From Thiothrix fructosivorans (GTDB lineage: Bacteria; Pseudomonadota; Gammaproteobacteria; Thiotrichales; Thiotrichaceae): a stretch of DNA of 64,000 nucleotides. Below, piece by piece: positions 1 to 64,000 of this stretch; position 1 is the first letter of the stretch, and every line of letters starts with the position of its first letter. The notes beneath the pieces are model-generated. The model saw only the letters and a program-made list of their open reading frames with translations. It was not told where the DNA came from and did not search any database. The DNA lies in the NCBI RefSeq assembly GCF_017349355.1, contig NZ_JAFMPM010000008.1:434001-498000 (forward strand), written 5' to 3'. Both the position numbers and the translations under genes were made by a program.

Positions 1-374
1 AGCACGTCAAAGCCGTAGCGGATCACGGCGCAGACAGCTTCTGTGCAATAACCGTTGCCCCAGTAGGGAACGCCGACCCAATAGCCGAGTTCGGCGCGTT
101 TGTTGGTGCGGTGTGTGCTGAGGCTGATCGTGCCGACTAGATTGCCACTTGCCTGAGCAATGATGGCGAGGGTGACGTGTTGGTTGGTGTAAAACTGGTG
201 GGCGTGGAGGGCAATCCAGCGTTCTGCCATGCCTTCTTCATATGGGTGAGGGATGTTGGAGGTGAAGCGGGCGATTTCGTAATCGCTGGCGAGGGCGTGA
301 ATTTGCGCCGCATCCGCGAGCACAAAGGGGCGTAACTGCAAGCGTGCGGTGGTGAGGGTGGGTAGGTGTAGCAT
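1..374 (-). CDS. GNAT-family N-acetyltransferase (RimJ/RimL type), partial
   Basis: The reading frame starts at the ATG at 374 and runs off the left edge, so about 124 N-terminal residues are visible. The beginning TLTTARLQLRPF is typical of RimJ/RimL-type acetyltransferases, and the acetyl-CoA-binding region is seen as GYWVGVPYWGNGYCTEAV, with its V-x-x-x-x-G-x-G character. Family members transfer acetyl groups from acetyl-CoA to amines such as ribosomal protein N-termini or small molecules; the substrate here is unknown. It begins 5 bases after the stop of the upstream metallopeptidase and is probably the last gene of that operon. Confidence 0.85.
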   Translation of the reverse strand, partial: MLHLPTLTTARLQLRPFVLADAAQIHALASDYEIARFTSNIPHPYEEGMAERWIALHAHQFYTNQHVTLAIIAQASGNLVGTISLSTHRTNKRAELGYWVGVPYWGNGYCTEAVCAVIRYGFDV

Positions 375-379
375 TTTAA

Positions 380-1189
380 TTACCATTGCGCATGAACATG
401 GTCATCGTGTCGCGCTGCACGGCAACCTTGAAATTTGACATTGGCAGCTTGAACGCCTAGCCGCGTTTGTAAATGCGGTTCTAACAACACTTTCTGCGTA
501 TCCGCCGCCAGTAATTGTAGCAGGGTACGGGTACGCACCGCATCCATTTCATACGCTGCATAGCGTGGTTGCAACCAGTCGAAATCCCAACGTAAATGGC
601 TGGGTTTGCCTAAACACGCTGCTTCTTTCGGGTGTTGTGGCTGTTCGTAGCACCAGTACCCCAGCCATGAGGGTGAGGCATTTAACGGTTCGTGGGTGTC
701 TTTTCGCTGGTAAAAAAACGCCAAATCTACTTTGCGCCCATCGTTGTGGCTCAAATGCGGTAGCAAGGGAAAGCCGTTCAGAAACGGGAAGTTAGCATCC
801 AAATAACGCACCGTGCTATCGGGGTGAACCTCCCGAACTTGCCGTGCTACCGTGAGTAAGCGGGTTTGAGTGGCGGGTGTTACGTAATTGCGCATCAGTA
901 GGCAATAACCAACATTGGCAGCTTGCAACGGGGCGACATCGCTGGCAAAGCACGGCAGTGGCACTCTGCCATTCCATTGCGCCAGCGTGGGTACGAAGCT
1001 GAAGACCGACAGGGTATAAATCAGCAGGAATGCCGCGCCGCGTAGCCCTGTTTGCTGCCAGCGTGATGGGCGACGGATCAGGCGTAACACGGGCAAACTT
1101 AGCCACCCAATAATGCCGCCGAGCTGGGTGAGGGCGGTCAGGGCGAGAAAAATCAGTAGGTGGGTGAGGTGTTTCATGGCTTGCTCCAT
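380..1189 (-). CDS. LAS-type metallopeptidase, membrane-anchored (MepA/D-Ala-D-Ala peptidase fold)
   Basis: About 269 residues. Two hydrophobic segments near the N-terminus (residues about 7-27 and 35-60) suggest a membrane anchor with a periplasmic catalytic part. The signature of LAS zinc peptidases is visible: HNDGRKVD fits H-x-x-G-x-x-x-D, and the C-terminus carries DDHVHAQW, like the DDHFH of MepA. I infer a peptidoglycan endopeptidase or carboxypeptidase; close homologues were not recognised. A start further upstream (1261) would overlap the NlpC gene. The ATG at 1189 has GGAGG 11 bases upstream and is preferred; the ATG at 1177 is an alternative. Confidence 0.65.
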   Translation of the reverse strand: MEQAMKHLTHLLIFLALTALTQLGGIIGWLSLPVLRLIRRPSRWQQTGLRGAAFLLIYTLSVFSFVPTLAQWNGRVPLPCFASDVAPLQAANVGYCLLMRNYVTPATQTRLLTVARQVREVHPDSTVRYLDANFPFLNGFPLLPHLSHNDGRKVDLAFFYQRKDTHEPLNASPSWLGYWCYEQPQHPKEAACLGKPSHLRWDFDWLQPRYAAYEMDAVRTRTLLQLLAADTQKVLLEPHLQTRLGVQAANVKFQGCRAARHDDHVHAQW

Positions 1190-1193
1190 AGGC

Positions 1194-1655
1194 TTAATTT
1201 CCTCCATGAAGCATGGCGCGTTTTGCGCCGATAAATACACGATACGCAGGATGTTGCGCAATATTTTCCAGCCGCTCCATCACCGGGTAGCCGTTGTCTT
1301 TGGCAAGGTGGATAGCCTGCCCATCGCCGATATACACCCCAACGTGTGCCCCGTAAGGATCGGGTGTTTTGTTCCACAACAGCAAATCGCCCCACGTCAA
1401 TTCCGTGACCCGGTAAGTATGGGTTGTGTCTTCCCACAATTCGCGGGAACGTAAATCTGGGACGCTGAAGCTGTTATGGCGTAGGAGTTCGTAGGCAAAT
1501 TGCTGACAATTGGCTCCGCCTTCCAGCCCGTTGGTGTTCGGCGAACCGGGGTAGTGTGCGCCGTTGTAACGGATGGTCAGGAAATGGGGAGGGATAACAA
1601 ATATCGAGGCAGTAGGCTGCGTCATATTATTCATTTGCGTATTCCGATTTTTCAT
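1194..1655 (-). CDS. NlpC/P60-like cysteine hydrolase
   Basis: About 153 residues. The segment GANCQQFAYELL supplies a candidate catalytic Cys at the start of a helix, and GAHVGVYIGDGQAIHLA supplies the His strand typical of NlpC/P60 or CHAP-like peptidoglycan hydrolases. No signal peptide is obvious. The ATG at 1655 overlaps the preceding small gene by ATGA, which suggests coupling; ATGs at 1634 and 1625 are possible if the upstream small gene is read in the other frame. Lying between a lipoprotein and a LAS peptidase, it probably acts on the cell wall. Confidence 0.65.
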   Translation of the reverse strand: MKNRNTQMNNMTQPTASIFVIPPHFLTIRYNGAHYPGSPNTNGLEGGANCQQFAYELLRHNSFSVPDLRSRELWEDTTHTYRVTELTWGDLLLWNKTPDPYGAHVGVYIGDGQAIHLAKDNGYPVMERLENIAQHPAYRVFIGAKRAMLHGGN

Positions 1656-1783
1656 AGCCGGTGGTTGCGCTGTCGAGCCAGATGGCGGCAATGCCGAGGA
1701 AATACAATAAAATTAACAATGAAATGATTTGAACCTATTGCCGCCAAAATCAGTACAAAAAGTAAAACCAGTAGTGTTTCCAT
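1652..1783 (-). CDS. small membrane protein (43 aa), possibly frameshifted
   Basis: A 43-codon frame starts METLLVLLFVLILAAIGSN and gives one clear membrane helix. It begins 2 bases after the stop of the upstream lipoprotein gene and ends in an ATGA overlap with the NlpC gene, so context supports translation. The C-terminus is Arg/His-rich and not convincing. In the overlapping frame there is a second hydrophobic stretch (SLLILLYFLGIAAIWLDSA, ending near 1631), so the true gene may be a two-helix protein broken by a one-base shift near 1730. Function unknown. Confidence 0.45.
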   Translation of the reverse strand: METLLVLLFVLILAAIGSNHFIVNFIVFPRHCRHLARQRNHRL

Positions 1784-1785
1784 AA

Positions 1786-1965
1786 TCAGCGACTCGGCGG
1801 GCAAAAACCCAGAAAATCCGGTTTAGGGCAACTCGGCTCAACCCCTTTCCACTGCTGGCAATGCCCGAACGCATCTGCTTTTTCGCAATCCGGGTGCGGT
1901 GTGGCGCAGGCATTCAGCCCCAGCAGGCACAGCCAGAGCAGTAAGTGTTTTTCGTGGCGTTTCAT
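1786..1965 (-). CDS. small Cys-rich lipoprotein (59 aa)
   Basis: Starts MKRHEKHLLLWLCLLG with a lipobox-like LNAC (cleavage before Cys20), giving a mature peptide of about 40 residues containing CEKADAFGHC and two further Cys. The ATG at 1965 has a strong GGAGG seven bases upstream. It is first in a minus-strand run of five closely spaced genes ending in wall hydrolases and a GNAT. Function unknown; probably an exported structural or accessory peptide. Confidence 0.6.
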   Translation of the reverse strand: MKRHEKHLLLWLCLLGLNACATPHPDCEKADAFGHCQQWKGVEPSCPKPDFLGFCPPSR

Positions 1966-2022
1966 CGTGATTCCTCCGTCACTGTTATAAGCATGGATTT
2001 TGGATTCGAGTCTGCAAAGCCG

Positions 2023-2379
2023 CTATCGGTTCAAGTGATCCATCCACCAGACCACGAAACACCCCGCCGCATACATCAGCACATCGGTAAAACTAAAACT
2101 TGTCCCCACCACCACCCGCGCCCAGCCGGTCAGTTGCAGCACATCAGCAATCCTAAAATATTGCACCACTTCCACGATCACCGAGAATGTAAAGATGCCG
2201 ATTGCCAGCCGTTGCGAGTCAAAGTCGTACAGCGCTTTTGCCATGCAATACAGCAAAATCACCACCAAGAAATCGCCGAAATAAGCGCGGATAAAGTGAT
2301 TGCCATTGAGTTTAGTGGCGATGATTACCTCGACGATGAATAAGGTGAGTGCCGCCAGTGCGTAATGTTTCTTAGTCAT
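2023..2379 (-). CDS. DUF2809 family membrane protein
   Basis: 118 residues with about four membrane helices. The stretch FIRAYFGDFLVVILLYC is the conserved FIRP-GD-LVVILLY core of DUF2809 proteins, and the length matches the family. Function of the family is unknown. It lies 57 bases upstream of the small-lipoprotein operon on the same strand and could be co-transcribed with it. Confidence 0.8.
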   Translation of the reverse strand: MTKKHYALAALTLFIVEVIIATKLNGNHFIRAYFGDFLVVILLYCMAKALYDFDSQRLAIGIFTFSVIVEVVQYFRIADVLQLTGWARVVVGTSFSFTDVLMYAAGCFVVWWMDHLNR

Positions 2380-2474
2380 ACTGCCTATTATTATCCGTGT
2401 GAAGACTCCGCCAGTGTAGGAGACTGATTTGCAAAACCCGTGCAGTCAATAAGGAAAATCGCTATCCTTTGTGC

Positions 2475-3209
2475 ATGAAAAAACTCCTCATCCTCCTGCT
2501 GATTTCAGTACTGGGTAACGTCGGTTTGCTGTGGTTTGCCCAGCACCAATACCAAGACACGAATACTATGCGCCTTGACCCTTTGCAGTTAAGCCTTTAC
2601 GCCGACCCTGTTCCTGGCAAAACGGCGGGGCAGCAGCGGGTGGTATTTTTCGGCGATTCACGCGCCTTAAGTTGGTCTGCGCCGGAGATGGCGAATGTCG
2701 AATTCATCAATCGCGGCATTGGCAACCAAACCTCCGAACAAATCCGCCTACGCTTTGCACAGCATGTTCAACCCTTGCAAGCGGATGTCGTGATTCTGCA
2801 ACTCTGTGTGAATGATCTGAAAGCTATCGCGCTGTTTCCGCAGCGGCGTGATGCCATCGTCGCGCAATGCAAGCGCAACCTGCAAGACATTATCACGCAA
2901 GCGCGGCAAAGCGGCAGCAAGGTATTACTGACGACCGTATTTCCCTTGGGCAAAGTGCCACTCGAACGCGCTTTGTTCTGGTCGGATGCGATTGCACCTG
3001 CCATCCAAGAGGTGAACCAGTTTATAGCAGCACAGGCAGGCGATGGCGTGATGGTGTTGGATGTGTTTGCGGTACTGCAAGGTGAAAATGGCAAGATCAA
3101 ACCGGAATACAGTCGCGATTTATTGCATCTGAATTCACAGGGCTATGCGGTGCTTAACCAACATCTGACGGCGGCGCTGGTTGGCTTTGCAACAAAAGAC
3201 GTTCCCTGA
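2475..3209 (+). CDS. SGNH/GDSL-type hydrolase, membrane-anchored
   Basis: About 244 residues. An N-terminal hydrophobic segment (residues 3-19) acts as signal or anchor. The catalytic blocks are visible: VVFFGDSRAL (block I, nucleophile Ser), a Gly in INRGIGNQT (block II), LCVNDLK (block III Asn) and DLLHLNSQGY (block V Asp-x-x-His). These esterases act on lipids, acyl-sugars or acetylated glycans; the substrate is not evident. The ATG at 2475 is preferred over an in-frame TTG at 2469. Confidence 0.8.
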   Translation: MKKLLILLLISVLGNVGLLWFAQHQYQDTNTMRLDPLQLSLYADPVPGKTAGQQRVVFFGDSRALSWSAPEMANVEFINRGIGNQTSEQIRLRFAQHVQPLQADVVILQLCVNDLKAIALFPQRRDAIVAQCKRNLQDIITQARQSGSKVLLTTVFPLGKVPLERALFWSDAIAPAIQEVNQFIAAQAGDGVMVLDVFAVLQGENGKIKPEYSRDLLHLNSQGYAVLNQHLTAALVGFATKDVP

Positions 3210-3318
3210 CTCTGGCCTTCACGCTATTCACCAGCGGAAGCAGCAGCAATAACACCCCACCCGGTAGCGCGATTGCCAGCAGGAACAGCAGGATTTTGGG
3301 AGAAAGTTGGATATTCAT
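3154..3318 (-). CDS. small membrane protein (54 aa)
   Basis: A 54-codon frame starting MNIQLSPKILLFLLAI with one Leu-rich membrane helix (residues 9-29), then a basic segment and a short tail. GGAGG lies 10 bases before the ATG. It converges on the SGNH gene and overlaps its 3' end by 56 bases. No family recognised; support is the ribosome site and clean membrane topology only. Confidence 0.4.
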   Translation of the reverse strand: MNIQLSPKILLFLLAIALPGGVLLLLLPLVNSVKARVRERLLLQSQPAPPSDVG

Positions 3319-3503
3319 ATTGGGTTCGCCTCCGTTACCAGCCGTAAGAATGCCATCAGGGCTTCACTCAGTGCTGCAAATTCCTTGCCAAAATCACCCT
3401 GTGTCCCCCTTTGTTTATTGAGGTACAGAATATGACAAATGTTTGCAGGAATGGTGCAGAGGATTAAGATTTGCTGTGTATTAAAAACTCACGAGGGCTT
3501 GCC

Positions 3504-4295
3504 ATGATGACCACTAAACACGCTGTTTTCAGCCTACTATTGTGCGGCTGTACTGCCGCCGTTGCTAACGATTCCACTGCTACGCTGGGGGCGGGGGGGA
3601 TTGAATTCACGAAAAATGCGTCGATTGCGATGGAGCAGGAAGACTTGTTTATCAGCACTGAGCAGATTCGGGTGAAATACATTTTCCGCAATAACAGTGC
3701 GCAAGACATCACCACGCGGGTCGCGTTCCCCGTGCCAGAATTCCCCGAAAATCCCGACGGCGATATTGCGATGGATACGCACTCGGATAACCCGCTGCTG
3801 TTTGCGGTGCAAGTCGATGACCAGCCGAAAACCTTTGCAACCGAAGTGAAAAAAAACGACGGGCAAGTCAAGCTGACGCACCATTGGATGCAAACCTTTC
3901 CCGCTGGCAAAGCCTTGGTCGTCAGTCACCAATACCGCCCCGTGGTGGGCGGCGAAGCCGGTTTTTGGTTTGAGGGGGAAGAACGCGCTACCCGCATCAA
4001 AAACTACTGTATCGAGCCGGATTTGCTGAAGTGGATTAAGCAAAACCACCAGCCCGATAAAGGCAAACACCTGTCGCCGCATTTTGTGGATTACATCCTC
4101 ACCACGGGTGCGAATTGGCAAGGTGCAATCGGTAAGTTTCGCCTCACCCTGCAAAAGCAAACCGCCAACGAGCGCGTCACTTTTTGCGGCGAGGGTTTGC
4201 AGAAAGTGGATGCGAAAACGTTTGTGATGGAAAAGACTAACTTTGTGCCACAAACCGATTTACGCATCCTGTTTTTACAACCGAATTTACTTTGA
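3504..4295 (+). CDS. DUF4424 family exported protein
   Basis: About 263 residues with a signal peptide ending near AAVANDST. The mature start (NDSTATLGAGGIEFTK, then a SIAMEQEDLFIS block) and the strands VKYIFRNNS and RVAFPVPEF match DUF4424, a family of periplasmic beta-rich proteins of unknown role. The ATG at 3504 has GAGGG upstream; an in-frame start at 3471 would spoil the signal peptide. It stands alone, 160 bases or more from same-strand neighbours. Confidence 0.8.
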   Translation: MMTTKHAVFSLLLCGCTAAVANDSTATLGAGGIEFTKNASIAMEQEDLFISTEQIRVKYIFRNNSAQDITTRVAFPVPEFPENPDGDIAMDTHSDNPLLFAVQVDDQPKTFATEVKKNDGQVKLTHHWMQTFPAGKALVVSHQYRPVVGGEAGFWFEGEERATRIKNYCIEPDLLKWIKQNHQPDKGKHLSPHFVDYILTTGANWQGAIGKFRLTLQKQTANERVTFCGEGLQKVDAKTFVMEKTNFVPQTDLRILFLQPNLL

Positions 4296-4310
4296 GTTAT
4301 AACGATGCCG

Positions 4311-5018
4311 TTATTGCCGCTGCGTCGGTTTTAAGCCGCTGGCGATTTTGAAATTCGATGCGCTCAGGGCGAGTTCTTCGTCTGCCATCATGCGTTCGTA
4401 GTCGATGCTGATATTGGTGGGGAAGCCGTATTGCGGGTCGTAGGTGACGCTCAAGCTGGCGGCGTTACGGTCGATGGCATCGTGGATTTTCAGGAACAGG
4501 TCGTCGATGGTTAATGCGCTGGCTTGGCGGTCAGCAGGTAGGGGTGTGCCGTCGGGCAAGACCGTGGCTTGCTGAACTTTGCCTCGGAAGACGCGGATTT
4601 CGATAGGTTTGCGAACTTCTGGTGTGCAGAAACACGAGCGTTGCAGGGTGTAGGCGTAGTGTATGGGTCTGATTTGTTGCCATTTGGCTTCAGCCGCTTG
4701 TAACTGGCGGGCGGCTTCGCTCAAGCCCGTGGCGGCGTTGATGCGGGTAACATCTGCAACGCCGAGGGTGCGGCGACTGGTTTCAGTATTGGCGATGCCG
4801 CCGTACATGATGGCGATGTCGCCGGGGGTGAGTTGGCGGTCGGCGTTCTGATCGAGGACGTTGACGGTAAACGCGCTGCTGGGGGTTAGCCCTAACAGAG
4901 TGCGTAAGTTGGTTTGCTGGTTGGCGTTCAGTGTTAGGCTTTGGGGTGTCACGGGTGGCGTGGCGACGCAGGCGCTGAGTGATAAAGCGGCAAACAGTGT
5001 GGCAGTGAGCAGTTTCAA
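4311..5018 (-). CDS. DUF6174-type lipoprotein
   Basis: 235 residues with a lipobox LSAC at about residue 17. The C-terminal half (residues about 110-225) contains HYAYTLQRSCFCTPE, a conserved small beta domain with paired Cys, then VRVFRGKV-like and YDPQYGFPTNISIDYER stretches, matching DUF6174. The N-terminal part has NQQTNLRTLLGLTPSSAF of unknown fold and a Gly/Asp-rich loop (DQNADRQLTPGD) resembling a calcium-binding loop. Located in the outer or inner membrane; function unknown. Confidence 0.7.
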   Translation of the reverse strand: MKLLTATLFAALSLSACVATPPVTPQSLTLNANQQTNLRTLLGLTPSSAFTVNVLDQNADRQLTPGDIAIMYGGIANTETSRRTLGVADVTRINAATGLSEAARQLQAAEAKWQQIRPIHYAYTLQRSCFCTPEVRKPIEIRVFRGKVQQATVLPDGTPLPADRQASALTIDDLFLKIHDAIDRNAASLSVTYDPQYGFPTNISIDYERMMADEELALSASNFKIASGLKPTQRQ

Positions 5019-5298
5019 GGGATTTTCCTCGCGTGACGGTGGGTTATATCTGTTTGACCTGTTTGTGGCGGGGTGGTTGCATGATTGCTTGAAATGAGTG
5101 GTGGCAACTCACGCTTCGAGTGGGGCGGGCAACCAGTGCTTTGTCTGCCATGTCCGCTTTTTTGGCGAGGGTGATGGCTGGGGTCATGGGTTAATGTCCT
5201 TCGCGATAGTGTCCATTGGCGGAATGGTACAGGCTATAAGGTTTATTCTACAATTAGCAAGAACGGATACTCTGCCCAGAATAATCAAGGAACACGCT

Positions 5299-5775
5299 AT
5301 GCACCTCGCCATTCTCACTGCTATTGTGGTTGCCACTTTTACTTTCCTGATTGTCAGGTCGCTGCGTCGCTCCAAGCAGGCTGAGCTTTCTGATAACCGT
5401 AGCCAGCATGAAGCCTTCGTCAATGCCGACGAATTCGACGAAATGGTGTTGGAAACTTCCCACAAGACACCCGTGATGGTCGATTTCTATGCCGAATGGT
5501 GCGGCCCTTGCCGGAATCTGACCCCGTTATTGGCTAAATTTGCCGACGATTACCAAGGCGCGTTTCTGCTGGCGAAAGTGGACGTGGACAAGAATGAACA
5601 ACTGAGCCACCGCTTCGGCATCCGCGCCATGCCAACGGTGCTGCTGTTCCGGGATGGGGAATGCGTGGAACGTTTTATGGGGGCAAAACTTCCGCATAGC
5701 ATCCAGTACATCCTGACGAAACATCGGATTCATGAGCCGAAGGCGGCATCAAGCCAGAACGATGCGCAGGAATAG
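5299..5775 (+). CDS. membrane-anchored thioredoxin-like protein
   Basis: 158 residues: an N-terminal membrane helix (residues 3-20) followed by a thioredoxin domain with the active site WCGPC, upstream DFYAEWCGPCRN, and the cis-proline loop AMPTVLLF. An AAGGA ribosome site precedes the ATG at 5299. It probably performs thiol-disulfide exchange; the anchor orientation (short N-terminus out, Arg-rich RSLRRSK inside) places the domain in the cytoplasm, an inference. The 280 bases upstream hold no gene I can support. Confidence 0.85.
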   Translation: MHLAILTAIVVATFTFLIVRSLRRSKQAELSDNRSQHEAFVNADEFDEMVLETSHKTPVMVDFYAEWCGPCRNLTPLLAKFADDYQGAFLLAKVDVDKNEQLSHRFGIRAMPTVLLFRDGECVERFMGAKLPHSIQYILTKHRIHEPKAASSQNDAQE

Positions 5776-6240
5776 CAGCGCAAATACGCCCGTCAATGCC
5801 CACTTCAGTGCGGCGCATGTTGCCGCCAGCATGACCACGGTGGTGGGTAAATCGGCCAGTTGTTTCAGCAGGTACATTTCCAGCACATTTTCACCGACAT
5901 CCAGTACGCCCGCTAGGGGCAATGCCCAGCGAGCCAGCGTAACCAGTGCCGCTGGCAAACTTGCGAATAGCCTTGACCCTGCCCACAGATAACCGGACAA
6001 GGCATACGCGGCAATGAAGAGGAAGTCGAGCGGGAAATGGTTGGCGAAGGCTTGTTGCTGATCCGCTGTCCATTGGCTGAGGATGCTGCGGAAAGCGTCC
6101 GGGGTGGATGCTAACTGCAAGCTCATGACTTCGCTGGTAGATGGCATGGGGGGCAACTTTATTAGCACCAGCAGCGTGAGTGCCAGCAACAGGGTCAACC
6201 AGCGTAGCCATGTGAGGGTTTTGGTGACGGGGTAGTTCAT
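5749..6240 (-). CDS. small polytopic membrane protein coupled to the Roco gene
   Basis: 163 residues with about four membrane helices (residues 10-28, 71-87, 91-110, 132-160) and a periplasmic-type loop between the first two. No family recognised. Its ATG overlaps the stop of the Roco gene by ATGA, a strong sign of translational coupling, so it may act with the Roco-TIR protein. The 3' end overlaps the convergent thioredoxin gene by 27 bases. Confidence 0.65.
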   Translation of the reverse strand: MNYPVTKTLTWLRWLTLLLALTLLVLIKLPPMPSTSEVMSLQLASTPDAFRSILSQWTADQQQAFANHFPLDFLFIAAYALSGYLWAGSRLFASLPAALVTLARWALPLAGVLDVGENVLEMYLLKQLADLPTTVVMLAATCAALKWALTGVFALLFLRIVLA

Positions 6241-9200
6241 GTTTTCAGGAGCTTTTCAATTTTGGTGTGGATGCCACTTTGGACGCTGCCCCAAAATTTG
6301 TCGGCGGAAGACCAGTCTTCCAACGGATTGGCGTTTTCCTTGGTCGGTACGGTCAAATGCCCTAAACGTGCCTGCCAATGGGTGTGGCGGATAATGACGG
6401 GTGCAACGGGTATACCTTCTTTCTCATGGCGTTCCAACGCAATCGGCAATTCAACCCGGCAACTGTAGCGTTCGGGGTCAAGAAAATCGGGGCTGACCAG
6501 CAAGAGAATCAGGTCGGCACTGCGTAGTTCAGGCAGGATTTGGTCGTTCACGCCTTCGCCTGCATCCATCAGATGGTCGCTCCAGATGTCGAGTTTGACT
6601 TGGTGTTTGAGGGCTTCTTTGATTAAGCGTAGGTGTTTTTCCAGCGTGAGTTTGTGGTCGCGGTCTACGCGGGAGTAGGAGATGAACAGCTTGAGGGTTT
6701 TAGTGGGTTCAATTGGGTCGAGGCGTGAACTGAAGTTCTCCTCTGCTGCTTTGAATTCAGGCAAGGCTGCGCGGTTGGTTTTACCTTGTTGCAGGAATTC
6801 TTGATAGCGGCGGTGTGGGCTGATTTCGCTCACCAGTTTGCGTAAGGCGTATACCAAGGGAGCAAGCTGGTTGCCGCGCAAGTGGAAGTTGAGTTGTCCT
6901 TGGGTGGATTGTTGTTTGTCGCGGTAGGTGCATTCGAGCAATACCTGCCCGTATTCGGTGTTGCAGAAAATGCCAGTGCGCCACGGTTCGCCCTGATAGG
7001 TTTCACCTAGGCGCAGAATGATACGTTCGATAATGCTGCGGTGGAGGAAGGGGTATACGATGTCGAGTTTCCAGTCATCTGCACGGGTATTGCCCCACAC
7101 GGTTTTGGCAGTACTGGATTCCGGTAACAGTGCTGGAATGATGAATATTCGGTCAGCAAATGGCGTGTCATGCTTGCGATTGGGTTCGTAGCAGATTCCG
7201 CAGTTACGCATGAAGTCGAGATAGATATTCCGCTCAATTTCATCCACCTCAGACCAAACTATTTTCGCATGTCTGCCTTTGAAATGTCCTTTTAGATCAT
7301 CTTCAATAAAACTGCGTTGGTCATCAGGGTCAAATATACGGTATACGGCTTTAATCACCCAATCTTGGTTGAGGATAATTTGATCTTGGAATGCACCTTC
7401 CTGATAAAACAGTACGCCTGTTTTGTGTAGATAGCCGACGAACCATTCAGCGTGATCTATGCCTGCCTTGATGCAAAGCTGTTTGAAATGCGTGAAAGGG
7501 ATGGTGTTCTGGTCGAGTTGCTTTAACTCGTGTTGTACCTGTAGCCATGAGGTTGGTAATTCCAAGCAAACTTTGTGTTTCAGTTCTTCAATCACCGATT
7601 CGATAGCACCACGCAAGGTAGGCATACCGCGATATTGCATCGCTGATATTTTCACTTCCTGACGAATTTGTTTAATACCGGGCATATCTTCTGTCAGTTC
7701 AGCGGGTCTTGTGGGTAAACGGTCAGAGCGGTCAATCTGGTTCTTGACGATAATGACTTGGCTATTGGGGGCTAAGTCATGAATCAACTCCAGCCAATAG
7801 CTGACTGGGTGACGGGTTTCGTCTGGATGTTCTTCGGTTTCTTCTGCCCACAGCAACAAGTAGAGGCAATCGTCAGATAGGAACAGGCGGTGGGTGGCGT
7901 GATAGATTTCTTGTCCGCCAAAATCCCATAGTTGTAAGGTGACAGGTTTCTCTTCACTATCCAATGCTTGCTGGATTTCTTTGATAATAATGCCGTGGGT
8001 GGATTTGAACGATTCGCTGGAGGCGCGTTTGCGTTCCAGTGCATAAGCCAGAGTGGTTTTGCCGACTCGACCATTGCCGACTAGCTGGACTTTGAGTTGC
8101 CGTTGTTTCTCTGAGCCGTTGGCTAAATCTAGCCAGTAGTTCCTAAGGTTTTCCTCGCAGGCTTCATGCTCATTACTTCCTAATAACGCTGAAGGAATCC
8201 CGCATACTGGATTGCGGTACAAACAAAGAGCCTCCATTTGTCCTGAGAGAATAAAATCTTGAATTGGTAACAAATGGCGAATTTGGTTGTAGCTACAGTA
8301 AAGCGATCGCAATCGCGGTAGGTCTCTGAGCGGCATGAGGTTGCCGATCTCATTGTTTTCACAAGAAAGTGATTGTAATCGTGACAAGCTACTGAGTGGT
8401 ATGAGGTTGTTGATCTTGTTGCCGTCACAGGAAAGTGATTGCAATTGTGACAAGCTGCTGAGAGGAGAGAGGTCACTGATCTGATTATAACTACAGCCAA
8501 GTGTTTGTAGAGTTGTCAAACTTCTAAGAGGAGAGAGGTCGTTGACTTGTGTATGGCGGCAATAAAGCAATTGTAAGGCTGGTAAGCTGCTAAGGGGTGA
8601 GAGGTCGCTGATCTCATTAAAATGGCAGTCAATTGATCGCAAAGTTAACAAATTGCTGAGAGGTGACAAGTCACAGACTTGGTTGCCGCTACAGTTAAGT
8701 GATTGTAACTGTGACAAATTGTTGAGGGGTGAGAGGTCGCTGATCTGGTTAAGGCTACAGTCAAGGAATTGCAACCGCGTTAAGTCGCTGAGAGGAGAGA
8801 GATCGCCGATCTGGTTAAAGCTACAGTCAAGTGATTGTATCAGCCGTAAGTTGCCAAGGGGTTTAAGGCTGTCGATCTGGTTAGTGGGGCAATGAATAGA
8901 TTGCAACTTTAGTAAGCTGTTTAGAGGAGAGAGGTCGCTGATTTTGTTGCTTCCACAATCAAGTGATTGCAATTGTAATAAGCCACTGAGAGAAGAGAGA
9001 TCCTGGATCTGGTTAAGGGCACAGTCAAGCGAATGCAACTGTAACAAGCCGCACAGAGGCGCTAACTCACTGATCTGGTTAGCGCGGCAATCAAGCAATT
9101 GCAACCGTAGCAGGCCACGGATAGGTGAAATATCATCAATTTGGTTTAATTGGAAATAAAATTTAGTTAATGAGTCTAGGCGTAAAATGGTTTCAGGAAT

Positions 9201-9398
9201 CTCCCGAATATTAGCTTTCGTCCAGTTTTCCGAATCTCCTGATACATCCAGCTTTTCCAGCCACGTCAGCTCAAACACAGCCTCCGGTATTTCTTCCAAA
9301 CCAAGCCCGCTCAAATCGAGTTCGGTCGAGTGGGTACGGCGGCATTCTTCGATGCGTTCGAGGGCGATTTCCAGCGGGCTTGGGGTCATAGACATCAT
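6237..9398 (-). CDS. Roco protein: LRR - Roc GTPase - COR - TIR
   Basis: 1053 residues. After a short helical N-terminus come about 14 leucine-rich repeats of 22 residues (about 75-385) of the NQISDLSPL type. The Roc GTPase follows: P-loop GNGRVGKTTLAYAL (about residue 440), switch region LWDFGGQEIY, and guanine motif VKNQID. A COR dimerisation region spans about 590-880. The C-terminus is a TIR domain (about 898-1030) opening with LKLFISYS and holding CRVELPIAL, whose Glu983 is at the position of the NADase glutamate. Known relatives are bacterial Roco and TIR defence or signalling proteins; an NAD-depleting effector here is inference. Start codon choice among 9398, 9395 and 9389 is open. 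Confidence 0.9.
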   Translation of the reverse strand: MMSMTPSPLEIALERIEECRRTHSTELDLSGLGLEEIPEAVFELTWLEKLDVSGDSENWTKANIREIPETILRLDSLTKFYFQLNQIDDISPIRGLLRLQLLDCRANQISELAPLCGLLQLHSLDCALNQIQDLSSLSGLLQLQSLDCGSNKISDLSPLNSLLKLQSIHCPTNQIDSLKPLGNLRLIQSLDCSFNQIGDLSPLSDLTRLQFLDCSLNQISDLSPLNNLSQLQSLNCSGNQVCDLSPLSNLLTLRSIDCHFNEISDLSPLSSLPALQLLYCRHTQVNDLSPLRSLTTLQTLGCSYNQISDLSPLSSLSQLQSLSCDGNKINNLIPLSSLSRLQSLSCENNEIGNLMPLRDLPRLRSLYCSYNQIRHLLPIQDFILSGQMEALCLYRNPVCGIPSALLGSNEHEACEENLRNYWLDLANGSEKQRQLKVQLVGNGRVGKTTLAYALERKRASSESFKSTHGIIIKEIQQALDSEEKPVTLQLWDFGGQEIYHATHRLFLSDDCLYLLLWAEETEEHPDETRHPVSYWLELIHDLAPNSQVIIVKNQIDRSDRLPTRPAELTEDMPGIKQIRQEVKISAMQYRGMPTLRGAIESVIEELKHKVCLELPTSWLQVQHELKQLDQNTIPFTHFKQLCIKAGIDHAEWFVGYLHKTGVLFYQEGAFQDQIILNQDWVIKAVYRIFDPDDQRSFIEDDLKGHFKGRHAKIVWSEVDEIERNIYLDFMRNCGICYEPNRKHDTPFADRIFIIPALLPESSTAKTVWGNTRADDWKLDIVYPFLHRSIIERIILRLGETYQGEPWRTGIFCNTEYGQVLLECTYRDKQQSTQGQLNFHLRGNQLAPLVYALRKLVSEISPHRRYQEFLQQGKTNRAALPEFKAAEENFSSRLDPIEPTKTLKLFISYSRVDRDHKLTLEKHLRLIKEALKHQVKLDIWSDHLMDAGEGVNDQILPELRSADLILLLVSPDFLDPERYSCRVELPIALERHEKEGIPVAPVIIRHTHWQARLGHLTVPTKENANPLEDWSSADKFWGSVQSGIHTKIEKLLKT
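8245..9180 (-). repeat. 66-bp degenerate tandem repeats encoding the LRRs
   Basis: Within the Roco gene about 14 imperfect 66-bp units recur, easily seen on the plus strand as GAGAGGTCGCTGATCT-like and CAATTGCA-like motifs. They match the 22-residue LRR period. The sequence similarity makes copy-number change by recombination plausible. Confidence 0.8.
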
Positions 9399-9487
9399 TA
9401 GTCAAGCATAAGGGATGATGACCGGATAGTAACCAGAATGCCGGAAGCGGGCAAACGCTACCCAAGCGGATGCACTAATGTTGTGAT

Positions 9488-9871
9488 TTATCGCTGGTAA
9501 TGACGGGTCTGGTAAGGCAGCAGTTCTTTGGCAAGCCGTTTCAAGTCCTGATCCAGCCCCCAATTTTTGGCCAGTAGTTCAACATTCGGCTTGGTGCTAG
9601 CTGCCGGTTTAAGGTGTATTTTGAGGGCAGTCACGTTCGCAAACAGGGCTTTTTTACGCTCATCCGACACACAGTTATAGCGCAATAGGCGGTCAACCAG
9701 ATAGCCAGCACGGAGTTGGGATTGCAGGTTGGTTACGGGTAATTGTGTGAAGTCGGGAATAAAATCCTGATACCAAAGCCCTAACGCCACAGTTTTGACA
9801 TCCTCCAGCGAGGCTTGGTCAAAGTCGTGGGTGACTAAACGCTCGAAAGCGGTGTGGACATCAGTCGGCAT
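9488..9871 (-). CDS. hypothetical protein paired with DUF6036 remnant
   Basis: 127 residues, soluble, no signal or membrane segment, probably helical. I do not recognise a family. Its ATG follows the stop of the DUF6036-like frame with no gap, so the two were co-translated. The pairing resembles small two-gene nucleotidyltransferase or toxin-antitoxin-like modules, but nothing in this protein confirms that. Confidence 0.55.
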   Translation of the reverse strand: MPTDVHTAFERLVTHDFDQASLEDVKTVALGLWYQDFIPDFTQLPVTNLQSQLRAGYLVDRLLRYNCVSDERKKALFANVTALKIHLKPAASTKPNVELLAKNWGLDQDLKRLAKELLPYQTRHYQR

Positions 9872-10179
9872 TTACAACTTCCGTAATTCGCGCAAAGCGT
9901 GCTTGATATTCAGTTCCAATGGCTTGGGTATTGCGTAATAGTCTAGTGCATCTTGGGCAACACTTTCAAATAGTTGCAGGTCAAATCCACCGACCTGATA
10001 CAGGTTAATAATATCCAGCATGTCATCTGATGCAAGCCGTCCCAGCTTGGAAACCGCCACGTCTACTGCTGACACCAAGTAAATATGCAGCGGTTTTCCC
10101 CTGCCAAAGCCGCCTCAAAATTGCCAAAAAGCTCGAAAATGGCTTTGGCTAATGGTGTCTCAGTGTGGAGTTGATGCAT
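9872..10179 (-). pseudogene. DUF6036-like protein remnant, internally deleted and frameshifted
   Basis: The ATG at 10179 opens a frame with MHQLHTETPLAKAIFELFG that ends after 38 codons. A second frame, open from about 10110, reads GKPLHIYLVSAVDVAVSKLG and continues to 9872. The latter resembles the VSPxDLAVSKLxR block of DUF6036/nucleotidyltransferase-like proteins. Joined, they lack the expected central part with its GG and Asp-x-Asp region. I read this as an internal deletion with loss of frame; the 68-codon piece from TTG 10078 could still be translated. Confidence 0.5.
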
Positions 10180-10313
10180 GTTGTACCGTTCTTCCTGTCT
10201 GGATAAGGGCTATTCTTTCAGAAATTTCTCAACCTGTCCGCGTATACTTTATTCACGCTCCGACTTCGGGGAACGGCGCAAGCAACAAACTGATCGGCAC
10301 AAAATCACCTACC

Positions 10314-10379
10314 CTTAACACGAGTTTCGGAAACCCTTAATACGAAAAATCGGAGTGCTTAATACGAATTTCCGAGAAA
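10314..10379. repeat. three direct 22-bp iteron-like repeats
   Basis: The core CTTAAYACGA occurs at 10314, 10336 and 10358, exactly 22 bases apart, each followed by an A/T run and TCGGA or TCCGA. The spacing of about two helical turns suggests a protein-binding array. The rest of 10180-10445 holds no gene I can support. Confidence 0.6.
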
Positions 10380-10445
10380 TATATCCAATAAAATCAGTTT
10401 TCTAGAAAATTTCCTTGCAAAATCGATGTTCATTACTTCGCAATC

Positions 10446-10961
10446 TTACAACCCTTCCGTCAACCACCGATGCGGATCAACAAAAAACAACTTATTCCAT
10501 GCCTGCCGCACGTTCGCGTTATACAACCACGGCTGCGGATACGGCGTGCGGATCGCGTAATGCAAATGCGGCGGCTTGCCTTTAGCATTGCCCGACACAC
10601 CCACCGTGCCAATTTGCTCACCCGCTTTCACCCAGTGCCACGCCTGCGTATCAATGCTGTGCAAGTGCGCGTAATAATGAAAGCGCCACTTGCCGCCCAA
10701 CACCAACACAATATTGCCACCCATGCTGTCCACCCCGGTATGCACCACCAAGCCTTGCGTCGCGGCAAGCACAGGCGTGTCTTCTTTCGCGAAAATGTCG
10801 ATGCCCTTGTGTGTGCCGGAACGCCCCCACGGGTAATACCAAAACGATTGCGGATTCCAATCCTTCGTGGTGGCACCGCTGACGGGGATGCGCGGCGTTT
10901 CGGGTAGTAACGCTACCGCCGCGATGAGCGCTAGTAGCAACGCTAGCAAGGTCTTTTTCAT
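10446..10961 (-). CDS. M23-family peptidoglycan metallopeptidase
   Basis: 171 residues with a signal peptide (residues 1-20). The LytM fold is evident: GTHKGIDIFAKE holds the H-x-x-x-D zinc ligands and PPHLHYAI the H-x-H ligand; a further His is in HYYAHLHS. All catalytic residues seem present, so an active endopeptidase is likely. The ATG at 10961 has AGGA seven bases upstream. It diverges from the BPSS1780-type gene across 91 bases. Confidence 0.85.
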   Translation of the reverse strand: MKKTLLALLLALIAAVALLPETPRIPVSGATTKDWNPQSFWYYPWGRSGTHKGIDIFAKEDTPVLAATQGLVVHTGVDSMGGNIVLVLGGKWRFHYYAHLHSIDTQAWHWVKAGEQIGTVGVSGNAKGKPPHLHYAIRTPYPQPWLYNANVRQAWNKLFFVDPHRWLTEGL

Positions 10962-11052
10962 CGGCAATTCCTGATCGGTTATGATATGCCCGTCAAGCAT
11001 AGGCGAAACAGGCAGGCTATACTCGACGCTTATTCACACAAGGGAGTTTTTG

Positions 11053-11742
11053 ATGCTTACCGTTAAGACTGTTGAACCAGCGCAAGCCATTCAGTGGATT
11101 AAGCAAGGTTGGTTCATGTTCCGAGCCAATCCGGTCATTTGGGCGCTGCTGGGCGTATTGTTTGGCAGTACTGTATTGCTATTAAGCATGTTGCCCTTTA
11201 TAGGGGGATTATTGTTGAACGTGGCTATACCGGTATTGATCGGTGGCATGTTGCTGGCGGTAAAACAGGCGCATACCAGCAAAGCGGTTGAAGTCGCTGA
11301 TGCACTCAAGGTGTTAAAGGATGTGCCTATCCGTAACCAATTAATGCTGGTGGGGGCGATTATGCTTGGTGCAAGTTTTGCCGCGACGCTGTTGGGCAAG
11401 CTGTTGGTTGGCGACCTGATTATGATGGATGACATCACCGGTTTGCCCAGTTTGAACCTCAACGTCAGCATGTTGGTTTTCCTGTTGATGATCAGTTTGG
11501 GCACGGGCATGTTGTTCACTTACGCGCCCGCTTTAGTGGTGTTTAAAGGCATGACGGCAATGGATGCGGTCAAAGCGAGTTTCCACGGCGCGTGGACGAA
11601 TGCGCTGCCGTTTGTGGTTTTTGCGCTGATTTACGCGGGGTTGACGTTATTGGCGGCGATACCGCTCATGTTAGGGTTTGTGGTGCTGATTCCGGTGATG
11701 GTGGGTGCGGTTTACATGAGCTACAAGGATATTTTTGAATGA
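11053..11742 (+). CDS. BPSS1780-family inner-membrane protein
   Basis: 229 residues with about five to six membrane helices. The N-terminal block AIQWIKQGWFMFRANPVIW is the hallmark of BPSS1780-type proteins, whose role is unknown. The start at 11053 follows GGGAG. Its stop overlaps the start of the aldo/keto reductase by ATGA. Confidence 0.8.
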   Translation: MLTVKTVEPAQAIQWIKQGWFMFRANPVIWALLGVLFGSTVLLLSMLPFIGGLLLNVAIPVLIGGMLLAVKQAHTSKAVEVADALKVLKDVPIRNQLMLVGAIMLGASFAATLLGKLLVGDLIMMDDITGLPSLNLNVSMLVFLLMISLGTGMLFTYAPALVVFKGMTAMDAVKASFHGAWTNALPFVVFALIYAGLTLLAAIPLMLGFVVLIPVMVGAVYMSYKDIFE

Positions 11743-12542
11743 TGAACAAGCGTCCGGTAGCGAATACCGGCATGAGCGTCAGCCCGTTGGGGCTAGGTAC
11801 GGTGAAATTCGGGCGCAATCAAGGCGTGAAATACCCGCAAGGTTTTGCGCTGCCGTCGGATCGCGAAGTGCGTGAATTACTCGCGCTGGCGTTCGATCTG
11901 GGCATTAACTTGCTGGACACAGCACCCGCCTACGGTTTGAGCGAGGAACGCATCGGCAAATTGCTGCCCACTTCCCGCCATGAATGGGTGATCGAAACCA
12001 AGGTGGGCGAACGCTTTGTCGATGGCGAATCCAGCTTCGATTTCAGCGCCGCAGGCACGCGCCAGAGCGTGGAAAACAGCCTACGTTTGTTGAAAACCGA
12101 TTACCTCGACATGGTGCTGATTCACTCGGACGGCGATGATGTGCGGATTCTGCGCGAAGAAGCGGTGCTGGATACCTTGTTGCAGATGCAGCAAGACGGT
12201 TGGGTACGCGCCGTCGGTATTTCCTCGAAAACTGTCGAGGGGGCGTTGCTGGCGTATGAACTGGGTTGCGATGTGGTGATGGCGGCGTATAACCCCATGT
12301 ACACCGATGAATTGCCGGTGCTGGAAGCTGCCGCTGCGCAACGCAAAGCGGTATTGGTAAAAAAAGCCTTTGCCAGTGGGCATCTGGATAAGCTCGGCGG
12401 CGGTAAAAATCCGGTGGAACATGCGCTGAGTTTTATTTTGGAACAAGCGGGGGCAACCAGCGTGGTGTTGGGGACAATCAACCCCAAGCATTTGCGTGAG
12501 AATGTGGCGGTGGCCTTAGAGGTGTTGGGCAATGGAGGGTAG
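11739..12542 (+). CDS. aldo/keto reductase family oxidoreductase
   Basis: 267 residues forming a TIM barrel. Recognisable motifs are GLGTVKFG at the first strand, LLDTAPAYGLSEERIG with the catalytic Asp and Tyr, the Lys in VIETKVGE, and DMVLIHSDG at the His strand. The C-terminal VVLGTINPKHLREN is the NADPH-binding region. Substrate unknown. It is translationally coupled to the upstream membrane protein; a REP element starts at its stop codon. Confidence 0.85.
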   Translation: MMNKRPVANTGMSVSPLGLGTVKFGRNQGVKYPQGFALPSDREVRELLALAFDLGINLLDTAPAYGLSEERIGKLLPTSRHEWVIETKVGERFVDGESSFDFSAAGTRQSVENSLRLLKTDYLDMVLIHSDGDDVRILREEAVLDTLLQMQQDGWVRAVGISSKTVEGALLAYELGCDVVMAAYNPMYTDELPVLEAAAAQRKAVLVKKAFASGHLDKLGGGKNPVEHALSFILEQAGATSVVLGTINPKHLRENVAVALEVLGNGG

Positions 12543-12583
12543 GTCGGACTTCAGTCCGACAAGTCGGGCTAAAGCCCGACCTA
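12540..12583. repeat. REP-like double palindrome at the waaA 5' end
   Basis: Two 18-base palindromes lie side by side: GTCGGACT-TC-AGTCCGAC at 12543 and GTCGGGCT-AA-AGCCCGAC at 12563. The outer TAGGTCGG and CCGACCTA also pair, so alternative folds are possible. This arrangement is typical of REP/BIME elements. It starts exactly at the TAG stop of the aldo/keto reductase gene. Confidence 0.75.
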
Positions 12584-12606
12584 CAGGGCGGCGCGTTATT
12601 TATACC

Positions 12607-13860
12607 GTGCTTATGTACGTGCTCACGCCGTTGTTTGTGTTGCGTTTGCTGTGGCGGAGTCGGGCGAATCCGGCGTACCGGCAGCGCATGGCGGAACGCT
12701 TTGGGTTTGCGCCAACGCTCCGCCCGTGCCTGTGGTTACACGCGGTGTCGGTTGGGGAAACGATTGCGGCGCGTCCGTTGGTGGAACGCTTGCTGCAAGC
12801 CTATCCGCACTACCCGCTGTTGGTAACGACCACCACGCCGACAGGTTCGGATACGGTGAAACGCTTGTTTGGAGCGCGGGTTGAACATTGCTATCTGCCG
12901 TATGATTTGCCGGATGCGTTGGGGCGTTTTTTGCGGCGTACTTCTCCCGTGTGTGCGATTGTGATGGAAACCGAAATCTGGCCGAATCTGTACGCCGCGT
13001 GCGCTCAACGCACTATCCCGCTGTTGGTGGCGAACGCACGTCTCTCCGAACGTTCAGTACGTGGTTATGCGCGAGTCGCTACGCTGGTGCAGGAAACCTT
13101 GGCAAACGTTAGTCTGATTGCGGCACGCGGCGAGCAAGACGCATGGCATTTTCAACAACTGGGCGCTTATGCCGAGCAAGTTAGTGTGTGCGGCAATATC
13201 AAGTTTGATTTGCAAATTCCTGCCGGTTTGGTGGAGCAGGGGCAGCAGTTACGCCAGCAGTGGGGCGCAAAACGTTTGGTGTGGGTGGCGGCGAGTACGC
13301 ATTCGGGCGAAGATGAGATTATCCTACGCGTTTTTGCACAGTTGCGGGCGCACGTTCCTGAGCTGTTGCTGATTATCGTGCCGCGTCACCCGGAACGCTT
13401 CGATGCGGTGGCGCGGTTGTGTGCCGCCAGTGGTTTTGCCAGCGTGCGGCGCAGTGCGGGCGGCAGGGTTTTGCCGGAAACCGCGATCCTAGTGGGTGAT
13501 AGCATGGGCGAAATGTTGCTGTGGTATGCTTGCGCCGATGTCGCTTGCATCGGTGGCAGTTGGGTGGCGCACGGCGGGCATAATCCGTTGGAAGCTGCGG
13601 CATTTGGTATCCCCGTGGTGAGCGGTGTGCATGTCCATAATTTTGCCGATATATTCCCGCCGTTATGTGCGGCTGGTGGAGCGGTTTTGGTGCAAGATGA
13701 GGCAGCGTTGTACGCACAATTACACGCTTGGTTGCACGATGTGGTGTTGCGGCAGCAAGCTGGTGTGGCGGCACAGATTTTTTTCCGACAGAATCAGGGG
13801 GCGCTGGATTGCCTGATTCGACATATCAATACATTGATGACAATAAGAGTAGGAGGTTAG
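12607..13860 (+). CDS. waaA: 3-deoxy-D-manno-octulosonic acid (Kdo) transferase
   Basis: 417 residues from the GTG at 12607, the normal family length. It transfers Kdo from CMP-Kdo to lipid A at the inner membrane. Features are the N-terminal helix, LWLHAVSVGET, the VTTTTPTGS strand, VMETEIWPNL, VWVAASTHSGEDE, and the C-terminal GGSWVAHGGHNPLE nucleotide-binding block. The frame is open back to an ATG at 12532, but that extension only translates the REP and is unlikely to be protein. Confidence 0.92.
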   Translation: MLMYVLTPLFVLRLLWRSRANPAYRQRMAERFGFAPTLRPCLWLHAVSVGETIAARPLVERLLQAYPHYPLLVTTTTPTGSDTVKRLFGARVEHCYLPYDLPDALGRFLRRTSPVCAIVMETEIWPNLYAACAQRTIPLLVANARLSERSVRGYARVATLVQETLANVSLIAARGEQDAWHFQQLGAYAEQVSVCGNIKFDLQIPAGLVEQGQQLRQQWGAKRLVWVAASTHSGEDEIILRVFAQLRAHVPELLLIIVPRHPERFDAVARLCAASGFASVRRSAGGRVLPETAILVGDSMGEMLLWYACADVACIGGSWVAHGGHNPLEAAAFGIPVVSGVHVHNFADIFPPLCAAGGAVLVQDEAALYAQLHAWLHDVVLRQQAGVAAQIFFRQNQGALDCLIRHINTLMTIRVGG

Positions 13861-13862
13861 TG

Positions 13863-14225
13863 ATGAAAATTTTGACACCGATGATCATGGCGTTGGCTAT
13901 GACGGCGTTAAGTTTGGTAGGTTGTGCTGAGAAACCGGATGCAGCAGCGAAACCGTTGGAACAAGCGTTTGCACCGAATTCACCCCCGCAAGCCACTGAC
14001 GCGGTAGGTGGGCATCCCGGCAAAGCCGTTCACGATGCCAGTTGTATCAGTTGCCATGATTCCGGCGTGTATACGCGTGCTGATCGAAAAATGACCGATT
14101 TCACGATGCTTGCTGCGCAAGTGCGCCGTTGTGATGCCAACCTTGGCACGAAATTATTCGATGAAGACTTGAGCAACGTGACGGCTTACTTGAACGAAAC
14201 TTACTACAAATTCCCGAAGCCATAA
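13863..14225 (+). CDS. monohaem cytochrome c lipoprotein
   Basis: 120 residues. A signal peptide ends in a lipobox LVGC; after an Ala/Pro-rich linker comes ASCISCHDSGV, a CxxCH haem-binding site, with a Met (DFTMLAAQV) as possible sixth ligand. GGAGG precedes the ATG at 13863. It probably carries electrons in the periplasm. The ferredoxin gene follows four bases after its stop. Confidence 0.85.
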   Translation: MKILTPMIMALAMTALSLVGCAEKPDAAAKPLEQAFAPNSPPQATDAVGGHPGKAVHDASCISCHDSGVYTRADRKMTDFTMLAAQVRRCDANLGTKLFDEDLSNVTAYLNETYYKFPKP

Positions 14226-14229
14226 GCCG

Positions 14230-14526
14230 ATGAGTTATACCGTCACCTTGTTGAATACCCCGTTTCGCTTTCAAGTAAACAGTGGGGAAACCGTCTTGCA
14301 AGCCGCTTTGCGTCAGGATATTCCCATGCCGTGGGGTTGTGGTGGCGGGGTGTGCGGCGTGTGCATGGGCAAAATCGTGTCGGGGGAAATGGTATACCCC
14401 GACGGCGAGCCACTGGCATTGTTTGAGGAAGACGCTGAGGCAGGTATGGGCTTGTTTTGCGTGGGTGAACCGACGTCCGATTTGGTGCTGGATATTCCTG
14501 AACTGGGGACGGATTGGGAGGCGTGA
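14230..14526 (+). CDS. [2Fe-2S] plant-type ferredoxin
   Basis: 98 residues. The cluster ligands are clear: WGCGGGVCGVCMG gives C-x4-C-x2-C and LFCVGE the fourth Cys. Short length and no other domain indicate a free electron carrier. It directly follows the cytochrome c gene, so the two are likely co-expressed, although they should work in different compartments unless the partner is membrane-bound. Confidence 0.9.
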   Translation: MSYTVTLLNTPFRFQVNSGETVLQAALRQDIPMPWGCGGGVCGVCMGKIVSGEMVYPDGEPLALFEEDAEAGMGLFCVGEPTSDLVLDIPELGTDWEA

Positions 14527-14531
14527 AAAAG

Positions 14532-15023
14532 CTAGTCCATCCCGCCCACCACGTTTTTCCACGGTTTGCCGTCTAGCAACAAGTCGCGAATAGCCGCATT
14601 GCCTTGGCTATCGACACCCAACACTAACTCACCCTTATGGTCGCGTACTTGTTGTTCCAGCGCGTAAGCATAAGCTTCGGGGATGTAAAAGCGTTCGATG
14701 CCCGCACTGAATACGCCGCCATCACATTGTCCGTGGATAAACAGTGTGCAATCCTCCGGCAGTGCTCCGGCGGGATATAGCCCTCGCGTTGGGCGCAGGC
14801 AAACACTGGCTTGACCTTGCTGTGCACCGCAACCTTCTGCCACGCCGTAATCCACTCGATAGATTAGGTAATGTCCCGAAAGCAAATCACGCGGGTCAAA
14901 GCCGCTGATGGGTAAGATGACTTCTGTGCCACGGTTGCGTTGCGCATTTTTCAGGTAGACGCTGCTTGCCAATGCCAGAATGGGTACAACCAAGGCGATG
15001 ATCAGCCAACTACGTCGATTCAT
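14532..15023 (-). CDS. GDYXXLXY domain membrane protein
   Basis: 163 residues with one N-terminal helix (residues 5-22). GHYLIYRVDYG after DPRDLLS is the GDYXXLXY signature, with His replacing Asp. The C-terminal half repeats a beta-type YIPEAYAYALEQ block common in the family. Its ATG overlaps the stop of the DUF2157 gene by ATGA, the standard partner of this family. Function unknown. Confidence 0.8.
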   Translation of the reverse strand: MNRRSWLIIALVVPILALASSVYLKNAQRNRGTEVILPISGFDPRDLLSGHYLIYRVDYGVAEGCGAQQGQASVCLRPTRGLYPAGALPEDCTLFIHGQCDGGVFSAGIERFYIPEAYAYALEQQVRDHKGELVLGVDSQGNAAIRDLLLDGKPWKNVVGGMD

Positions 15024-16216
15024 GCTTGTAACCTTTTTGTCCATTCGCGCAAACGGTCGCGCCCTTTGTACCACAGCCACGTTATACCAATGATCAAGCT
15101 GCCGGAAATAATCAGCCCTACGCCCGTTGCCGCCAAACCACCCATAGCTTGAAAATACAGAATGACAAAGCGCAGCCCGATCAGGAAAGTGATCAGGTTG
15201 AAAGTACGCTGATGTCCGCTATTCCCCGCGTGCAGTGCGTACAAAAACAGGATGGTGAGGGTCAAGAGGGGAGCACGGATGTCATCGGCTTGCCAAAAAC
15301 CAACGCCTGCGTGCGCTTGCGACCCAAACAGGCTATAGCGGCTTTGCCCGTTAAACAGCAAATCAGGGTGGTAATACAGCAGTAACAAACCCAGCGCACC
15401 CAGCAAAAGCAGTTTGTTCAACCAGCGATACTCCTTGTGCAGCAGAATCCCCACGGCTAGCAGCACCGCAGCCACATACGCAGGCACAAACCACGCCACT
15501 TGATAATCTGTCATTTCCCCGCCGGAGCGCACAATGTCCGCAAACGCTAGGGCGATAATGGCGGCGATTTGAAACCAGAAAAACAAGCTACTGGTAAAAC
15601 CCCGCAGCAGTTTGCTGTGCGTAGTGGCGTAATACAGTACCGCAATCAGCAGTGGCGCGAGTAATAAGACCGACGGCAAGGCTTCCCAATGTTCACTGAT
15701 ATTCGGGTTGGTCAGTGCCACTAAACTCCAAATCAGCCCTTGCAGCAACAGCGTTACCCAGAAAAAGCGCGTGAACAGATTGCGGGCAAACAGGCTGAGT
15801 AAAAACGTTATCGCCGCCCAAAACAGCAGAGCGTGATACCACTTGCCACCGAGGTGAAAGACTTGCGCAATCAGCCCAATACTGGCCAAACACAGCAGCA
15901 TGAAACCGACCAGCAGCACTTCAAACCACACGCCGTTGTGACGTTTGGGGTATTGCCAGAACACGCCAAGAGCCAGCAGCGTTAGCAGCGCAAAATCCAC
16001 CCCCAGCTTGACGGTTTCGGGAATAGTCGCCCAATTCGCAGCAATCAACGAAATCACGCCTAAGCCAATAATGGCAGCGCCGAGGATCATGAAGCTGTAC
16101 AACCAGCCGTTGGAATGCTGGCGGTGCTCGGCTTCAAAGCTGAGGATATTGGCGTGTTGCGCGGGGGTGATTAGCCCGGCTTGCAGCCATTGGTTGAGTT
16201 TGGTGATAGATGTCAC
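15020..16216 (-). CDS. DUF2157 polytopic membrane protein
   Basis: 398 residues with about eleven to twelve membrane helices. The N-terminal segment LNQWLQAGLITPAQHANIL followed by YSFMILGAAIIGLGVISL is characteristic of DUF2157. Coupled to the GDYXXLXY gene. The pair is widespread but its role is not established; a sensor or envelope stress role is only a guess. Confidence 0.85.
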   Translation of the reverse strand: MTSITKLNQWLQAGLITPAQHANILSFEAEHRQHSNGWLYSFMILGAAIIGLGVISLIAANWATIPETVKLGVDFALLTLLALGVFWQYPKRHNGVWFEVLLVGFMLLCLASIGLIAQVFHLGGKWYHALLFWAAITFLLSLFARNLFTRFFWVTLLLQGLIWSLVALTNPNISEHWEALPSVLLLAPLLIAVLYYATTHSKLLRGFTSSLFFWFQIAAIIALAFADIVRSGGEMTDYQVAWFVPAYVAAVLLAVGILLHKEYRWLNKLLLLGALGLLLLYYHPDLLFNGQSRYSLFGSQAHAGVGFWQADDIRAPLLTLTILFLYALHAGNSGHQRTFNLITFLIGLRFVILYFQAMGGLAATGVGLIISGSLIIGITWLWYKGRDRLREWTKRLQA

Positions 16217-16347
16217 AGTTTTTAGATAAAATTGGTTTATGATATTGCGTGGTCAGTGTATGTTTTTTGGGGGTAATTGCTCCCTAGTTTACTGCCGGTT
16301 AGGGGTTATATGAAGTTTATTCTTTCGTGTCATAAAGGGGAGATGCC

Positions 16348-19300
16348 ATGAAGCGTAGTGTGCAACTTGGGGTTTTGCTGGTGTGTTGGTTGTGGGTGTC
16401 GTTGGTATCAGCGGCGTCTGGGGTGGTTAATCTATCACCCGTTATCGAGGGGGTGCCAGCAACCAGTGTAACGGCAAATTCTACTTACAGTTTTATACCA
16501 ACTGCTAGTGATCCAGAAGGGTCAGTACTGAAATTCAGCATCGCTAAAAAGCCGAAATGGGCAACGTTTGATGCCGCGACGGGGGCATTGACGGGTACAC
16601 CCACTGGTGTGCAAGCAGCGACTTACAGCGGTATTGTGATTACGGTGTCCGATGGCAAACTCAAAAGCAGCTTGCCAGCGTTTAGTATTCAAGTGAATAA
16701 CCCCGCGCCTACCATCAGTGGTACGCCTGCCACCAGCGTACAGGCTAATTCAGCCTACAGTTTTACACCGGATGCCAGTGATGCGAATGGCGACAAGCTT
16801 ACTTTCAGTATTGCTAAGAAGCCTGCGTGGGCAGCCTTTAGCACAACGACAGGTGCATTGACAGGTACACCGCCCAGCGCCAAAGCGGGTCTTTACAGTG
16901 GGATTATTATCACGGTTTCGGATGGTAAAACGAAGGTGAGTCTGCCTGTGTTTAGTATTCAGGTGAATAATCCAGCGCCTACCATTAGTGGTACGCCTGC
17001 AACCAGCGTACAAGCTACTTCGCCCTACAGTTTCACACCAAGTGCCAGTGATACGAATGGTGACAAGCTTACCTTCAGTATTGCTAAAAAGCCTGCGTGG
17101 GCAACCTTTAGTACAACGACAGGTGCATTGACAGGTACACCGCTTGCTAAGCATGTTGGGGTAACCAAGGGAATTAGCATCGCGGTGACTGATGGTAAGA
17201 ATAAAGTCAGTTTGCCTGCTTTTGATCTGCAAGTGTCTGCGGTTGCTCTTAATAAAGCGCCGGTGATTAGCGGTAGGTCTGCGACAACGGTCAATGTGGG
17301 AAGCGCTTACAGTTTTATACCAACCGCTAGTGATGCGGATACAAGTGACATCCTCACGTTCAGCATTACCAACAAACCCACATGGGCAACGTTTGATACA
17401 GCAACGGGGCAGTTGAGTGGTACGCCTGTGTTGGCAGATGTGGGGACGACCAGTGGTATTATCATCAGTGTTTCCGATGGCAAGCAAACAGTCAGTTTGC
17501 CCGCATTTGCGCTGCGCGTGATGGAGTCGATTAACCTCGCCCGCCAGTTTGGGGTGGCAACACAAGGGGCTGATTACGACAGCAGTTCTGCCGCTTCGTT
17601 GGCAATAGATGGCAATGCGAGCACTTTCAACCACACGACTTGTACTGCCCAAAAGAACTGGTGGCAAGTCCAATTACCGAATCCAACCTTGATTTCCAAG
17701 CTAGTGGTTACTAGCCGCAATTCATGGACATCGCGGATCAATGGGGCAGGTGTTTATGTTAGTAATGCTCCCTACAATGGCACGCTGAATGAAAGCGACA
17801 AAGTAGCCACGCTGAGTGGTGTTGCTACCGCGCAAATAACAACATTCAGTACACCAAAGTCAGGGGCGTATGTCATCGTCAAAGCAGCGGCGGACAATTG
17901 TTTGCACATGAGTGAGGTAGAGGTGTATGGAAGCGCACCAGCATCACCACACTTGGATCAATCAGCTTATACTTTCCAGTTGAGTAATAGTACTGCGATT
18001 GGCAAAACGGTGGGTACGGTCAAAGCGGTTGATTACCAGTTGGATAGTATTAGTTATGCGTTGGAGGGGAGTTCGATTCCCTTTGCGATTGATGCACAAG
18101 GTAAAATTACCGTGAAAGCGGCACTGCAAGCGGGTGTCACCTATACCTTTGATGTGGTCGTCAGTGATGGTGCGAATGTTAGCCGTGCGCCCATCACTGT
18201 TAACGTGACAGCCAGCTCGTCGGTGGAAGATGCCTTGCGTACTGGGGATGCCAGCGTTGCTACTAGTGAAGAATTGCTGGATGAGACCATTTCCGCGTTA
18301 GCTAATAAAAAAGCTACCTCGTCATTACTGACCGCGTTGTATGGCTCAGATCCCATTGCCTATGCCCCTGGTAATAGCACCCAATGGCTGAACTTAAAAT
18401 CATGGGTTGATACGACTTATCCGATCTTGACAGGAACGCAAGGCAATACCTTGGCGATGGCAGGCGCAACTGCCAGTACCCGTTATGCTGCTTTTGGTGT
18501 ACCACCGACTGATTTGTTTAAGGCTAACCAGAGTTTAGGTTTTGAAGCACCGTTTAGTCGTTTGCTGGCGTGGTTATTAGCGGGCGAACCTGTCAATACC
18601 GCTGTGTTGACGAATAGCCGTACTATTGCGTTGTCTATGAGTGCTTCGGGATCACGCAGCAATTTCAAAACGTGGATTACTCAGAAGTACCCTAACTGGA
18701 CAGTTGTGGATTGCAATACAGTTTCTGCATTGGCAACTTGCTACAACGCTGCTGCAATGGTGGTGACTGATGGTGGTAGCAGCAGCAGTGCCGATGCGAC
18801 CCCTGTTCGGCAAGCGTTGGCGAATGTGATGATGGCTGGTAAGCCCATTTTGTATTTACATACTGGAACATGGGGTTCTAATAGTGTATCGCTTGCTATT
18901 GCTGATTTGCTGAATTTCAGTCTGCCGTATGGCGGTAATTTTTGGGCAAATGATGCGGCTAATTGGACAAATGTCACGGCTATGCAAACGGCTACTTGGG
19001 AAAAGCAAGGCTTGGCAGGTGTTGAAACGATGCTAAAGCACTTTAAAGCCAATGATTACAGCATCGCTACGCGGAATACAGAGTTCTATCCGGGGGCAAA
19101 TAAGGTACGTGCGGTGATGACATCGTTGGATGAGAGCAAGATCAACCTGTTCCAAAGCAATGAGTCACGTTTGTATCGTTTGTTAGCGCTATTGGGTGAC
19201 AGTTATCGACAGGAAGTCGTTTTCCCGATGGATATGGACGCGACTAATCCCAATGTCTTCCTGAAGTCCTTGTTTACGGATCATGCGGTTTATAATTATC

Positions 19301-20817
19301 GGACTCTGAACCGGGTGCAAGCGGACATGGGGAATTTCAGTCGCAGTGATTTCAGCCATATTACCCCCGTTACCAAAACAGTCACACTGACTAGCCGCCA
19401 AAATTTCCGCGCGGCTGGGGTGTATGCTCTGCCGGGGAAAACTGTTCGTGTTACCCGTACTGATAACAGTAGTACGACAACTAAGGTGTTTATCAATAGT
19501 TTGCGGTCAGGTTCGACGCATGAGTTTGAGGCGTGGGGTTACAAACGTCCCAAATTTTTGCAGTCTGCCCACGTACCGATCAAATCGGGTGAAACCATCA
19601 CCCTCACATCCCCTTATGGTGGTTCGCTACAGCTTGAGTTCAGTACCAATGACCAATCAGTCAGCTTTACCTTTGAACAAGTGGGTGAACATCCGTTCTG
19701 GGATGATACCAGCGACAATGCGACGTTTACCGCAAAGTTGGCGGCGGGTGAATATGATTGGGCGGAGTTTGTAACCCCTGCCTTTGAAATCCATTCCACA
19801 CTGGAAAAAATGCGTGAATCTGCCGCTGATACCCGCTGGGGTGGAACGTTGGAAGGGTTTGCAGCGGCTACCATGCGCTATATTCATAATTTCCCGCACG
19901 TATTGGCTGGCTTCCAAGGGCCTAATATTGATGTTGTACCTGAGATTCATGATTTTGCTACCGCAAATGATTTCACCATTGAAAACTTGGATTTGGTCAA
20001 ACACATGAATGCAGATCAGGCAACTTGCGGTTCTGGTTGTTCCGGCAACCCGTATGATGCGTATTGGGCATTCAGCCCTATCGGTCACGGGGATATTCAT
20101 GAACTGGGGCATGGGTTGGAAAAGAGCCGCTTCCGCTTAGAGGGGTGGAATTATCATGCCTCTACCAACCCTTATTCGTATTACAGCAAAACGCAGTACT
20201 ACAAAACCACGGGTGGCAATCCTGATTGTCAGTCATTGCCCTTTAAAGACGCGTTTGTTGCGTTGCAAGCCAGCATTGGACAAGCTAATCCAGCAGCTTA
20301 TCTGAAAACCAATTACTGGGATGCGGAGAGTGATAACTGGTCGCGTGGTGCGAGTATGACGATTCAGATGATGATGATCGCAGAACACCAAGGTGCATTG
20401 CAGGATGGTTGGCATTTGTTGGCTCGCTTGCATATTCTCGAACGTGAATTCAATCGGGCAAGGAGTGATACAACGACATGGGATGCGAAGAAAACCAGCT
20501 TGGGTTTCGCTAGCTATTCCAAAGCGGAAGCCGATGCTATCAGTAGTAACGATTGGATGGTGATTGCCGTCTCGAAAGTGACAGGGATGGATTACCGCGA
20601 CTATTTCAGTATGTGGGGTCAGGCTTTCAGTACAAAAGCCAATGACCAAGTAGCGGCGTTTAACCATGCTGCTGCTGAACGTCGTTTTTTCATCACCAGT
20701 CCCAATGGTTATTGTAAGGGCGAGGGTTTTGATGGGAACAACTTGCCCGTCAATGGCGGTCAGGTATGGCCGTTAGCAGGTGCTCAGCCACGCTTGATGG
20801 GGGATAGCTTCCGCTAA
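16348..20817 (+). CDS. secreted ImpA-type M60 metalloprotease with Ig-like and F5/8C domains
   Basis: 1489 residues. A signal peptide ends near VSAASG. Four cadherin/He_PIG-like domains follow (about residues 28-392), then an F5/8C carbohydrate-binding domain (about 393-530), a cadherin-like segment (to about 620), an IMPa-type helical region opening VEDALRTGDASVATSEELL, and the M60 gluzincin catalytic domain with HELGH at His1251-Glu1252-His1255. Relatives such as Pseudomonas ImpA cut O-glycosylated proteins. The C-terminal 24 residues (GGQVWPLAG..RLMGDSFR) recur in the next gene. AAAGGGGAG precedes the ATG. Target unknown. Confidence 0.85.
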   Translation: MKRSVQLGVLLVCWLWVSLVSAASGVVNLSPVIEGVPATSVTANSTYSFIPTASDPEGSVLKFSIAKKPKWATFDAATGALTGTPTGVQAATYSGIVITVSDGKLKSSLPAFSIQVNNPAPTISGTPATSVQANSAYSFTPDASDANGDKLTFSIAKKPAWAAFSTTTGALTGTPPSAKAGLYSGIIITVSDGKTKVSLPVFSIQVNNPAPTISGTPATSVQATSPYSFTPSASDTNGDKLTFSIAKKPAWATFSTTTGALTGTPLAKHVGVTKGISIAVTDGKNKVSLPAFDLQVSAVALNKAPVISGRSATTVNVGSAYSFIPTASDADTSDILTFSITNKPTWATFDTATGQLSGTPVLADVGTTSGIIISVSDGKQTVSLPAFALRVMESINLARQFGVATQGADYDSSSAASLAIDGNASTFNHTTCTAQKNWWQVQLPNPTLISKLVVTSRNSWTSRINGAGVYVSNAPYNGTLNESDKVATLSGVATAQITTFSTPKSGAYVIVKAAADNCLHMSEVEVYGSAPASPHLDQSAYTFQLSNSTAIGKTVGTVKAVDYQLDSISYALEGSSIPFAIDAQGKITVKAALQAGVTYTFDVVVSDGANVSRAPITVNVTASSSVEDALRTGDASVATSEELLDETISALANKKATSSLLTALYGSDPIAYAPGNSTQWLNLKSWVDTTYPILTGTQGNTLAMAGATASTRYAAFGVPPTDLFKANQSLGFEAPFSRLLAWLLAGEPVNTAVLTNSRTIALSMSASGSRSNFKTWITQKYPNWTVVDCNTVSALATCYNAAAMVVTDGGSSSSADATPVRQALANVMMAGKPILYLHTGTWGSNSVSLAIADLLNFSLPYGGNFWANDAANWTNVTAMQTATWEKQGLAGVETMLKHFKANDYSIATRNTEFYPGANKVRAVMTSLDESKINLFQSNESRLYRLLALLGDSYRQEVVFPMDMDATNPNVFLKSLFTDHAVYNYRTLNRVQADMGNFSRSDFSHITPVTKTVTLTSRQNFRAAGVYALPGKTVRVTRTDNSSTTTKVFINSLRSGSTHEFEAWGYKRPKFLQSAHVPIKSGETITLTSPYGGSLQLEFSTNDQSVSFTFEQVGEHPFWDDTSDNATFTAKLAAGEYDWAEFVTPAFEIHSTLEKMRESAADTRWGGTLEGFAAATMRYIHNFPHVLAGFQGPNIDVVPEIHDFATANDFTIENLDLVKHMNADQATCGSGCSGNPYDAYWAFSPIGHGDIHELGHGLEKSRFRLEGWNYHASTNPYSYYSKTQYYKTTGGNPDCQSLPFKDAFVALQASIGQANPAAYLKTNYWDAESDNWSRGASMTIQMMMIAEHQGALQDGWHLLARLHILEREFNRARSDTTTWDAKKTSLGFASYSKAEADAISSNDWMVIAVSKVTGMDYRDYFSMWGQAFSTKANDQVAAFNHAAAERRFFITSPNGYCKGEGFDGNNLPVNGGQVWPLAGAQPRLMGDSFR
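16435..17525 (+). repeat. four tandem ~285-bp repeats encoding Ig-like domains
   Basis: Units start near 16435, 16708, 16978 and 17257. Units 2 and 3 are nearly identical at DNA level over long stretches, for example GGTGCATTGACAGGTACACC in both, which points to a recent duplication inside the protease gene. Confidence 0.75.
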
Positions 20818-20832
20818 TCCATTGCTGAAACA

Positions 20833-20862
20833 GAAGCCGTGCCGTTAATCGGTTACGGCTTC
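20833..20862 (+). terminator. hairpin after the metalloprotease gene
   Basis: GAAGCCGT and ACGGCTTC pair around an inner CCG-TTAAT-CGG, 15 bases after the stop codon. There is no long T run afterwards, so it may be a weak terminator or an mRNA-stabilising hairpin. Confidence 0.4.
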
Positions 20863-20875
20863 GGCGTTAGTTAAA

Positions 20876-20914
20876 CGTTGTTATTATGCTGAACATATCA
20901 ACATAATAACAACG
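20876..20914. promoter_or_regulatory. perfect 13-bp inverted repeat upstream of secreted-protein gene
   Basis: CGTTGTTATTATG (20876-20888) and CATAATAACAACG (20902-20914) are exact reverse complements separated by 13 bases. The repeat ends nine bases before the ATG at 20924. It could be an operator or an mRNA hairpin hiding the ribosome site; no Shine-Dalgarno is visible there. Confidence 0.6.
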
Positions 20915-20923
20915 ACTTACACC

Positions 20924-22347
20924 ATGAAACGATTTGGGTTGACGTTTGCTTTATCCTTCTTTTTTTCGCCCATCCTGCTTTTGCCGATGTCACCCTGCAA
21001 GCTAAAGCCTTGCTGCAAGGTGCATACGAGACTTCCAGCGGCTTCATGCGTGACGATTTGCGCAGCAAAGGCTATTTGCCGGATGCAGGGGATCCGCTGA
21101 CTTATTCGGGTGAGGAAGTTGCCAGTGAGGGCGTTCTGGCGGTCACGGGCGAAAATGCTGTGGTGGATTGGGTGACGTTAGAGCTGCACGATGCTACTGA
21201 TAGTACCTTGCTTTATGCAAAACGAGGTTTGCTGCTACAGCGTAACGGTCAGGTGATTGTCCCCAACGACGGGGCGAAAGATATTGTATTTGCAGGCGTT
21301 GCACCGGGCAATTACCGCGTCAGCATTCATCACCGTAACCACTTGGGGGTAATGTCTGAGGGTGCGCTGGCTTTAAGCGCGAATCCGCAACTGCTGGATT
21401 TCTCCGACCCAGCCTTGGCGGTACAGGGCGGCGCATTGTCACGTTATGTATCCGGTAACAAAGCCATGCTGTGGGCAGGTGATGCCGATGCCAATGCCCG
21501 TATTATTGCCAATGGTCCTAATACTGACCTTAATACCCTGTTGGGCTATGTGCTAACCGAACCCACGAATACCCACCAAGATACCAATTTCCGCTTGAAT
21601 GGCTATTTCAATACTGACCTGAATCTGGATGGTGTGACAATCTACGCAGGCCCCGGTACGGATGCCAATTTGCTGATCGGCAATGTGTTGATGTACCCCA
21701 ATAACCAAACGGTCAGCCTGAATTATGTGGTGGGTATACCAAAAGAGGAAATTGTTACCCCGCTGGTTAATGTTGCCCGCCAATACGGTGTGGCAACGCA
21801 AAGCACTACCCTTTCAGATAATGACTCCGCCGCTCAAGCGATTGACGGTGATTGGGGAACGATCAGCCATACCAATAATGTAGGCGGTGATTGGTGGCAA
21901 CTGAAATTGCCCACCGCTGTCAATATCGCCAGTATCGTGATTTATAGTGACTCGCACCCCTTATTTTATAATTGGATGGCGGGGATTACAGTGTATGTAA
22001 GTGATTCACCTTACAGCGATGCTTTGAGTGATGCGGACAAGGTGGCAACCCTGAGTGGTGTTTTTATCAATACCATTACGCTCAATCCAGCACGTAGCGG
22101 TGCTTACGTGATTTTGAAGGCCAATAGCGCCAACTACCTGCGTATGGCAGAAGTGGATGTGTATGCGCAAGCGCCAGATGGGGGAATCATTCCTGTCGAC
22201 AAGCTCTTCAATTTGAATGGTCAGCTACAACGCCGCCAACAGTTGCGATGATGCCAAGCTGGTAACGTTCTTTTATCGGTCGATGGCGGGCAAGTCTGGC
22301 CGTTGGCAACGCAAAAAGTCCGGTTGATGGGGAATAGCTTCCGATAG
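20924..22347 (+). pseudogene. secreted F5/8C-domain protein, frame-disrupted at both ends
   Basis: The main frame (open from ATG 21010 to TGA 22249) encodes an N-terminal beta region and an F5/8C domain (VNVARQYGVATQ to EVDVYAQAP) close to that of the upstream protease. The natural start lies earlier: MKRFGLTFALSFFF from 20924 is a signal peptide that joins in the other frame to AHPAFADVTLQ; one extra T in the T7 tract at 20960 restores it. At the 3' end an in-frame TGA is followed by GGQVWPLATQKVRLMGNSFR, matching the protease tail; between them another frame reads AANSCDDAKLV. Degenerate, phase-variable, or misassembled. Confidence 0.65.
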
Positions 22348-22369
22348 CACGAACAAGGCACAATAGGTC

Positions 22370-23464
22370 ATGATCGAATTACGGCAAACCTCAAGAGATG
22401 GTGAGCTTCACCTGCATCTGCACGGTGAGTGGACGTTTGCGCAAGTGGTGGCGATTAAAGCGGCATTGCAGCAAGTTCAGCCTAGCGCGGGTACGTCGTT
22501 GGTGGTAGATGCGCAAGCGGTGGCGCGATTGGACGTAACGGCGACGTGGTTTGTTTATCAGCAGGTGCAACGCTGGATGCAGCAAGGCTATACCGTCCGT
22601 TTCGACCATTTCCCCGCCGAATATCTGGGATATTTCGCCGCCACAGCAGCCTCCGACTCTTCTCCCTCCCCCGATAAGGGGAGGCTAGGAGGGGTTTCTT
22701 TCTCTCACTCTCTCACCACGCTCCGTTCTTTCATCACCTTTTTCGGACACAGCCTAGCCGCGTTATTCACCAGCCTGTTTTCCCCACACCTGTTCCGCTT
22801 CCGCGCAGTATTTCACCACGTTTTCACCACTGGTATTAGCGCTGTGCCGATTGTGGCGCTGATTGCTTGCCTGATCAGTATCGTGATTACCTATCAAGGT
22901 GGCGGGCAATTGCGTGATTTGGGGGCGGAAATTTATACGGTGGATATGGTGACGATTTCGGTCTTGCGTGAACTTGGCGTATTGCTGACCGCGATCATGG
23001 TGGCGGGGCGTTCGGGCAGTGCGTTTGCGGCGGAAATTGGGCTGATGAAAACCAATCAGGAAGTGGATGCGTTGCAGGTGATGGGCAAAGACCCGTTTCT
23101 GATTTTGGTCGTGCCGCGTTTGGTGGCGTTGGTGATTGCCTTGCCGTTGTTGACGGTGCTGGCGGACATCGTAGCGTTGGCGGCGGCGGCACTGATTTCA
23201 TCGACGATTCTGGATATTTCGTTTGTGCAGTTTTTTTCCCGTGTGGCGGCGAATATTGAGTTTCGCACCTTCGCCGCCGGTTTGATCAAATCGCCGTTTT
23301 TTGCGGTGGTCATTGCGCTGATTGGCTGTTGGCAGGGGATGCGGGTGACGGGTTCTTCTGCAAGCCTCGGCGAACACACCACTAAAGCGGTGGTCGATGC
23401 AATTTTTGTGGTACTACTACTGGATGCTTTGTTTTCCGTGTTGTTTTATCGGCTGGGGTTTTAG
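22370..23464 (+). CDS. MlaE-type ABC permease with N-terminal STAS domain
   Basis: 364 residues. Residues about 1-95 form a STAS-like domain; about 125-360 form the MlaE permease with GQLRDLGAEIYTVD, RELGVLLTAIMVAGRSGSA and EVDALQVMGKDPF, the conserved coupling stretch. The linker (about 98-118) is encoded partly by a palindromic repeat. It starts an MCE operon that moves phospholipids or other lipids across the envelope. Substrate and direction cannot be told from sequence. Confidence 0.88.
   Translation: MIELRQTSRDGELHLHLHGEWTFAQVVAIKAALQQVQPSAGTSLVVDAQAVARLDVTATWFVYQQVQRWMQQGYTVRFDHFPAEYLGYFAATAASDSSPSPDKGRLGGVSFSHSLTTLRSFITFFGHSLAALFTSLFSPHLFRFRAVFHHVFTTGISAVPIVALIACLISIVITYQGGGQLRDLGAEIYTVDMVTISVLRELGVLLTAIMVAGRSGSAFAAEIGLMKTNQEVDALQVMGKDPFLILVVPRLVALVIALPLLTVLADIVALAAAALISSTILDISFVQFFSRVAANIEFRTFAAGLIKSPFFAVVIALIGCWQGMRVTGSSASLGEHTTKAVVDAIFVVLLLDALFSVLFYRLGF
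22665..22684. repeat. palindromic repeat inserted in the permease linker
   Basis: CCTCCCC and GGGGAGG flank CGATAA. The surrounding CCCTCCCCCGATAAGGGGAG and AGGCTAGGAGGGG look like a mobile intergenic repeat, here translated in frame as SPSPDKGRLGG between STAS and permease domains. Confidence 0.5.
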
Positions 23465-23466
23465 CG

Positions 23467-24195
23467 ATGGAAATGCTGATCGCGATTCACGACCTTGTTA
23501 ACCAATTTGGTACGCAGCGCATTCATGATGGGTTAAATCTGGATATTTACCGAGGTGAGGTGTTGGGAATTGTGGGCGGTTCGGGGTCGGGTAAATCGGT
23601 GTTATTGCGCACGATGTTGGGCTTGAATACGCCGTACAGTGGCACGATTCAGTTTCAAGAGTCTGCGCGGCTGAAACAGCATTGGGGGGTGATGTTCCAA
23701 CGCGGTGCGCTGTTTTCTTCGCTGTCGGTGGCGGACAATATCCAGTTTCCGTTGCGTGAGTTTACGGCACTGACACCGGAGGAATGCCACGCCTTGATGC
23801 TGGTGCGCTTGGCAATGGTGGGGTTGGAGCGCAGTGTTGCCGCTAAATTTCCAGCGGAATTGTCGGGTGGGATGGTCAAGCGCGTGGCATTGGCGCGGGC
23901 GTTGGCACTCGACCCCGTGGTACTGTTTTTGGATGAGCCAACCTCTGGGCTTGACCCAGTATCCGCTGAGGAATTTGACCAGCTTATCGGCACTTTGCAC
24001 CGCAATCTCAAGCTAACGGTTGTCATGGTGACGCATGACTTGGATAGTTTATTCTCAACGTGTGACCGCATTGCGATGCTGGTCGATAAGCACGTAATCG
24101 TGGGGACGTTGCAAGAAATTCTGGCTAACCCACACCCACAAATACAAGCCTATTTCAGTGGCGGACGTGCGCGTGCGCTGCTGCGGGGGAATTGA
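23467..24195 (+). CDS. MlaF-type ABC transporter ATP-binding protein
   Basis: 242 residues. Walker A GGSGSGKS, Q-loop MFQRGALF, signature LSGGMVKR, Walker B VVLFLDEPTSGLD and the switch His in VMVTHDLDS are all intact. It powers the MCE lipid transporter encoded around it. It starts two bases after the permease stop, and its stop directly abuts the TTG start of the MCE gene. Confidence 0.92.
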   Translation: MEMLIAIHDLVNQFGTQRIHDGLNLDIYRGEVLGIVGGSGSGKSVLLRTMLGLNTPYSGTIQFQESARLKQHWGVMFQRGALFSSLSVADNIQFPLREFTALTPEECHALMLVRLAMVGLERSVAAKFPAELSGGMVKRVALARALALDPVVLFLDEPTSGLDPVSAEEFDQLIGTLHRNLKLTVVMVTHDLDSLFSTCDRIAMLVDKHVIVGTLQEILANPHPQIQAYFSGGRARALLRGN

Positions 24196-25098
24196 TTGGA
24201 ACGGGATGCCCACTATTTTTTGGTTGGTCTATTTGTTATCGCCATGGCGGTGGTAGGCTTTTTCTTTGCCAGTTTGTTTTATGACAAACCCTCGACGGCA
24301 ACGCTGGGCTATGACATTCACTTTGATACGCCGGTCGACGGTTTGGAAAAAGGCGGTGAAGTCCGTTACATGGGTATCAAGATGGGCGAGGTGACGCAGG
24401 TTTTTTTATTGCCAGCGCAGCCTTCCCGCGTTGGGGTCAGGGTGATGCTGGAAACGGGAACGCCCGTGAATACGGCGACGGTTGCCACCTTGCGGCAGCA
24501 GGGGTTGACGGGTGTACCGTTTATCAATCTTGCGCAGGATGATGCGCTCAAACCTGCGCCACTGCTGGCTGCGGCAGGACAGACGTACCCCGTGATTCGT
24601 TCCAAACTGACGGAAATGGATGCGTTGATGCAGCAATTACCGGATTTGGAGAAGAATCTGTCGGTATTGCTCAGTGCCGCGAATGAGGTGTTGAATGCTG
24701 AAAATCGTGCTAATTTCGCGGGATTATTGCACAATATCAATGTCGCATCGGCGGATTTGCCTGAATTAATCGCTAATCTAGAGAAAACTAGCCTGCAATT
24801 GCGAACCTTAATGGCACATGTGGATACGGCTCTCCAGCGTTCCGAGCGCGGCTTGAGTAGCAATATGCAGGAACTAACGGCAACGTTACGTGCCATGCGC
24901 ACCACGTCACAGCATCTTGATACGCTGGTGCGCGACATTGATCGGGTAGTGGTGGATAATGGCGGTAATATTCAGGGGGTGCTGGAGGAATCACGTAAAA
25001 TGGCGGCGTCTATTCGTCAATTGAGTGAAAGCCTAGAGCGTAATCCTTCGCAACTTATTTATCAGCCTGCACCGCAAGGCGTGGAGTTACCACCGTGA
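24196..25098 (+). CDS. MlaD/MCE-domain substrate-binding protein
   Basis: 300 residues from a TTG that follows the ATPase stop with no gap. One N-terminal membrane helix (residues 6-26), then an MCE domain (about 38-118) with FDTPVDGLEKGGEVRYMGIK. The C-terminal half is a long helical or coiled-coil region, as in Pqi/Yeb-like MCE proteins. It should form a periplasmic hexamer that shuttles lipids. The ABC permease and ATPase are adjacent; no MlaC-type carrier gene follows. Confidence 0.88.
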   Translation: MERDAHYFLVGLFVIAMAVVGFFFASLFYDKPSTATLGYDIHFDTPVDGLEKGGEVRYMGIKMGEVTQVFLLPAQPSRVGVRVMLETGTPVNTATVATLRQQGLTGVPFINLAQDDALKPAPLLAAAGQTYPVIRSKLTEMDALMQQLPDLEKNLSVLLSAANEVLNAENRANFAGLLHNINVASADLPELIANLEKTSLQLRTLMAHVDTALQRSERGLSSNMQELTATLRAMRTTSQHLDTLVRDIDRVVVDNGGNIQGVLEESRKMAASIRQLSESLERNPSQLIYQPAPQGVELPP

Positions 25099-25739
25099 AA
25101 TTAGCAAAATACCCCAGTGGTTTTATATTACGCTATCTTATTTTGTCTTCAATTTTACTGTTTTTCATAACGGCGTGTGCATTTCCATTGAATAGCCATG
25201 TACCGACAGAACAAGTGTACCGCTTAGCACCACGGGTGGGGGTAATGCCGCAACGCGCACTGGCGCATTTGTACTTGCCCCGCATTCAGGTATCACCTGC
25301 TTTGGATACATCACGTATCACGCTAGTTAGACCGGGATTCCAGCAGGATTTCATTGCAAACAGCCGTTGGCCGGATAGTTTGGCGATTTACCTGCACTCG
25401 GTTATGTTGGATACGCTGTCACACAGTGAGGGTTTTCTCTCTGTTTCTGACCAATTGCTCAGTAATAACGAGGTTTACAAGCTGTTGTTGCGAGTATCCG
25501 CTTTTCATGTTGAATATCCTCCGTCAGGGCAGGGCAGAGCGGCAGTCGTGGTGGGGTTAGAGGCGATTCTCGTGCGAGAACAAGATCAACGTATGATAGG
25601 GCAATACCGCGCTGATATTCGCAAAGAGAATACTCAAGTGAGCACGAGCAAAATCGTGGAGGCTTTGAATCAAGCATTAGGCGAGGGTGTGACATCGTTG
25701 ATGACTGATATGGCGAACGATCTGCCGATTTTGCGTTGA
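25095..25739 (+). CDS. ABC-type transport auxiliary lipoprotein (PqiC-like)
   Basis: 214 residues from a GTG overlapping the MCE gene by four bases. Signal with lipobox ITAC near residue 27. The mature part resembles the PqiC/DUF330 family (EQVYRLAPR, LPRIQVSPALDTSRITL). It probably docks the MCE protein at the outer membrane. Last gene of the operon, converging on a small minus-strand gene. Confidence 0.8.
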   Translation: MKLAKYPSGFILRYLILSSILLFFITACAFPLNSHVPTEQVYRLAPRVGVMPQRALAHLYLPRIQVSPALDTSRITLVRPGFQQDFIANSRWPDSLAIYLHSVMLDTLSHSEGFLSVSDQLLSNNEVYKLLLRVSAFHVEYPPSGQGRAAVVVGLEAILVREQDQRMIGQYRADIRKENTQVSTSKIVEALNQALGEGVTSLMTDMANDLPILR

Positions 25740-25906
25740 ATACGGTAAGGTTTATGTCTCTCTACTCCTTGTCGGATGGCTATATTGTTGATGGCAGCCA
25801 TCACGCACTGTTTTAGATAGTGTGGTGGCGGTTCATCACGGTTGATAGCATGAAGGTTTTCCAATAGTGTATTTAACATCCTCTCTGCATCAGCAGTTTT
25901 TTTCAT
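25670..25906 (-). CDS. small hypothetical protein coupled to sigma factor
   Basis: 78 residues, soluble, helical N-terminus (AERMLNTLLENLHAI). Its ATG overlaps the sigma-factor stop by ATGA. The position just after an ECF-like sigma gene is usual for anti-sigma factors, but there is no membrane helix or zinc motif here, so that role is only a possibility. The 3' end overlaps the transport lipoprotein gene by 70 bases. Confidence 0.5.
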   Translation of the reverse strand: MKKTADAERMLNTLLENLHAINRDEPPPHYLKQCVMAAINNIAIRQGVERHKPYRIQRKIGRSFAISVINDVTPSPNA

Positions 25907-26679
25907 CGGTGTCTCTCAGTTTCATCCAGCCTGCATTTGACTAAATCAATGAGCTTCTTGTTCCTGTATTTGACTTGTTCTAGTGTCAAGCCAAGGTTAG
26001 TCGCCATTTCCTGCATTGAATATCCATAACAATATAATTGATTAAATGTTTCTATAGCAAGGTTAGTGTCTTCCTCTACCTTTTTTTTGCGGTGAAGCGC
26101 CAGTTTCTTTTCTGCAATACCTGTAGACTTATGTACCAATTCTTTTGCTTTTGCTAAGGGTTTCATAATCATTCTGATTACATCATCTTGTTCGGCTATT
26201 TTGTCAGGGCAGGCATGATCACTGCCGATAATGCTGTCTTTATCATTATTTTCCTCATGATCAAGAGCTATATTGGTCTTGTCAGGGCAGCTACGCAGGT
26301 AATCAATGTAGGATGTCTCTAATATGGTGTAAAGATAACCTACTTGATACTTGCTAGGATCTTCACTGTCGATAACCCGTAAGTAGAGTTTGACAAATAC
26401 CTCTTGTACCAGTTGCGCGGCTAGTTGAATATTTTGACATTTACTGAGTGCCTTATTGTATATTCTTTTTTCATGTCGATCATAAAAGTGTTCAAAGGCT
26501 AATTTGTCACCTTTGGCCACTAAGTAGAGCAATTCTCCATCAGATAGATGATATGTTTCACAATTGATGGTCTGACGGACTGTTTCTAGCTTTTTCCTAC
26601 TGGGAAAAACAGCGATGTTATTATCTAGTATGGTCATATAAGCATCTTTATAAATAGGTATTGGTATGCCACGTTTCAT
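25903..26679 (-). CDS. ECF-like sigma-70 family factor
   Basis: 258 residues. Region 2 is recognised in LAFEHFYDRHEKRIYNKAL and QLAAQLVQEVFVKLYLRV followed by YIDYLR. Region 4 is the HTH YSMQEMATNLGLTLEQVKYR. The linker between them is longer than usual (about residues 130-195) and Lys-rich near 165-200. The sequence is more AT-rich than its neighbours. It sits downstream of three exported-protein genes on the same strand and may control them. Confidence 0.8.
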   Translation of the reverse strand: MKRGIPIPIYKDAYMTILDNNIAVFPSRKKLETVRQTINCETYHLSDGELLYLVAKGDKLAFEHFYDRHEKRIYNKALSKCQNIQLAAQLVQEVFVKLYLRVIDSEDPSKYQVGYLYTILETSYIDYLRSCPDKTNIALDHEENNDKDSIIGSDHACPDKIAEQDDVIRMIMKPLAKAKELVHKSTGIAEKKLALHRKKKVEEDTNLAIETFNQLYCYGYSMQEMATNLGLTLEQVKYRNKKLIDLVKCRLDETERHR

Positions 26680-26748
26680 ACCTAATTATAAAGCCTGCTT
26701 GTTCACTACCTCTTAAAATACCCGATGAAGCGTTTCTCCGTTGGTCGC

Positions 26749-27261
26749 TTACTGGCGGAAATGTTGTTCCATCATGCGCCGTAGTTCAGCTTGATAGGCC
26801 GTTGTACCTGTATTGCCATGCTCAGTTTGATCTTCCGCAATTTGTATGCTTTTCGCTGCTATCGCACTCAAGTCCGTCCATGTGGTAGCGTCCGGTGGAT
26901 TGTTGCCTGATTGCATGACTATTGTATTTTGTTGAGAGATGACGGTTGATCTACTGCTCGTTGCCTGCTTTTCTGCCATTTTTATCGCTTGATTGGCTAT
27001 GTCGTGCAAATCATTGTCTGACGAGTGTTTATTGCTTGAAATGTTTGGTTTTTTAGGGACTGGCTTTACTGTGGATGTACCGTGAGCAGGCGTAAGCGAC
27101 GGTTTGGGTATGTGTTTACTGTCTGAGACGGGGGCTTGCTCTGTTTTTATGAAATCTCCTGCAACTGAGGTATTGCCGAGCATTTGACACCCCCCTCCTA
27201 AAAGGGGAGTAATCAACAATACTGTGCGAATACTGACTGTAAAACTTGATTTAATATTCAT
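26749..27261 (-). CDS. hypothetical lipoprotein
   Basis: 170 residues with a signal peptide and lipobox LGGGC near residue 25. The mature part is Ser/Thr/Pro/Lys-rich and apparently disordered, then holds two similar helical segments, IANQAIKMAEKQ and IAAKSIQIAEDQ. The ATG at 27261 is preferred over a TTG at 27291. No family recognised. It lies between the sigma factor (69 bases) and an exported protein (about 57 bases). Confidence 0.6.
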   Translation of the reverse strand: MNIKSSFTVSIRTVLLITPLLGGGCQMLGNTSVAGDFIKTEQAPVSDSKHIPKPSLTPAHGTSTVKPVPKKPNISSNKHSSDNDLHDIANQAIKMAEKQATSSRSTVISQQNTIVMQSGNNPPDATTWTDLSAIAAKSIQIAEDQTEHGNTGTTAYQAELRRMMEQHFRQ

Positions 27262-27318
27262 ATTCACGCTTCTATAATTTTCGTCACTCAAGGATAAGTC
27301 AGAAGAAAAAACACATCA

Positions 27319-27663
27319 TTACAGGCTTTCACCAAAGGATACTTTAGAGGTGTATTGAATATCGGAAGTACTTTCTTCCTCTGCCTTCTTAGTATTAGCA
27401 GTAGGTGCTGTTTGTGTGAGTTTTGTAGTATCTACTTGTACAACTTTAGCATTAACACAAACTTGTTTCATACCATCGACATCATAACCGCAAAATGCCT
27501 GCTCATCTTCATAGGTGTCAACCGTATAAGTGACGACGGGTTTTGCGGGTGGAGGGGGAGGGCAATCTGTTTTACAGTGACCTTTTGCATGGGAAATACC
27601 TGAAAAACTCATCAGTAATACAGAAGAAAATAGCGCATTAATCATTTTTTTTGAGATCATCAT
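27319..27663 (-). CDS. exported Cys/Pro protein, unknown
   Basis: 114 residues with a signal peptide ending SHA. The mature start KGHCKTDCPPPPPAKP is followed by VVTYTVDTYEDEQAFCGYD and QVCVNAKVVQV. The four Cys suggest disulfides. The VTY...DxxG...C..VxxKVVxV layout is shared with the next exported protein upstream, so the two may be paralogues. The ATG at 27663 has AAGGA at good spacing. Confidence 0.6.
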   Translation of the reverse strand: MMISKKMINALFSSVLLMSFSGISHAKGHCKTDCPPPPPAKPVVTYTVDTYEDEQAFCGYDVDGMKQVCVNAKVVQVDTTKLTQTAPTANTKKAEEESTSDIQYTSKVSFGESL

Positions 27664-27708
27664 GGTCATATCCTTGATGTTTTTCTATGGTTAAAACTAA
27701 AATCAGCG

Positions 27709-27741
27709 AGATCAAGTCTACCTGAGTATAAAACTTGATCT
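27709..27741. promoter_or_regulatory. 9-bp inverted repeat between exported-protein genes
   Basis: AGATCAAGT (27709-27717) and ACTTGATCT (27733-27741) are exact reverse complements around 15 bases. It lies in the 90-base gap between two co-directional genes; an mRNA hairpin that differentially protects or attenuates transcripts is plausible. Confidence 0.45.
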
Positions 27742-27753
27742 GATATGGGCTGT

Positions 27754-28086
27754 TTATTGTGCGTAACGTTCTTCAGTGACCGTTGCCTTACTCTGTTTGG
27801 TTGTATGCGTTTCCCATGTGCTACTGCCGCCTGTTGATGAGGTAATATCTACGCCAACCTTAACGGACTTACCAGCAACATCCAAACACCCTAAAACCTT
27901 ACCGTTGGCATCCATTGGTAATAGTTGCTCATGAAATTCGCCGTATTGCGGTTCATGGTAAGTCACTGTGCTGGCTGTGGTACTGCTAGCGCATTTGCCG
28001 CAATCGCCTGCTATAACAGAACCTGCGCTACTGAACGCGATTACTGCGGTGATGCCCAATGTAACTAAGCGAATTTTGCTTGTCAT
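27754..28086 (-). CDS. exported Cys-containing protein, unknown
   Basis: 110 residues with a signal peptide ending VIAGD. Mature start GDCGKCASS holds a CxxC, then STVTYHEPQYGEF, DANGKVLGCLDVAGKSVKV and a Thr/Ser-rich tail. AAGGAG precedes the ATG. First gene of the exported-protein/sigma cluster. No family recognised. Confidence 0.6.
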   Translation of the reverse strand: MTSKIRLVTLGITAVIAFSSAGSVIAGDCGKCASSTTASTVTYHEPQYGEFHEQLLPMDANGKVLGCLDVAGKSVKVGVDITSSTGGSSTWETHTTKQSKATVTEERYAQ

Positions 28087-28164
28087 ATCATATTCTCCTT
28101 CAATCAGTGGATGTTAGGTTTGCTATGTGTCTTACTGATAGAACGGATGAGAGAGTATTTATGT

Positions 28165-28184
28165 GGAAAATAAGTTACTTTTCC
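28165..28184. promoter_or_regulatory. inverted repeat in the cluster promoter region
   Basis: GGAAAA and TTTTCC flank TAAGTTAC in the 177-base gap between the exported-protein gene and ispG. It may be a regulator site for the minus-strand cluster; no promoter elements can be assigned with confidence. Confidence 0.3.
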
Positions 28185-28263
28185 GTGAAAAATTTGGATG
28201 TCACTGCCAATTATCGCATGATCGGGCATAATGTCTGCAATCTTGCAACACACTGAAAACAAC

Positions 28264-29487
28264 ATGGCAAACAATCACATCATTCCACGCCACCGCACTG
28301 TTCCTGTGAAGGTGGGCAATGTCACCGTCGGCGGCGAATTTCCTGTCGTCGTACAATCCATGACCAATACCGATACAGCGGATGCGGTGCGTACTGCGGC
28401 GCAATGTGCCGAATTGTTCCGTGCAGGTTCGGAGTTGGTACGCATCACCGTCAATTCCTTGGAAGCGGCGCAAGCTGTCCCCGAACTCCGCGAACGCCTC
28501 GACAAAATGGGCTGCGATGTACCGCTGATTGGCGATTTCCATTTCAACGGGCACAAGTTGCTGACTGCCGTTCCTGAATGTGCGCAAGCACTCGCCAAAT
28601 ACCGCATCAATCCCGGCAACGTCGGGCGTGGCAAAAAGCGTGATGAACAATTCGCGCAAATGATCGAATTTGCCTGCCGCTACGATAAGCCTGTGCGTAT
28701 CGGTGTGAATTGGGGTTCGCTCGATCAGGAATTGCTGGCTCGCAATCTGGATGACAATTCCAAACTGGCGCAACCGCTGGAATTGTACGATGTGATGCAC
28801 GCCGCGCTGATCGAATCCGCGCTGACCAGTGCCGCCAAAGCCGAAGAATACGGTTTGCCACACGATCACATTATTCTGTCGTGCAAACTCAGCGAAGTGC
28901 AGGGTTTGGTGCGTGCCTACCGCGATCTGGCGAGCCGTTGTGATTACCCGCTGCATCTCGGTTTGACCGAAGCAGGCATGGGTAGCAAAGGTATCGTGTA
29001 TTCAACAGCGGCACTCGCGCTGTTATTGCAAGAAGGGATTGGCGATACTATCCGTATTTCCCTCACCCCTGAACCGCACGCCAAACGCGAAAAAGAAGTG
29101 ATCGTTGGGCAAGAAATTTTGCAGGCACTGGGTTTGCGCTCGTTCACGCCGCAAGTGGTGGCTTGCCCCGGTTGTGGGCGTACCTCCAGCGACTATTTCC
29201 AACGACTTGCCGAGCAAATCCAAAACTGGCTGCGCGAGCAAATGCCGGTGTGGAAAGATCAATACGCAGGCGTGGAAAGCATGTCGGTCGCGGTCATGGG
29301 CTGTGTGGTTAATGGGCCGGGCGAAAGCAAACACGCTAATATTGGTATCAGTTTACCGGGCAGCGGCGAAGTTCCGGTTGCCCCCGTTTATGAAGACGGA
29401 CACAAAACCGTTACGCTGAAAGGCGATAATATTGCACAAGAGTTTCAGGCACTGGTCGAAACTTACGTGCAAAAAACGTATGGATGA
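28264..29487 (+). CDS. ispG: 4-hydroxy-3-methylbut-2-en-1-yl diphosphate synthase
   Basis: 407 residues from ATG 28264, or 418 from ATG 28231. IspG reduces methylerythritol cyclodiphosphate in the MEP isoprenoid pathway using a [4Fe-4S] cluster. Visible motifs are [22 protein letters not shown] and the cluster ligands [11 protein letters not shown] and [10 protein letters not shown]. Full length and intact. The following hydrolase gene begins 20 bases later. Confidence 0.95.
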
Positions 29488-29506
29488 CCCCAAAGGAGAA
29501 CGTTAC

Positions 29507-30286
29507 ATGAAAAAAATATCCCTGCTGGCAATCGCTGGCTTATCCCTGCTGGCAAGCAACGTCATGGCAGCCGTCAAAAGCGAAGCCGTACCCTATGAAC
29601 ACGACGGTACAAAATTCGTCGGACAAATGTATTACGACGATGCCATCACCGAAAAACGCCCCGGCGTATTGGTCATCCACGAATGGTGGGGTTTGAACGA
29701 CCACGCCAAAAACCGCGCCGAAGCATTGGCTAAACTGGGCTACGTGGCGTTTGCGGCGGATATGTACGGCGAAGGCAAATCCACCGACAAGCCAGAACAA
29801 GCCAAGGAATGGATGACGGAAGTGACCTCCGATGTTGACGCATGGCGTGCCACCGCCAATGCGGGTCTGGAACAGCTCAAGAAAAGCGACAAAGTAGACG
29901 CGGCAAAACTCGCGGCGATTGGCTATTGCTTCGGCGGCGGCACGATCTTGCAGATGGCTTACAGCGGTACGGATATTGACGGCGTGGTGAGCTTCCACGG
30001 TTCATTGCCGTCAGCACCGGATGGTACGGAAATCAAAACCAAAGTGCTGGCGTTCCACGGCAATGCGGATGCGATGGTGCCGCCTGCAACCGTGAATAAG
30101 TTTACGGAACAGATGGAAAAAACGGGTGCGGATTGGCAATTTGTCGCGTATGGCAGCGGCGTGCGTCACGGTTTCACCAATCCGAATGCGGGTAAGTACG
30201 GCATTGAAAACCTGAAATACGATGAACAAGCTGATCAGCGTTCTTGGGCAGGAATGCAGGCGTTTTTCAACGAAATCTTCAAGTAA
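29507..30286 (+). CDS. dienelactone hydrolase-family protein, exported
   Basis: 259 residues with a signal peptide ending VMAAV. The alpha/beta hydrolase triad fits dienelactone hydrolases: nucleophile Cys in IGYCFGGG, Asp in HGNADAMVP and His in VRHGFTNPN. A signal peptide is less usual for DLH and implies a periplasmic substrate. AAAGGAG precedes the ATG. Likely co-transcribed with ispG. Confidence 0.88.
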   Translation: MKKISLLAIAGLSLLASNVMAAVKSEAVPYEHDGTKFVGQMYYDDAITEKRPGVLVIHEWWGLNDHAKNRAEALAKLGYVAFAADMYGEGKSTDKPEQAKEWMTEVTSDVDAWRATANAGLEQLKKSDKVDAAKLAAIGYCFGGGTILQMAYSGTDIDGVVSFHGSLPSAPDGTEIKTKVLAFHGNADAMVPPATVNKFTEQMEKTGADWQFVAYGSGVRHGFTNPNAGKYGIENLKYDEQADQRSWAGMQAFFNEIFK

Positions 30287-30295
30287 GGTGCAGCG

Positions 30296-31024
30296 TTAAC
30301 GCGCCACGCGGAAGCCACGGAAAATCTGGCGACCGCTCGGATAATCTTTGACTCGATAGGCGGCGCGTAAATAGCGCGGTCTGTCATTCCATGAACCGCC
30401 ACGCAGCACGCGCTCGTGGTGGTTGCCTGCTTCTTCCCACGCTTGTGCGTTGACGGGTGCGCCGTGGTAGGAATCGTGCCAGCAATCTTGTACCCATTCC
30501 CACACATTACCGCATAAGTCGTGCAAGCCGAACGCATTCGCGGGGTATGTGCCGACGGGTGTGGTCATGCCGTGCTGCATCGCGTGGTTGGCGTGTTGCG
30601 CGGTTGCCTGCATTCCCCACGGGTACGCCGCGTTTATACCGCCACGGGTGGCGTATTCCCATTCCGCTTCGGAAGGTAGGCGGTAATGTACGCCGTTCAA
30701 GGCACTGAGCCAGCGGCAGTAGGCTTGCGCATCGTCCCAACTTACATTAATCACCGGATGCTTGCCGCGTCCCCAGCCTTGGTCGTCGGGCAGTGGAAAG
30801 CCCATTGCTTCGCAAAATGCATCGTATTCTTCAAAAGTAACGGGGTAGCGCCCTAGTGCAAAGGCGGCAATGTACACATAACGCGGCGGGCGTTCGTTGA
30901 TGGTGCAACCGCCTTCCACAGCGTCGCGTTCATCTAGCCCGCCCATGAGAAAACGACCCGGTGGAATGTTGACCATGCGGGGCAAGGGGAGGGCAATGTT
31001 GTAGTCGGGTAATGTTGCATTCAT
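30296..31024 (-). CDS. formylglycine-generating-enzyme/SUMF1-like protein
   Basis: 242 residues. The fold is shown by NIPPGRFLMGG, FALGRYPVTFEEYDAFC, HPVINVSWDDAQAYC, RLPSEAEWEYATRGG, GLHDLCGNVWEWVQDCW, VLRGGSWNDRP and a C-terminal IFRGFRVAR. Family members make formylglycine in sulfatases or have other roles; no sulfatase is adjacent, and the active-site Cys pair of true FGE is not clearly present, so the reaction is uncertain. The ATG at 31024 is chosen; the longer frame is not protein-like. Confidence 0.85.
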   Translation of the reverse strand: MNATLPDYNIALPLPRMVNIPPGRFLMGGLDERDAVEGGCTINERPPRYVYIAAFALGRYPVTFEEYDAFCEAMGFPLPDDQGWGRGKHPVINVSWDDAQAYCRWLSALNGVHYRLPSEAEWEYATRGGINAAYPWGMQATAQHANHAMQHGMTTPVGTYPANAFGLHDLCGNVWEWVQDCWHDSYHGAPVNAQAWEEAGNHHERVLRGGSWNDRPRYLRAAYRVKDYPSGRQIFRGFRVAR

Positions 31025-31114
31025 GCACTTATCGTAAAGCAACGCCGTTGCGCTTTCCTGTTTGGCTGACAAGCTGTCTGTGATAACTTTGCGGCTTTTA
31101 GTCGCTAAGGAATC

Positions 31115-32230
31115 ATGGCTATGCGCTGTCGGGTAAAAGTTTGCGGAATCACCTCTGGCACAGATGCGGCAATGGTCGGCACTGCGGGTGTGGATGCAGT
31201 GGGTTTGGTGTTTTATCCCAAGAGCAAACGCAACTTGAGCATCGCGCAAGCGGTGGAGATTTGCCGCGCTATACCACCCTTTGTGACGGTAGTCGGCTTG
31301 TTTTTGGATGCAGATGCGGACTTTGTGCGCAACGTGTTGGCAGCCGTACCGTTGGATGTTTTGCAATTTCATGGTTCGGAAACGCCAGAGTATTGCCGCC
31401 AATTTTCACGCCCGTACCTGAAAGCGGTGGGGATGAAAGGCTTGGCGGAATCGGGTGGTTTTGCGGCGTATGCGGATTGTTACCCTGATGCGCACGGCTT
31501 TTTGGTGGATAGCCATGCACCGGGTGCTGCGGGCGGCACGGGCGAAACCTTTGATTGGACACAAGTGCCGCAGGACTACCCTAAGCCGATTATTCTGGCG
31601 GGCGGGTTGACGGCGGAGAATGTGGCGGAAGCAATCCGCACCAGTCGTGTATATGCGGTGGATGTCAGCAGCGGGGTGGAATCCGCGCCCGGTGTAAAGG
31701 ATGTGGCGAAGGTGCAAGCCTTTATGACAGGCGTGCGGCTGGCAAATTATTTGGCGATTCACCCCGCGATTACTGAGGCGGAAGTGTTGCAAGCGCAGCA
31801 AACGTGGGCAGACGGTTTGGTGGCGATTGGCAAACTCGCGGGTGATGCAACGGCGGCGAAAGCAGCAGCGCAAGTACTGGTGCGGCGTTTATACAATTAC
31901 GGTGAGGGCAAGGTGTTGTTCAAACCGACCAAAGCGGCGCATGACCAGTTCCGCGAAACGTTTGAGCAGGCGCTTTCGTATTTTGTGGGCGGCGATCACC
32001 ACGAAGATCATGGGTTTGCGTTGCATCCGTGGGCGGCGGTGCGCTTTGAGAATAACAGTCTGTTTTTGGATGTGGATTCGGCGGGGGCGATGGGGAATTA
32101 TTATTTCACCGATGCAAAAACGGGCGCGGAGACCAAAGTGGAGTTTACCTTTGCGTATCGGCGGGCGAGTGATGGGCGGCTGGTGATTTTCTTGCACCAT
32201 TCGTCGTTGCCGTATGAGGCGGAGCATTAA
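31115..32230 (+). CDS. trpF: phosphoribosylanthranilate isomerase fused to NTF2-like domain
   Basis: 371 residues, whereas TrpF is normally about 205. Residues 1-210 are TrpF: VKVCGITSGTDA with catalytic Cys, GLVFYPKSKR, LQFHGSET, FLVDSHAPGAAGGTGETF with catalytic Asp, and AVDVSSGVESAPG. It isomerises phosphoribosylanthranilate in tryptophan synthesis. Residues about 220-371 (ITEAEVLQAQQTWADGL to LHHSSLPYE) resemble a stand-alone SnoaL/NTF2-fold family sometimes mislabelled phosphoribosyl-AMP cyclohydrolase. The frame is continuous with a linker of only about eight residues. AAGGA precedes the ATG. trpB lies 7 kb away. Confidence 0.88.
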   Translation: MAMRCRVKVCGITSGTDAAMVGTAGVDAVGLVFYPKSKRNLSIAQAVEICRAIPPFVTVVGLFLDADADFVRNVLAAVPLDVLQFHGSETPEYCRQFSRPYLKAVGMKGLAESGGFAAYADCYPDAHGFLVDSHAPGAAGGTGETFDWTQVPQDYPKPIILAGGLTAENVAEAIRTSRVYAVDVSSGVESAPGVKDVAKVQAFMTGVRLANYLAIHPAITEAEVLQAQQTWADGLVAIGKLAGDATAAKAAAQVLVRRLYNYGEGKVLFKPTKAAHDQFRETFEQALSYFVGGDHHEDHGFALHPWAAVRFENNSLFLDVDSAGAMGNYYFTDAKTGAETKVEFTFAYRRASDGRLVIFLHHSSLPYEAEH

Positions 32231-32236
32231 GCGCCC

Positions 32237-33480
32237 ATGATTGAGGGATTTTTGGAAACGTTGCAGCAGTTTGGGCGCTGGTTGTTGGGCATTGTGGTGC
32301 TGGCAGGGGGTGTGTGGGCTTATCCTACGGTGAAGGATTATTGGGCGGGTGAGCCAAAAGTGGTCGCCACCACACCTGCTGCGCCAGCGTTCGGTTTGTT
32401 GCCAACCGTTATGTTGATCAAGGCAGCAGAACCGGCGGTGGCTGATCCACGTGGTTGGGCGAGTGATGTGTTGGAGGTGCTGCATTCGCACGGCCTGCCG
32501 CAGAACCGTGAAAACGTGTGTGCGATTATTGCGGTGGCTGACCAAGAATCGGGCTTTGTGGCGAACCCCACGATTCCGAATTTAGGTAAGATGTCTGAGA
32601 AGGCGGTGGTTGAGAAGCTCAGTAAACTGTCAATTTTACGCGGTGGGGCGCTTACCTTCCTTAACCGTTTTCCCAGTGCGAATGACAGCTTTATGCAGCG
32701 TATTCGTCGTGCCAAAACCGAGCGCGATTTGGATCTGGCTTACCGCGAGTTGGTGGCGGGTTTGGGCGATTATGCGCGGCAATACAAGTTGGGCTTGTTG
32801 GTAGATAACCGCTTTGCGCGTGATTTTATCGAGGGCAGCAACGAAATTGACACCATCGGCTCGATGCAGGTGGCGGTGGATTTTGCGGTACAGCAGGAAA
32901 CCCAACGGCGCGGTGGTAAGGTGTTGTCGCTGCAAGAGATTTACCAAATCCGCGATAAACTTTACACCCGTAAAGGGGGCTTGTATTACGGGACGTTATT
33001 GTTGTTGGGGTACGAGTCGGGCTACGACAAAAAGCTGTACCGTTTTGCGGATTTTAATGCGGGGCGTTACAGCAGCCGCAACGCGGCGTTTCAGACGGTG
33101 ATTGCGGCATTGAACAAGCAGCCGTTGGCAAGTGATGGCGATTTGTTGATATACAAAGCCGATGGCAGTGCTGCTATCACCGTGAGTGGTACGGAGCAGG
33201 CGTTACGCACGATTAACAAAACCTTTGCACTGAATTTGAAAGACTGGCAAATCCGGCGGGATTTGATGCAGGAAAAACGCTGGGTTTCAATGATACCCCG
33301 ACTTATAAGCTGATTCGGGCAACGTATGCGAAGGCGACGGGCAAAATGCCGGTGTATGCGCAAGTGCCTAGTATTACGTTGCATAGCGAGAAAACGTCAC
33401 GGATTTTGACGACGGGGAAGTTCGCGGATACGGTGTATGGGCGTTATCAGCGGTGTTTGGCGGTGAGAAATGGCGGCTAG
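32237..33480 (+). pseudogene. DUF1615 protein, single frameshift near the 3' end
   Basis: The first frame (32237-33313) has an N-terminal hydrophobic segment and the DUF1615 core GWASDVLEVLHSHGLP, ENVCAIIAVADQESGF and GSMQVAVDFA, resembling a lysozyme-like fold. It stops at 33313, but the conserved C-terminus (LGFNDTPTYKLIRATY to FADTVYGRYQRCLA) continues in another frame to 33480. One extra A in the A5 tract at 33273-33277 would join them. Either a recent mutation or a sequence error. It begins seven bases after trpF-NTF2. Confidence 0.75.
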
Positions 33481-33800
33481 ACCAGTTCAAAATCCACGTC
33501 TTCGTAAATGTCTTGCATTGGGCAGTGAAAGTTGATGCTGGCAAATTCGACTTCGGCATCAGCACCTTCAAAATTGAACAGTTCCCAGCGGTTTTGTGGG
33601 GTGCGGCGGAATACGTCGACGCGGTAGGTGCGTGGGTCAATCAGTACGTATTCTTGCAAGCTGGTCAATTGGCGGTAACATGCCCGTCACTCGCGCCTGC
33701 CATTGCGTAGATTTCGCCTTGCACGTATTCGCTGCGGGTGGGCGCATCCATTTCTGTGGCGAGGTAGTCTTCTGGGGTGATTTTCAGTTGCTGGCATGGG
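33477..33800 (-). pseudogene. Uma2-family (DUF820) nuclease remnant, internally deleted
   Basis: The 5' part encodes QQLKITPEDYLATEMDAPT and SEYVQGEIYAMAGASDGH, the usual Uma2 N-terminus, then stops. The 3' part in another frame encodes TSLQEYVLIDPRTYRVDVF and a C-terminus to 33477. The central beta region with the PD-(D/E)XK-like residues is missing. I read it as a dead Uma2 gene. Confidence 0.65.
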
Positions 33801-33917
33801 AATGCTCCGTCGTGTGTCTTTGGGAATAGTAGACCGTTTCAGGGGGCTTGGCAAAATCAGGGTTGCCTTCGGCTATGCTCAGGCAACGAGAATGACGGGG
33901 GTCGGAAATAACAACTA

Positions 33918-34394
33918 CTATTTTTGTGGCGCTGGCAGTGCCGCTAATTTTTTTAGATTAATAGCTGTGTCAATGTAGCTGTTTACTATAGGTAAAAAAT
34001 GACTTGCCAACCGCAAGGTATCCCCGATGTCATTGCCTATCGTTTGTATAGATGGCTGGTCTAGTGAGTGCTCACTATTTATTTCTCTAGGTTCGCCAAT
34101 AGGCAGGATACCTAACAGGCTATACTGCACACAGGTTGTTGTTTTATATTCTTTCTTTTTCCAGAATATTAGATGGCTATCTTCCCTGCTAGCTCTTTTC
34201 TCAAAAATATCAATCTTGATGATTAGTGGAAGGAAAGCAGCAATCGAGCCGATAATAATCAGGGTATGAGCACTATAAGAGTCAATGCTGAATAATTTGA
34301 TCAAGGAATCAAGTACAAATCCGTATGCGACAATGCTGATCCCATTAACACTGAGCATTATCATGTTCCTAAAATGGCTACTTAAATAGTTCAT
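33918..34394 (-). CDS. hypothetical two-helix membrane protein
   Basis: 158 residues. Two membrane helices near the N-terminus (residues about 10-32 and 43-60), then a basic charged region (EKRASREDSHLIFWKKKEY) and a soluble C-terminal part. AT-rich compared with trp neighbours. No family recognised. It is last of three co-directional orphan genes. Confidence 0.5.
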   Translation of the reverse strand: MNYLSSHFRNMIMLSVNGISIVAYGFVLDSLIKLFSIDSYSAHTLIIIGSIAAFLPLIIKIDIFEKRASREDSHLIFWKKKEYKTTTCVQYSLLGILPIGEPREINSEHSLDQPSIQTIGNDIGDTLRLASHFLPIVNSYIDTAINLKKLAALPAPQK

Positions 34395-34406
34395 TGCTCT
34401 ACACTC

Positions 34407-34616
34407 TTATAGATGGCTATTGGGTAAAATAATGTATTTCACCCTTTCCGTCGGTAGTTGATGTGCTACAGAGTTGAATGATATCGGTGATAAAGACAGG
34501 CTATTTTGATCATCGTCATCATCAAAAGGGATGCTGCAATAGCAGTTTTCCCTGCTTCTACCGCAGTCCATACAAGTGCTGTCCCCTGCATCGTTGATGG
34601 TGTTTTGTTTAATCAT
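34407..34616 (-). CDS. small Cys-rich protein
   Basis: 69 residues. CMDCGRSRENCYCSIPFDDDD contains CxxC and CxC, a potential small zinc knuckle followed by an acidic run. Unknown function. It sits 35 bases after the zinc-ribbon/glycine-zipper gene and 12 bases before the membrane gene. Confidence 0.45.
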   Translation of the reverse strand: MIKQNTINDAGDSTCMDCGRSRENCYCSIPFDDDDDQNSLSLSPISFNSVAHQLPTERVKYIILPNSHL

Positions 34617-34651
34617 TTTATCTCTCCAGTAAAAAATTTAAGAATGAACTT

Positions 34652-34987
34652 TTATTCGGAAAAACTATGTGAGCACTGTAAGCAGGTATAATTGTCTAAA
34701 ACATGGTTATCTATTACTTCCCCTGCTTTTGCCCCAGCAGCGCCTCCCGTGAAAGCACCGAGAATAGCGCCACTAATTAACCCAAGAGTTGCTCCGGCAG
34801 CGGCTCCCACTGGGCCAGCAATGAGACCTACAGCAGCTCCTGCTTCAGCACCGGCTGCTGCTCCAGATGCTACACCTAAGTATCCACCTACCCCTCCAGC
34901 TACTCCTCCAATAGTAGCCCCAGTTCGCTTGCCATAATTTTTCTTGTCTATATTTGTAGAGCGGCATTTTGGACATGTTAAAGGCAT
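34652..34987 (-). CDS. glycine-zipper protein flanked by zinc-ribbon halves
   Basis: 111 residues. The N-terminus MPLTCPKCRSTNID has CxxC, the C-terminus YTCLQCSHSFSE has CxxC, and between them lie about 75 residues of Gly/Ala zipper (GATIGGVAGGVGGYLG and following) able to form two membrane-inserting helices. The two CxxC ends could join as one zinc ribbon, making a hairpin. Role unknown; a membrane-active or regulatory peptide is possible. Confidence 0.6.
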   Translation of the reverse strand: MPLTCPKCRSTNIDKKNYGKRTGATIGGVAGGVGGYLGVASGAAAGAEAGAAVGLIAGPVGAAAGATLGLISGAILGAFTGGAAGAKAGEVIDNHVLDNYTCLQCSHSFSE

Positions 34988-35094
34988 TGTAGACTCCCCA
35001 TTGTAAGTTTATGAATTTGGGGTTGAGGTGTTTTTGATAGATGCTGATTCTCAACCCAAGCTGGCACATTAATTCGATAAGATTATTTAATATG

Positions 35095-35122
35095 CTAGCA
35101 TCTAGCATCTAGCATCTAGCAT
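35095..35122. repeat. CTAGCAT tandem heptanucleotide, four copies
   Basis: Four exact copies of CTAGCAT run head to tail at 35095-35122, followed by a partial CTAC. It lies in the AT-rich region upstream of the zinc-ribbon gene and could alter promoter spacing if copy number varies. Confidence 0.8.
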
Positions 35123-35206
35123 CTACAAGAAAATTTTGTTCAAAAAAGCAACTATTTTTAGATGAATAATGTGATTATTGTGATGAACGTCACGGATTAG
35201 TGGTGA

Positions 35207-35428
35207 ACCTTATGCCTATCACAAACGGATTTGAAAGCAGACTTACACGCCGCAGGAAAACTCGCGCAACACACAAGCTATCAGGGTGAAACCCTCAATT
35301 TCTAAACCCCTGCGGCATTCTTTTCCCGCCTGACCGAACGCCGTTGGGACATCGTAAACGTTTTGCAATAAGAAGGCTCAATGGGCGTGCGCTAGCTTGC
35401 CTGTGAAACAAGCGGCGTAATTTCCTAA
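35207..35428 (+). pseudogene. HTH-type regulator/antitoxin, three in-frame stops
   Basis: One plus-strand frame encodes DLKADLHAAGKLAQHTSYQ, then TPAAFFSRLTERRWDIVNVL, then EGSMGVR and LA, interrupted by stops TAA 35303, TAA 35369 and TAG 35393. The middle resembles HTH proteins found with small toxins (LTERRWxLVxxLQ...GVRELA). Because the frame is kept and only point stops occur, decay appears recent. It accounts for much of the 437-base stretch 34988-35424. Confidence 0.6.
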
Positions 35429-35844
35429 TCCGCTAGCCCATCAAACGGGTCAACAATCCGTAACAAACCCTCAATGATTTGCCCATGCTGCATATCTTCG
35501 GAATACAAAACCGTACAGCCCTGTTCCAGCGCACTTGCCAACATCAGGCTATCAAAATAGCTATAGCGGTAACGTTCCCCCAGCAACAGGGCTTGCTCAA
35601 TCGTCTTGGTTGTCACGGTGGTGATTTGGAAATTGCTTTGCAATTCGTGGATGACATTCAAAATATCCGCGTAAGCCTGCTTTTGTTTGCGGCGCAAGAC
35701 ATTGCTGACCTCGTTCAATACCTGCGTACTGATCCAAGCGTCCGGTTCTTGAGCGCATTGTAGGGCAAGTGTCGCCTTTTCTGATTCATCTTCCGAATAC
35801 ACATAAATCAGCACATTGGAATCAAGGAAAACCTTAGCGGGCAT
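35425..35844 (-). CDS. PIN-domain toxin (VapC-like)
   Basis: 139 residues. Acidic PIN residues are seen in VFLDSNVLIYVYSEDE (Asp near the start), the Glu of LNEVSNVL, and YFDSLMLASALEQG with YSEDMQHG at the end. Such toxins are Mg-dependent ribonucleases. The ATG at 35844 has GAGGA upstream and overlaps the antitoxin stop, the standard toxin-antitoxin order. Confidence 0.85.
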   Translation of the reverse strand: MPAKVFLDSNVLIYVYSEDESEKATLALQCAQEPDAWISTQVLNEVSNVLRRKQKQAYADILNVIHELQSNFQITTVTTKTIEQALLLGERYRYSYFDSLMLASALEQGCTVLYSEDMQHGQIIEGLLRIVDPFDGLAD

Positions 35845-36115
35845 TGGCATCCTCGCGGTCAAAGCGATAGCCACGTGTTTTTAACCGCAGTGCGTTGAAT
35901 TGTTTTTGCACAGGCTGGTTGGCATCCAGTTGTTGCAAGCGGTTTTCCCGCATCAATTTTTGCAGGTAATCAAACGTCAAACCGGGGTGCAATTCCGCAA
36001 GCCTGCCGATTTTTGCCCAATAATCCACTTGTCCGCCCAAGGTGCGCTGAAACACTTGCGCCTGTTGCCGTGCGGATGTAACGGTTTCGTCGGAAAGTTT
36101 TACGCTGACTGCCAT
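35834..36115 (-). CDS. ParD-like antitoxin
   Basis: 93 residues starting MAVSVKLSDETVTSARQQA, with a ribbon-helix-helix start as in ParD-like antitoxins, then VDYWAKIGRLAELHPGLT. It should bind and repress its own promoter and neutralise the PIN toxin that overlaps its 3' end by 11 bases. The longer frame to 36208 is not supported. Confidence 0.8.
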   Translation of the reverse strand: MAVSVKLSDETVTSARQQAQVFQRTLGGQVDYWAKIGRLAELHPGLTFDYLQKLMRENRLQQLDANQPVQKQFNALRLKTRGYRFDREDANAR

Positions 36116-36241
36116 ATCGTCACCATTAGTTACCAATGGTTTCCATATTACACTCTGTTTGTTTGCCTCGACAAGTAGGTTGCATTCACCTTCTCCTTGC
36201 TCTAGCATAGGCTTGTGTATATGCCAGATCAGGAGGTCAAC

Positions 36242-36478
36242 ATGTTAGCCGAACGCCACGTCCGCCTGTTCCGCAACGGGCGCAACCAAGCCATCCGCAT
36301 CCCCCGCGAATTTGAATTGGCAGGGAATGAAGCGATTATTCGCCGTGAAGGCAACCGTTTGATCATCGAGGCCCTGCAACGCCCCTCATTGCTTGCCTTT
36401 CTCGCTGCTTGCAAACCATCAGATATAGATTTCCCCGACATAGACAATCTACCACCGCTGGATGATGTGGTGTTTTGA
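36242..36478 (+). CDS. vapB: VapB-type antitoxin
   Basis: 78 residues with an AbrB-like swapped-hairpin domain: RHVRLFRNGRNQAIRIPREF is the hallmark of VapB. GGAGG lies seven bases before the ATG. The stop is two bases before the toxin's ATG. The operon diverges from the neighbouring PIN/ParD pair across about 125 bases. Confidence 0.9.
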   Translation: MLAERHVRLFRNGRNQAIRIPREFELAGNEAIIRREGNRLIIEALQRPSLLAFLAACKPSDIDFPDIDNLPPLDDVVF

Positions 36479-36480
36479 CG

Positions 36481-36891
36481 ATGACAAATTACCGCTACTT
36501 GCTTGACACCAATATCATTTCCAATCTATTTCGCGAACCTCAAGGCAACGTCTACCAACATTTGCAGCGTGTCGGTGAGGGGGCTGTCTGCACGAGTATT
36601 ATCGTTGCCGCTGAATTGCGTTTTGGCGCAAAGAAACGTAATTCCCCAGCCCTGACGGCGTGGGTGGAACAAATACTTACGATGATCGACGTACTGCCGT
36701 TTGATGCCTCAGCAGACCATGTCTATGCGGAAATCCGTGCCTATCTTGAAGCTGCTGGGCAGATTATCGGCCCGAATGATTTGCTGATTGCAGCCCACGC
36801 TTTGCATTTGGGTTTGGTGGCTGTTACCGATAATACTGACGAGTTTAAACGCGTGCCGGGGTTGGTCGTGGAAAACTGGCTATTGCCATAA
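36481..36891 (+). CDS. vapC: VapC-type PIN ribonuclease toxin
   Basis: 136 residues. YLLDTNIISNLF (first Asp), AAELRFGA (Glu), GPNDLLIAAHAL (Asp) and AVTDNTDEF (Asp) complete the PIN active site. VapC toxins cleave tRNA or rRNA. ATG 36481 or an in-frame TTG 36475 that overlaps vapB may start it. Confidence 0.9.
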   Translation: MTNYRYLLDTNIISNLFREPQGNVYQHLQRVGEGAVCTSIIVAAELRFGAKKRNSPALTAWVEQILTMIDVLPFDASADHVYAEIRAYLEAAGQIIGPNDLLIAAHALHLGLVAVTDNTDEFKRVPGLVVENWLLP

Positions 36892-37038
36892 GTTGGCTGT
36901 TTATCAGTCTTTCGCGTAAAACCTCGTCCTTACTTCGACAAGCTCAGCACAAGTCAGGGCGGGGATGCAGAGCGAGGGTGGCATCGCTGCCCCTCTTCCG
37001 TTTGTCGGCTGAAACTCGACGGCGAGCAACAGCGCAAC

Positions 37039-38214
37039 TTGCGCCGTTACGCGGGGTTGTGTCGGTTTGTTTACAACAAGGCGTTAGCGTTGCAGCAAGC
37101 CAACCATGCAGCCGCTGGCAAGTTCATCAGTTATGTGACGATGGCGGCATGGCTTCCCGTTTGGAAACGAGAACAGGGTTCGGCATGGTTAAAGGATGCG
37201 CCCTCACAAGCCTTGCAACATGCCCTCAAAGATTTGGAAAAAGCCTACAAAAACTTCTTTGCCAAACGCGCCGACTTCCCGCGATTCAAGCGCAAAGGCA
37301 ATGGCGACAGCTTCCGCTACCCTGACCCCAAGCAAATCAAGCTCGACCAAAGCAATAGCCGGATTTTCCTGCCCAAACTCGGCTGGATACGCTACCACAA
37401 CAGCCGCGATGTGTTGGGTGAATTGCGCAATGTCACGGTTTCCAGCAAGGGCGGTAAATGGTTTGTGAGCATCCAAACCCTTCGACAGGCTCAGGGCATT
37501 GCCCAGCGGGAAGTGGCGATTGTTCCTTCAACAGCGACTACGGCTATCGGTGTCGACCTTGGCATAGCCCGCTTTGCCACGTTCTCGGATGGCACATACA
37601 TCGAACCGCGAAACAGCTTCAAAACCAAAGCCGCTAAACTCGCCAAATACCAACGGCGCATGGCGCACAAGCAAAAATTCAGTAACAACTGGAAAAAAGC
37701 CAAAGCTAAAGTTCAAAAAATTCACATACAAATCGCCAACGCCCGCCGCGATTTCCTGCACAAGGCAACGACCACGCTCAGCCAAAACCACGCGCTCGTG
37801 TTCATCGAAGATTTGCAGGTAGGCAATATGTCCAAGTCAGCGGCAGGCACAGCAGAAAACCCCGGCAAGAACGTTGCCCAGAAATCCGACTTAAACAAAG
37901 CCATCCTCGATCAAGGTTGGGGCGAATTCCGGCGGCAGCTCGACTATAAGCTGGCATGGAAAGGCGGCATGTTGTTCGCTGTGCCACCACACTACACCAG
38001 CCAAGAATGCCCCGAATGTCACCATGTGGCGGCGGACAATCGTCAGACGCAAGCGCAGTTTGTGTGTGTGCAATGCCATTACGAAAATAACGCTGATCAT
38101 GTCGGCGCAATCAATGTTTTAGAGCGGGGATACCGCTTGTTAGCTTGTGGAGATGCGGCACTAAGTCGCTCTGTGAAGCAAGAACCCACCGAAGTAAGTC
38201 AGTTATCTAGCTGA
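37039..38214 (+). CDS. tnpB: TnpB RNA-guided nuclease, probably 5'-truncated
   Basis: 391 residues from TTG 37039. RuvC residues are present: Asp173 in IGVDLGIARF, Glu257 in VFIEDLQVGN and Asp353 in NADHVGAINVL, with zinc ligands Cys324, 327, 343 and 346. Homology (CRLKLDGEQQRN) extends about 12 codons upstream in frame, but no ATG, GTG or TTG exists there, so the first strand and normal start are missing. A REP-like sequence is translated at residues about 147-153 (TLRQAQG). TnpB uses a right-end-derived guide RNA to cut DNA; activity here is doubtful. Confidence 0.85.
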   Translation: MRRYAGLCRFVYNKALALQQANHAAAGKFISYVTMAAWLPVWKREQGSAWLKDAPSQALQHALKDLEKAYKNFFAKRADFPRFKRKGNGDSFRYPDPKQIKLDQSNSRIFLPKLGWIRYHNSRDVLGELRNVTVSSKGGKWFVSIQTLRQAQGIAQREVAIVPSTATTAIGVDLGIARFATFSDGTYIEPRNSFKTKAAKLAKYQRRMAHKQKFSNNWKKAKAKVQKIHIQIANARRDFLHKATTTLSQNHALVFIEDLQVGNMSKSAAGTAENPGKNVAQKSDLNKAILDQGWGEFRRQLDYKLAWKGGMLFAVPPHYTSQECPECHHVAADNRQTQAQFVCVQCHYENNADHVGAINVLERGYRLLACGDAALSRSVKQEPTEVSQLSS

Positions 38215-38227
38215 ATGCAGTAGGAAT

Positions 38228-38247
38228 CCTCTTCCTTTTGGGAGAGG
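38228..38247 (+). ncRNA. IS605 right-end hairpin / 3' part of guide (omega) RNA
   Basis: CCTCTTCC-TTTT-GGGAGAGG forms an 8-bp stem with one G-U pair just after tnpB. In known tnpB loci the guide RNA overlaps the 3' end of the gene and ends at the element boundary, so the RNA would end near GGATGTCAA at 38249-38256. Only the hairpin is directly visible. Confidence 0.5.
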
Positions 38248-38253
38248 AGGATG

Positions 38254-39273
38254 TCAATTGCGTAATGCCTGTAAAGCCTTCAGGTGTTGGCGAGCCTCTT
38301 TGGCGGCTTTGGAATCGGCTAGCGGCGCAAGAATGCTTTGCCATTCTTTCAACTCCACGTCAGTGTGTTCATCCGGCTGGTTTTTCCATTCCTTCCTGAT
38401 GTATGCCAAGCTGTTGTTGGCATGTTGTAAGGCCGCTTCGACATGCTTGCCCTTGGGGTAACGCTTGAGGTATTCGCCTTCCATCATCAGGCTGCGCCCG
38501 GACATGCAACTGATGGAACCTTCACATTCACCACCGACAAAAGCATTGGCTGCTTGCCACGCAATGGCATCACCGATGGTGTCCTGTTTGTGGCGGTCGG
38601 CGAGTTTCCAGTAATTGTCCGGGTTGACGAGGTATTCAGCACTTGGCTCCGTATAAAACACTTTTTTGCCGAGCTGTTTTAGCCATGCGGCGTAGGGGGC
38701 TTTGGTCGCTTGTTCTGATTGAATTTTGAAGAGTGAAATTTGTATGGCTCGCCAGTAGGCTAGTTCCAGTTCACCTTGGGTTTCGGGGTTCTTGCTGCTG
38801 GCTGCGGCGCGGTTCGCAAACTGGCTGACTTCCACTGCATCGGCGAAACTGAGCGGCGACTGGTTTTCGTGGTCGCTACCATAGAGGCCGCCGTATACTT
38901 TGTCTGCCTCACCGAGTTTTTCACGTATCAGGGCGAGGTGGGCAGCATCGGCTTTCGCTGGGTCGAAACTGCGTAACAATCCGCCGAATACCCAGCCCTT
39001 GAGCGGCGCGTCCAGCCGATACCAATAATCAGACTGGCTGCCTATTTTTGCTTTGGTCGCAGTATGTTGGATGGAGGTGAAGTTTGTCCCCAGCGGGAGC
39101 TTGCCTGTTTCAACGGCGCTGGTGGCGGGCGTGGTGCGTACCCTGACACCTGTGCCAATCGTAATTTTATCAGCTTTTTCTGCCACGTAAGCATCAGCGG
39201 CGACGCCCGAGCCTGCCCATAACAGCATGGTAAGCGTGGTGAGCAATAGGGGGAGGGTTAGTTTGCGTAACAT
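38254..39273 (-). CDS. exported SH3b-domain protein
   Basis: 339 residues with a signal peptide ending GVAAD. Residues about 32-105 form an SH3b-like domain (TIGTGVRVRTTPATSAVETG to DAPLKGWVFGGLL). The rest is helical with four Cys-poor repeats and a C-terminal LRALQALRN-like helix; GGECEGSISCMSG may hold a disulfide. Possibly a periplasmic or wall-binding protein. The TnpB element ends at its stop codon. Confidence 0.65.
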   Translation of the reverse strand: MLRKLTLPLLLTTLTMLLWAGSGVAADAYVAEKADKITIGTGVRVRTTPATSAVETGKLPLGTNFTSIQHTATKAKIGSQSDYWYRLDAPLKGWVFGGLLRSFDPAKADAAHLALIREKLGEADKVYGGLYGSDHENQSPLSFADAVEVSQFANRAAASSKNPETQGELELAYWRAIQISLFKIQSEQATKAPYAAWLKQLGKKVFYTEPSAEYLVNPDNYWKLADRHKQDTIGDAIAWQAANAFVGGECEGSISCMSGRSLMMEGEYLKRYPKGKHVEAALQHANNSLAYIRKEWKNQPDEHTDVELKEWQSILAPLADSKAAKEARQHLKALQALRN

Positions 39274-39419
39274 GGTGTGTTTCCCTCAGTCAGCTAAAAG
39301 TCAACGATAACATAATGCGCCTATCGCAAGGCAGATAACCCAACCGTAACATAGCTAGGTTTTGCCGCTTATGATAACTTACCCCGTTTTTACGATCTTC
39401 TACGTAGGAGCGCGGTAAC

Positions 39420-40634
39420 GTGAAATTCAGCGAATTCAACTGGAATGCCATGCCGGACAAAGCCGGGCATTTTGGCGCATACGGCGGGCGTTTCGTCGCA
39501 GAAACGTTGATGGAACCCATCTACGAACTCGAACAAGCCTACGAAAAGCTCAAAAACGACCCAGCCTTTCAAGCCGAATTCGACCGTGACCTTAAATACT
39601 ACGTCGGTCGCCCCAGCCCCCTGTATTTGGCGGAACGCTGGACACGTGAACTCGGCGGCGCAAAAATTTATCTCAAGCGTGAAGACCTGAACCATACCGG
39701 TGCACATAAGATCAACAACACCATCGGTCAAGCCTTGCTCGCCAAACACATGGGCAAGAAGCGCATTATCGCTGAAACGGGTGCAGGTCAGCACGGTGTC
39801 GCCTCCGCCACCATCGCCGCCCGCCTCGGTTTGGAATGCGTGGTGTACATGGGGGCAGAAGACGTGCAACGCCAAGCTCCCAACGTGTTCCGCATGAAAT
39901 TGCTCGGTGCTACCGTTGTCCCCGTCACTTCCGGCTCAAAAACCCTCAAAGACGCTTTGAATGAAGCGATGCGCGACTGGGTAACAAACGTTGATGACAC
40001 CTTTTATATTATCGGCACCGTCGCAGGTCCCCACCCATACCCCGCGATGGTGCGCGATTTCCAATCCGTGATCGGGCGTGAAGCGCGTGAGCAAATTCTG
40101 GAGCAGGAAGGGCGTTTGCCGGATGCGTTAGTCGCTTGCGTTGGCGGTGGCTCGAACGCCATCGGCTTGTTCCACCCCTTCCTCGCGGATGAATCCGTCG
40201 CGATTTACGGCGTGGAAGCAGGCGGCGATGGCATCGAAACCGGCAAACATGCCGCCCCATTGTGCGCAGGCAAACCGGGTGTATTGCACGGCAACCGCAC
40301 TTACTTAATGGAAGACAGCAACGGGCAAATCATCGAAACCCATTCGATTTCCGCCGGATTGGACTACCCTGGTGTTGGCCCCGAACACGCTTGGTTAAAG
40401 GACATCGGGCGTGCCAATTACGTATCGGTGACGGATGTGGAAGCGATGCAAGGTTTCCACGCTTTAACCCGCATCGAAGGCATTATTCCCGCGCTGGAAA
40501 GCAGCCACGCGCTGGCTTACGCGATGAAACTTGCGCCTACCATGTCTAAAGACCAAAGCATTATCGTCAACCTCTCCGGGCGTGGCGATAAAGACATCAA
40601 TACCATTGCACGGCTGGAGGGCATTACGCTATGA
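39420..40634 (+). CDS. trpB: tryptophan synthase beta subunit
   Basis: 404 residues from a GTG with TAGGAG upstream. It joins indole and serine using [19 protein letters not shown] carries the PLP lysine, [10 protein letters not shown] the conserved Glu, and GGGSNAIG the phosphate loop. Full length. Its stop overlaps trpA by four bases. The usual upstream neighbour trpF is 7 kb away. Confidence 0.97.
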
Positions 40635-41434
40635 GTCGCATCGCCGCTTGTTTCGCCGCCCTCAAAGCACAGGGCAAAACCGCATTGATTCCTTACGTCA
40701 CGGCGGGCGATCCGCACCCATCCATCACTGTGCCACTCATGCATCGTATGGTGGCAGCGGGTGCAAACATTATCGAACTCGGTGTGCCGTTTTCCGACCC
40801 GATGGCGGATGGCCCGACGATCCAGCAAGCGCACGAACGCGCCCTGAAACACAACACCAGCCTGCACGACATCCTCGGCATGGTCGCAGAATTTCGCCAA
40901 ACCGACGCCACCACGCCCGTGGTGCTGATGGGCTATTTGAACCCGATTGAAATCATGGGTTACGTTGAATTCGCCAAAGCAGCGGAAGCAGCAGGCGTTG
41001 ATGGCGCGTTGACGGTGGATTTACCGCCGGAAGAGGGCATGGGTGTATTGCCGTTGTTCCGTGAGCACGGCATTGACCCGATTTTCCTGTTGTCGCCGAC
41101 TACGCCGGAGCGGCGTATTACAACGGTGGCGCAAGCAGGCGGTGGCTTCATTTACTACGTCTCACTGAAAGGTGTGACAGGCGCAAGCACCTTGGATGTT
41201 GGGCAAGTCGCTGCACATATTGCCAAAATTCGCCAACACACTGATTTGCCATTAGGCGTAGGTTTCGGCATTAAAGACGCGGCAACCGCCGCCGCTGTCG
41301 CGAAAACCGCCGATGCGGTGGTAGTCGGTAGTGCGGTGATCAAACAGATCGAAGCGACACCTGACGACCATACTGCTATCATGAATAACATCAGTGACTT
41401 GCTGGTCTCCATGCGTACTGCGCTGGATGCTTGA
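40631..41434 (+). CDS. trpA: tryptophan synthase alpha subunit
   Basis: 267 residues. It cleaves indole-3-glycerol phosphate and channels indole to TrpB. Catalytic Glu in [20 protein letters not shown] and Asp in [13 protein letters not shown] are intact, with VGFGIKD and the phosphate-binding VVGSAVIKQ. Coupled to trpB through an ATGA overlap. Confidence 0.97.
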
Positions 41435-41455
41435 ACCTAGGGGTAAACAGAATAC

Positions 41456-42352
41456 ATGAGCTGGTTTGAAAAACTGCGTCTACCATCACGCATCCGTACC
41501 GACGCGACCAATACCGAAAAGAAATCCATCCCAGAAGGTTTGTGGCATCAATGCCCATCCTGCCAAGCGGTGCTGTACCGTGCGGAATTGGAACGTAATC
41601 TGGACGTTTGCCCCAAGTGCAATCACCACATGCGCCTGTCTGGGCGGCGACGCTTGGAGGTGTTTTTGGATGCGGCAGGGCGTGAAGAAATCGGTGCGAA
41701 TGTTGCGCCGACCGACATGCTGAAATTCCGCGACACCAAGAAATACAAAGACCGTTTAGCGGCGGCGCAAAAAGAGACGGGCGAAAAAGACGCGCTGATC
41801 GTGATGAAAGGCACAGTGTTGGGCGTGTCATTGGTTGCAGCGGCGTTCGATTTCCGTTTCATGGGCGGCTCGATGGGGTCTGTGGTCGGCGAACGTTTTG
41901 TGCGCGGCGCAGAAGCGGCGATGACGCAAAAGATTCCGTACATTTGCTTTGCGGCGAGTGGCGGGGCGCGGATGCAGGAAGCGTTGTTCTCGTTGATGCA
42001 AATGTCCAAAACCAGCGCGGTCTTGACGCGTTTGAGTGAAAAAGGTGTGCCGTTTATTTCGGTGCTGACTGACCCGACAATGGGCGGGGTGTCGGCAAGT
42101 TTTGCGATGTTGGGCGATATCCACATCGGTGAACCGAAAGCCTTGATTGGCTTTGCGGGGCCGCGTGTGATTGAACAGACAGTACGTGAAAAACTGCCAG
42201 AAGGTTTTCAGCGCAGCGAATTTCTGCAAGAAAAGGGCGCGATTGACATGATCGTGCATCGCAAAGATTTGCGTGAAACCATTGCGGATTTGGTGTCTAT
42301 CATGCAGCACAAACCCAGCCCCCTCGGTGAGTCAGTGTTGGATGCGGCGTGA
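41456..42352 (+). CDS. accD: acetyl-CoA carboxylase carboxyltransferase beta subunit
   Basis: 298 residues. The N-terminal zinc ribbon is [13 protein letters not shown]; the crotonase-type core has [10 protein letters not shown] and [12 protein letters not shown]. It carboxylates acetyl-CoA with AccA in the first step of fatty acid synthesis. Its stop overlaps the GTG of folC. Confidence 0.97.
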
Positions 42353-43569
42353 ATACACTTGATGATTGGCTGCGCTGGCAGGAGCATCAGTTCCTGACAG
42401 CTATCAAGTTGGGGTTGGGGCGCATTCATGACGTTGCGGAACGCATGGATTTGCTGCAACTCCCTGTCCCTGTGATGACTGTCGGCGGGACGAATGGCAA
42501 GGGGTCGACTTGTGCGATGCTGACACGCATTCTGATGCTGCAAGGCTACCGTGTCGGCACATACACCTCCCCTCATTTGCTGCGTTATAACGAGCGCATT
42601 GCCGTCAATGCTGAACCTGTCAGCGATGCGGCGATTTGCCAAGCCTTTGCAGCGATTGATCATGCGCGTGATGATATTGATCTGACGTATTTTGAATTTG
42701 GCACATTGGCGGCGGTGTATTGTTTCTTGCAAGCCAACGTTGATGTGATTGTGTTGGAAGTGGGGTTGGGTGGGCGGCTGGATGCTTGCAATCTGTGGGA
42801 TGCGGATGTGGCGGTTATTACCAGCATCGGCATTGATCATGTGGATTGGCTAGGTTCGACCCGTGAAGCGATTGGACGCGAAAAAGCGGGGATTATGCGA
42901 GCAGGCAAGCCAGTAGTGTGTGGCGACCCACAGCCGCCCGCGATTATTGCGGCAGAGGCAGCGCGTATCGGTGCGCCGTTGTTGCAATACGGTCAGGATT
43001 TTACCAGTGCAGGTATTCCGCAACCTGCGTTGCTGGGGGATGTGCAACGCCAAAACGCGGCGTGCGTGGTGACAGCGTTGCAACAATTGGCGGAGCGCTT
43101 GCCAGTTTCGGCGGAAAATATTCACCAAGGGTTGCAATCCGTTAGCCTCATGGGACGAATGCAGCGGGTGCATGAGCAGCCCGAAGTGATTGTGGATGTG
43201 GCGCATAATCCTCATGCCGCCAAAGAATTAGCGGCTTGGCTGAAAAAAAATCCGTTAAACGGTAAAACATTTGCAATTTTTTCTATACTTGCAGATAAGG
43301 ATATTGCCGGAGTGGTTGAAATAATGTCAGCCGTGCTGGACGAATGGCATGTGGTGTCCTTGTCAGGGAATCGTGCACTTAGCAGTGATGCGCTTGCAGA
43401 TAAAATAAAAGCAAGTGGGGTGCAAGTGCCCATTTATACCTACTCGGATTTTCAGTCAGCGTGGAATTCTGTGTACTTAAGTGCAGAAAAACAGGCTAGG
43501 GTAGTGGCTTTCGGCTCTTTTCTGGTAGTATCTGGTATGCTGGAAATTCTCGTTCCCCAACGAGGCTGA
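42349..43569 (+). CDS. folC: folylpolyglutamate/dihydrofolate synthase
   Basis: 406 residues from a GTG. The ATP loop [14 protein letters not shown], the omega region [23 protein letters not shown] and [11 protein letters not shown] are present. It adds glutamates to folate. Typical place after accD. Confidence 0.95.
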
Positions 43570-43644
43570 GCTTGCATCCGTCGCTAAACAGCGCGAATCA
43601 ATAGTTTTCGAGTGTCAAATAGAGATTAAGGAGCAGTGAATTAC

Positions 43645-44766
43645 ATGGATAATAAAGCCACAACCAAACGTATGATTGGCGCGGTAGTGCTGGTGCTGGT
43701 TGCTGCGTTGCTGTTGGCATGGTTGCTGAAAGGCAAGAACCGTGAAGGTCAACAGGACATGGCAATGAATCAAACCGGTGAAACCAAACCGATTCTGGGT
43801 TTCCCCGGTATCGGCGATGCGCAAAAGCCTAGTATTGTCGGTGAAGACCCGAATGCCGCTCAACAAGCGGGTGCTGGTCAAGCAGCAGGCATTGATGTTA
43901 CCCAGCAGCAAGGTGCTAACGCCCAACAAGCGGCGGCGGGCGCTGGTCAAGCCGCTGGCACAGGTGTGGCTAACTTGATTCCCGGTGTTGATGTGAAATT
44001 GCCTGAGACGGTGGCGAATACGACGGGCTTTGATGTACGTCCAGCCGGTACTAACGGTGAAGTACGTGATTTGGTTGATACTGACGGTAAAGTGAAAGAC
44101 GGTACGGGCAGCATGGGTACAGGCAATGCGAAAGCGGGTTCTGTTGCACCAGCACAGGCTGCGCAAGGTCAAGGTTCTGCCGCGCCTGCCGCTATTCCGG
44201 CAGTACCACAACAAGCGGTTGCTGCTCCTGCGAAAGCTGCTGCCCCTGCGGCTCAGCAAGACAAGGCTGCCAGCAATAACGATGCTACTCCTGTTGAGAA
44301 AAAAGCCAGTTCCAAAGTGGTGTTGGTAAACGAAAAGCCAGTGCCTAGAGCCGCATCAGAAGCTGGTGCAAAAGCGGCGGCTGATAAAGCAGCAGCGGTT
44401 AAGAAGGAAGCAGAAGATAAAGCGATTGCTGCGGCTAAGCTTGCGGCTGAAAAAGAAGCGGCTGCTAAATCGTTAGCATTGGCGAATGCAAAACCGGGTG
44501 CGGCAGCAGGTGGTGCGGGTAGCTTCTCTATCCAAGTATTGGCAAGTGCCGACAAGGCTAAAGCCGATGCAGCAGCAGCGCCTCTGAAAGCGGACGGTTA
44601 CAATGTGGCGGTCTCCACGGCGACCGTGAATGGCAAGCCTGTTTACCGTGTCAATGTGAGTGGCTTTGCTAACCGTGCGGATGCTGATGCCGCACAAGTT
44701 AAAATGAAGTCACGCTACAAGCAAAATGCGGCGATTCAAGGCAGCTTTGTGACTAGCAGCAAGTAA
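43645..44766 (+). CDS. SPOR-domain protein (DedD position)
   Basis: 373 residues. One membrane helix at about residues 10-28, a long Ala/Gln/Lys-rich linker (about 40-295) and a C-terminal SPOR domain (FSIQVLASADKAKADAAA to MKSRYKQNAAI). SPOR domains bind denuded glycan at division septa. Its position between folC and cvpA is that of dedD, but the linker is much longer. ATG 43645 preferred over GTG 43636 because of GGAG spacing. Confidence 0.85.
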   Translation: MDNKATTKRMIGAVVLVLVAALLLAWLLKGKNREGQQDMAMNQTGETKPILGFPGIGDAQKPSIVGEDPNAAQQAGAGQAAGIDVTQQQGANAQQAAAGAGQAAGTGVANLIPGVDVKLPETVANTTGFDVRPAGTNGEVRDLVDTDGKVKDGTGSMGTGNAKAGSVAPAQAAQGQGSAAPAAIPAVPQQAVAAPAKAAAPAAQQDKAASNNDATPVEKKASSKVVLVNEKPVPRAASEAGAKAAADKAAAVKKEAEDKAIAAAKLAAEKEAAAKSLALANAKPGAAAGGAGSFSIQVLASADKAKADAAAAPLKADGYNVAVSTATVNGKPVYRVNVSGFANRADADAAQVKMKSRYKQNAAIQGSFVTSSK

Positions 44767-44769
44767 TCC

Positions 44770-45285
44770 ATGACAGCAGATATTCTGGATCTCAGTATCA
44801 TTGTCCTGATCGTCTTGTCCGCTATTATTGGTTTGGTCAGGGGATTTGTCAGGGAAGCACTTTCCTTGGCAACATGGCTAGCGGCACTGGCATTTGCGTT
44901 TCTTTACTACAAAGAATTAGCGGTGCATGTGCCGTTTGCGGTGCAGGATAAGATCGGACAAGTCGTGATTGCCTTTGTGGTCATTTTCCTTGGGGTATTG
45001 ATTGTTGGTTCTATCATCAATCACCTGCTCAGTGCTGCGGTGTCATCCGTAGGGCTTGGGGGCGTTGACTATTTGTTGGGCGGGGCGTTTGGCATCTTGC
45101 GGGGTGGCTTGATTGTGACGCTGCTGGTGTTATTGTTTGGTGCGGTGGGAAATTTCTCCAAAGAAGCGTGGTGGCAAGATTCGCGGTTAATGCCGTGGTT
45201 CGAGGAAACCGCTGGTGTTCTGAAAGAGATGATTCCCAACAAACTGCCAGAAGATCTGCCAGGTATTTTTTCCAGCAAACCCTAA
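44770..45285 (+). CDS. cvpA: CvpA family membrane protein
   Basis: 171 residues with four helices. ADILDLSIIVLIVLSAIIGL and RGFVREALSLATWL are characteristic. CvpA proteins are linked to envelope stress and colicin V export. It ends the run before a strong terminator and purF. Confidence 0.93.
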   Translation: MTADILDLSIIVLIVLSAIIGLVRGFVREALSLATWLAALAFAFLYYKELAVHVPFAVQDKIGQVVIAFVVIFLGVLIVGSIINHLLSAAVSSVGLGGVDYLLGGAFGILRGGLIVTLLVLLFGAVGNFSKEAWWQDSRLMPWFEETAGVLKEMIPNKLPEDLPGIFSSKP

Positions 45286-45310
45286 GTGTAGGGAAATGCT
45301 CCGTGAATCC

Positions 45311-45347
45311 AGCAGCCATGTACGATCGTGCATGGCTGTTTTGTTTT
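45311..45347 (+). terminator. intrinsic terminator between cvpA and purF
   Basis: CAGCCATG (45313-45320) pairs with CATGGCTG (45331-45338) around an inner ACGATCGT palindrome, followed by TTTTGTTTT. This is the clearest rho-independent terminator in the window and separates the trpBA-accD-folC-cvpA transcript from purF. Confidence 0.9.
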
Positions 45348-45392
45348 GACGGGGTTAGAATATGACGTTTTCGTTTCACCGGAAGACTTGTT

Positions 45393-46901
45393 ATGTGCGG
45401 AATTATCGGGATTATCGGTCATGAATCGGTTAATCAGGCCATTTATGATGGCCTGACGGTTTTACAACATCGTGGACAGGACGCTGCGGGGATTGTGACC
45501 AGCGACGGCAGAAAGTTGTATCTGCGCCGTGACAATGGCTTGGTGAAGGACGTTTTCAATGAACGTCACATGGCGATGTTGCAAGGCAATATGGGGATAG
45601 GACATGTGCGTTACCCAACGGCGGGGTCATCGTCTTCTGCTGAAGCACAGCCGTTTTACGTGAATAGCCCTTACGGTATTTCCTTGGCACACAATGGCAA
45701 CCTCACTAATGCCCATGTGTTGAAGAAAGAGTTGTATCGACAGGATCGTCGCCAAATCAATACGGAATCCGATTCTGAAATTCTATTGAATATTTTTGCG
45801 CAAGAGTTGCTGCGGCAAGATGCGCTGCATGTACGCCCCGAAGATATTTTCTCAGCAGTCGAAGGGGTGCATCGGCGTTGCAAAGGTGCATATGCGGTTG
45901 TCGCCATGTTGACGCGTGATGGCTTGGTGGGTTTTCGTGACCCGCATGGCATTCGTCCCTTGGTTTATGGTGTGCGTGAAACGCCGCACGGTAAAGAATT
46001 CATGTTGGCTTCTGAAAGCGTGGCGTTGGATGTGCAAGGCTATCGTTTGGTGCGCGACATTGAACCGGGTGAGGCGATTTTTATTCGCCCCGATGGTCAA
46101 GTTTTCACGCGCCAATGTGCGCAGAACCCGCGTTACAGCACCTGCATTTTTGAATATGTGTATTTTGCTCGCCCCGATTCGATTATCGATAATGTATTCG
46201 TGCACAAAGCGCGGATGCGCATGGGGCGCAAAATGGCGGAAATGGTGATGCGCGATTGGCCGGATAATGACATCGACGTGGTGATTCCGATTCCTGACAC
46301 CAGCCGTACTTCGGCATTGGAAATGGCGTATACCTTGGGCGTGCCTTACCGCGAAGGTTTTATCAAGAATCGTTATATCGGGCGCACATTTATTATGCCG
46401 GGACAGGCGAAGCGCAAGAAATCGGTGCGGCAGAAACTTAATCCGTTAGCCTTAGAATTCAAGGGTAAAAACGTGATGTTGGTGGATGATTCGATTGTGC
46501 GCGGTACGACTTCCGGCGAGATTGTGCAAATGGCACGCGACGCGGGTGCTCGAAAAGTGTATTTTGCCTCGGTTTCGCCGCCGATTAAGTTCCCAAACAT
46601 TTATGGCATTGATATGCCTGCTGCTAAGGAACTTATTGCGCATGGGCGTACCGAAGAAGAGGTGGCAGAAGCGATTGGGGTTGATCGCTTGGTGTATTTG
46701 CCACTGGAGGACTTGATTGCAGCGGTGAGCAAGGGCAATCCGCGCTTGAAAGACTTTGACTGTTCCGTTTTCACCGGGCATTACGCGACGGGAGAAGATG
46801 AGAATTATTTTGCTGAACTAGAGGCTTTACGTAATGACGCAGAACAAACAAAACGCGAAAAAAACATGGCTGCCATTGATATTTGTAACAGTGATGAGTA
46901 G
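45393..46901 (+). CDS. purF: amidophosphoribosyltransferase
   Basis: 502 residues. The glutaminase nucleophile is Cys2 in [11 protein letters not shown], and the PRTase loop is [15 protein letters not shown]. It makes phosphoribosylamine, the first step of purine synthesis. The 3' end overlaps the L,D-transpeptidase gene by 68 bases, in another frame. Confidence 0.97.
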
Positions 46902-47532
46902 TGGGGCAGTTATGGCTGAACCGGATGCAGCGCCTTCGCTGAATTTACCACCGCCCATACAAGTACAACAAGCGCCGCTTGCTGCGGCAGCGGATGGGCG
47001 TTTTACGTCGATTATTGCTAAGTTGGCGCAAGATTTTCCGAGCCACTCGACAGCAAAAGTGTTGGTAATCGACGCTACCGCCCAAAAGCTATTTCTGCTG
47101 GAAAATGGCGTGGAAACGGGTGCTTGGGATATTTCTACGGCGACCAAGGGTTTAGGAAGCGCAAAAGGCAGCGACCAAACGCCTTTGGGTGTCCACCGTA
47201 TTGCGCAAAAGATTGGTGATGGTGCGCCGTTGGGCACTATTTTCAAAGCCCGCCAAAATACGGGTGAGAAAGTACAAATTCTTACGACACCGGGAGCAGA
47301 TAGCCCTGATGATTACGTGACTAGCCGAATTATGTGGCTGGATGGTTTAGAGCCGAGTAATCAAACCTCCAAAGAACGTTTCATTTATATCCACGGTACA
47401 GGGGAAGAGGGCAAAATTGGTACGCCTGCTTCTCACGGCTGCATTCGGATGCGTAACAAGGAAGTGATTGATTTATTTGAGCGCGTGGATGAAAACACGC
47501 TGGTGGTGATTACCCAAAAGCACGAGGGATAA
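46834..47532 (+). CDS. L,D-transpeptidase (YkuD), exported
   Basis: 232 residues with a signal peptide ending VMAEP. The YkuD catalytic motif is [21 protein letters not shown], with His and Cys intact. It forms 3-3 crosslinks in peptidoglycan or anchors lipoproteins. The start inside purF is kept because the signal peptide begins there; an upstream ribosome site is not obvious. Confidence 0.88.
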
Positions 47533-47535
47533 GCA

Positions 47536-48717
47536 TTGATCGACAACGAGTGGGATTTTGAAACACTGGCAATCCGTACCGGACATGTGCGCACGAATGA
47601 AGGCGAGCATTCGGAGGCAATTTTTCCGACGTCCAGCTTTGTATTCAGGAGTGCGGCTGAAGCGGCAGCCCGTTTTGGGGGGAGTGAGCCGGGTAATATT
47701 TACGCTCGTTTCACCAATCCGACGGTACGCTACTTCGAGGATCGCTTGGCTGCTTTAGAAGGTGGTGAGGCGTGTGTCGCTACCTCCACGGGCATGTCAG
47801 CGATTTTGGCGGTCATGCTAGGTTTGTTGAAAGCGGGGGATCACGTCGTGTGCTCCCGTGCGGTGTTTGGTACGACTACTTTATTGTTGCAAAACATTGT
47901 GGGTAAATTCGGCGTGGCATTTAGCTTCGTCGATTTGACCGATATGGCAGGGTGGGAAGCGGCTTTGCAGCCGAATACGCGTTTATTGTTTGTGGAAACC
48001 CCTGCGAATCCCTTGACAGAAATTGTTGATATTCGGGAATTAGCAGATTTAGCACACCGTAACGGTAGTCTGTTGGTGGTCGATAACTGCTTTTGTACGC
48101 CTGCGTTGCAACGCCCGCTGGAATTGGGCGCGGATATTGTGGTGCATTCTGCTACCAAGTATCTGGATGGGCAGGGACGTGCCTTAGGCGGTGCTGTTGT
48201 CGGCGATAAGCAACGGGTTGGCAAAGAGGTGTACGGCGTATTACGCAACGGTGGTGTGAGCATGAGTCCCTTCAATGCGTGGATTTTCCTGAAAGGTCTG
48301 GAAACCCTCTCCTTGCGGATGAGGGCGCATTGCGATAATGCCTTGCAACTTGCACAATGGTTGGAAGCACATCCCGCTATTGAGAGGGTACACTATCCGG
48401 GGTTGGCATCGCACCCCCAACATGCACTGGCGCGGCGACAGCAAAGTGGTTTCGGTGGCATTGTGTCGTTTATCGTTAACGGTGGGCAGGATGCGGCGTG
48501 GCAAGTGATTGATGCCACGCAGATGTTGTCGATTACGGCGAATTTAGGTGATACTAAAACTACGATTACCCACCCCGCTACCACTACCCACGGCAGGCTA
48601 ACACCTGAGCAAAAAGTGCAGGCGGGTATCGCTGACGGTTTGGTGCGGGTGTCGGTCGGGCTGGAAAGTATTCGGGATATTCAGCGCGACCTTGCGCGTG
48701 GTTTGGTGGTCGCTTAA
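47536..48717 (+). CDS. metZ: O-succinylhomoserine sulfhydrylase
   Basis: 393 residues from a TTG. It is a Cys/Met-metabolism PLP enzyme making homocysteine. SATKYLDGQGRALGGA holds the PLP Lys; EGGEACVATSTGMSAI and TTTHGRLTPEQK are typical. In many gammaproteobacteria it follows purF, as here. Confidence 0.93.
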   Translation: MIDNEWDFETLAIRTGHVRTNEGEHSEAIFPTSSFVFRSAAEAAARFGGSEPGNIYARFTNPTVRYFEDRLAALEGGEACVATSTGMSAILAVMLGLLKAGDHVVCSRAVFGTTTLLLQNIVGKFGVAFSFVDLTDMAGWEAALQPNTRLLFVETPANPLTEIVDIRELADLAHRNGSLLVVDNCFCTPALQRPLELGADIVVHSATKYLDGQGRALGGAVVGDKQRVGKEVYGVLRNGGVSMSPFNAWIFLKGLETLSLRMRAHCDNALQLAQWLEAHPAIERVHYPGLASHPQHALARRQQSGFGGIVSFIVNGGQDAAWQVIDATQMLSITANLGDTKTTITHPATTTHGRLTPEQKVQAGIADGLVRVSVGLESIRDIQRDLARGLVVA

Positions 48718-48962
48718 TCAGGTAGGCGAAAGGCGGGGAGGTTAAATTCCCGCCTAATGTCATTCAATTCCAGAAATGTATTGCGCTCGGCAGGTATTAG
48801 CTGGAAACGGTAGCCGCCATCGCCGGGGTAAGGCTCGACGTGATCACACTTGCCATCCATAATGGCATTGGGGATTTCTTCGAATGCCTGACATTCTCTG
48901 TCGAGGTTATTCTCCAGAAAATGTTGGCAAAATACGCAAACGGGAGGCAGCATACAACTCAT
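48714..48962 (-). CDS. conserved Cys-containing small protein
   Basis: 82 residues. VCVFCQHFLEN, DRECQAFEEIPNAI and CDHVEPYPGDGGYRFQL are a conserved pattern seen in many bacterial small proteins, with four Cys that could bind zinc. Function unknown. It converges on metZ with a four-base overlap. Confidence 0.7.
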   Translation of the reverse strand: MSCMLPPVCVFCQHFLENNLDRECQAFEEIPNAIMDGKCDHVEPYPGDGGYRFQLIPAERNTFLELNDIRREFNLPAFRLPD

Positions 48963-48989
48963 ACTTTAATTTCCCAGAGAAATTAATGA

Positions 48990-50051
48990 CTAGTGATATT
49001 GTCGCCCTAATTCGTGTACGGCGTCTACTAGTACAGCGACGTTTTCGGGGTTAATATGCTGATGAATGCCATGCCCCAGATTAAACACATGCCCAGACCC
49101 TTGCCCGTAACTTGCTAAAATGGCAGCGACTTGCTGACGAATCACCTCCGGTGACGCATACAGCACGCAAGGATCCATATTGCCTTGCAACGCAACTTTA
49201 TCACCCACACGGGCGCGAGCATCGGCAATATTAATCGTCCAATCCAGCCCCAAGCCATCACAACCCGTATCTGCCATCGGTTCAAGCCATTGAGCCCCAC
49301 CTTTGGTGAATAGGATGACAGGAACTTTGCGCCCATCGTTTTCGCGGGTCACGCCATCAACGATCTTTTGCATGTAACGCAGTGAAAATTCACGGTAAGT
49401 GGCGGGTGTTAACGAGCCACCCCACGTATCAAAGATCATCGCGGCTTGCGCACCGGCGGCAATTTGCGCATTTAGGTACAGGATAATGCTGTCGGCGAGC
49501 TTGTCCAGCAGCAAGTGCAGGGCTTTAGGGTTGTCATACAACATACCCTTCACTTTGGCGAATTCCTTGCTGGAACTGCCTTCCACCATGTACGTGGCCA
49601 GTGTCCACGGGCTGCCGGTGAATCCGATCAGCGGCACGCGTCCGTTAAGTTCGCGGCGGATGGTGCGGACTGCATTCATCACGTACTGCAATTCGCCTTC
49701 GGGGTCGGGAATGCCAATCTTTTCAATATCCGCCATGCTTTGCACGGGGTTAGTGAAGCGCGGGCCTTCGCCTTCCGAGAAATACAAGCCTAAGCCCATG
49801 GCATCGGGGACGGTGAGAATGTCGGAAAACAGGATTGCCGCATCCAGTGCGTAACGCTCTAGCGGTTGCAGGGTGACTTCGCAAGCAAGGTCGGCATTTT
49901 TGCACAAATCCATGAAGCTGCCAGCGCGGGCGCGGGTAGCACGGTATTCAGGCAAATAGCGCCCAGCTTGACGCATGATCCAAATGGGCGTGGTATCGAC
50001 TGGCTGTTTCAGGAGTGCGCGTAAAAAACGGTCGTTTTTAAGATCGGTCAT
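48990..50051 (-). CDS. hemE: uroporphyrinogen decarboxylase
   Basis: 353 residues. [31 protein letters not shown] and [14 protein letters not shown] are the family signatures. It decarboxylates uroporphyrinogen III to coproporphyrinogen III in haem synthesis. Full length. Confidence 0.97.
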
Positions 50052-50092
50052 ATCGACACCCCTGAACTAAATGCGTAGAAGATTGGCAGGTA

Positions 50093-50539
50093 TTAGCCGC
50101 CGAGACGGGTCTTGATCAGTCCGCTCACTTGTCCCATGTCGGTACGGCCTTGCGCTTTGGGTTTTAGCCATGTCATGACTTTGCCCATGTCGCGTACAGA
50201 GGTTGCGCCCGTTTCAGCCATCGCTTGCTGGATGAGGTCATCCAATTCGGCGGCACTGAGGGGTTGTGGAAGGTAAGTCTGGATAATACCCAGTTCGTAT
50301 TCTTCCTGAGCGACCAGATCAGTACGGCCTGCATCGCCGTATTGACGGATGGATTCGCGGCGCTGTTTGGTCATTTTGTCTAACACCACCAGTATGGCGG
50401 TATCATCCATTTCGACGCGCGTATCCACTTCTTGCTGCTTAATTGCCGCGAGAATCAGACGAATAACACCAAGCTGCGCCTTTTCATGCGCACGCATGGC
50501 GGTTTTCATGTCTTCGGTGATTTGTGCCTTGAGGCTCAT
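50093..50539 (-). CDS. yqeY: GatB/YqeY domain protein
   Basis: 148 residues. LIDQ-type start, LGVIRLILAAIKQQEVDTR and the C-terminal LKPKAQGRTDMGQVSGLIK are typical. Members resemble the tRNA-binding tail of GatB. It starts one base after rpsU. In many relatives dnaG follows; here hemE does. Confidence 0.92.
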   Translation of the reverse strand: MSLKAQITEDMKTAMRAHEKAQLGVIRLILAAIKQQEVDTRVEMDDTAILVVLDKMTKQRRESIRQYGDAGRTDLVAQEEYELGIIQTYLPQPLSAAELDDLIQQAMAETGATSVRDMGKVMTWLKPKAQGRTDMGQVSGLIKTRLGG

Positions 50540-50540
50540 A

Positions 50541-50756
50541 TCAGAACAGACGCACGCGACGGTTTAGGTCACGAGAAATGCGCTTGAGGTTGCGCTTAAC
50601 AGCTGCAGCACGCATACGCTTGCGTACAGAGGTGGGTTTTTCATAGAATTCACGAGCGCGAACATCAGCTACAACGCCAGCTTTTTCACAGGTGCGCTTG
50701 AAACGGCGCAGAGCAACTTCAAAAGGCTCGGTATCACGTACTTTTACACTAGGCAT
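50541..50756 (-). CDS. rpsU: 30S ribosomal protein bS21
   Basis: 71 residues beginning [20 protein letters not shown] and ending [13 protein letters not shown]. It takes part in start-site selection on the 30S subunit. The ATG at 50756 gives normal length. Confidence 0.97.
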
Positions 50757-50828
50757 ACAAATCTGTCTCAAATCCACAATTGAGTAAAGCGCGAGATTAT
50801 ACCCGCCTGCCAGCTAAATGCAAAACAT

Positions 50829-51248
50829 TCAGGAGGTTTTGTCGTTTTCTCCGACAAACTCGCCGTAGAGGATCAAAGAATGATCGGTGATGCGGAAGTT
50901 ATGCAGCTTTGCCAGTTCGAGTTGACGTTGCTCGATAATGGGGTCATGGAACTCGACCACTTTGCCGGTTTTCATGCACACCATGTGGTCGTGGTGATCT
51001 TCGGTTGCCAGCTCAAACACGGCTTGACCGCCTTCAAAATGGTGGCGATGCACCAAGCCTGCGGTTTCAAATTGGGTGAGGACGCGGTACACGGTAGCTA
51101 GACCAATTTCTTCGCCGTTGCCAATGAGTGACTTGTAAATATCTTCAGCACTCAGGTGATGTTCGCGAGAATTGCTTAATAAATCGAGGATTTTAACCCG
51201 TGGTTGGGTGATTTTTAATCCGACGCGTCTAATATCCTTCTCTTCCAC
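50829..51248 (-). CDS. fur: ferric uptake regulator
   Basis: 139 residues. Winged-helix DNA-binding part (VGLKITQPRVKILDLL, DIYKSL, GLATVYRVLTQFE) and a metal-binding C-terminus with HHFEGGQAVFEL and DHHDHMVCMKTGKVVEF. One of the usual CxxC Cys is Thr, a common variant. Diverges from bamE across 67 bases. Confidence 0.95.
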   Translation of the reverse strand: MEEKDIRRVGLKITQPRVKILDLLSNSREHHLSAEDIYKSLIGNGEEIGLATVYRVLTQFETAGLVHRHHFEGGQAVFELATEDHHDHMVCMKTGKVVEFHDPIIEQRQLELAKLHNFRITDHSLILYGEFVGENDKTS

Positions 51249-51315
51249 TCTGCACTCTCCATCCTGAATAGTCTATTATGATGCCCATGTTTACTTTGGA
51301 CGATACAAGACTAAC

Positions 51316-51645
51316 ATGATAAAGCCTATCATTTCACTCACCCTTTCTGCCGTCCTGTTATTGGGCGGTTGTAGCTCTTATAAAATGGAAATTCAGCAAG
51401 GTAATTACATCACCCGTGAAGAACTGGCATTGGTGAAACCCGGCATGAGTGCGAGTCAAGTACAAGCCACACTGGGGACGCCCTTGTTAGTCGATGATTT
51501 TCATAAAGACCGTTGGGATTATGTGTTCTACCTGAAAGCGCCTGAAGGCACGGTACAGCGTAGTAGCGTCACGGTGTTTTTCCAGAATGGTGTAGTCCGC
51601 GATATTCGTAACGATGTTGCGCCCGTGACGGTTAAGCCGAAATAA
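51316..51645 (+). CDS. bamE: outer membrane assembly lipoprotein BamE
   Basis: 109 residues. Lipobox LLGGC; mature GNYITREELALVKPGMSASQ, LGTPLLVDDFHKDRWDYVFY are the SmpA/OmlA signatures. It is part of the BAM complex. Typical divergent partner of fur. Confidence 0.95.
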   Translation: MIKPIISLTLSAVLLLGGCSSYKMEIQQGNYITREELALVKPGMSASQVQATLGTPLLVDDFHKDRWDYVFYLKAPEGTVQRSSVTVFFQNGVVRDIRNDVAPVTVKPK

Positions 51646-51651
51646 CGGTAA

Positions 51652-51900
51652 TCATAACCACTGACGTAAATAAAAAATGTACTGCCCTTCGGACGATTTT
51701 GAAGGGCCTTGTACGATAGCGGCGACCCGTTTGTCATCATCGCGTGCAGCGTCTAGGGCTTCTTGTGCGGTGGGGTAGGCGGTAATGCAGCTCGCTGGGA
51801 AACGGTTGCGGTTGGCTTTGCGTTTTGGCATGTAGACGGTAGCGTATGCTGCTTGTGAGACACCTTCACCCGATGGGTCAGGTGGCACCATGCCGTGCAT
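51652..51900 (-). CDS. conserved small hypothetical protein
   Basis: 82 residues. YMPKRKANRNRFPASCITAY, AQEALDAARDDDKRVAAIVQ and SEGQYIFYLRQWL suggest a small alpha/beta protein. Its start overlaps the rnfH stop (TAATG). Function unknown, though it keeps company with rnfH and ratA. Confidence 0.65.
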   Translation of the reverse strand: MHGMVPPDPSGEGVSQAAYATVYMPKRKANRNRFPASCITAYPTAQEALDAARDDDKRVAAIVQGPSKSSEGQYIFYLRQWL

Positions 51901-52241
51901 TACGCGTCCTCCGGCGTGCTGGTGTCGTTACTATTGCCGCCTTTTTTCATGACCTTGCCCTCAGCCGCCCGTTGTTTGCGCACGGCTTTAGGATCAGCAA
52001 GCAAAGGGCGGTAAATTTCAATGCGGTCACGTTCACGTAACGGTGTATCGAGTTTGGCTAGCTTGCCGAAAATACCTGCTTCTAACGTATCCAGAGCCAG
52101 TTCAGGGTAACGCCCCAACACACCAGAGGCTTGGATACCATCGCGTATGCTAGCGCCTTCTGGCACTTGTGCAGTCAGGATCAACTGCTCGTGAGGTAAG
52201 GGGTAGACAACTTCAATGCGAAGCGTTTCAGGCGCTGCCAT
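51900..52241 (-). CDS. rnfH: RnfH family ubiquitin-like protein
   Basis: 113 residues. LRIEVVYPLPHEQLILTAQV, GIFGKLAKLDTPLRERDRIE and IYRPLLADPKAVRKQRA are RnfH (UPF0125) signatures. Adjacent to ratA as in many gammaproteobacteria; its start lies inside the ratA 3' end. Confidence 0.92.
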   Translation of the reverse strand: MAAPETLRIEVVYPLPHEQLILTAQVPEGASIRDGIQASGVLGRYPELALDTLEAGIFGKLAKLDTPLRERDRIEIYRPLLADPKAVRKQRAAEGKVMKKGGNSNDTSTPEDA

Positions 52242-52665
52242 ACACTTTTCTCGCTCGTTCGACAAAAGAATCCACTAGCGTATTGGCAACCTGATTAAAC
52301 ACAGGACCAACCACTAGGCTCATGATCTTGTTGGAAAATTCAAAATTCAAGTCCAGCGAAACTTTACACGCACCTGCCTTGAGTTCATCAAAGCGCCAAA
52401 AACCATGCAGGTGTTGAAAAGGCCCGTCAATCAGGCGCATTTCAATGGTTTTATTGTGTTGTAAGCGGTTTAGGGTGGTGAATCGTTTGTTCACTGCCCC
52501 TTTGGCGATTTCGATACTCGCTTTGACTTGATCGGCATCGCGTTGGTGTTCCACCGCCGTCCTGCACCACGGCAGGAACTGCGGGTAAAGACTAATGCCA
52601 TCCACCAATTGATACATCTGTGCCGCGCTGTACGGTACTAATGCACTTCGATTAATCTGCGCCAT
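52228..52665 (-). CDS. ratA: RatA/COQ10-like START-domain protein
   Basis: 145 residues. ALVPYSAAQMYQLVDGI, YPQFLPWC and a C-terminal FVERARKVYG match. The family is described both as ribosome-association toxin and as ubiquinone-binding protein; the genome context with rnfH is standard. Confidence 0.92.
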   Translation of the reverse strand: MAQINRSALVPYSAAQMYQLVDGISLYPQFLPWCRTAVEHQRDADQVKASIEIAKGAVNKRFTTLNRLQHNKTIEMRLIDGPFQHLHGFWRFDELKAGACKVSLDLNFEFSNKIMSLVVGPVFNQVANTLVDSFVERARKVYGSA

Positions 52666-52671
52666 GCAACG

Positions 52672-53571
52672 TTACTTAGCGGGTACAGGAGCAGCCGCTG
52701 GTGCTGGCGTTGCGGCGGCGGGTGCAGCAGCAGGGGCTGGGGCTGGGGCAGAGTTATTCGCTGGGGCGGCTGTCGGTGGTGCAGCGGCTGTCGGTTCAAA
52801 GACGGCAAAGCCGGTTGGAATCGCGAAGTCGGTATCGGCTAACGCGTCTTTTTTCAAGCTACTCAATTCGCTACGTGGGCCTTCTGGTAAGGCTTGAATA
52901 CGTAACGCTAAACCTTCGCGGTGTAAACTGGCTGATCCTTCGCTCGGTGGGGTTGCGCCTTGTGCTTTCGCCGATTCTGCTGCAATGCTGTCCATGTATT
53001 CAAACATGCTAACGAGCATTTTGTGGTCAGCCTCGTCCATGCCGCTGGCAGCGATGCACACATCACGCACGGCTTTGTCATCCATTTTGACCGTGGAAAT
53101 ACTGCATTCCATGCCTTGAATGGTTTCTTTGCGTTCGGTTTTTTCCATTTTGATGGCGGGCGGCGGCGCTTTGAGTGCCGCTTCGCTTTGTTGGATTCGT
53201 GCTTCAACCTGCTTGCGTTGGTCTTCCGGCATGGAAGCCATTTGCTTTTTCATTTCTTCTTTGAACTGGTTTTGCATTTCGACCACTTTGGTCATGCGTT
53301 CACGGGTTTTATCCGGTGTGGTTTCAATGAATTGCTTGGTTTTGGTATTGATGGTGTACAGGGTCTTTTTGGTATTGTCGAACAGCGAGTAAATATCGCT
53401 ACCGACTTCACCCATGCGCACTTTGTCGCCGTGAATCTGGATGATGGTTTGACGCTCTTGGGGAGCAAACCCGGTATCGGTATAGGTCAATTTAGTGTCT
53501 GCTTGAGCAGCACCGACTATGCCGACAGTCATTGCGGTCATCAGGCAACGTGACAAAAAGTTATGATGCAT
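52672..53571 (-). CDS. exported DUF4412-like protein with Ala/Pro tail
   Basis: 299 residues. Signal peptide ending AAQAD, then a beta-rich DUF4412-type domain (LTYTDTGFAPQERQTIIQ, IYSLFDNTKKTLYTINTKT). A central helical segment follows and the last 40 residues are Ala/Pro repeats. Probably periplasmic. The ATG 53571 has GGAG upstream and lies 11 bases inside the upstream gene's end. Confidence 0.7.
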   Translation of the reverse strand: MHHNFLSRCLMTAMTVGIVGAAQADTKLTYTDTGFAPQERQTIIQIHGDKVRMGEVGSDIYSLFDNTKKTLYTINTKTKQFIETTPDKTRERMTKVVEMQNQFKEEMKKQMASMPEDQRKQVEARIQQSEAALKAPPPAIKMEKTERKETIQGMECSISTVKMDDKAVRDVCIAASGMDEADHKMLVSMFEYMDSIAAESAKAQGATPPSEGSASLHREGLALRIQALPEGPRSELSSLKKDALADTDFAIPTGFAVFEPTAAAPPTAAPANNSAPAPAPAAAPAAATPAPAAAPVPAK

Positions 53572-55132
53572 TTTCGACTCCATGTTTTTTTGAGTAGTCA
53601 AGCAGGGCTTGTACCCTTGCTAACGGTAAACCTTCATTAACGCGAACTGTTACATAAGGCTCGTTATCCTGCAATGGTTTGTAGTGGGTTAATTGTTGAT
53701 GCAGCACGGCAATATCGGCATCTGAAGCATCATTGCCCGCTTGTTGACGCTGTAAAATATTGCGTTCCAGTTCAGCGGGAGTGCCATCGAAATGCAGGAT
53801 GAGGAAGGCGACCTGCATCATACGCGCCAGTTGCTGGAAACGTTGACGTTGTGCGTATTGCAAAAAAGTAGCATCCACGACCACCGCATAGCCATTAGCC
53901 AGCGCAAGGCTTGTCAGCTCTGCCAGCCGGTCATAAGTGCGGGTGTTCATGTCCGTGCTGTACAAGTCTTGAGGTGTGCCGTGGTAGTTACGTTTGCGTT
54001 CGATGTCCGCCCGTAATTGGATGCAGCCAAGTTGTTCCACTAATGAGCGGCAACCCCACGATTTTCCTGAACCACTCAAGCCGTGCGTAATCAATAACAC
54101 AGGGTGTTGGGGTTGGGTATACGACTCAGCCAGCGTCAGGTAGTGAGTGCACTGGCGCAGGCAAGCCTCTCGTTCGGTCGTTTCCTGAAGCTGACTGAGC
54201 CGCAAGGCTTGAACTTTGGCGCGTACCATGGCGCGGTACACTTTGTAAAACGTGAGCAATGGCAAGGCGGCGTAGTCGCCACTTGCCATTAGCCACTGAT
54301 TCAGCAGCCGGTTCGCCCATGCGGGTTTGTCTCGGTCTTCTAAATCCATGATCAGGAAAGCGCCATCACTAGCCGTGTCAATCCAACGTAACGCTTCGCT
54401 GAACTCGATTCCGTCGAAAAAAGTGATTTCAGCGTCAATCAGGGCTATATTCCCCAAGTGCAAGTCGCCGTGGCAGGCGCGGATGTGTCCGTTCTGTTGG
54501 CGCAGCAAGAGTTGATCATGTAGGCAGGCGTAGGTTTGTTGCGTCCAGTTTTCCAGTGAACTCAGGCGTTCTAATAGTGTCTGCTCATGTAGATGCTGGC
54601 GTAATGCGAGGAAATTCTGCTGCATTGGGGCGAGCACATGAGTAGGTAGACCATAAGCACTGTCGCTAGGTGTCTGTTCTGCTTGTTGATGAAAGTCCGC
54701 AAGACGTGAGGCGAGTACGTCCATGTGTTCCAATGGCAACAGGTTGGCTGACAATAAGCAATCCAATTGCTGGGTGGGGTCGAATTGCCGCATTTTGACC
54801 GCATATTCGACAATGTTGGTTGTGTTAGCGGCGCTCGACCCTAAATGGTAATGCCCGTCATGGTATAAAATAGGCACAACTTCCAAGTACAAATTGGGGG
54901 CAAAACGGCGGTTAAGGCGCAGTTCCTCTTCGCAAAAGTATTGCCTATCAGCCAGTTGAGAAAAATTGAGAAAGCCAAAGTTGACCGGTTTTTTTATCTT
55001 GTAAGCGAATACGCCCGTCAGGAATACGGTCGATATGTGGGTGTGAATTACTTGTATATTGTGTGTTGTATGTGGGTAGAATGCGGGTTTGCGCATTGCC
55101 TCCCACAGCGTGTCAGATGTGTGTGAGGACAT
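53561..55132 (-). CDS. aminoglycoside-phosphotransferase-like kinase/P-loop ATPase fusion
   Basis: 523 residues. Residues 1-330 are a kinase-like domain with CHGDLHLGNIALID and FFDGIEFSEALRWID; residues 340-500 form a P-loop kinase with THGLSGSGKSWGC and VVVDATFLQYAQR. This two-domain protein is widespread; substrate unknown. Confidence 0.85.
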   Translation of the reverse strand: MSSHTSDTLWEAMRKPAFYPHTTHNIQVIHTHISTVFLTGVFAYKIKKPVNFGFLNFSQLADRQYFCEEELRLNRRFAPNLYLEVVPILYHDGHYHLGSSAANTTNIVEYAVKMRQFDPTQQLDCLLSANLLPLEHMDVLASRLADFHQQAEQTPSDSAYGLPTHVLAPMQQNFLALRQHLHEQTLLERLSSLENWTQQTYACLHDQLLLRQQNGHIRACHGDLHLGNIALIDAEITFFDGIEFSEALRWIDTASDGAFLIMDLEDRDKPAWANRLLNQWLMASGDYAALPLLTFYKVYRAMVRAKVQALRLSQLQETTEREACLRQCTHYLTLAESYTQPQHPVLLITHGLSGSGKSWGCRSLVEQLGCIQLRADIERKRNYHGTPQDLYSTDMNTRTYDRLAELTSLALANGYAVVVDATFLQYAQRQRFQQLARMMQVAFLILHFDGTPAELERNILQRQQAGNDASDADIAVLHQQLTHYKPLQDNEPYVTVRVNEGLPLARVQALLDYSKKHGVENAS

Positions 55133-55183
55133 GCTCCGTCTCTCTTATATGACCCGAAAATATAAGCATAGCAGGAAAATAGT

Positions 55184-57613
55184 TTGAGTCAGGAAGTAAT
55201 ACAGGAATCCGCCACGCGGCGTTTCTTCAAAGGGTTATGGTTTACCTTGTCGTTATTTGGGCGAGTGTTCCGCATCCTGCTACTGGTGGCGCTGGTACTG
55301 GGTTTGCTGCTGGGTATTGTGTATACCTTGGAGCTGGATGAAAAAGTCCGTGATCAATTTGAAGGTAGGCGTTGGGAGTTACCCGCACGGGTTTTTGCCC
55401 GCCCTTTGGATATGTACGAAGGCCAGCAATTGTTCGCTGATCACTTGGAAGAAGAGCTAAAGCTGCTCAACTATCGCTCGATTGATAAGCCCATTGAAAC
55501 AGGTCAGTACCACCGCGAAGGCAGTAAATTTGTCATTAATACCCGTGGTTTTCAATTTGCTGACGATAAAGAACCAGCGCGTAGCATTAAAGTGAATGTA
55601 GCGAATGGCAAAATTGCCGCATTAGCTTACGCCGATGGTAAAAATTCGCTCGATTTAATGCGCCTTGAACCGGTCTTGATTGGTAATTTTTACCCACGCA
55701 AAAACGAAGACCGCGTATTAGTACGCCAGAAAGATGTGCCGCCGCTGTTAGTGAGTGGTTTGGTGGCGGTCGAAGACAAAAAGTTTTACGAGCATCAAGG
55801 TGTGAATCCGCTCGCGATTGGTCGGGCGCTGGTCGCGAATGTGAAAGCCGGTCATACGGTACAAGGCGGCAGCACGCTGACCCAACAGTTGGTAAAAAAC
55901 TTCTACCTGACCAATGAGCGCAGTTGGCATCGTAAGCTCAAGGAAGCCACGATGGCGTTTCTGCTGGAAATGCGTTACACCAAACAAGACATTATGGAAG
56001 CCTACCTCAATGAAATCCATTTAGGGCAGGATGGTGAACGTGCGATTCACGGGTTTGGTTTGGCAGCGCAGTTTTACTTCAACCGTCCGGTATGGGAATT
56101 GAAGCCTGACCAAATTGCCTTGCTGATTGGTCTTGCCAAAGGCGCGGGCTATTACGACCCGCGTTTGCACCCTGATCGCGCTTTGGAACGGCGTAATTTG
56201 GTGCTGCAAGTGATGCTCAACGAAAGAGCCATCACCCCGGCTATCTATCAAGAAGCTCTGGCGCAGCCGTTAGGTGTTAGCGAGAAAAAGCCTTCAGGGA
56301 ATAGCCCTTTCCCAGCGTATTTGGATTTGGTGCGCCAACAATTGCAGCGTGATTACAAAGAAGAAGATGTGCGTAGCCAAGGTTTGATGATCTTTACCGC
56401 GATGGATCCTATCGTGCAATTGACGGCAGAAACGATTCTGCAAAACCGTGTCGGACGTTTGGAACGTGCTGAGCGCATTCCCAAAGGCAAGCTCAACGGG
56501 GCGTTGATTATCAGCAGCGTACAGGGCGGCGAAGTCATGGCATTGGTGGGGAGTCGCGACGTGCGTTACGCGGGGTATAATCGTGCGTTGACCGCGCAGC
56601 GGCAAATCGGCTCATTAGTCAAACCTGCCATTTACTTGGCTGCTTTGGAAAATCCGCGCAAATACAACCTCGCCACCCGCATCAATGATGGGCCGGTAAC
56701 GGTGAAATTAGGGTCAAAGAAATATTGGCAGCCACAAAACTACGACCATTCCAATATGGGGGCGGTGACGTTACTGAAAGCGATTATGCTATCCCGTAAT
56801 ACCCCAGCGGTGCGGGTGGGTGTCGGCGTGGGTTTGGATAAGATTGTGCAAACCCTGCATGATCTTGGTATTGGCGGCGACATTCCTGCTTACCCCTCCA
56901 TTCTATTGGGTGCGTTAGAAATGGCACCTATCGACGTGCAGCAAATGTACCAAAGCATTGCGGCGGGTGGCTCTTATTCACCGCTCAAAGCGATTCGCAG
57001 CGTCATGAATCCACACGGTCAAGTGCTGACGCGCTACCCGCTGACGGTCAAACAAGTGGCTAGCCCTGAAGCAGCGGATTTGCTGACCTATGCACTCCAC
57101 CGTGTCACGATTGATGGTACGGCTAAAGAAATTGGTGCAACCTTGCCGAGTTGGAAAACCGTTGCGGGTAAAACGGGGACGACCAACGACAAAAAAGATA
57201 GCTGGTTCGCAGGTTTTTCGGGTCAGCATGTGGTGACCGTTTGGGTTGGGCGTGATGATAACAAACCCACCAATATGACCGGCGGTACTGGTGCGTTGAA
57301 AGTGTGGGCGGATTTGTTCAAGGTCTTGCCCACTAAGCCGCTGCAAGTCGCCAATTCGTCGCGGTTGGTCTGGGTTGACGTTGACCAGTCTACTGGACTG
57401 CGCTTTAATCCGGCGTGCGGTAAGGCAGTACGTACCCCGTTCATCAAAGGCACGCAGCCCCAGCAAACCAGCTATTGTGCGCCACCCGCGTCTGCCGGAC
57501 CGACCGATCCCGTTGCTGCGCCTAGTGCTGCTGCGCCCGCCGCACCAGCACCCGCTGCCCCTGCAAACAAAAAGACTGATCCATCCGGTTGGATCGACAA
57601 CTTAATGCAATGA
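55184..57613 (+). CDS. mrcB: penicillin-binding protein 1B
   Basis: 809 residues from a TTG. A cytoplasmic start, one membrane helix (about 25-48), a UB2H-type region, the GT51 glycosyltransferase (VAVEDKKFYEHQGVNP, GGSTLTQQLVKNFYL) and the transpeptidase with GSLVKPAIYL (SxxK), SRNTP (SxN) and KTGTT. It polymerises and crosslinks peptidoglycan. Ala/Pro tail. Confidence 0.95.
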   Translation: MSQEVIQESATRRFFKGLWFTLSLFGRVFRILLLVALVLGLLLGIVYTLELDEKVRDQFEGRRWELPARVFARPLDMYEGQQLFADHLEEELKLLNYRSIDKPIETGQYHREGSKFVINTRGFQFADDKEPARSIKVNVANGKIAALAYADGKNSLDLMRLEPVLIGNFYPRKNEDRVLVRQKDVPPLLVSGLVAVEDKKFYEHQGVNPLAIGRALVANVKAGHTVQGGSTLTQQLVKNFYLTNERSWHRKLKEATMAFLLEMRYTKQDIMEAYLNEIHLGQDGERAIHGFGLAAQFYFNRPVWELKPDQIALLIGLAKGAGYYDPRLHPDRALERRNLVLQVMLNERAITPAIYQEALAQPLGVSEKKPSGNSPFPAYLDLVRQQLQRDYKEEDVRSQGLMIFTAMDPIVQLTAETILQNRVGRLERAERIPKGKLNGALIISSVQGGEVMALVGSRDVRYAGYNRALTAQRQIGSLVKPAIYLAALENPRKYNLATRINDGPVTVKLGSKKYWQPQNYDHSNMGAVTLLKAIMLSRNTPAVRVGVGVGLDKIVQTLHDLGIGGDIPAYPSILLGALEMAPIDVQQMYQSIAAGGSYSPLKAIRSVMNPHGQVLTRYPLTVKQVASPEAADLLTYALHRVTIDGTAKEIGATLPSWKTVAGKTGTTNDKKDSWFAGFSGQHVVTVWVGRDDNKPTNMTGGTGALKVWADLFKVLPTKPLQVANSSRLVWVDVDQSTGLRFNPACGKAVRTPFIKGTQPQQTSYCAPPASAGPTDPVAAPSAAAPAAPAPAAPANKKTDPSGWIDNLMQ

Positions 57614-57621
57614 GAGTAACC

Positions 57622-58176
57622 ATGACGCTAACGCTTCGTCCTTCTATCGCACTCAGTTTCTTGCTAGTCAGTATTTTATCGGCTTGTTCACCTAATCCCA
57701 CGGTGTTACAGGATCGGGTCTACGGTAGTCGTGCTGTGCCAGCCCCCGCACCAGCGCCTGTGCAGAAGAAACCGACGGCGGCGGCTAAGGTTATTGCGCC
57801 CCCAAAAGTGGTCGCTGCTCCCGCACCGCAACCCAGTAAGGTGATTACGCATCAACCCATGCAAACCCCGCCACCCGTACCAGTGGCGGTTGAAGAACCC
57901 ACGGTTGCGCCGCCTGTCGTCGAACAGGTTGCGGTGACACCCAAAGCGTATGCGTCGTCACCCGCTGTACAGGCATTGATCAGAACCGCCGATGCTGAAG
58001 CCGCCAAGGGTAGTTTAGATAAAGCCGCTGACACGCTGGAGCGGGCGTTACGTATGGAGGGCGATAACCCCGATTTGTGGATGAAACTCGCCAAAATCAA
58101 CGAGCAGCAAGGCAAGCATGACCAGGCCCTTGGCATGGTGAGCAAGGCGCAAGCCTATCGGGAGCAGCTCAATTAG
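57622..58176 (+). CDS. TPR-like lipoprotein
   Basis: 184 residues. Lipobox ILSAC; a Pro/Ala/Val-rich middle; a C-terminal TPR-type segment (AAKGSLDKAADTLERALRME, WMKLAKINEQQGKHDQALGM). Probably an envelope scaffold working with PBP1b, whose gene ends nine bases before. An ATG at 57610 overlapping the mrcB stop is an alternative start. Confidence 0.7.
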   Translation: MTLTLRPSIALSFLLVSILSACSPNPTVLQDRVYGSRAVPAPAPAPVQKKPTAAAKVIAPPKVVAAPAPQPSKVITHQPMQTPPPVPVAVEEPTVAPPVVEQVAVTPKAYASSPAVQALIRTADAEAAKGSLDKAADTLERALRMEGDNPDLWMKLAKINEQQGKHDQALGMVSKAQAYREQLN

Positions 58177-60127
58177 TTCTTCTGCTGTTATTCAACCAGA
58201 GCTGGATCTACCCGATCTATTAGGTGAGTCGGGGCCTTTTGCCGATCTGATCGACGGTTTTCAAGCCCGCCCGCAACAGCAAGCCATGCTAAAAGCGGTG
58301 CAGACGGTGATGAAAACACAAGGCACAGCGGTGATCGAAGCGGGGACGGGCGTGGGGAAAACCTTTGCCTACCTCGCGCCTGCCTTGCTGTGCGATGAGC
58401 GTGTGATCATTTCTACGGGCAGCAAAACCCTGCAAGACCAGCTTTACCACAAAGATTTGCCCTTGGTTCGCAAGGCGTTGAAGAGTGCAGTCAAAACCGC
58501 TTTGCTCAAAGGGCGGGCGAATTACCTGTGCTTACATCGTCTGCAAGCGACGGTGGATGAAGGGCGTTTGCCGGATCGTAAAAGCGTGACGTGGTTGCAC
58601 CGCATTCGTGATTGGTCGGAATTGACCAGCAAGGGCGATATTGCGGAGCTGTCCGCCGTGCCACACGATGCCGAAATCTGGGGGCGTGTCACCTCGAATA
58701 CCGAGAATTGTCTAGGGGCGGATTGTGGCGATTACCAAGAATGTTATGTGGTGAAAGCGCGGCGTGCGGCGCAAGAAGCGGACATCGTGGTGGTCAACCA
58801 TCACCTATTTTTCGCGGATATGGCGCTCAAGGAAGAGGGCTTCGGCGAATTGCTCCCGCTTGCGAATGTGGTGGTGTTGGACGAAGCGCATCAATTGCCT
58901 GAAATTGCTTCCACCTTTTTCAGCGATACGTTCAGCAGCCGTCAGTTGCACGATTGGAAACGCGATACCGTGGTGGAGGCGTTGGAAGGTGCTTCCGATA
59001 TGCCGCAAATCCGTGAATTTCTGGATCGGCTCGAAAAAGCGGTGATGGATTTGCGGCTGGCAATGGATACACCGGGGCAACGTGCGCCGTGGGTACGGAT
59101 TAGTTCACAACCCGCCATCGTCAAATACATGGAAGAACTTGAGACTTGCATGAAGGATTTGGCGGCTTTGTTAGAACATGCCGCTGAGCGTAGCAAGGGT
59201 TTGCAATCTTGCTATGAGCGTTTGCTGGAACAGCAGGCACGGCTAGGGCGTTTGCACAATCCGCCACCCGATACGGTGCAATGGTTTGAAACTTTTACCC
59301 GTGGGTTTGCGATTACTACCACGCCGTTGGATGTCGCTGTGCCGTTCAAAAAGTGCATGGATGAGTTGCCGTGTAGTTGGATAATGACCTCGGCAACGCT
59401 GGCGGTGGGGCAGTCGTTTGAGCATTTCAACCAGCGTATGGGGTTGGATACAGCGACGACCTTGCAACTCGATAGCCCGTTTGATTATTGGCATAACTCG
59501 TTGTTGTATCTGCCTGCGGGGTTGCCTGAACCACAGGATGCGGATTTTGTGTCTGCCTTGGTGGAGGCGGCGATTCCGGTGATTAAAGCGTGTGGCGGAC
59601 GCACGTTTATGCTGTTTACCAGCTATCGGGCGCTTAATGAGGCGGCGGAATTGTTGCAAGACCGTTTTGAGTATCCGCTGCTGATTCAAGGGGAATCGCC
59701 GCAACGCGATATGATTGAACGCTTTCGTGAACTGGGCAATGCGGTCTTACTGGGGACGGCGAGTTTCTGGGAAGGCGTGGATGTGCGTGGTGAGGCGTTG
59801 AGTTGCGTGATTATCGACAAGCTGCCGTTTGCTGCCCCCAACGATCCGGTGATGGAGGCGCGGCTGGACAGTATTCGCAAACGTGGTGGCAATCCGTTTG
59901 GCGAATACCAGATTCCGCAGGCGGTGATTACCTTGAAGCAGGGCGTGGGGCGGCTGATTCGTGATCAACAGGATCGTGGCGTGCTGATGATTTGCGACGT
60001 GCGCTTGCGTACCCGCAGTTATGGCAAGACGTTTTTGGACAGTTTGCCGCGTATGCCACGTACCCAGAAGCTGGACATCGTGGAACGTTTTTTTGCTGGA
60101 AATTTGAATGAAACTACTAGCCCTTGA
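58172..60127 (+). CDS. yoaA: DinG/YoaA-type Fe-S helicase, unusual start codon
   Basis: About 651 residues if started at ATT 58172. Walker A EAGTGVGKTFAYL, DEAH box VVLDEAHQLPE, Fe-S cysteines in NYLCLHRL and ENCLGADCGDYQEC, and a C-terminal QGVGRLIRDQQDRG. Homology reaches upstream of the first ATG (58286): GPFADLIDGFQARPQQQ is family-like. No ATG, GTG or TTG occurs in that stretch; ATT 58172 has GGGAG seven bases before it. The enzyme unwinds forked or damaged DNA. Confidence 0.88.
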   Translation: MSSSAVIQPELDLPDLLGESGPFADLIDGFQARPQQQAMLKAVQTVMKTQGTAVIEAGTGVGKTFAYLAPALLCDERVIISTGSKTLQDQLYHKDLPLVRKALKSAVKTALLKGRANYLCLHRLQATVDEGRLPDRKSVTWLHRIRDWSELTSKGDIAELSAVPHDAEIWGRVTSNTENCLGADCGDYQECYVVKARRAAQEADIVVVNHHLFFADMALKEEGFGELLPLANVVVLDEAHQLPEIASTFFSDTFSSRQLHDWKRDTVVEALEGASDMPQIREFLDRLEKAVMDLRLAMDTPGQRAPWVRISSQPAIVKYMEELETCMKDLAALLEHAAERSKGLQSCYERLLEQQARLGRLHNPPPDTVQWFETFTRGFAITTTPLDVAVPFKKCMDELPCSWIMTSATLAVGQSFEHFNQRMGLDTATTLQLDSPFDYWHNSLLYLPAGLPEPQDADFVSALVEAAIPVIKACGGRTFMLFTSYRALNEAAELLQDRFEYPLLIQGESPQRDMIERFRELGNAVLLGTASFWEGVDVRGEALSCVIIDKLPFAAPNDPVMEARLDSIRKRGGNPFGEYQIPQAVITLKQGVGRLIRDQQDRGVLMICDVRLRTRSYGKTFLDSLPRMPRTQKLDIVERFFAGNLNETTSP

Positions 60128-60821
60128 TACCTCGACCGAAGCCTGTTCTGCTGCTGTGTATGCGGATGGCGCGACCTTTTGCGAATTTGCACTGACCCCA
60201 CGGGCGCATACCCAACTGATTTTGCCGATGGTGGAAACTGTGTTGGCGGCGGCGGGGCTGCGGTTGGCGGATGTCGATGCGCTTGCCGTCGGGTGTGGCC
60301 CCGGTGCGTTTACCGGCATTCGTATTGGCGTGGGTGTGGCGCAAGGCTTGGCAATGGCGGCGGATAAGCCCGTGATTGCGCTGTCTACGTTGGCGGCATT
60401 GGCGCAGCAAGCATACATGCAGCACAGCGCAACACAGGTGTTGGTGGCGTTGGATGCGCGGATGAACGAGGTGTATTGGGGGCAATATGCGTTGCAGGAT
60501 GGGCTGATGCAATTGCAGGGTGTTGAGCAAGTGTGTGCTCCGGCGGATGCACCATTGCCTGCAACGACGGGCTGGTTTGCGATTGGGCACGGTTGGTCGG
60601 CTTACGCAGAGGCTTTGCAAATGCGGTTTGGCGACAAACTCAGTGGGGTGGATGCGGAATCGTTGCCTGCCGCTGAATTTATGTTGCCGTTAGCCATTGC
60701 CGCGTGGCAAGCGGGTAGGGCAGCCGCGCCGGAAGAGGCGCAGCCGGTTTACTTGCGGAATAAGATTGCGTTGACGACGCAGGAACGCTTGGCTAGTCAA
60801 CGCCAAGGTTTGGTGGCATAG
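60108..60821 (+). CDS. tsaB: tRNA threonylcarbamoyladenosine biosynthesis protein TsaB
   Basis: 237 residues. LLALDTSTEACSAAVY, HAQLILP-type HTQLILPMVE, VGCGPGAFTGIRIGVGVAQG match. It scaffolds TsaD in t6A tRNA modification. Overlaps the helicase gene by 20 bases. Confidence 0.95.
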   Translation: MKLLALDTSTEACSAAVYADGATFCEFALTPRAHTQLILPMVETVLAAAGLRLADVDALAVGCGPGAFTGIRIGVGVAQGLAMAADKPVIALSTLAALAQQAYMQHSATQVLVALDARMNEVYWGQYALQDGLMQLQGVEQVCAPADAPLPATTGWFAIGHGWSAYAEALQMRFGDKLSGVDAESLPAAEFMLPLAIAAWQAGRAAAPEEAQPVYLRNKIALTTQERLASQRQGLVA

Positions 60822-60860
60822 TCAAACTGTCATCTGATAAATGCTAAGTGAGGAAAAGTC

Positions 60861-61322
60861 ATGGAGTGGCAAGCTGTTATTGACAACCCGTTGTTGCACG
60901 ATCTGCCTTTTAAGATTGAACTGAACAAATGGGGAAAGATCCTGATGAGTCCTGCGAGTAACAATCATGGGCGGTTGCAATATTTGATTGGTTCACGGCT
61001 GGAAAGAGGCAAAGGCGGTGGGACAGTCATCATGGAATGTTCCGTCCAGACTACCGATGGCGTGAAGGTTGCTGATGTGGCGTGGGCATCTGATGCCTTC
61101 ATCGCTGAAAATGGTTTCCAGACACCCTACAAGGTTGCCCCTGAAATTTGTGTCGAAATCACCAGCCCTTCCAATTCCAAAGCGGAAATGGAGGAGAAAG
61201 TGCAGCTTTATCTGGCAAAGGGCGCAAAGGAAGTCTGGGTGTGTGATGACCGTGGGCAAACACGCTACTACGCCCATATTGGTGAGATAGAGCGTTCCTG
61301 TGAAATCTTAGACGGTTTTTAG
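60861..61322 (+). CDS. Uma2-family (DUF820) endonuclease-like protein
   Basis: 153 residues. KWGKILMSPASNNHGRLQ, VADVAWASDAF and PEICVEITSPSNSKAEMEEK with YLAKGAKEVWV form the PD-(D/E)XK-like core (Asp-Glu-x-Lys elements). The family is abundant in cyanobacteria and filamentous sulfur bacteria; role unknown. This copy seems intact, unlike the one near 33.6 kb. Confidence 0.85.
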   Translation: MEWQAVIDNPLLHDLPFKIELNKWGKILMSPASNNHGRLQYLIGSRLERGKGGGTVIMECSVQTTDGVKVADVAWASDAFIAENGFQTPYKVAPEICVEITSPSNSKAEMEEKVQLYLAKGAKEVWVCDDRGQTRYYAHIGEIERSCEILDGF

Positions 61323-61340
61323 AACAACTCTATCTTCGTA

Positions 61341-61766
61341 TTACAATCCCAGTATACAAAAGCCTCCATGCGTATTGAGGAGCTTTTCGCAGGAACTAGC
61401 TAGTTCTAGCAGCATGTTAGCAATTCTCACTCTATTCTGTTCAAGCCACGGCTCTTTATCTTTTCTATATCGAGAACATTTATGATGAAGTATGTTAGAT
61501 GCTTTACTGTCATCGTTGACAAGCAAGTATGCGGCAGTCCTCCACTCCATAATAAGCATTTGACCAACAGTTGTTGATATATCGGTTACTCCATAGGGGT
61601 TGTAGTTTGAAACACATTTATCAATAAGGCTCTCCGTTACATTAAAGTCATCTTCTGCGATGAATAAAGAGCTAGGTTGCCAGTGTTTGCCCAAATATGC
61701 TCTCGGCGCAATCTCGATGTAACATGTACCTTCAAAATCTCGTGTGTGATGTATAACGAATGCCAT
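61341..61766 (-). CDS. hypothetical protein
   Basis: 141 residues, AT-rich, without signal or membrane segment. FVIHHTRDFEGTCYIEI, SLFIAEDDFNV and a C-terminal helical part with several Cys. No family recognised. It abuts the cysZ-like start with no gap on the same strand but has different base composition, so it may be an insertion. Confidence 0.5.
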   Translation of the reverse strand: MAFVIHHTRDFEGTCYIEIAPRAYLGKHWQPSSLFIAEDDFNVTESLIDKCVSNYNPYGVTDISTTVGQMLIMEWRTAAYLLVNDDSKASNILHHKCSRYRKDKEPWLEQNRVRIANMLLELASSCEKLLNTHGGFCILGL

Positions 61767-62492
61767 TTAATTTCTAGATAGTGTTTTGACCCATAGCGCC
61801 GTACCACCCGCTACGCCGACAGGCATGGCAAAGAAATTCAGCACCGGAATCGCAGTCATCAGCGACAGCAGCCACCCAAATCCCAACGCTTCGCCGCGAT
61901 TTTTCTTCAACGTCACCAGCTCATCTTTGAAAAACAGGTTGTGGTTGCCCATCGGGTAATCTGCGTATTCAATTGCCAGCATCCACGCGCCAAACAGCGT
62001 CCACGCCACGGGCGCAATGATATTAACTACGGGAATCATGGTGATAATCAGCACTAAAATAAACCACTTACCCATGTACCACAGCTTGCCGAGTTCGCTG
62101 CGGAAGGTGCGCACGATCAGCGCGGGCAGGCTTTTGTAACCTTCAAATTCAGGGACGGGCTGCCCGTTCAGACGTGCTTCCACCCGTTCCGCGAGTACCG
62201 AATTGAAGGGTGCGGCAAGAATATTGGCGACGATGGAAAATACGTAAAACACCACGAAGAAAATCAGCACGGCGAAAATCGGCCACAGCAGCCATTCTAA
62301 CCACGTCAACCAGTTGGGCAACAGGCGCGTCATCCAGTAGTCGAGTTGACTTTTTGCCAGCCAAATCCCACCAGAAAACAATACGATATTGATTAGCAGT
62401 GGCACGACCACAAACGGGCGAATACCTTTTTGTGTGATGAGTGATAGCCCGCTAAACACGTAGCCGAAGCCTTTGAACAATCCCGTTATCAT
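61767..62492 (-). CDS. cysZ: EI24/CysZ-like membrane protein
   Basis: 241 residues with four membrane helices. GFGYVFSGLSLI, RPFVVVPLLINIVLF, LAAPFNSVLAERVEARL and DYPMGNHNLFFKDE are CysZ/EI24 signatures. CysZ takes up sulfate in enteric bacteria. Assignment to family is firm, sulfate transport inferred. Confidence 0.88.
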   Translation of the reverse strand: MITGLFKGFGYVFSGLSLITQKGIRPFVVVPLLINIVLFSGGIWLAKSQLDYWMTRLLPNWLTWLEWLLWPIFAVLIFFVVFYVFSIVANILAAPFNSVLAERVEARLNGQPVPEFEGYKSLPALIVRTFRSELGKLWYMGKWFILVLIITMIPVVNIIAPVAWTLFGAWMLAIEYADYPMGNHNLFFKDELVTLKKNRGEALGFGWLLSLMTAIPVLNFFAMPVGVAGGTALWVKTLSRN

Positions 62493-62576
62493 TGTGTATT
62501 CCCTGTTCCCGATAGTGATGGTGTGGCTATACTGTAGCGCATTTAGCGAACCGATTTAAGTTAAGGAGTTTTAACC

Positions 62577-63200
62577 ATGCAGCCATTCATGCAAGCGATG
62601 ACGTTCCGCCATGCCTGTAAAAAGTTCGACCCAACTCGCCAGATTCCAGCGGATGATTTCCAGCAGATTTTGGAATTCGGACGTTTGTCGCCGTCGTCTT
62701 TTGGGATGGAGCATTGGCATTTTGTGGTGGTGCAAACGCCGGAATTGCGCGAACAGTTGCGGGAGGCTTGCTGGGGGCAGCCGCAAATTACCGAGAGCAG
62801 CCATGTGGTGGTGATTTTGGCGAAAACCGCAGCGGTCGAACCGTACAGTGCGTATGTGCAGCGTTTGTTCGGGCGACGTGGTTTGCCAACTGAGGCGGAA
62901 CAGGCGTATTTGGCGCGGTATGCGGCGCACAATGACAGCGAAATCAAGCCGTATTTGAATACTTTCGCGTGGAGTTCCAAGCAGTGCTATATCGCACTGG
63001 CGAATATGATGACGGGTGCGGCGAGTATGGGGATTGATTCTTGCCCGATTGAAGGTTTCTCGAAGCCGGGGGTGGAAGAATTGTTGGCAGTGGATACCAG
63101 CCAATACGGCGCGGCAGTGGTGGTGACGTTTGGCTATCGTGCGGGCGAACAGCCAGCGAAATTGCGCCAGCCCTTGGCGGATTTGGTGGAATACCGTTGA
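62577..63200 (+). CDS. NAD(P)H-dependent nitroreductase (NfsB/YdgI-like)
   Basis: 207 residues. TFRHACKKFDPTRQIP, RLSPSSFGMEHWHFVVV and GAASMGIDSCPIEGF are FMN-binding nitroreductase motifs. It reduces nitro compounds or quinones. AAGGAG precedes the ATG. Confidence 0.9.
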   Translation: MQPFMQAMTFRHACKKFDPTRQIPADDFQQILEFGRLSPSSFGMEHWHFVVVQTPELREQLREACWGQPQITESSHVVVILAKTAAVEPYSAYVQRLFGRRGLPTEAEQAYLARYAAHNDSEIKPYLNTFAWSSKQCYIALANMMTGAASMGIDSCPIEGFSKPGVEELLAVDTSQYGAAVVVTFGYRAGEQPAKLRQPLADLVEYR

Positions 63201-63254
63201 ACACATAGTTATGTGCTACACTCTATTCTGTGTTACTGACAAGCGAGCTTTCCC

Positions 63255-63620
63255 ATGTCTACTACCGTCAATTTCACGGGTTCTGTTGACCGCGATTTGT
63301 TGCGCCGTGCTAAGGTGATTGCGGCGAAATCCGATACTTCCATTAACGCACTGTTCAATGCTGAATTACGTTATCTGGTGGAAACTTTTGAAGCGGCGGA
63401 AGTTGTCAGTAACCAGAATTTCCGCACGCTATTGAATTTTTCATTGGGCAGAATCGACGATCTGCAAGCAATGGAAGCTTTGGGAATTGAGAGTGCTGAA
63501 GATTTATTTCTGTTGATGGTGCAGGCACACCTTCCCATGCCGCGCTTGCCGGATAGCGTGACCCAGGGGATGGTCGAGGTTCTGAATGCGTTGCCTCTGG
63601 CGGCGGTCGCACATGGCTGA
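63255..63620 (+). CDS. putative RHH antitoxin
   Basis: 121 residues. The start TTVNFTGSVDRDLLRRAK and VIAAKSDTSINALFNAELRY looks like a ribbon-helix-helix DNA-binding domain. The C-terminal half is toxin-binding or unknown. It overlaps the PIN-like gene by eight bases. Confidence 0.65.
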   Translation: MSTTVNFTGSVDRDLLRRAKVIAAKSDTSINALFNAELRYLVETFEAAEVVSNQNFRTLLNFSLGRIDDLQAMEALGIESAEDLFLLMVQAHLPMPRLPDSVTQGMVEVLNALPLAAVAHG

Positions 63621-64000
63621 TCGTTCCGTCATCCTGCTGGCAGATGCAGGCCCGTTGATCACTCTGGCTTACGCGAATGCGCTGGATGTACTGCTGTTAC
63701 CCGGTTGGTCAGTGCAAATGGTCGATATGGTGCTGTATGAAGTGACTCGTCATGCAACGCCTACCAGTCAAAAAATTGCCCAGTGGGTGGCACAACAGCC
63801 TTTAGTTGTGCGGGAAACTCGTGTTTTCCAACGTTACACGCAAGCCTTAGCGACGGGTGCATTACCTCGTAAAGCCAATCTCGGCGAACTGGCTGTGCAG
63901 GAAGTGATGACTGATTTTGCCCTGATTCCTGAGCCGCCGACGGGTATTTTTCTGTTTGAAGATCACAAAATTGCTCGTGCCAGTTTTTTGTTGCCGGAAC
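63613..64000 (+). CDS. PIN-like toxin, partial at right edge
   Basis: From ATG 63613 the frame stays open to the edge (129 codons). VILLADAGPLITLAYAN has the first acidic residue and DxGPLI pattern of PIN-like toxins; LGELAVQEV and FLFEDHKIARA supply later acidic positions. Likely toxin partner of the upstream antitoxin. Confidence 0.65.
   Translation, partial: MADRSVILLADAGPLITLAYANALDVLLLPGWSVQMVDMVLYEVTRHATPTSQKIAQWVAQQPLVVRETRVFQRYTQALATGALPRKANLGELAVQEVMTDFALIPEPPTGIFLFEDHKIARASFLLPE

What the first reader, a model, noticed from the sequence alone, without database searches (positions are those of the whole stretch)
25670..28200. Unrecognised sigma-factor locus with three exported proteins
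Five minus-strand genes in close series: two small exported Cys proteins that look like paralogues, a disordered lipoprotein with duplicated IAxxAIxxAExQ helices, an ECF-like sigma factor with a long linker, and a coupled small protein. Inverted repeats lie in the first two gaps. A self-controlled envelope structure or surface-stress system is possible and I cannot match it to a known one.
Basis: partly seen in the sequence, partly recalled or inferred. Interest (0 to 1): 0.62.

Follow-up and report, generated by a model that had tools for sequence, protein, structure and literature searches.

The report
Thiothrix-only exported-protein operon with sigma factor
A small gene cluster found so far only in some Thiothrix sulfur bacteria makes three exported proteins of unknown kind, and in two of the four genomes that carry it a private, unusually built sigma factor probably switches it on; it is real and new, but its function is not known.

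Summary
The locus is real: an accessory cluster of (inferred) Thiothrix. Three exported proteins, C1 (secreted, CxxC), C2 (secreted, four Cys) and a lipoprotein, stand in the same order in 4 of 16 genus genomes. C1 and C2 are in no other genome of 63 in the family; the lipoprotein has only marginal matches elsewhere. C1, C2 and sigma show purifying selection; the lipoprotein is weakly constrained. The sigma factor is in only two of the four (52% identical). It carries about 26 extra residues ahead of region 4: 98 residues against 60-75 in 37 other ECF rows. In those two genomes the C1 upstream region shares an identical 15-base word plus TCCGTT at equal spacing, found once per genome. A hairpin just upstream of the likely sigma start is kept in both. 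The fifth gene (78 aa) is not conserved, and no anti-sigma factor was recognised.

Best reading: an optional, single-promoter ECF sigma controlling an orphan envelope module. New protein families, known type of architecture.

The parts
27754..28086 (-). C1: secreted protein (110 aa), signal peptide then CxxC and a core with a third Cys and three invariant His
   Evidence: Orthologues in G009, G005, G013; pN/pS 0.19-0.48; number of CxxC units 1, 1, 5, 3 in G000, G009, G005, G013. Signal peptide judged by eye
27709..27741 (-). Intergenic hairpin between C1 and C2 (9-nt arms, 15-nt loop)
   Evidence: a hairpin can form in the same gap in all four genomes with different sequence; in register in G009
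27319..27669 (-). C2: secreted protein (116 aa) with four invariant Cys
   Evidence: Orthologues in G009, G005, G013; pN/pS 0.33-0.53. Signal peptide judged by eye
26749..27261 (-). Lip: lipoprotein (lipobox LGGGC) with two helix repeats; ORF opens at 27291 but the likely start is 27261
   Evidence: sigma-less genomes have one helix copy (by eye)
26646..26693 (-). Inverted repeat (two 16-nt arms, 94% complementary) directly ahead of the conserved sigma start
   Evidence: fold z -4.06 here and -2.70 in G009; arms have no other place in the genome with fewer than 2 mismatches
25903..26637 (-). ECF-type sigma factor (244 aa from the conserved start; ORF opens at 26679)
   Evidence: Pfam Sigma70_r2 27.9 bits over cut-off 24; TIGR02937 44.4 over 42.9; orthologue in G009, 52%
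26053..26130 (-). About 26 extra Lys/Glu-rich residues ahead of sigma region 4
   Evidence: Present in both orthologues; linker length 98 against 60-75 in 37 other ECF rows
25670..25906 (-). 78-aa ORF overlapping the sigma stop (ATGA); last 22 codons antisense to the neighbouring gene
   Evidence: No match in Pfam, NCBIfam, PHROGs, PADLOC, plasmids or among ORFs of the fetched loci other than itself; not kept in G009
28142..28173 (-). Proposed sigma-dependent promoter of C1: TTATTTTCCACATAA, 11 bases, TCCGTT
   Evidence: 15-base word identical in G009 (1 of 200 shuffles as long); composite found once each in G000 and G009 with no mismatch

Best explanation
An accessory, Thiothrix-specific envelope module. 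C1 and C2 are exported to the periplasm or surface, and Lip is lipid-anchored and offers helices for binding. The three probably form one extracytoplasmic assembly, with Cys pairs forming disulfides or holding a metal. In two lineages a dedicated ECF sigma factor drives the single promoter ahead of C1, and probably its own gene by read-through. It appears to be held in check not by an anti-sigma factor but at its own leader, where a conserved hairpin spans the presumed ribosome-binding region (or a palindromic operator spans a -10-like sequence). A hairpin after C1 would keep C1 output above that of the later genes. Shown: gene set, order, selection on C1, C2 and sigma, distribution, shared upstream word, predicted hairpins. 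Inferred: sigma-promoter pairing, leader control, joint assembly, role.
For: C1 and C2 found in the same 4 of 63 family genomes. Lip strong (E 2.8e-21 or better) in the same four; three further genomes only at E 0.0056-0.00995, over the N-terminal part. Order and strand kept in all four. Close sigma orthologue only in G000 and G009. The promoter composite, up to 2 mismatches allowed, occurs without mismatch once in each of those two; two of the other 14 genus genomes have one 2-mismatch place each, twelve have none, reversed-pattern control 0 of 16. G005 and G013, which lack sigma, share a different 17-base word upstream of C1. Recognition helix identical in the two sigmas. Leader hairpin: 2 of 1000 shuffles as stable in G000, 12 of 1000 in G009. 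No anti-sigma recognised.
Against: The trio persists without the sigma in 2 of 4 genomes, so the sigma is not needed for it. Only two sigma-carrying genomes are known, so the promoter word and leader hairpin rest on one pair. A -10-like GTT(C/A)TA stretch is shared by all four genomes, sigma or not. Region 4 scores below Pfam's cut-off (11.7 against 24.1). The 78-aa ORF has the ATGA overlap common for sigma/anti-sigma pairs. AlphaFold2 gave no usable fold for C1 or C2 (pLDDT 34.5 and 35.8). The Lip gene shows weak constraint (pN/pS up to 0.69).
Confidence: 0.45

Rival explanations
1. Ordinary ECF pair: the 78-aa ORF is a short soluble anti-sigma factor (or the remnant of a longer one), translationally coupled to the sigma by the ATGA overlap, and controls it post-translationally.
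For: ATGA overlap and, by eye, an N-terminus of anti-sigma flavour; in G009 the corresponding DNA looks deleted, with a short matching tail still open.
Against: No family match, no plasmid match at E up to 10, only itself among 2929 ORFs of the fetched loci (next E 2.4), not kept in G009, no transmembrane segment by eye, tail antisense to the neighbour gene.
Confidence: 0.2
2. Metal-buffering module: C1 and C2 bind thiophilic metal outside the cytoplasm, under an ECF sigma, working like the Caulobacter SigF copper response or bufferins.
For: Invariant CxxC plus one Cys and three His in C1, four invariant Cys in C2, five CxxC units in G005. Caulobacter SigF and its regulon are induced by copper (PMC8224329, passages).
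Against: No DUF2282 match in C1, C2 or Lip and no DUF692 enzyme among the neighbours scanned; no metal transporter adjacent. Cys can equally form disulfides.
Confidence: 0.15
3. Structural surface module: C1 with its variable Cys-Pro repeats is a cross-linked component of the Thiothrix sheath, holdfast or a surface layer, anchored through Lip.
For: Variable repeat number in C1, secretion signals by eye, genus restriction, hairpin after C1 as after abundant subunits (recalled); IMPa/M60-like surface-protease genes near the cluster in all four genomes.
Against: 12 of 16 genus genomes lack the trio. IMPa/M60-like genes also occur in 6 of the 12 genomes without it, so co-occurrence is not significant (hand calculation, about 0.12).
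Confidence: 0.2
4. Passenger DNA: the cluster is a fast-recombining insert at a variable site, and the sigma is an unrelated hitchhiker acting elsewhere or not at all.
For: Patchy presence; low G+C of the sigma (0.38, ORF mean 0.526); synonymous divergence between G000 and G009 near saturation in the cluster against dS 0.38 in ispG.
Against: C1, C2 and sigma are under purifying selection; order kept; promoter word matches sigma presence and has no second place in the genome within 2 mismatches.
Confidence: 0.2

Closest known systems
Non-canonical ECF sigma factors without anti-sigma factor (reviewed in PMC8999054; abstract, outline and passages seen)
   Same: ECF-type region 2 and a weak region 4; no recognised anti-sigma factor; extra sequence in the sigma
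   Different: The extra sequence lies ahead of region 4 and has no Cys, rather than being a C-terminal extension as in CorE or ECF41; ECF group not assigned here
Caulobacter SigF-NrsF regulon and bufferin operons (PMC8224329 passages; bufferins from search listings)
   Same: ECF sigma in a cluster with small uncharacterised, partly periplasmic proteins
   Different: No NrsF-like anti-sigma, DUF2282 or DUF692 counterpart found; no family match shared
Single-operon cell-surface ECF systems such as FecI-FecR (recalled)
   Same: Sigma acting on essentially one nearby promoter (here inferred)
   Different: No FecR-like anti-sigma and no TonB-dependent receptor in the cluster

Membership tests
ECF sigma factor | Sigma region 2 | tested here: met
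   Sigma70_r2 27.9 bits, cut-off 24; TIGR02937 44.4, cut-off 42.9
ECF sigma factor | Sigma region 4 of usual layout | tested here: inconclusive
   Pfam region 4 11.7 bits, cut-off 24.1; HTH aligns, but about 26 extra residues precede it
ECF sigma / anti-sigma pair | Recognisable, co-conserved anti-sigma factor | tested here: not met
   78-aa ORF matches nothing and is not conserved; interaction itself not testable here
Bufferin / SigF copper operon | DUF2282 precursor and DUF692 (MNIO) enzyme | tested here: not met
   No such Pfam match in C1, C2, Lip or in the neighbouring window genes scanned
Lipoprotein | Lipobox before an invariant Cys | tested here: met
   LGGGC, VGAGC, TGSGC, TGGGC in the four orthologues (by eye; no signal-peptide program was available)
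C1/C2 as one paralogous family | Profile similarity of the mature domains | tested here: not met
   hhalign probability 0.4, E 0.13, with shallow four-row profiles
Autoregulated sigma operon | Sigma-dependent transcription of C1 | not testable with these tools
   Only the shared upstream word

The most novel reading that the evidence does not exclude
A genus-private extracellular assembly made of three protein families unknown elsewhere, run by a one-promoter sigma factor whose region 4 is preceded by a new insert and whose amount is set by a leader hairpin instead of an anti-sigma factor. The module is gained, lost or exchanged between strains, with or without its sigma.
Probability: 0.3. Interest if true: 0.6.

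Novelty: new variant of a known kind. Interest (0 to 1): 0.42.

Why it matters
If right, it shows how a sigma factor can be added to or lost from an existing envelope module, and gives a small natural case of one sigma, one promoter and no anti-sigma. It would also point to new surface proteins of Thiothrix, filament-formers known from sulfidic waters and treatment reactors. As it stands it is a well-defined orphan cluster with a testable control model.

Tried and rejected
AlphaFold2 on C1 and C2 with four-row alignments gave pLDDT 34.5 and 35.8, so no fold search was run. PDB sequence searches: C1 none, C2 one chance match at E 0.41. The first genome-contig scan, with the sigma alignment, found no relative. 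Viral contigs (C2) and plasmids (C2, 78-aa ORF) gave nothing; the sigma had two plasmid hits at about 28% identity. Rfam gave one chance match far below its cut-off. A first promoter pattern had the wrong spacer and found only 3-mismatch places (6 against 3 in the control); the corrected pattern is. Consensus scans gave 9 promoter-like sites against a shuffle mean of 7.2, and 4 terminator-like sites against 2.0. Linkage to the IMPa/M60-like gene is physical but not significant by co-occurrence.

Rejected: demonstrable paralogy of C1 and C2; a second-gap inverted repeat in this window; bufferin membership.
Full report
What is there. Five minus-strand ORFs fill 25670-28086 between an ABC-transport auxiliary lipoprotein gene (PF03886) and ispG (PF04551 GcpE). 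From the promoter side they are C1, C2, Lip, sigma and a 78-aa ORF.

Distribution. Of 63 family genomes, C1 and C2 occur in the same four, all in this genus: 4 of 16 in the genus. Lip is strong in the same four; three more genomes reach only E 0.0056-0.00995, over the N-terminal part. C2 is in 1 of 369 sampled class genomes, the window's own. The close sigma orthologue is in one other genome, G009 (E 1.1e-75); the next best of the 57 genomes searched is 6.5e-10, and 34 of 57 have some match at E 0.001. In 369 class genomes 29 pass 1e-8, the window's own included. The best other is 3.9e-13, and none of the 28 other listed matches reaches beyond position 181 of the 269-position profile, that is, into region 4. 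G005 and G013 carry C1-C2-Lip with no sigma.

Selection and divergence. pN/pS is 0.19-0.53 for C1 and C2, 0.34 for sigma, and 0.52-0.69 for Lip. Between G000 and G009 the cluster is near synonymous saturation (dS 1.60 for C1, 1.71 for C2; pS 0.82 for sigma), while ispG has dS 0.38 and the dienelactone-hydrolase-like gene beyond it 0.42. The adjoining auxiliary gene is also saturated (pS 0.76); the IMPa/M60-like gene further left is not (dS 0.56). So the cluster and its neighbour look like a zone of exchange. G+C is low but uneven: sigma 0.38, C2 0.40, Lip 0.45, C1 0.48 against an ORF mean of 0.526 (32 ORFs of 250 aa or more, the sigma itself included).

Site. In cluster-free relatives, nucleotide similarity stops at 25632-25713 in nine and at 25391 and 25437 in two (G008 has no auxiliary-gene match). 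It resumes at 28198-28200 in nine of twelve and at 28247-28267 in three. In the four spacers read (G006, G001, G010, G015) the site holds one ORF of about 120 aa instead. A relative of that ORF lies just upstream of C1 in G005 and G009. In G013 the cluster is not beside ispG but lies between another auxiliary gene and an Mla-type operon.

Proteins. C1: signal peptide (by eye), CxxC, then a 70-residue core with one Cys and invariant His at 44, 52 and 94; the CxxC count is 1, 1, 5 and 3 in G000, G009, G005 and G013, with Pro-rich spacers in the latter two. C2: four invariant Cys. Lip: lipobox and an IAxxA..IAE helix, present twice in G000 and G009 and once in G005 and G013 (by eye). C1 and C2 cores are not detectably related. 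No library gives C1, C2, Lip or the 78-aa ORF a match near a curated cut-off. Best were TatB_1 for C1 (18.8 of 100 bits), a TrxA model for C2 (16.2 of 140) and CoA_E_activ for Lip (11.9 of 125.4).

Sigma. Region 2 passes Pfam's cut-off, region 4 does not. From the DYLR motif to the recognition HTH it has 98 residues in both orthologues; the 37 other aligned ECF rows have 60-75, median 68. These rows were found by similarity to this protein in loci L003-L030 and L113-L122. They include the same gene twice (L003/L115) and a near-identical pair (L114/L117) that ends before region 4, whose lengths say nothing about the linker. In the eight complete rows of the printed part, the surplus is a 26-residue Lys/Glu-rich block just ahead of region 4. 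MATNLGLTLEQVKYR is identical in both orthologues.

Control signals. Ahead of C1, G000 and G009 share TTATTTTCCACATAA (1 of 200 shuffles gives a word as long), followed 11 bases on by TCCGTT. The composite, allowing 2 mismatches, occurs without mismatch once in each of the two. G005 and G007 have one 2-mismatch place each, elsewhere, and 12 of 16 have none. G005 and G013 share a different 17-base word upstream of C1 (0 of 200); the four mixed pairs share words no longer than chance allows (11-32 of 200). A GTT(C/A)TA stretch is common to all four. Ahead of sigma, a 16-nt inverted repeat folds with z -4.06; the aligned leader of G009 folds with z -2.70. Its arms have no other place in the genome with fewer than two mismatches. 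The upstream ATG lies at the edge of the loop between the arms and in G009 runs into a stop after ten codons, so 26637 is the likely start. RNA switch or DNA operator cannot be told apart from two sequences. Between C1 and C2 each of the four genomes can form a hairpin (z -2.0, -1.4, -2.1, -3.0), weak singly.

The 78-aa ORF. It overlaps the sigma stop by ATGA, but no relative was found. In G009 most of its DNA is missing and the sigma frame runs on. It may be a lineage-specific anti-sigma or a remnant.

Surroundings. In the window an IMPa/M60-like protein gene (16348-20817; IMPa domains, one HELGH motif; M60-like_N at 22.2 bits is just under its cut-off of 23), an F5/8-type protein gene and an Mla-type ABC operon precede the cluster. 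IMPa/M60-like genes lie close to the cluster in all four carriers but also exist in 6 of 12 non-carriers.

Reading. The safest statement is an orphan, genus-private envelope module that is sometimes paired with its own sigma. The control model (one promoter, leader control, no anti-sigma) is the best fit but rests on two genomes. The biochemical role is open; metal binding and a cross-linked surface component are both compatible. Two literature searches, 'Thiothrix' with 'sigma factor' (4 papers, all listed) and 'Thiothrix' with 'sheath' and 'genome' (10 of 36 listed), showed no title or abstract start that describes this cluster. The genus comparison PMC8570282 has no occurrence of 'sigma factor' or 'lipoprotein' in its main text. 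Papers seen: PMC8999054 abstract, outline and passages; PMC8224329 and PMC8570282 passages; the others as search listings only.

Noticed in passing
window 22370-28200 against 28200-30500: Sharp boundary of divergence: in G009, G006, G010 and G001 ispG and the next gene are 92-99% identical to the window (dS 0.30-0.62), while the auxiliary lipoprotein and, in G006 and G010, the Mla-type genes to the left are near synonymous saturation, which suggests recombination or allele exchange.
   Followed up: partly
window 28199-28258; G004, G009, G012, G014, G015: The segment upstream of ispG is strongly conserved, but in several relatives about 200-500 bases separate it from the next conserved stretch at the ispG start.
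   Followed up: no
window 16348-20817; L043, L042, L041: IMPa/M60-like protein with Ig and F5/8 domains; two matches each in G009 and G013, in two divergent pieces in G005.
   Followed up: partly
L089 2378-2749 (G006), L041 7980-8354 (G005) and equivalents: An ORF of about 120 aa without Pfam match sits divergent from ispG in the relatives read and is missing at this site in the window.
   Followed up: partly
L041:7028-7552, L042:7136-7543: CxxC units with Pro-rich spacers in C1 vary in number (5 in G005, 3 in G013, 1 in the window and G009), like an expanding repeat.
   Followed up: partly
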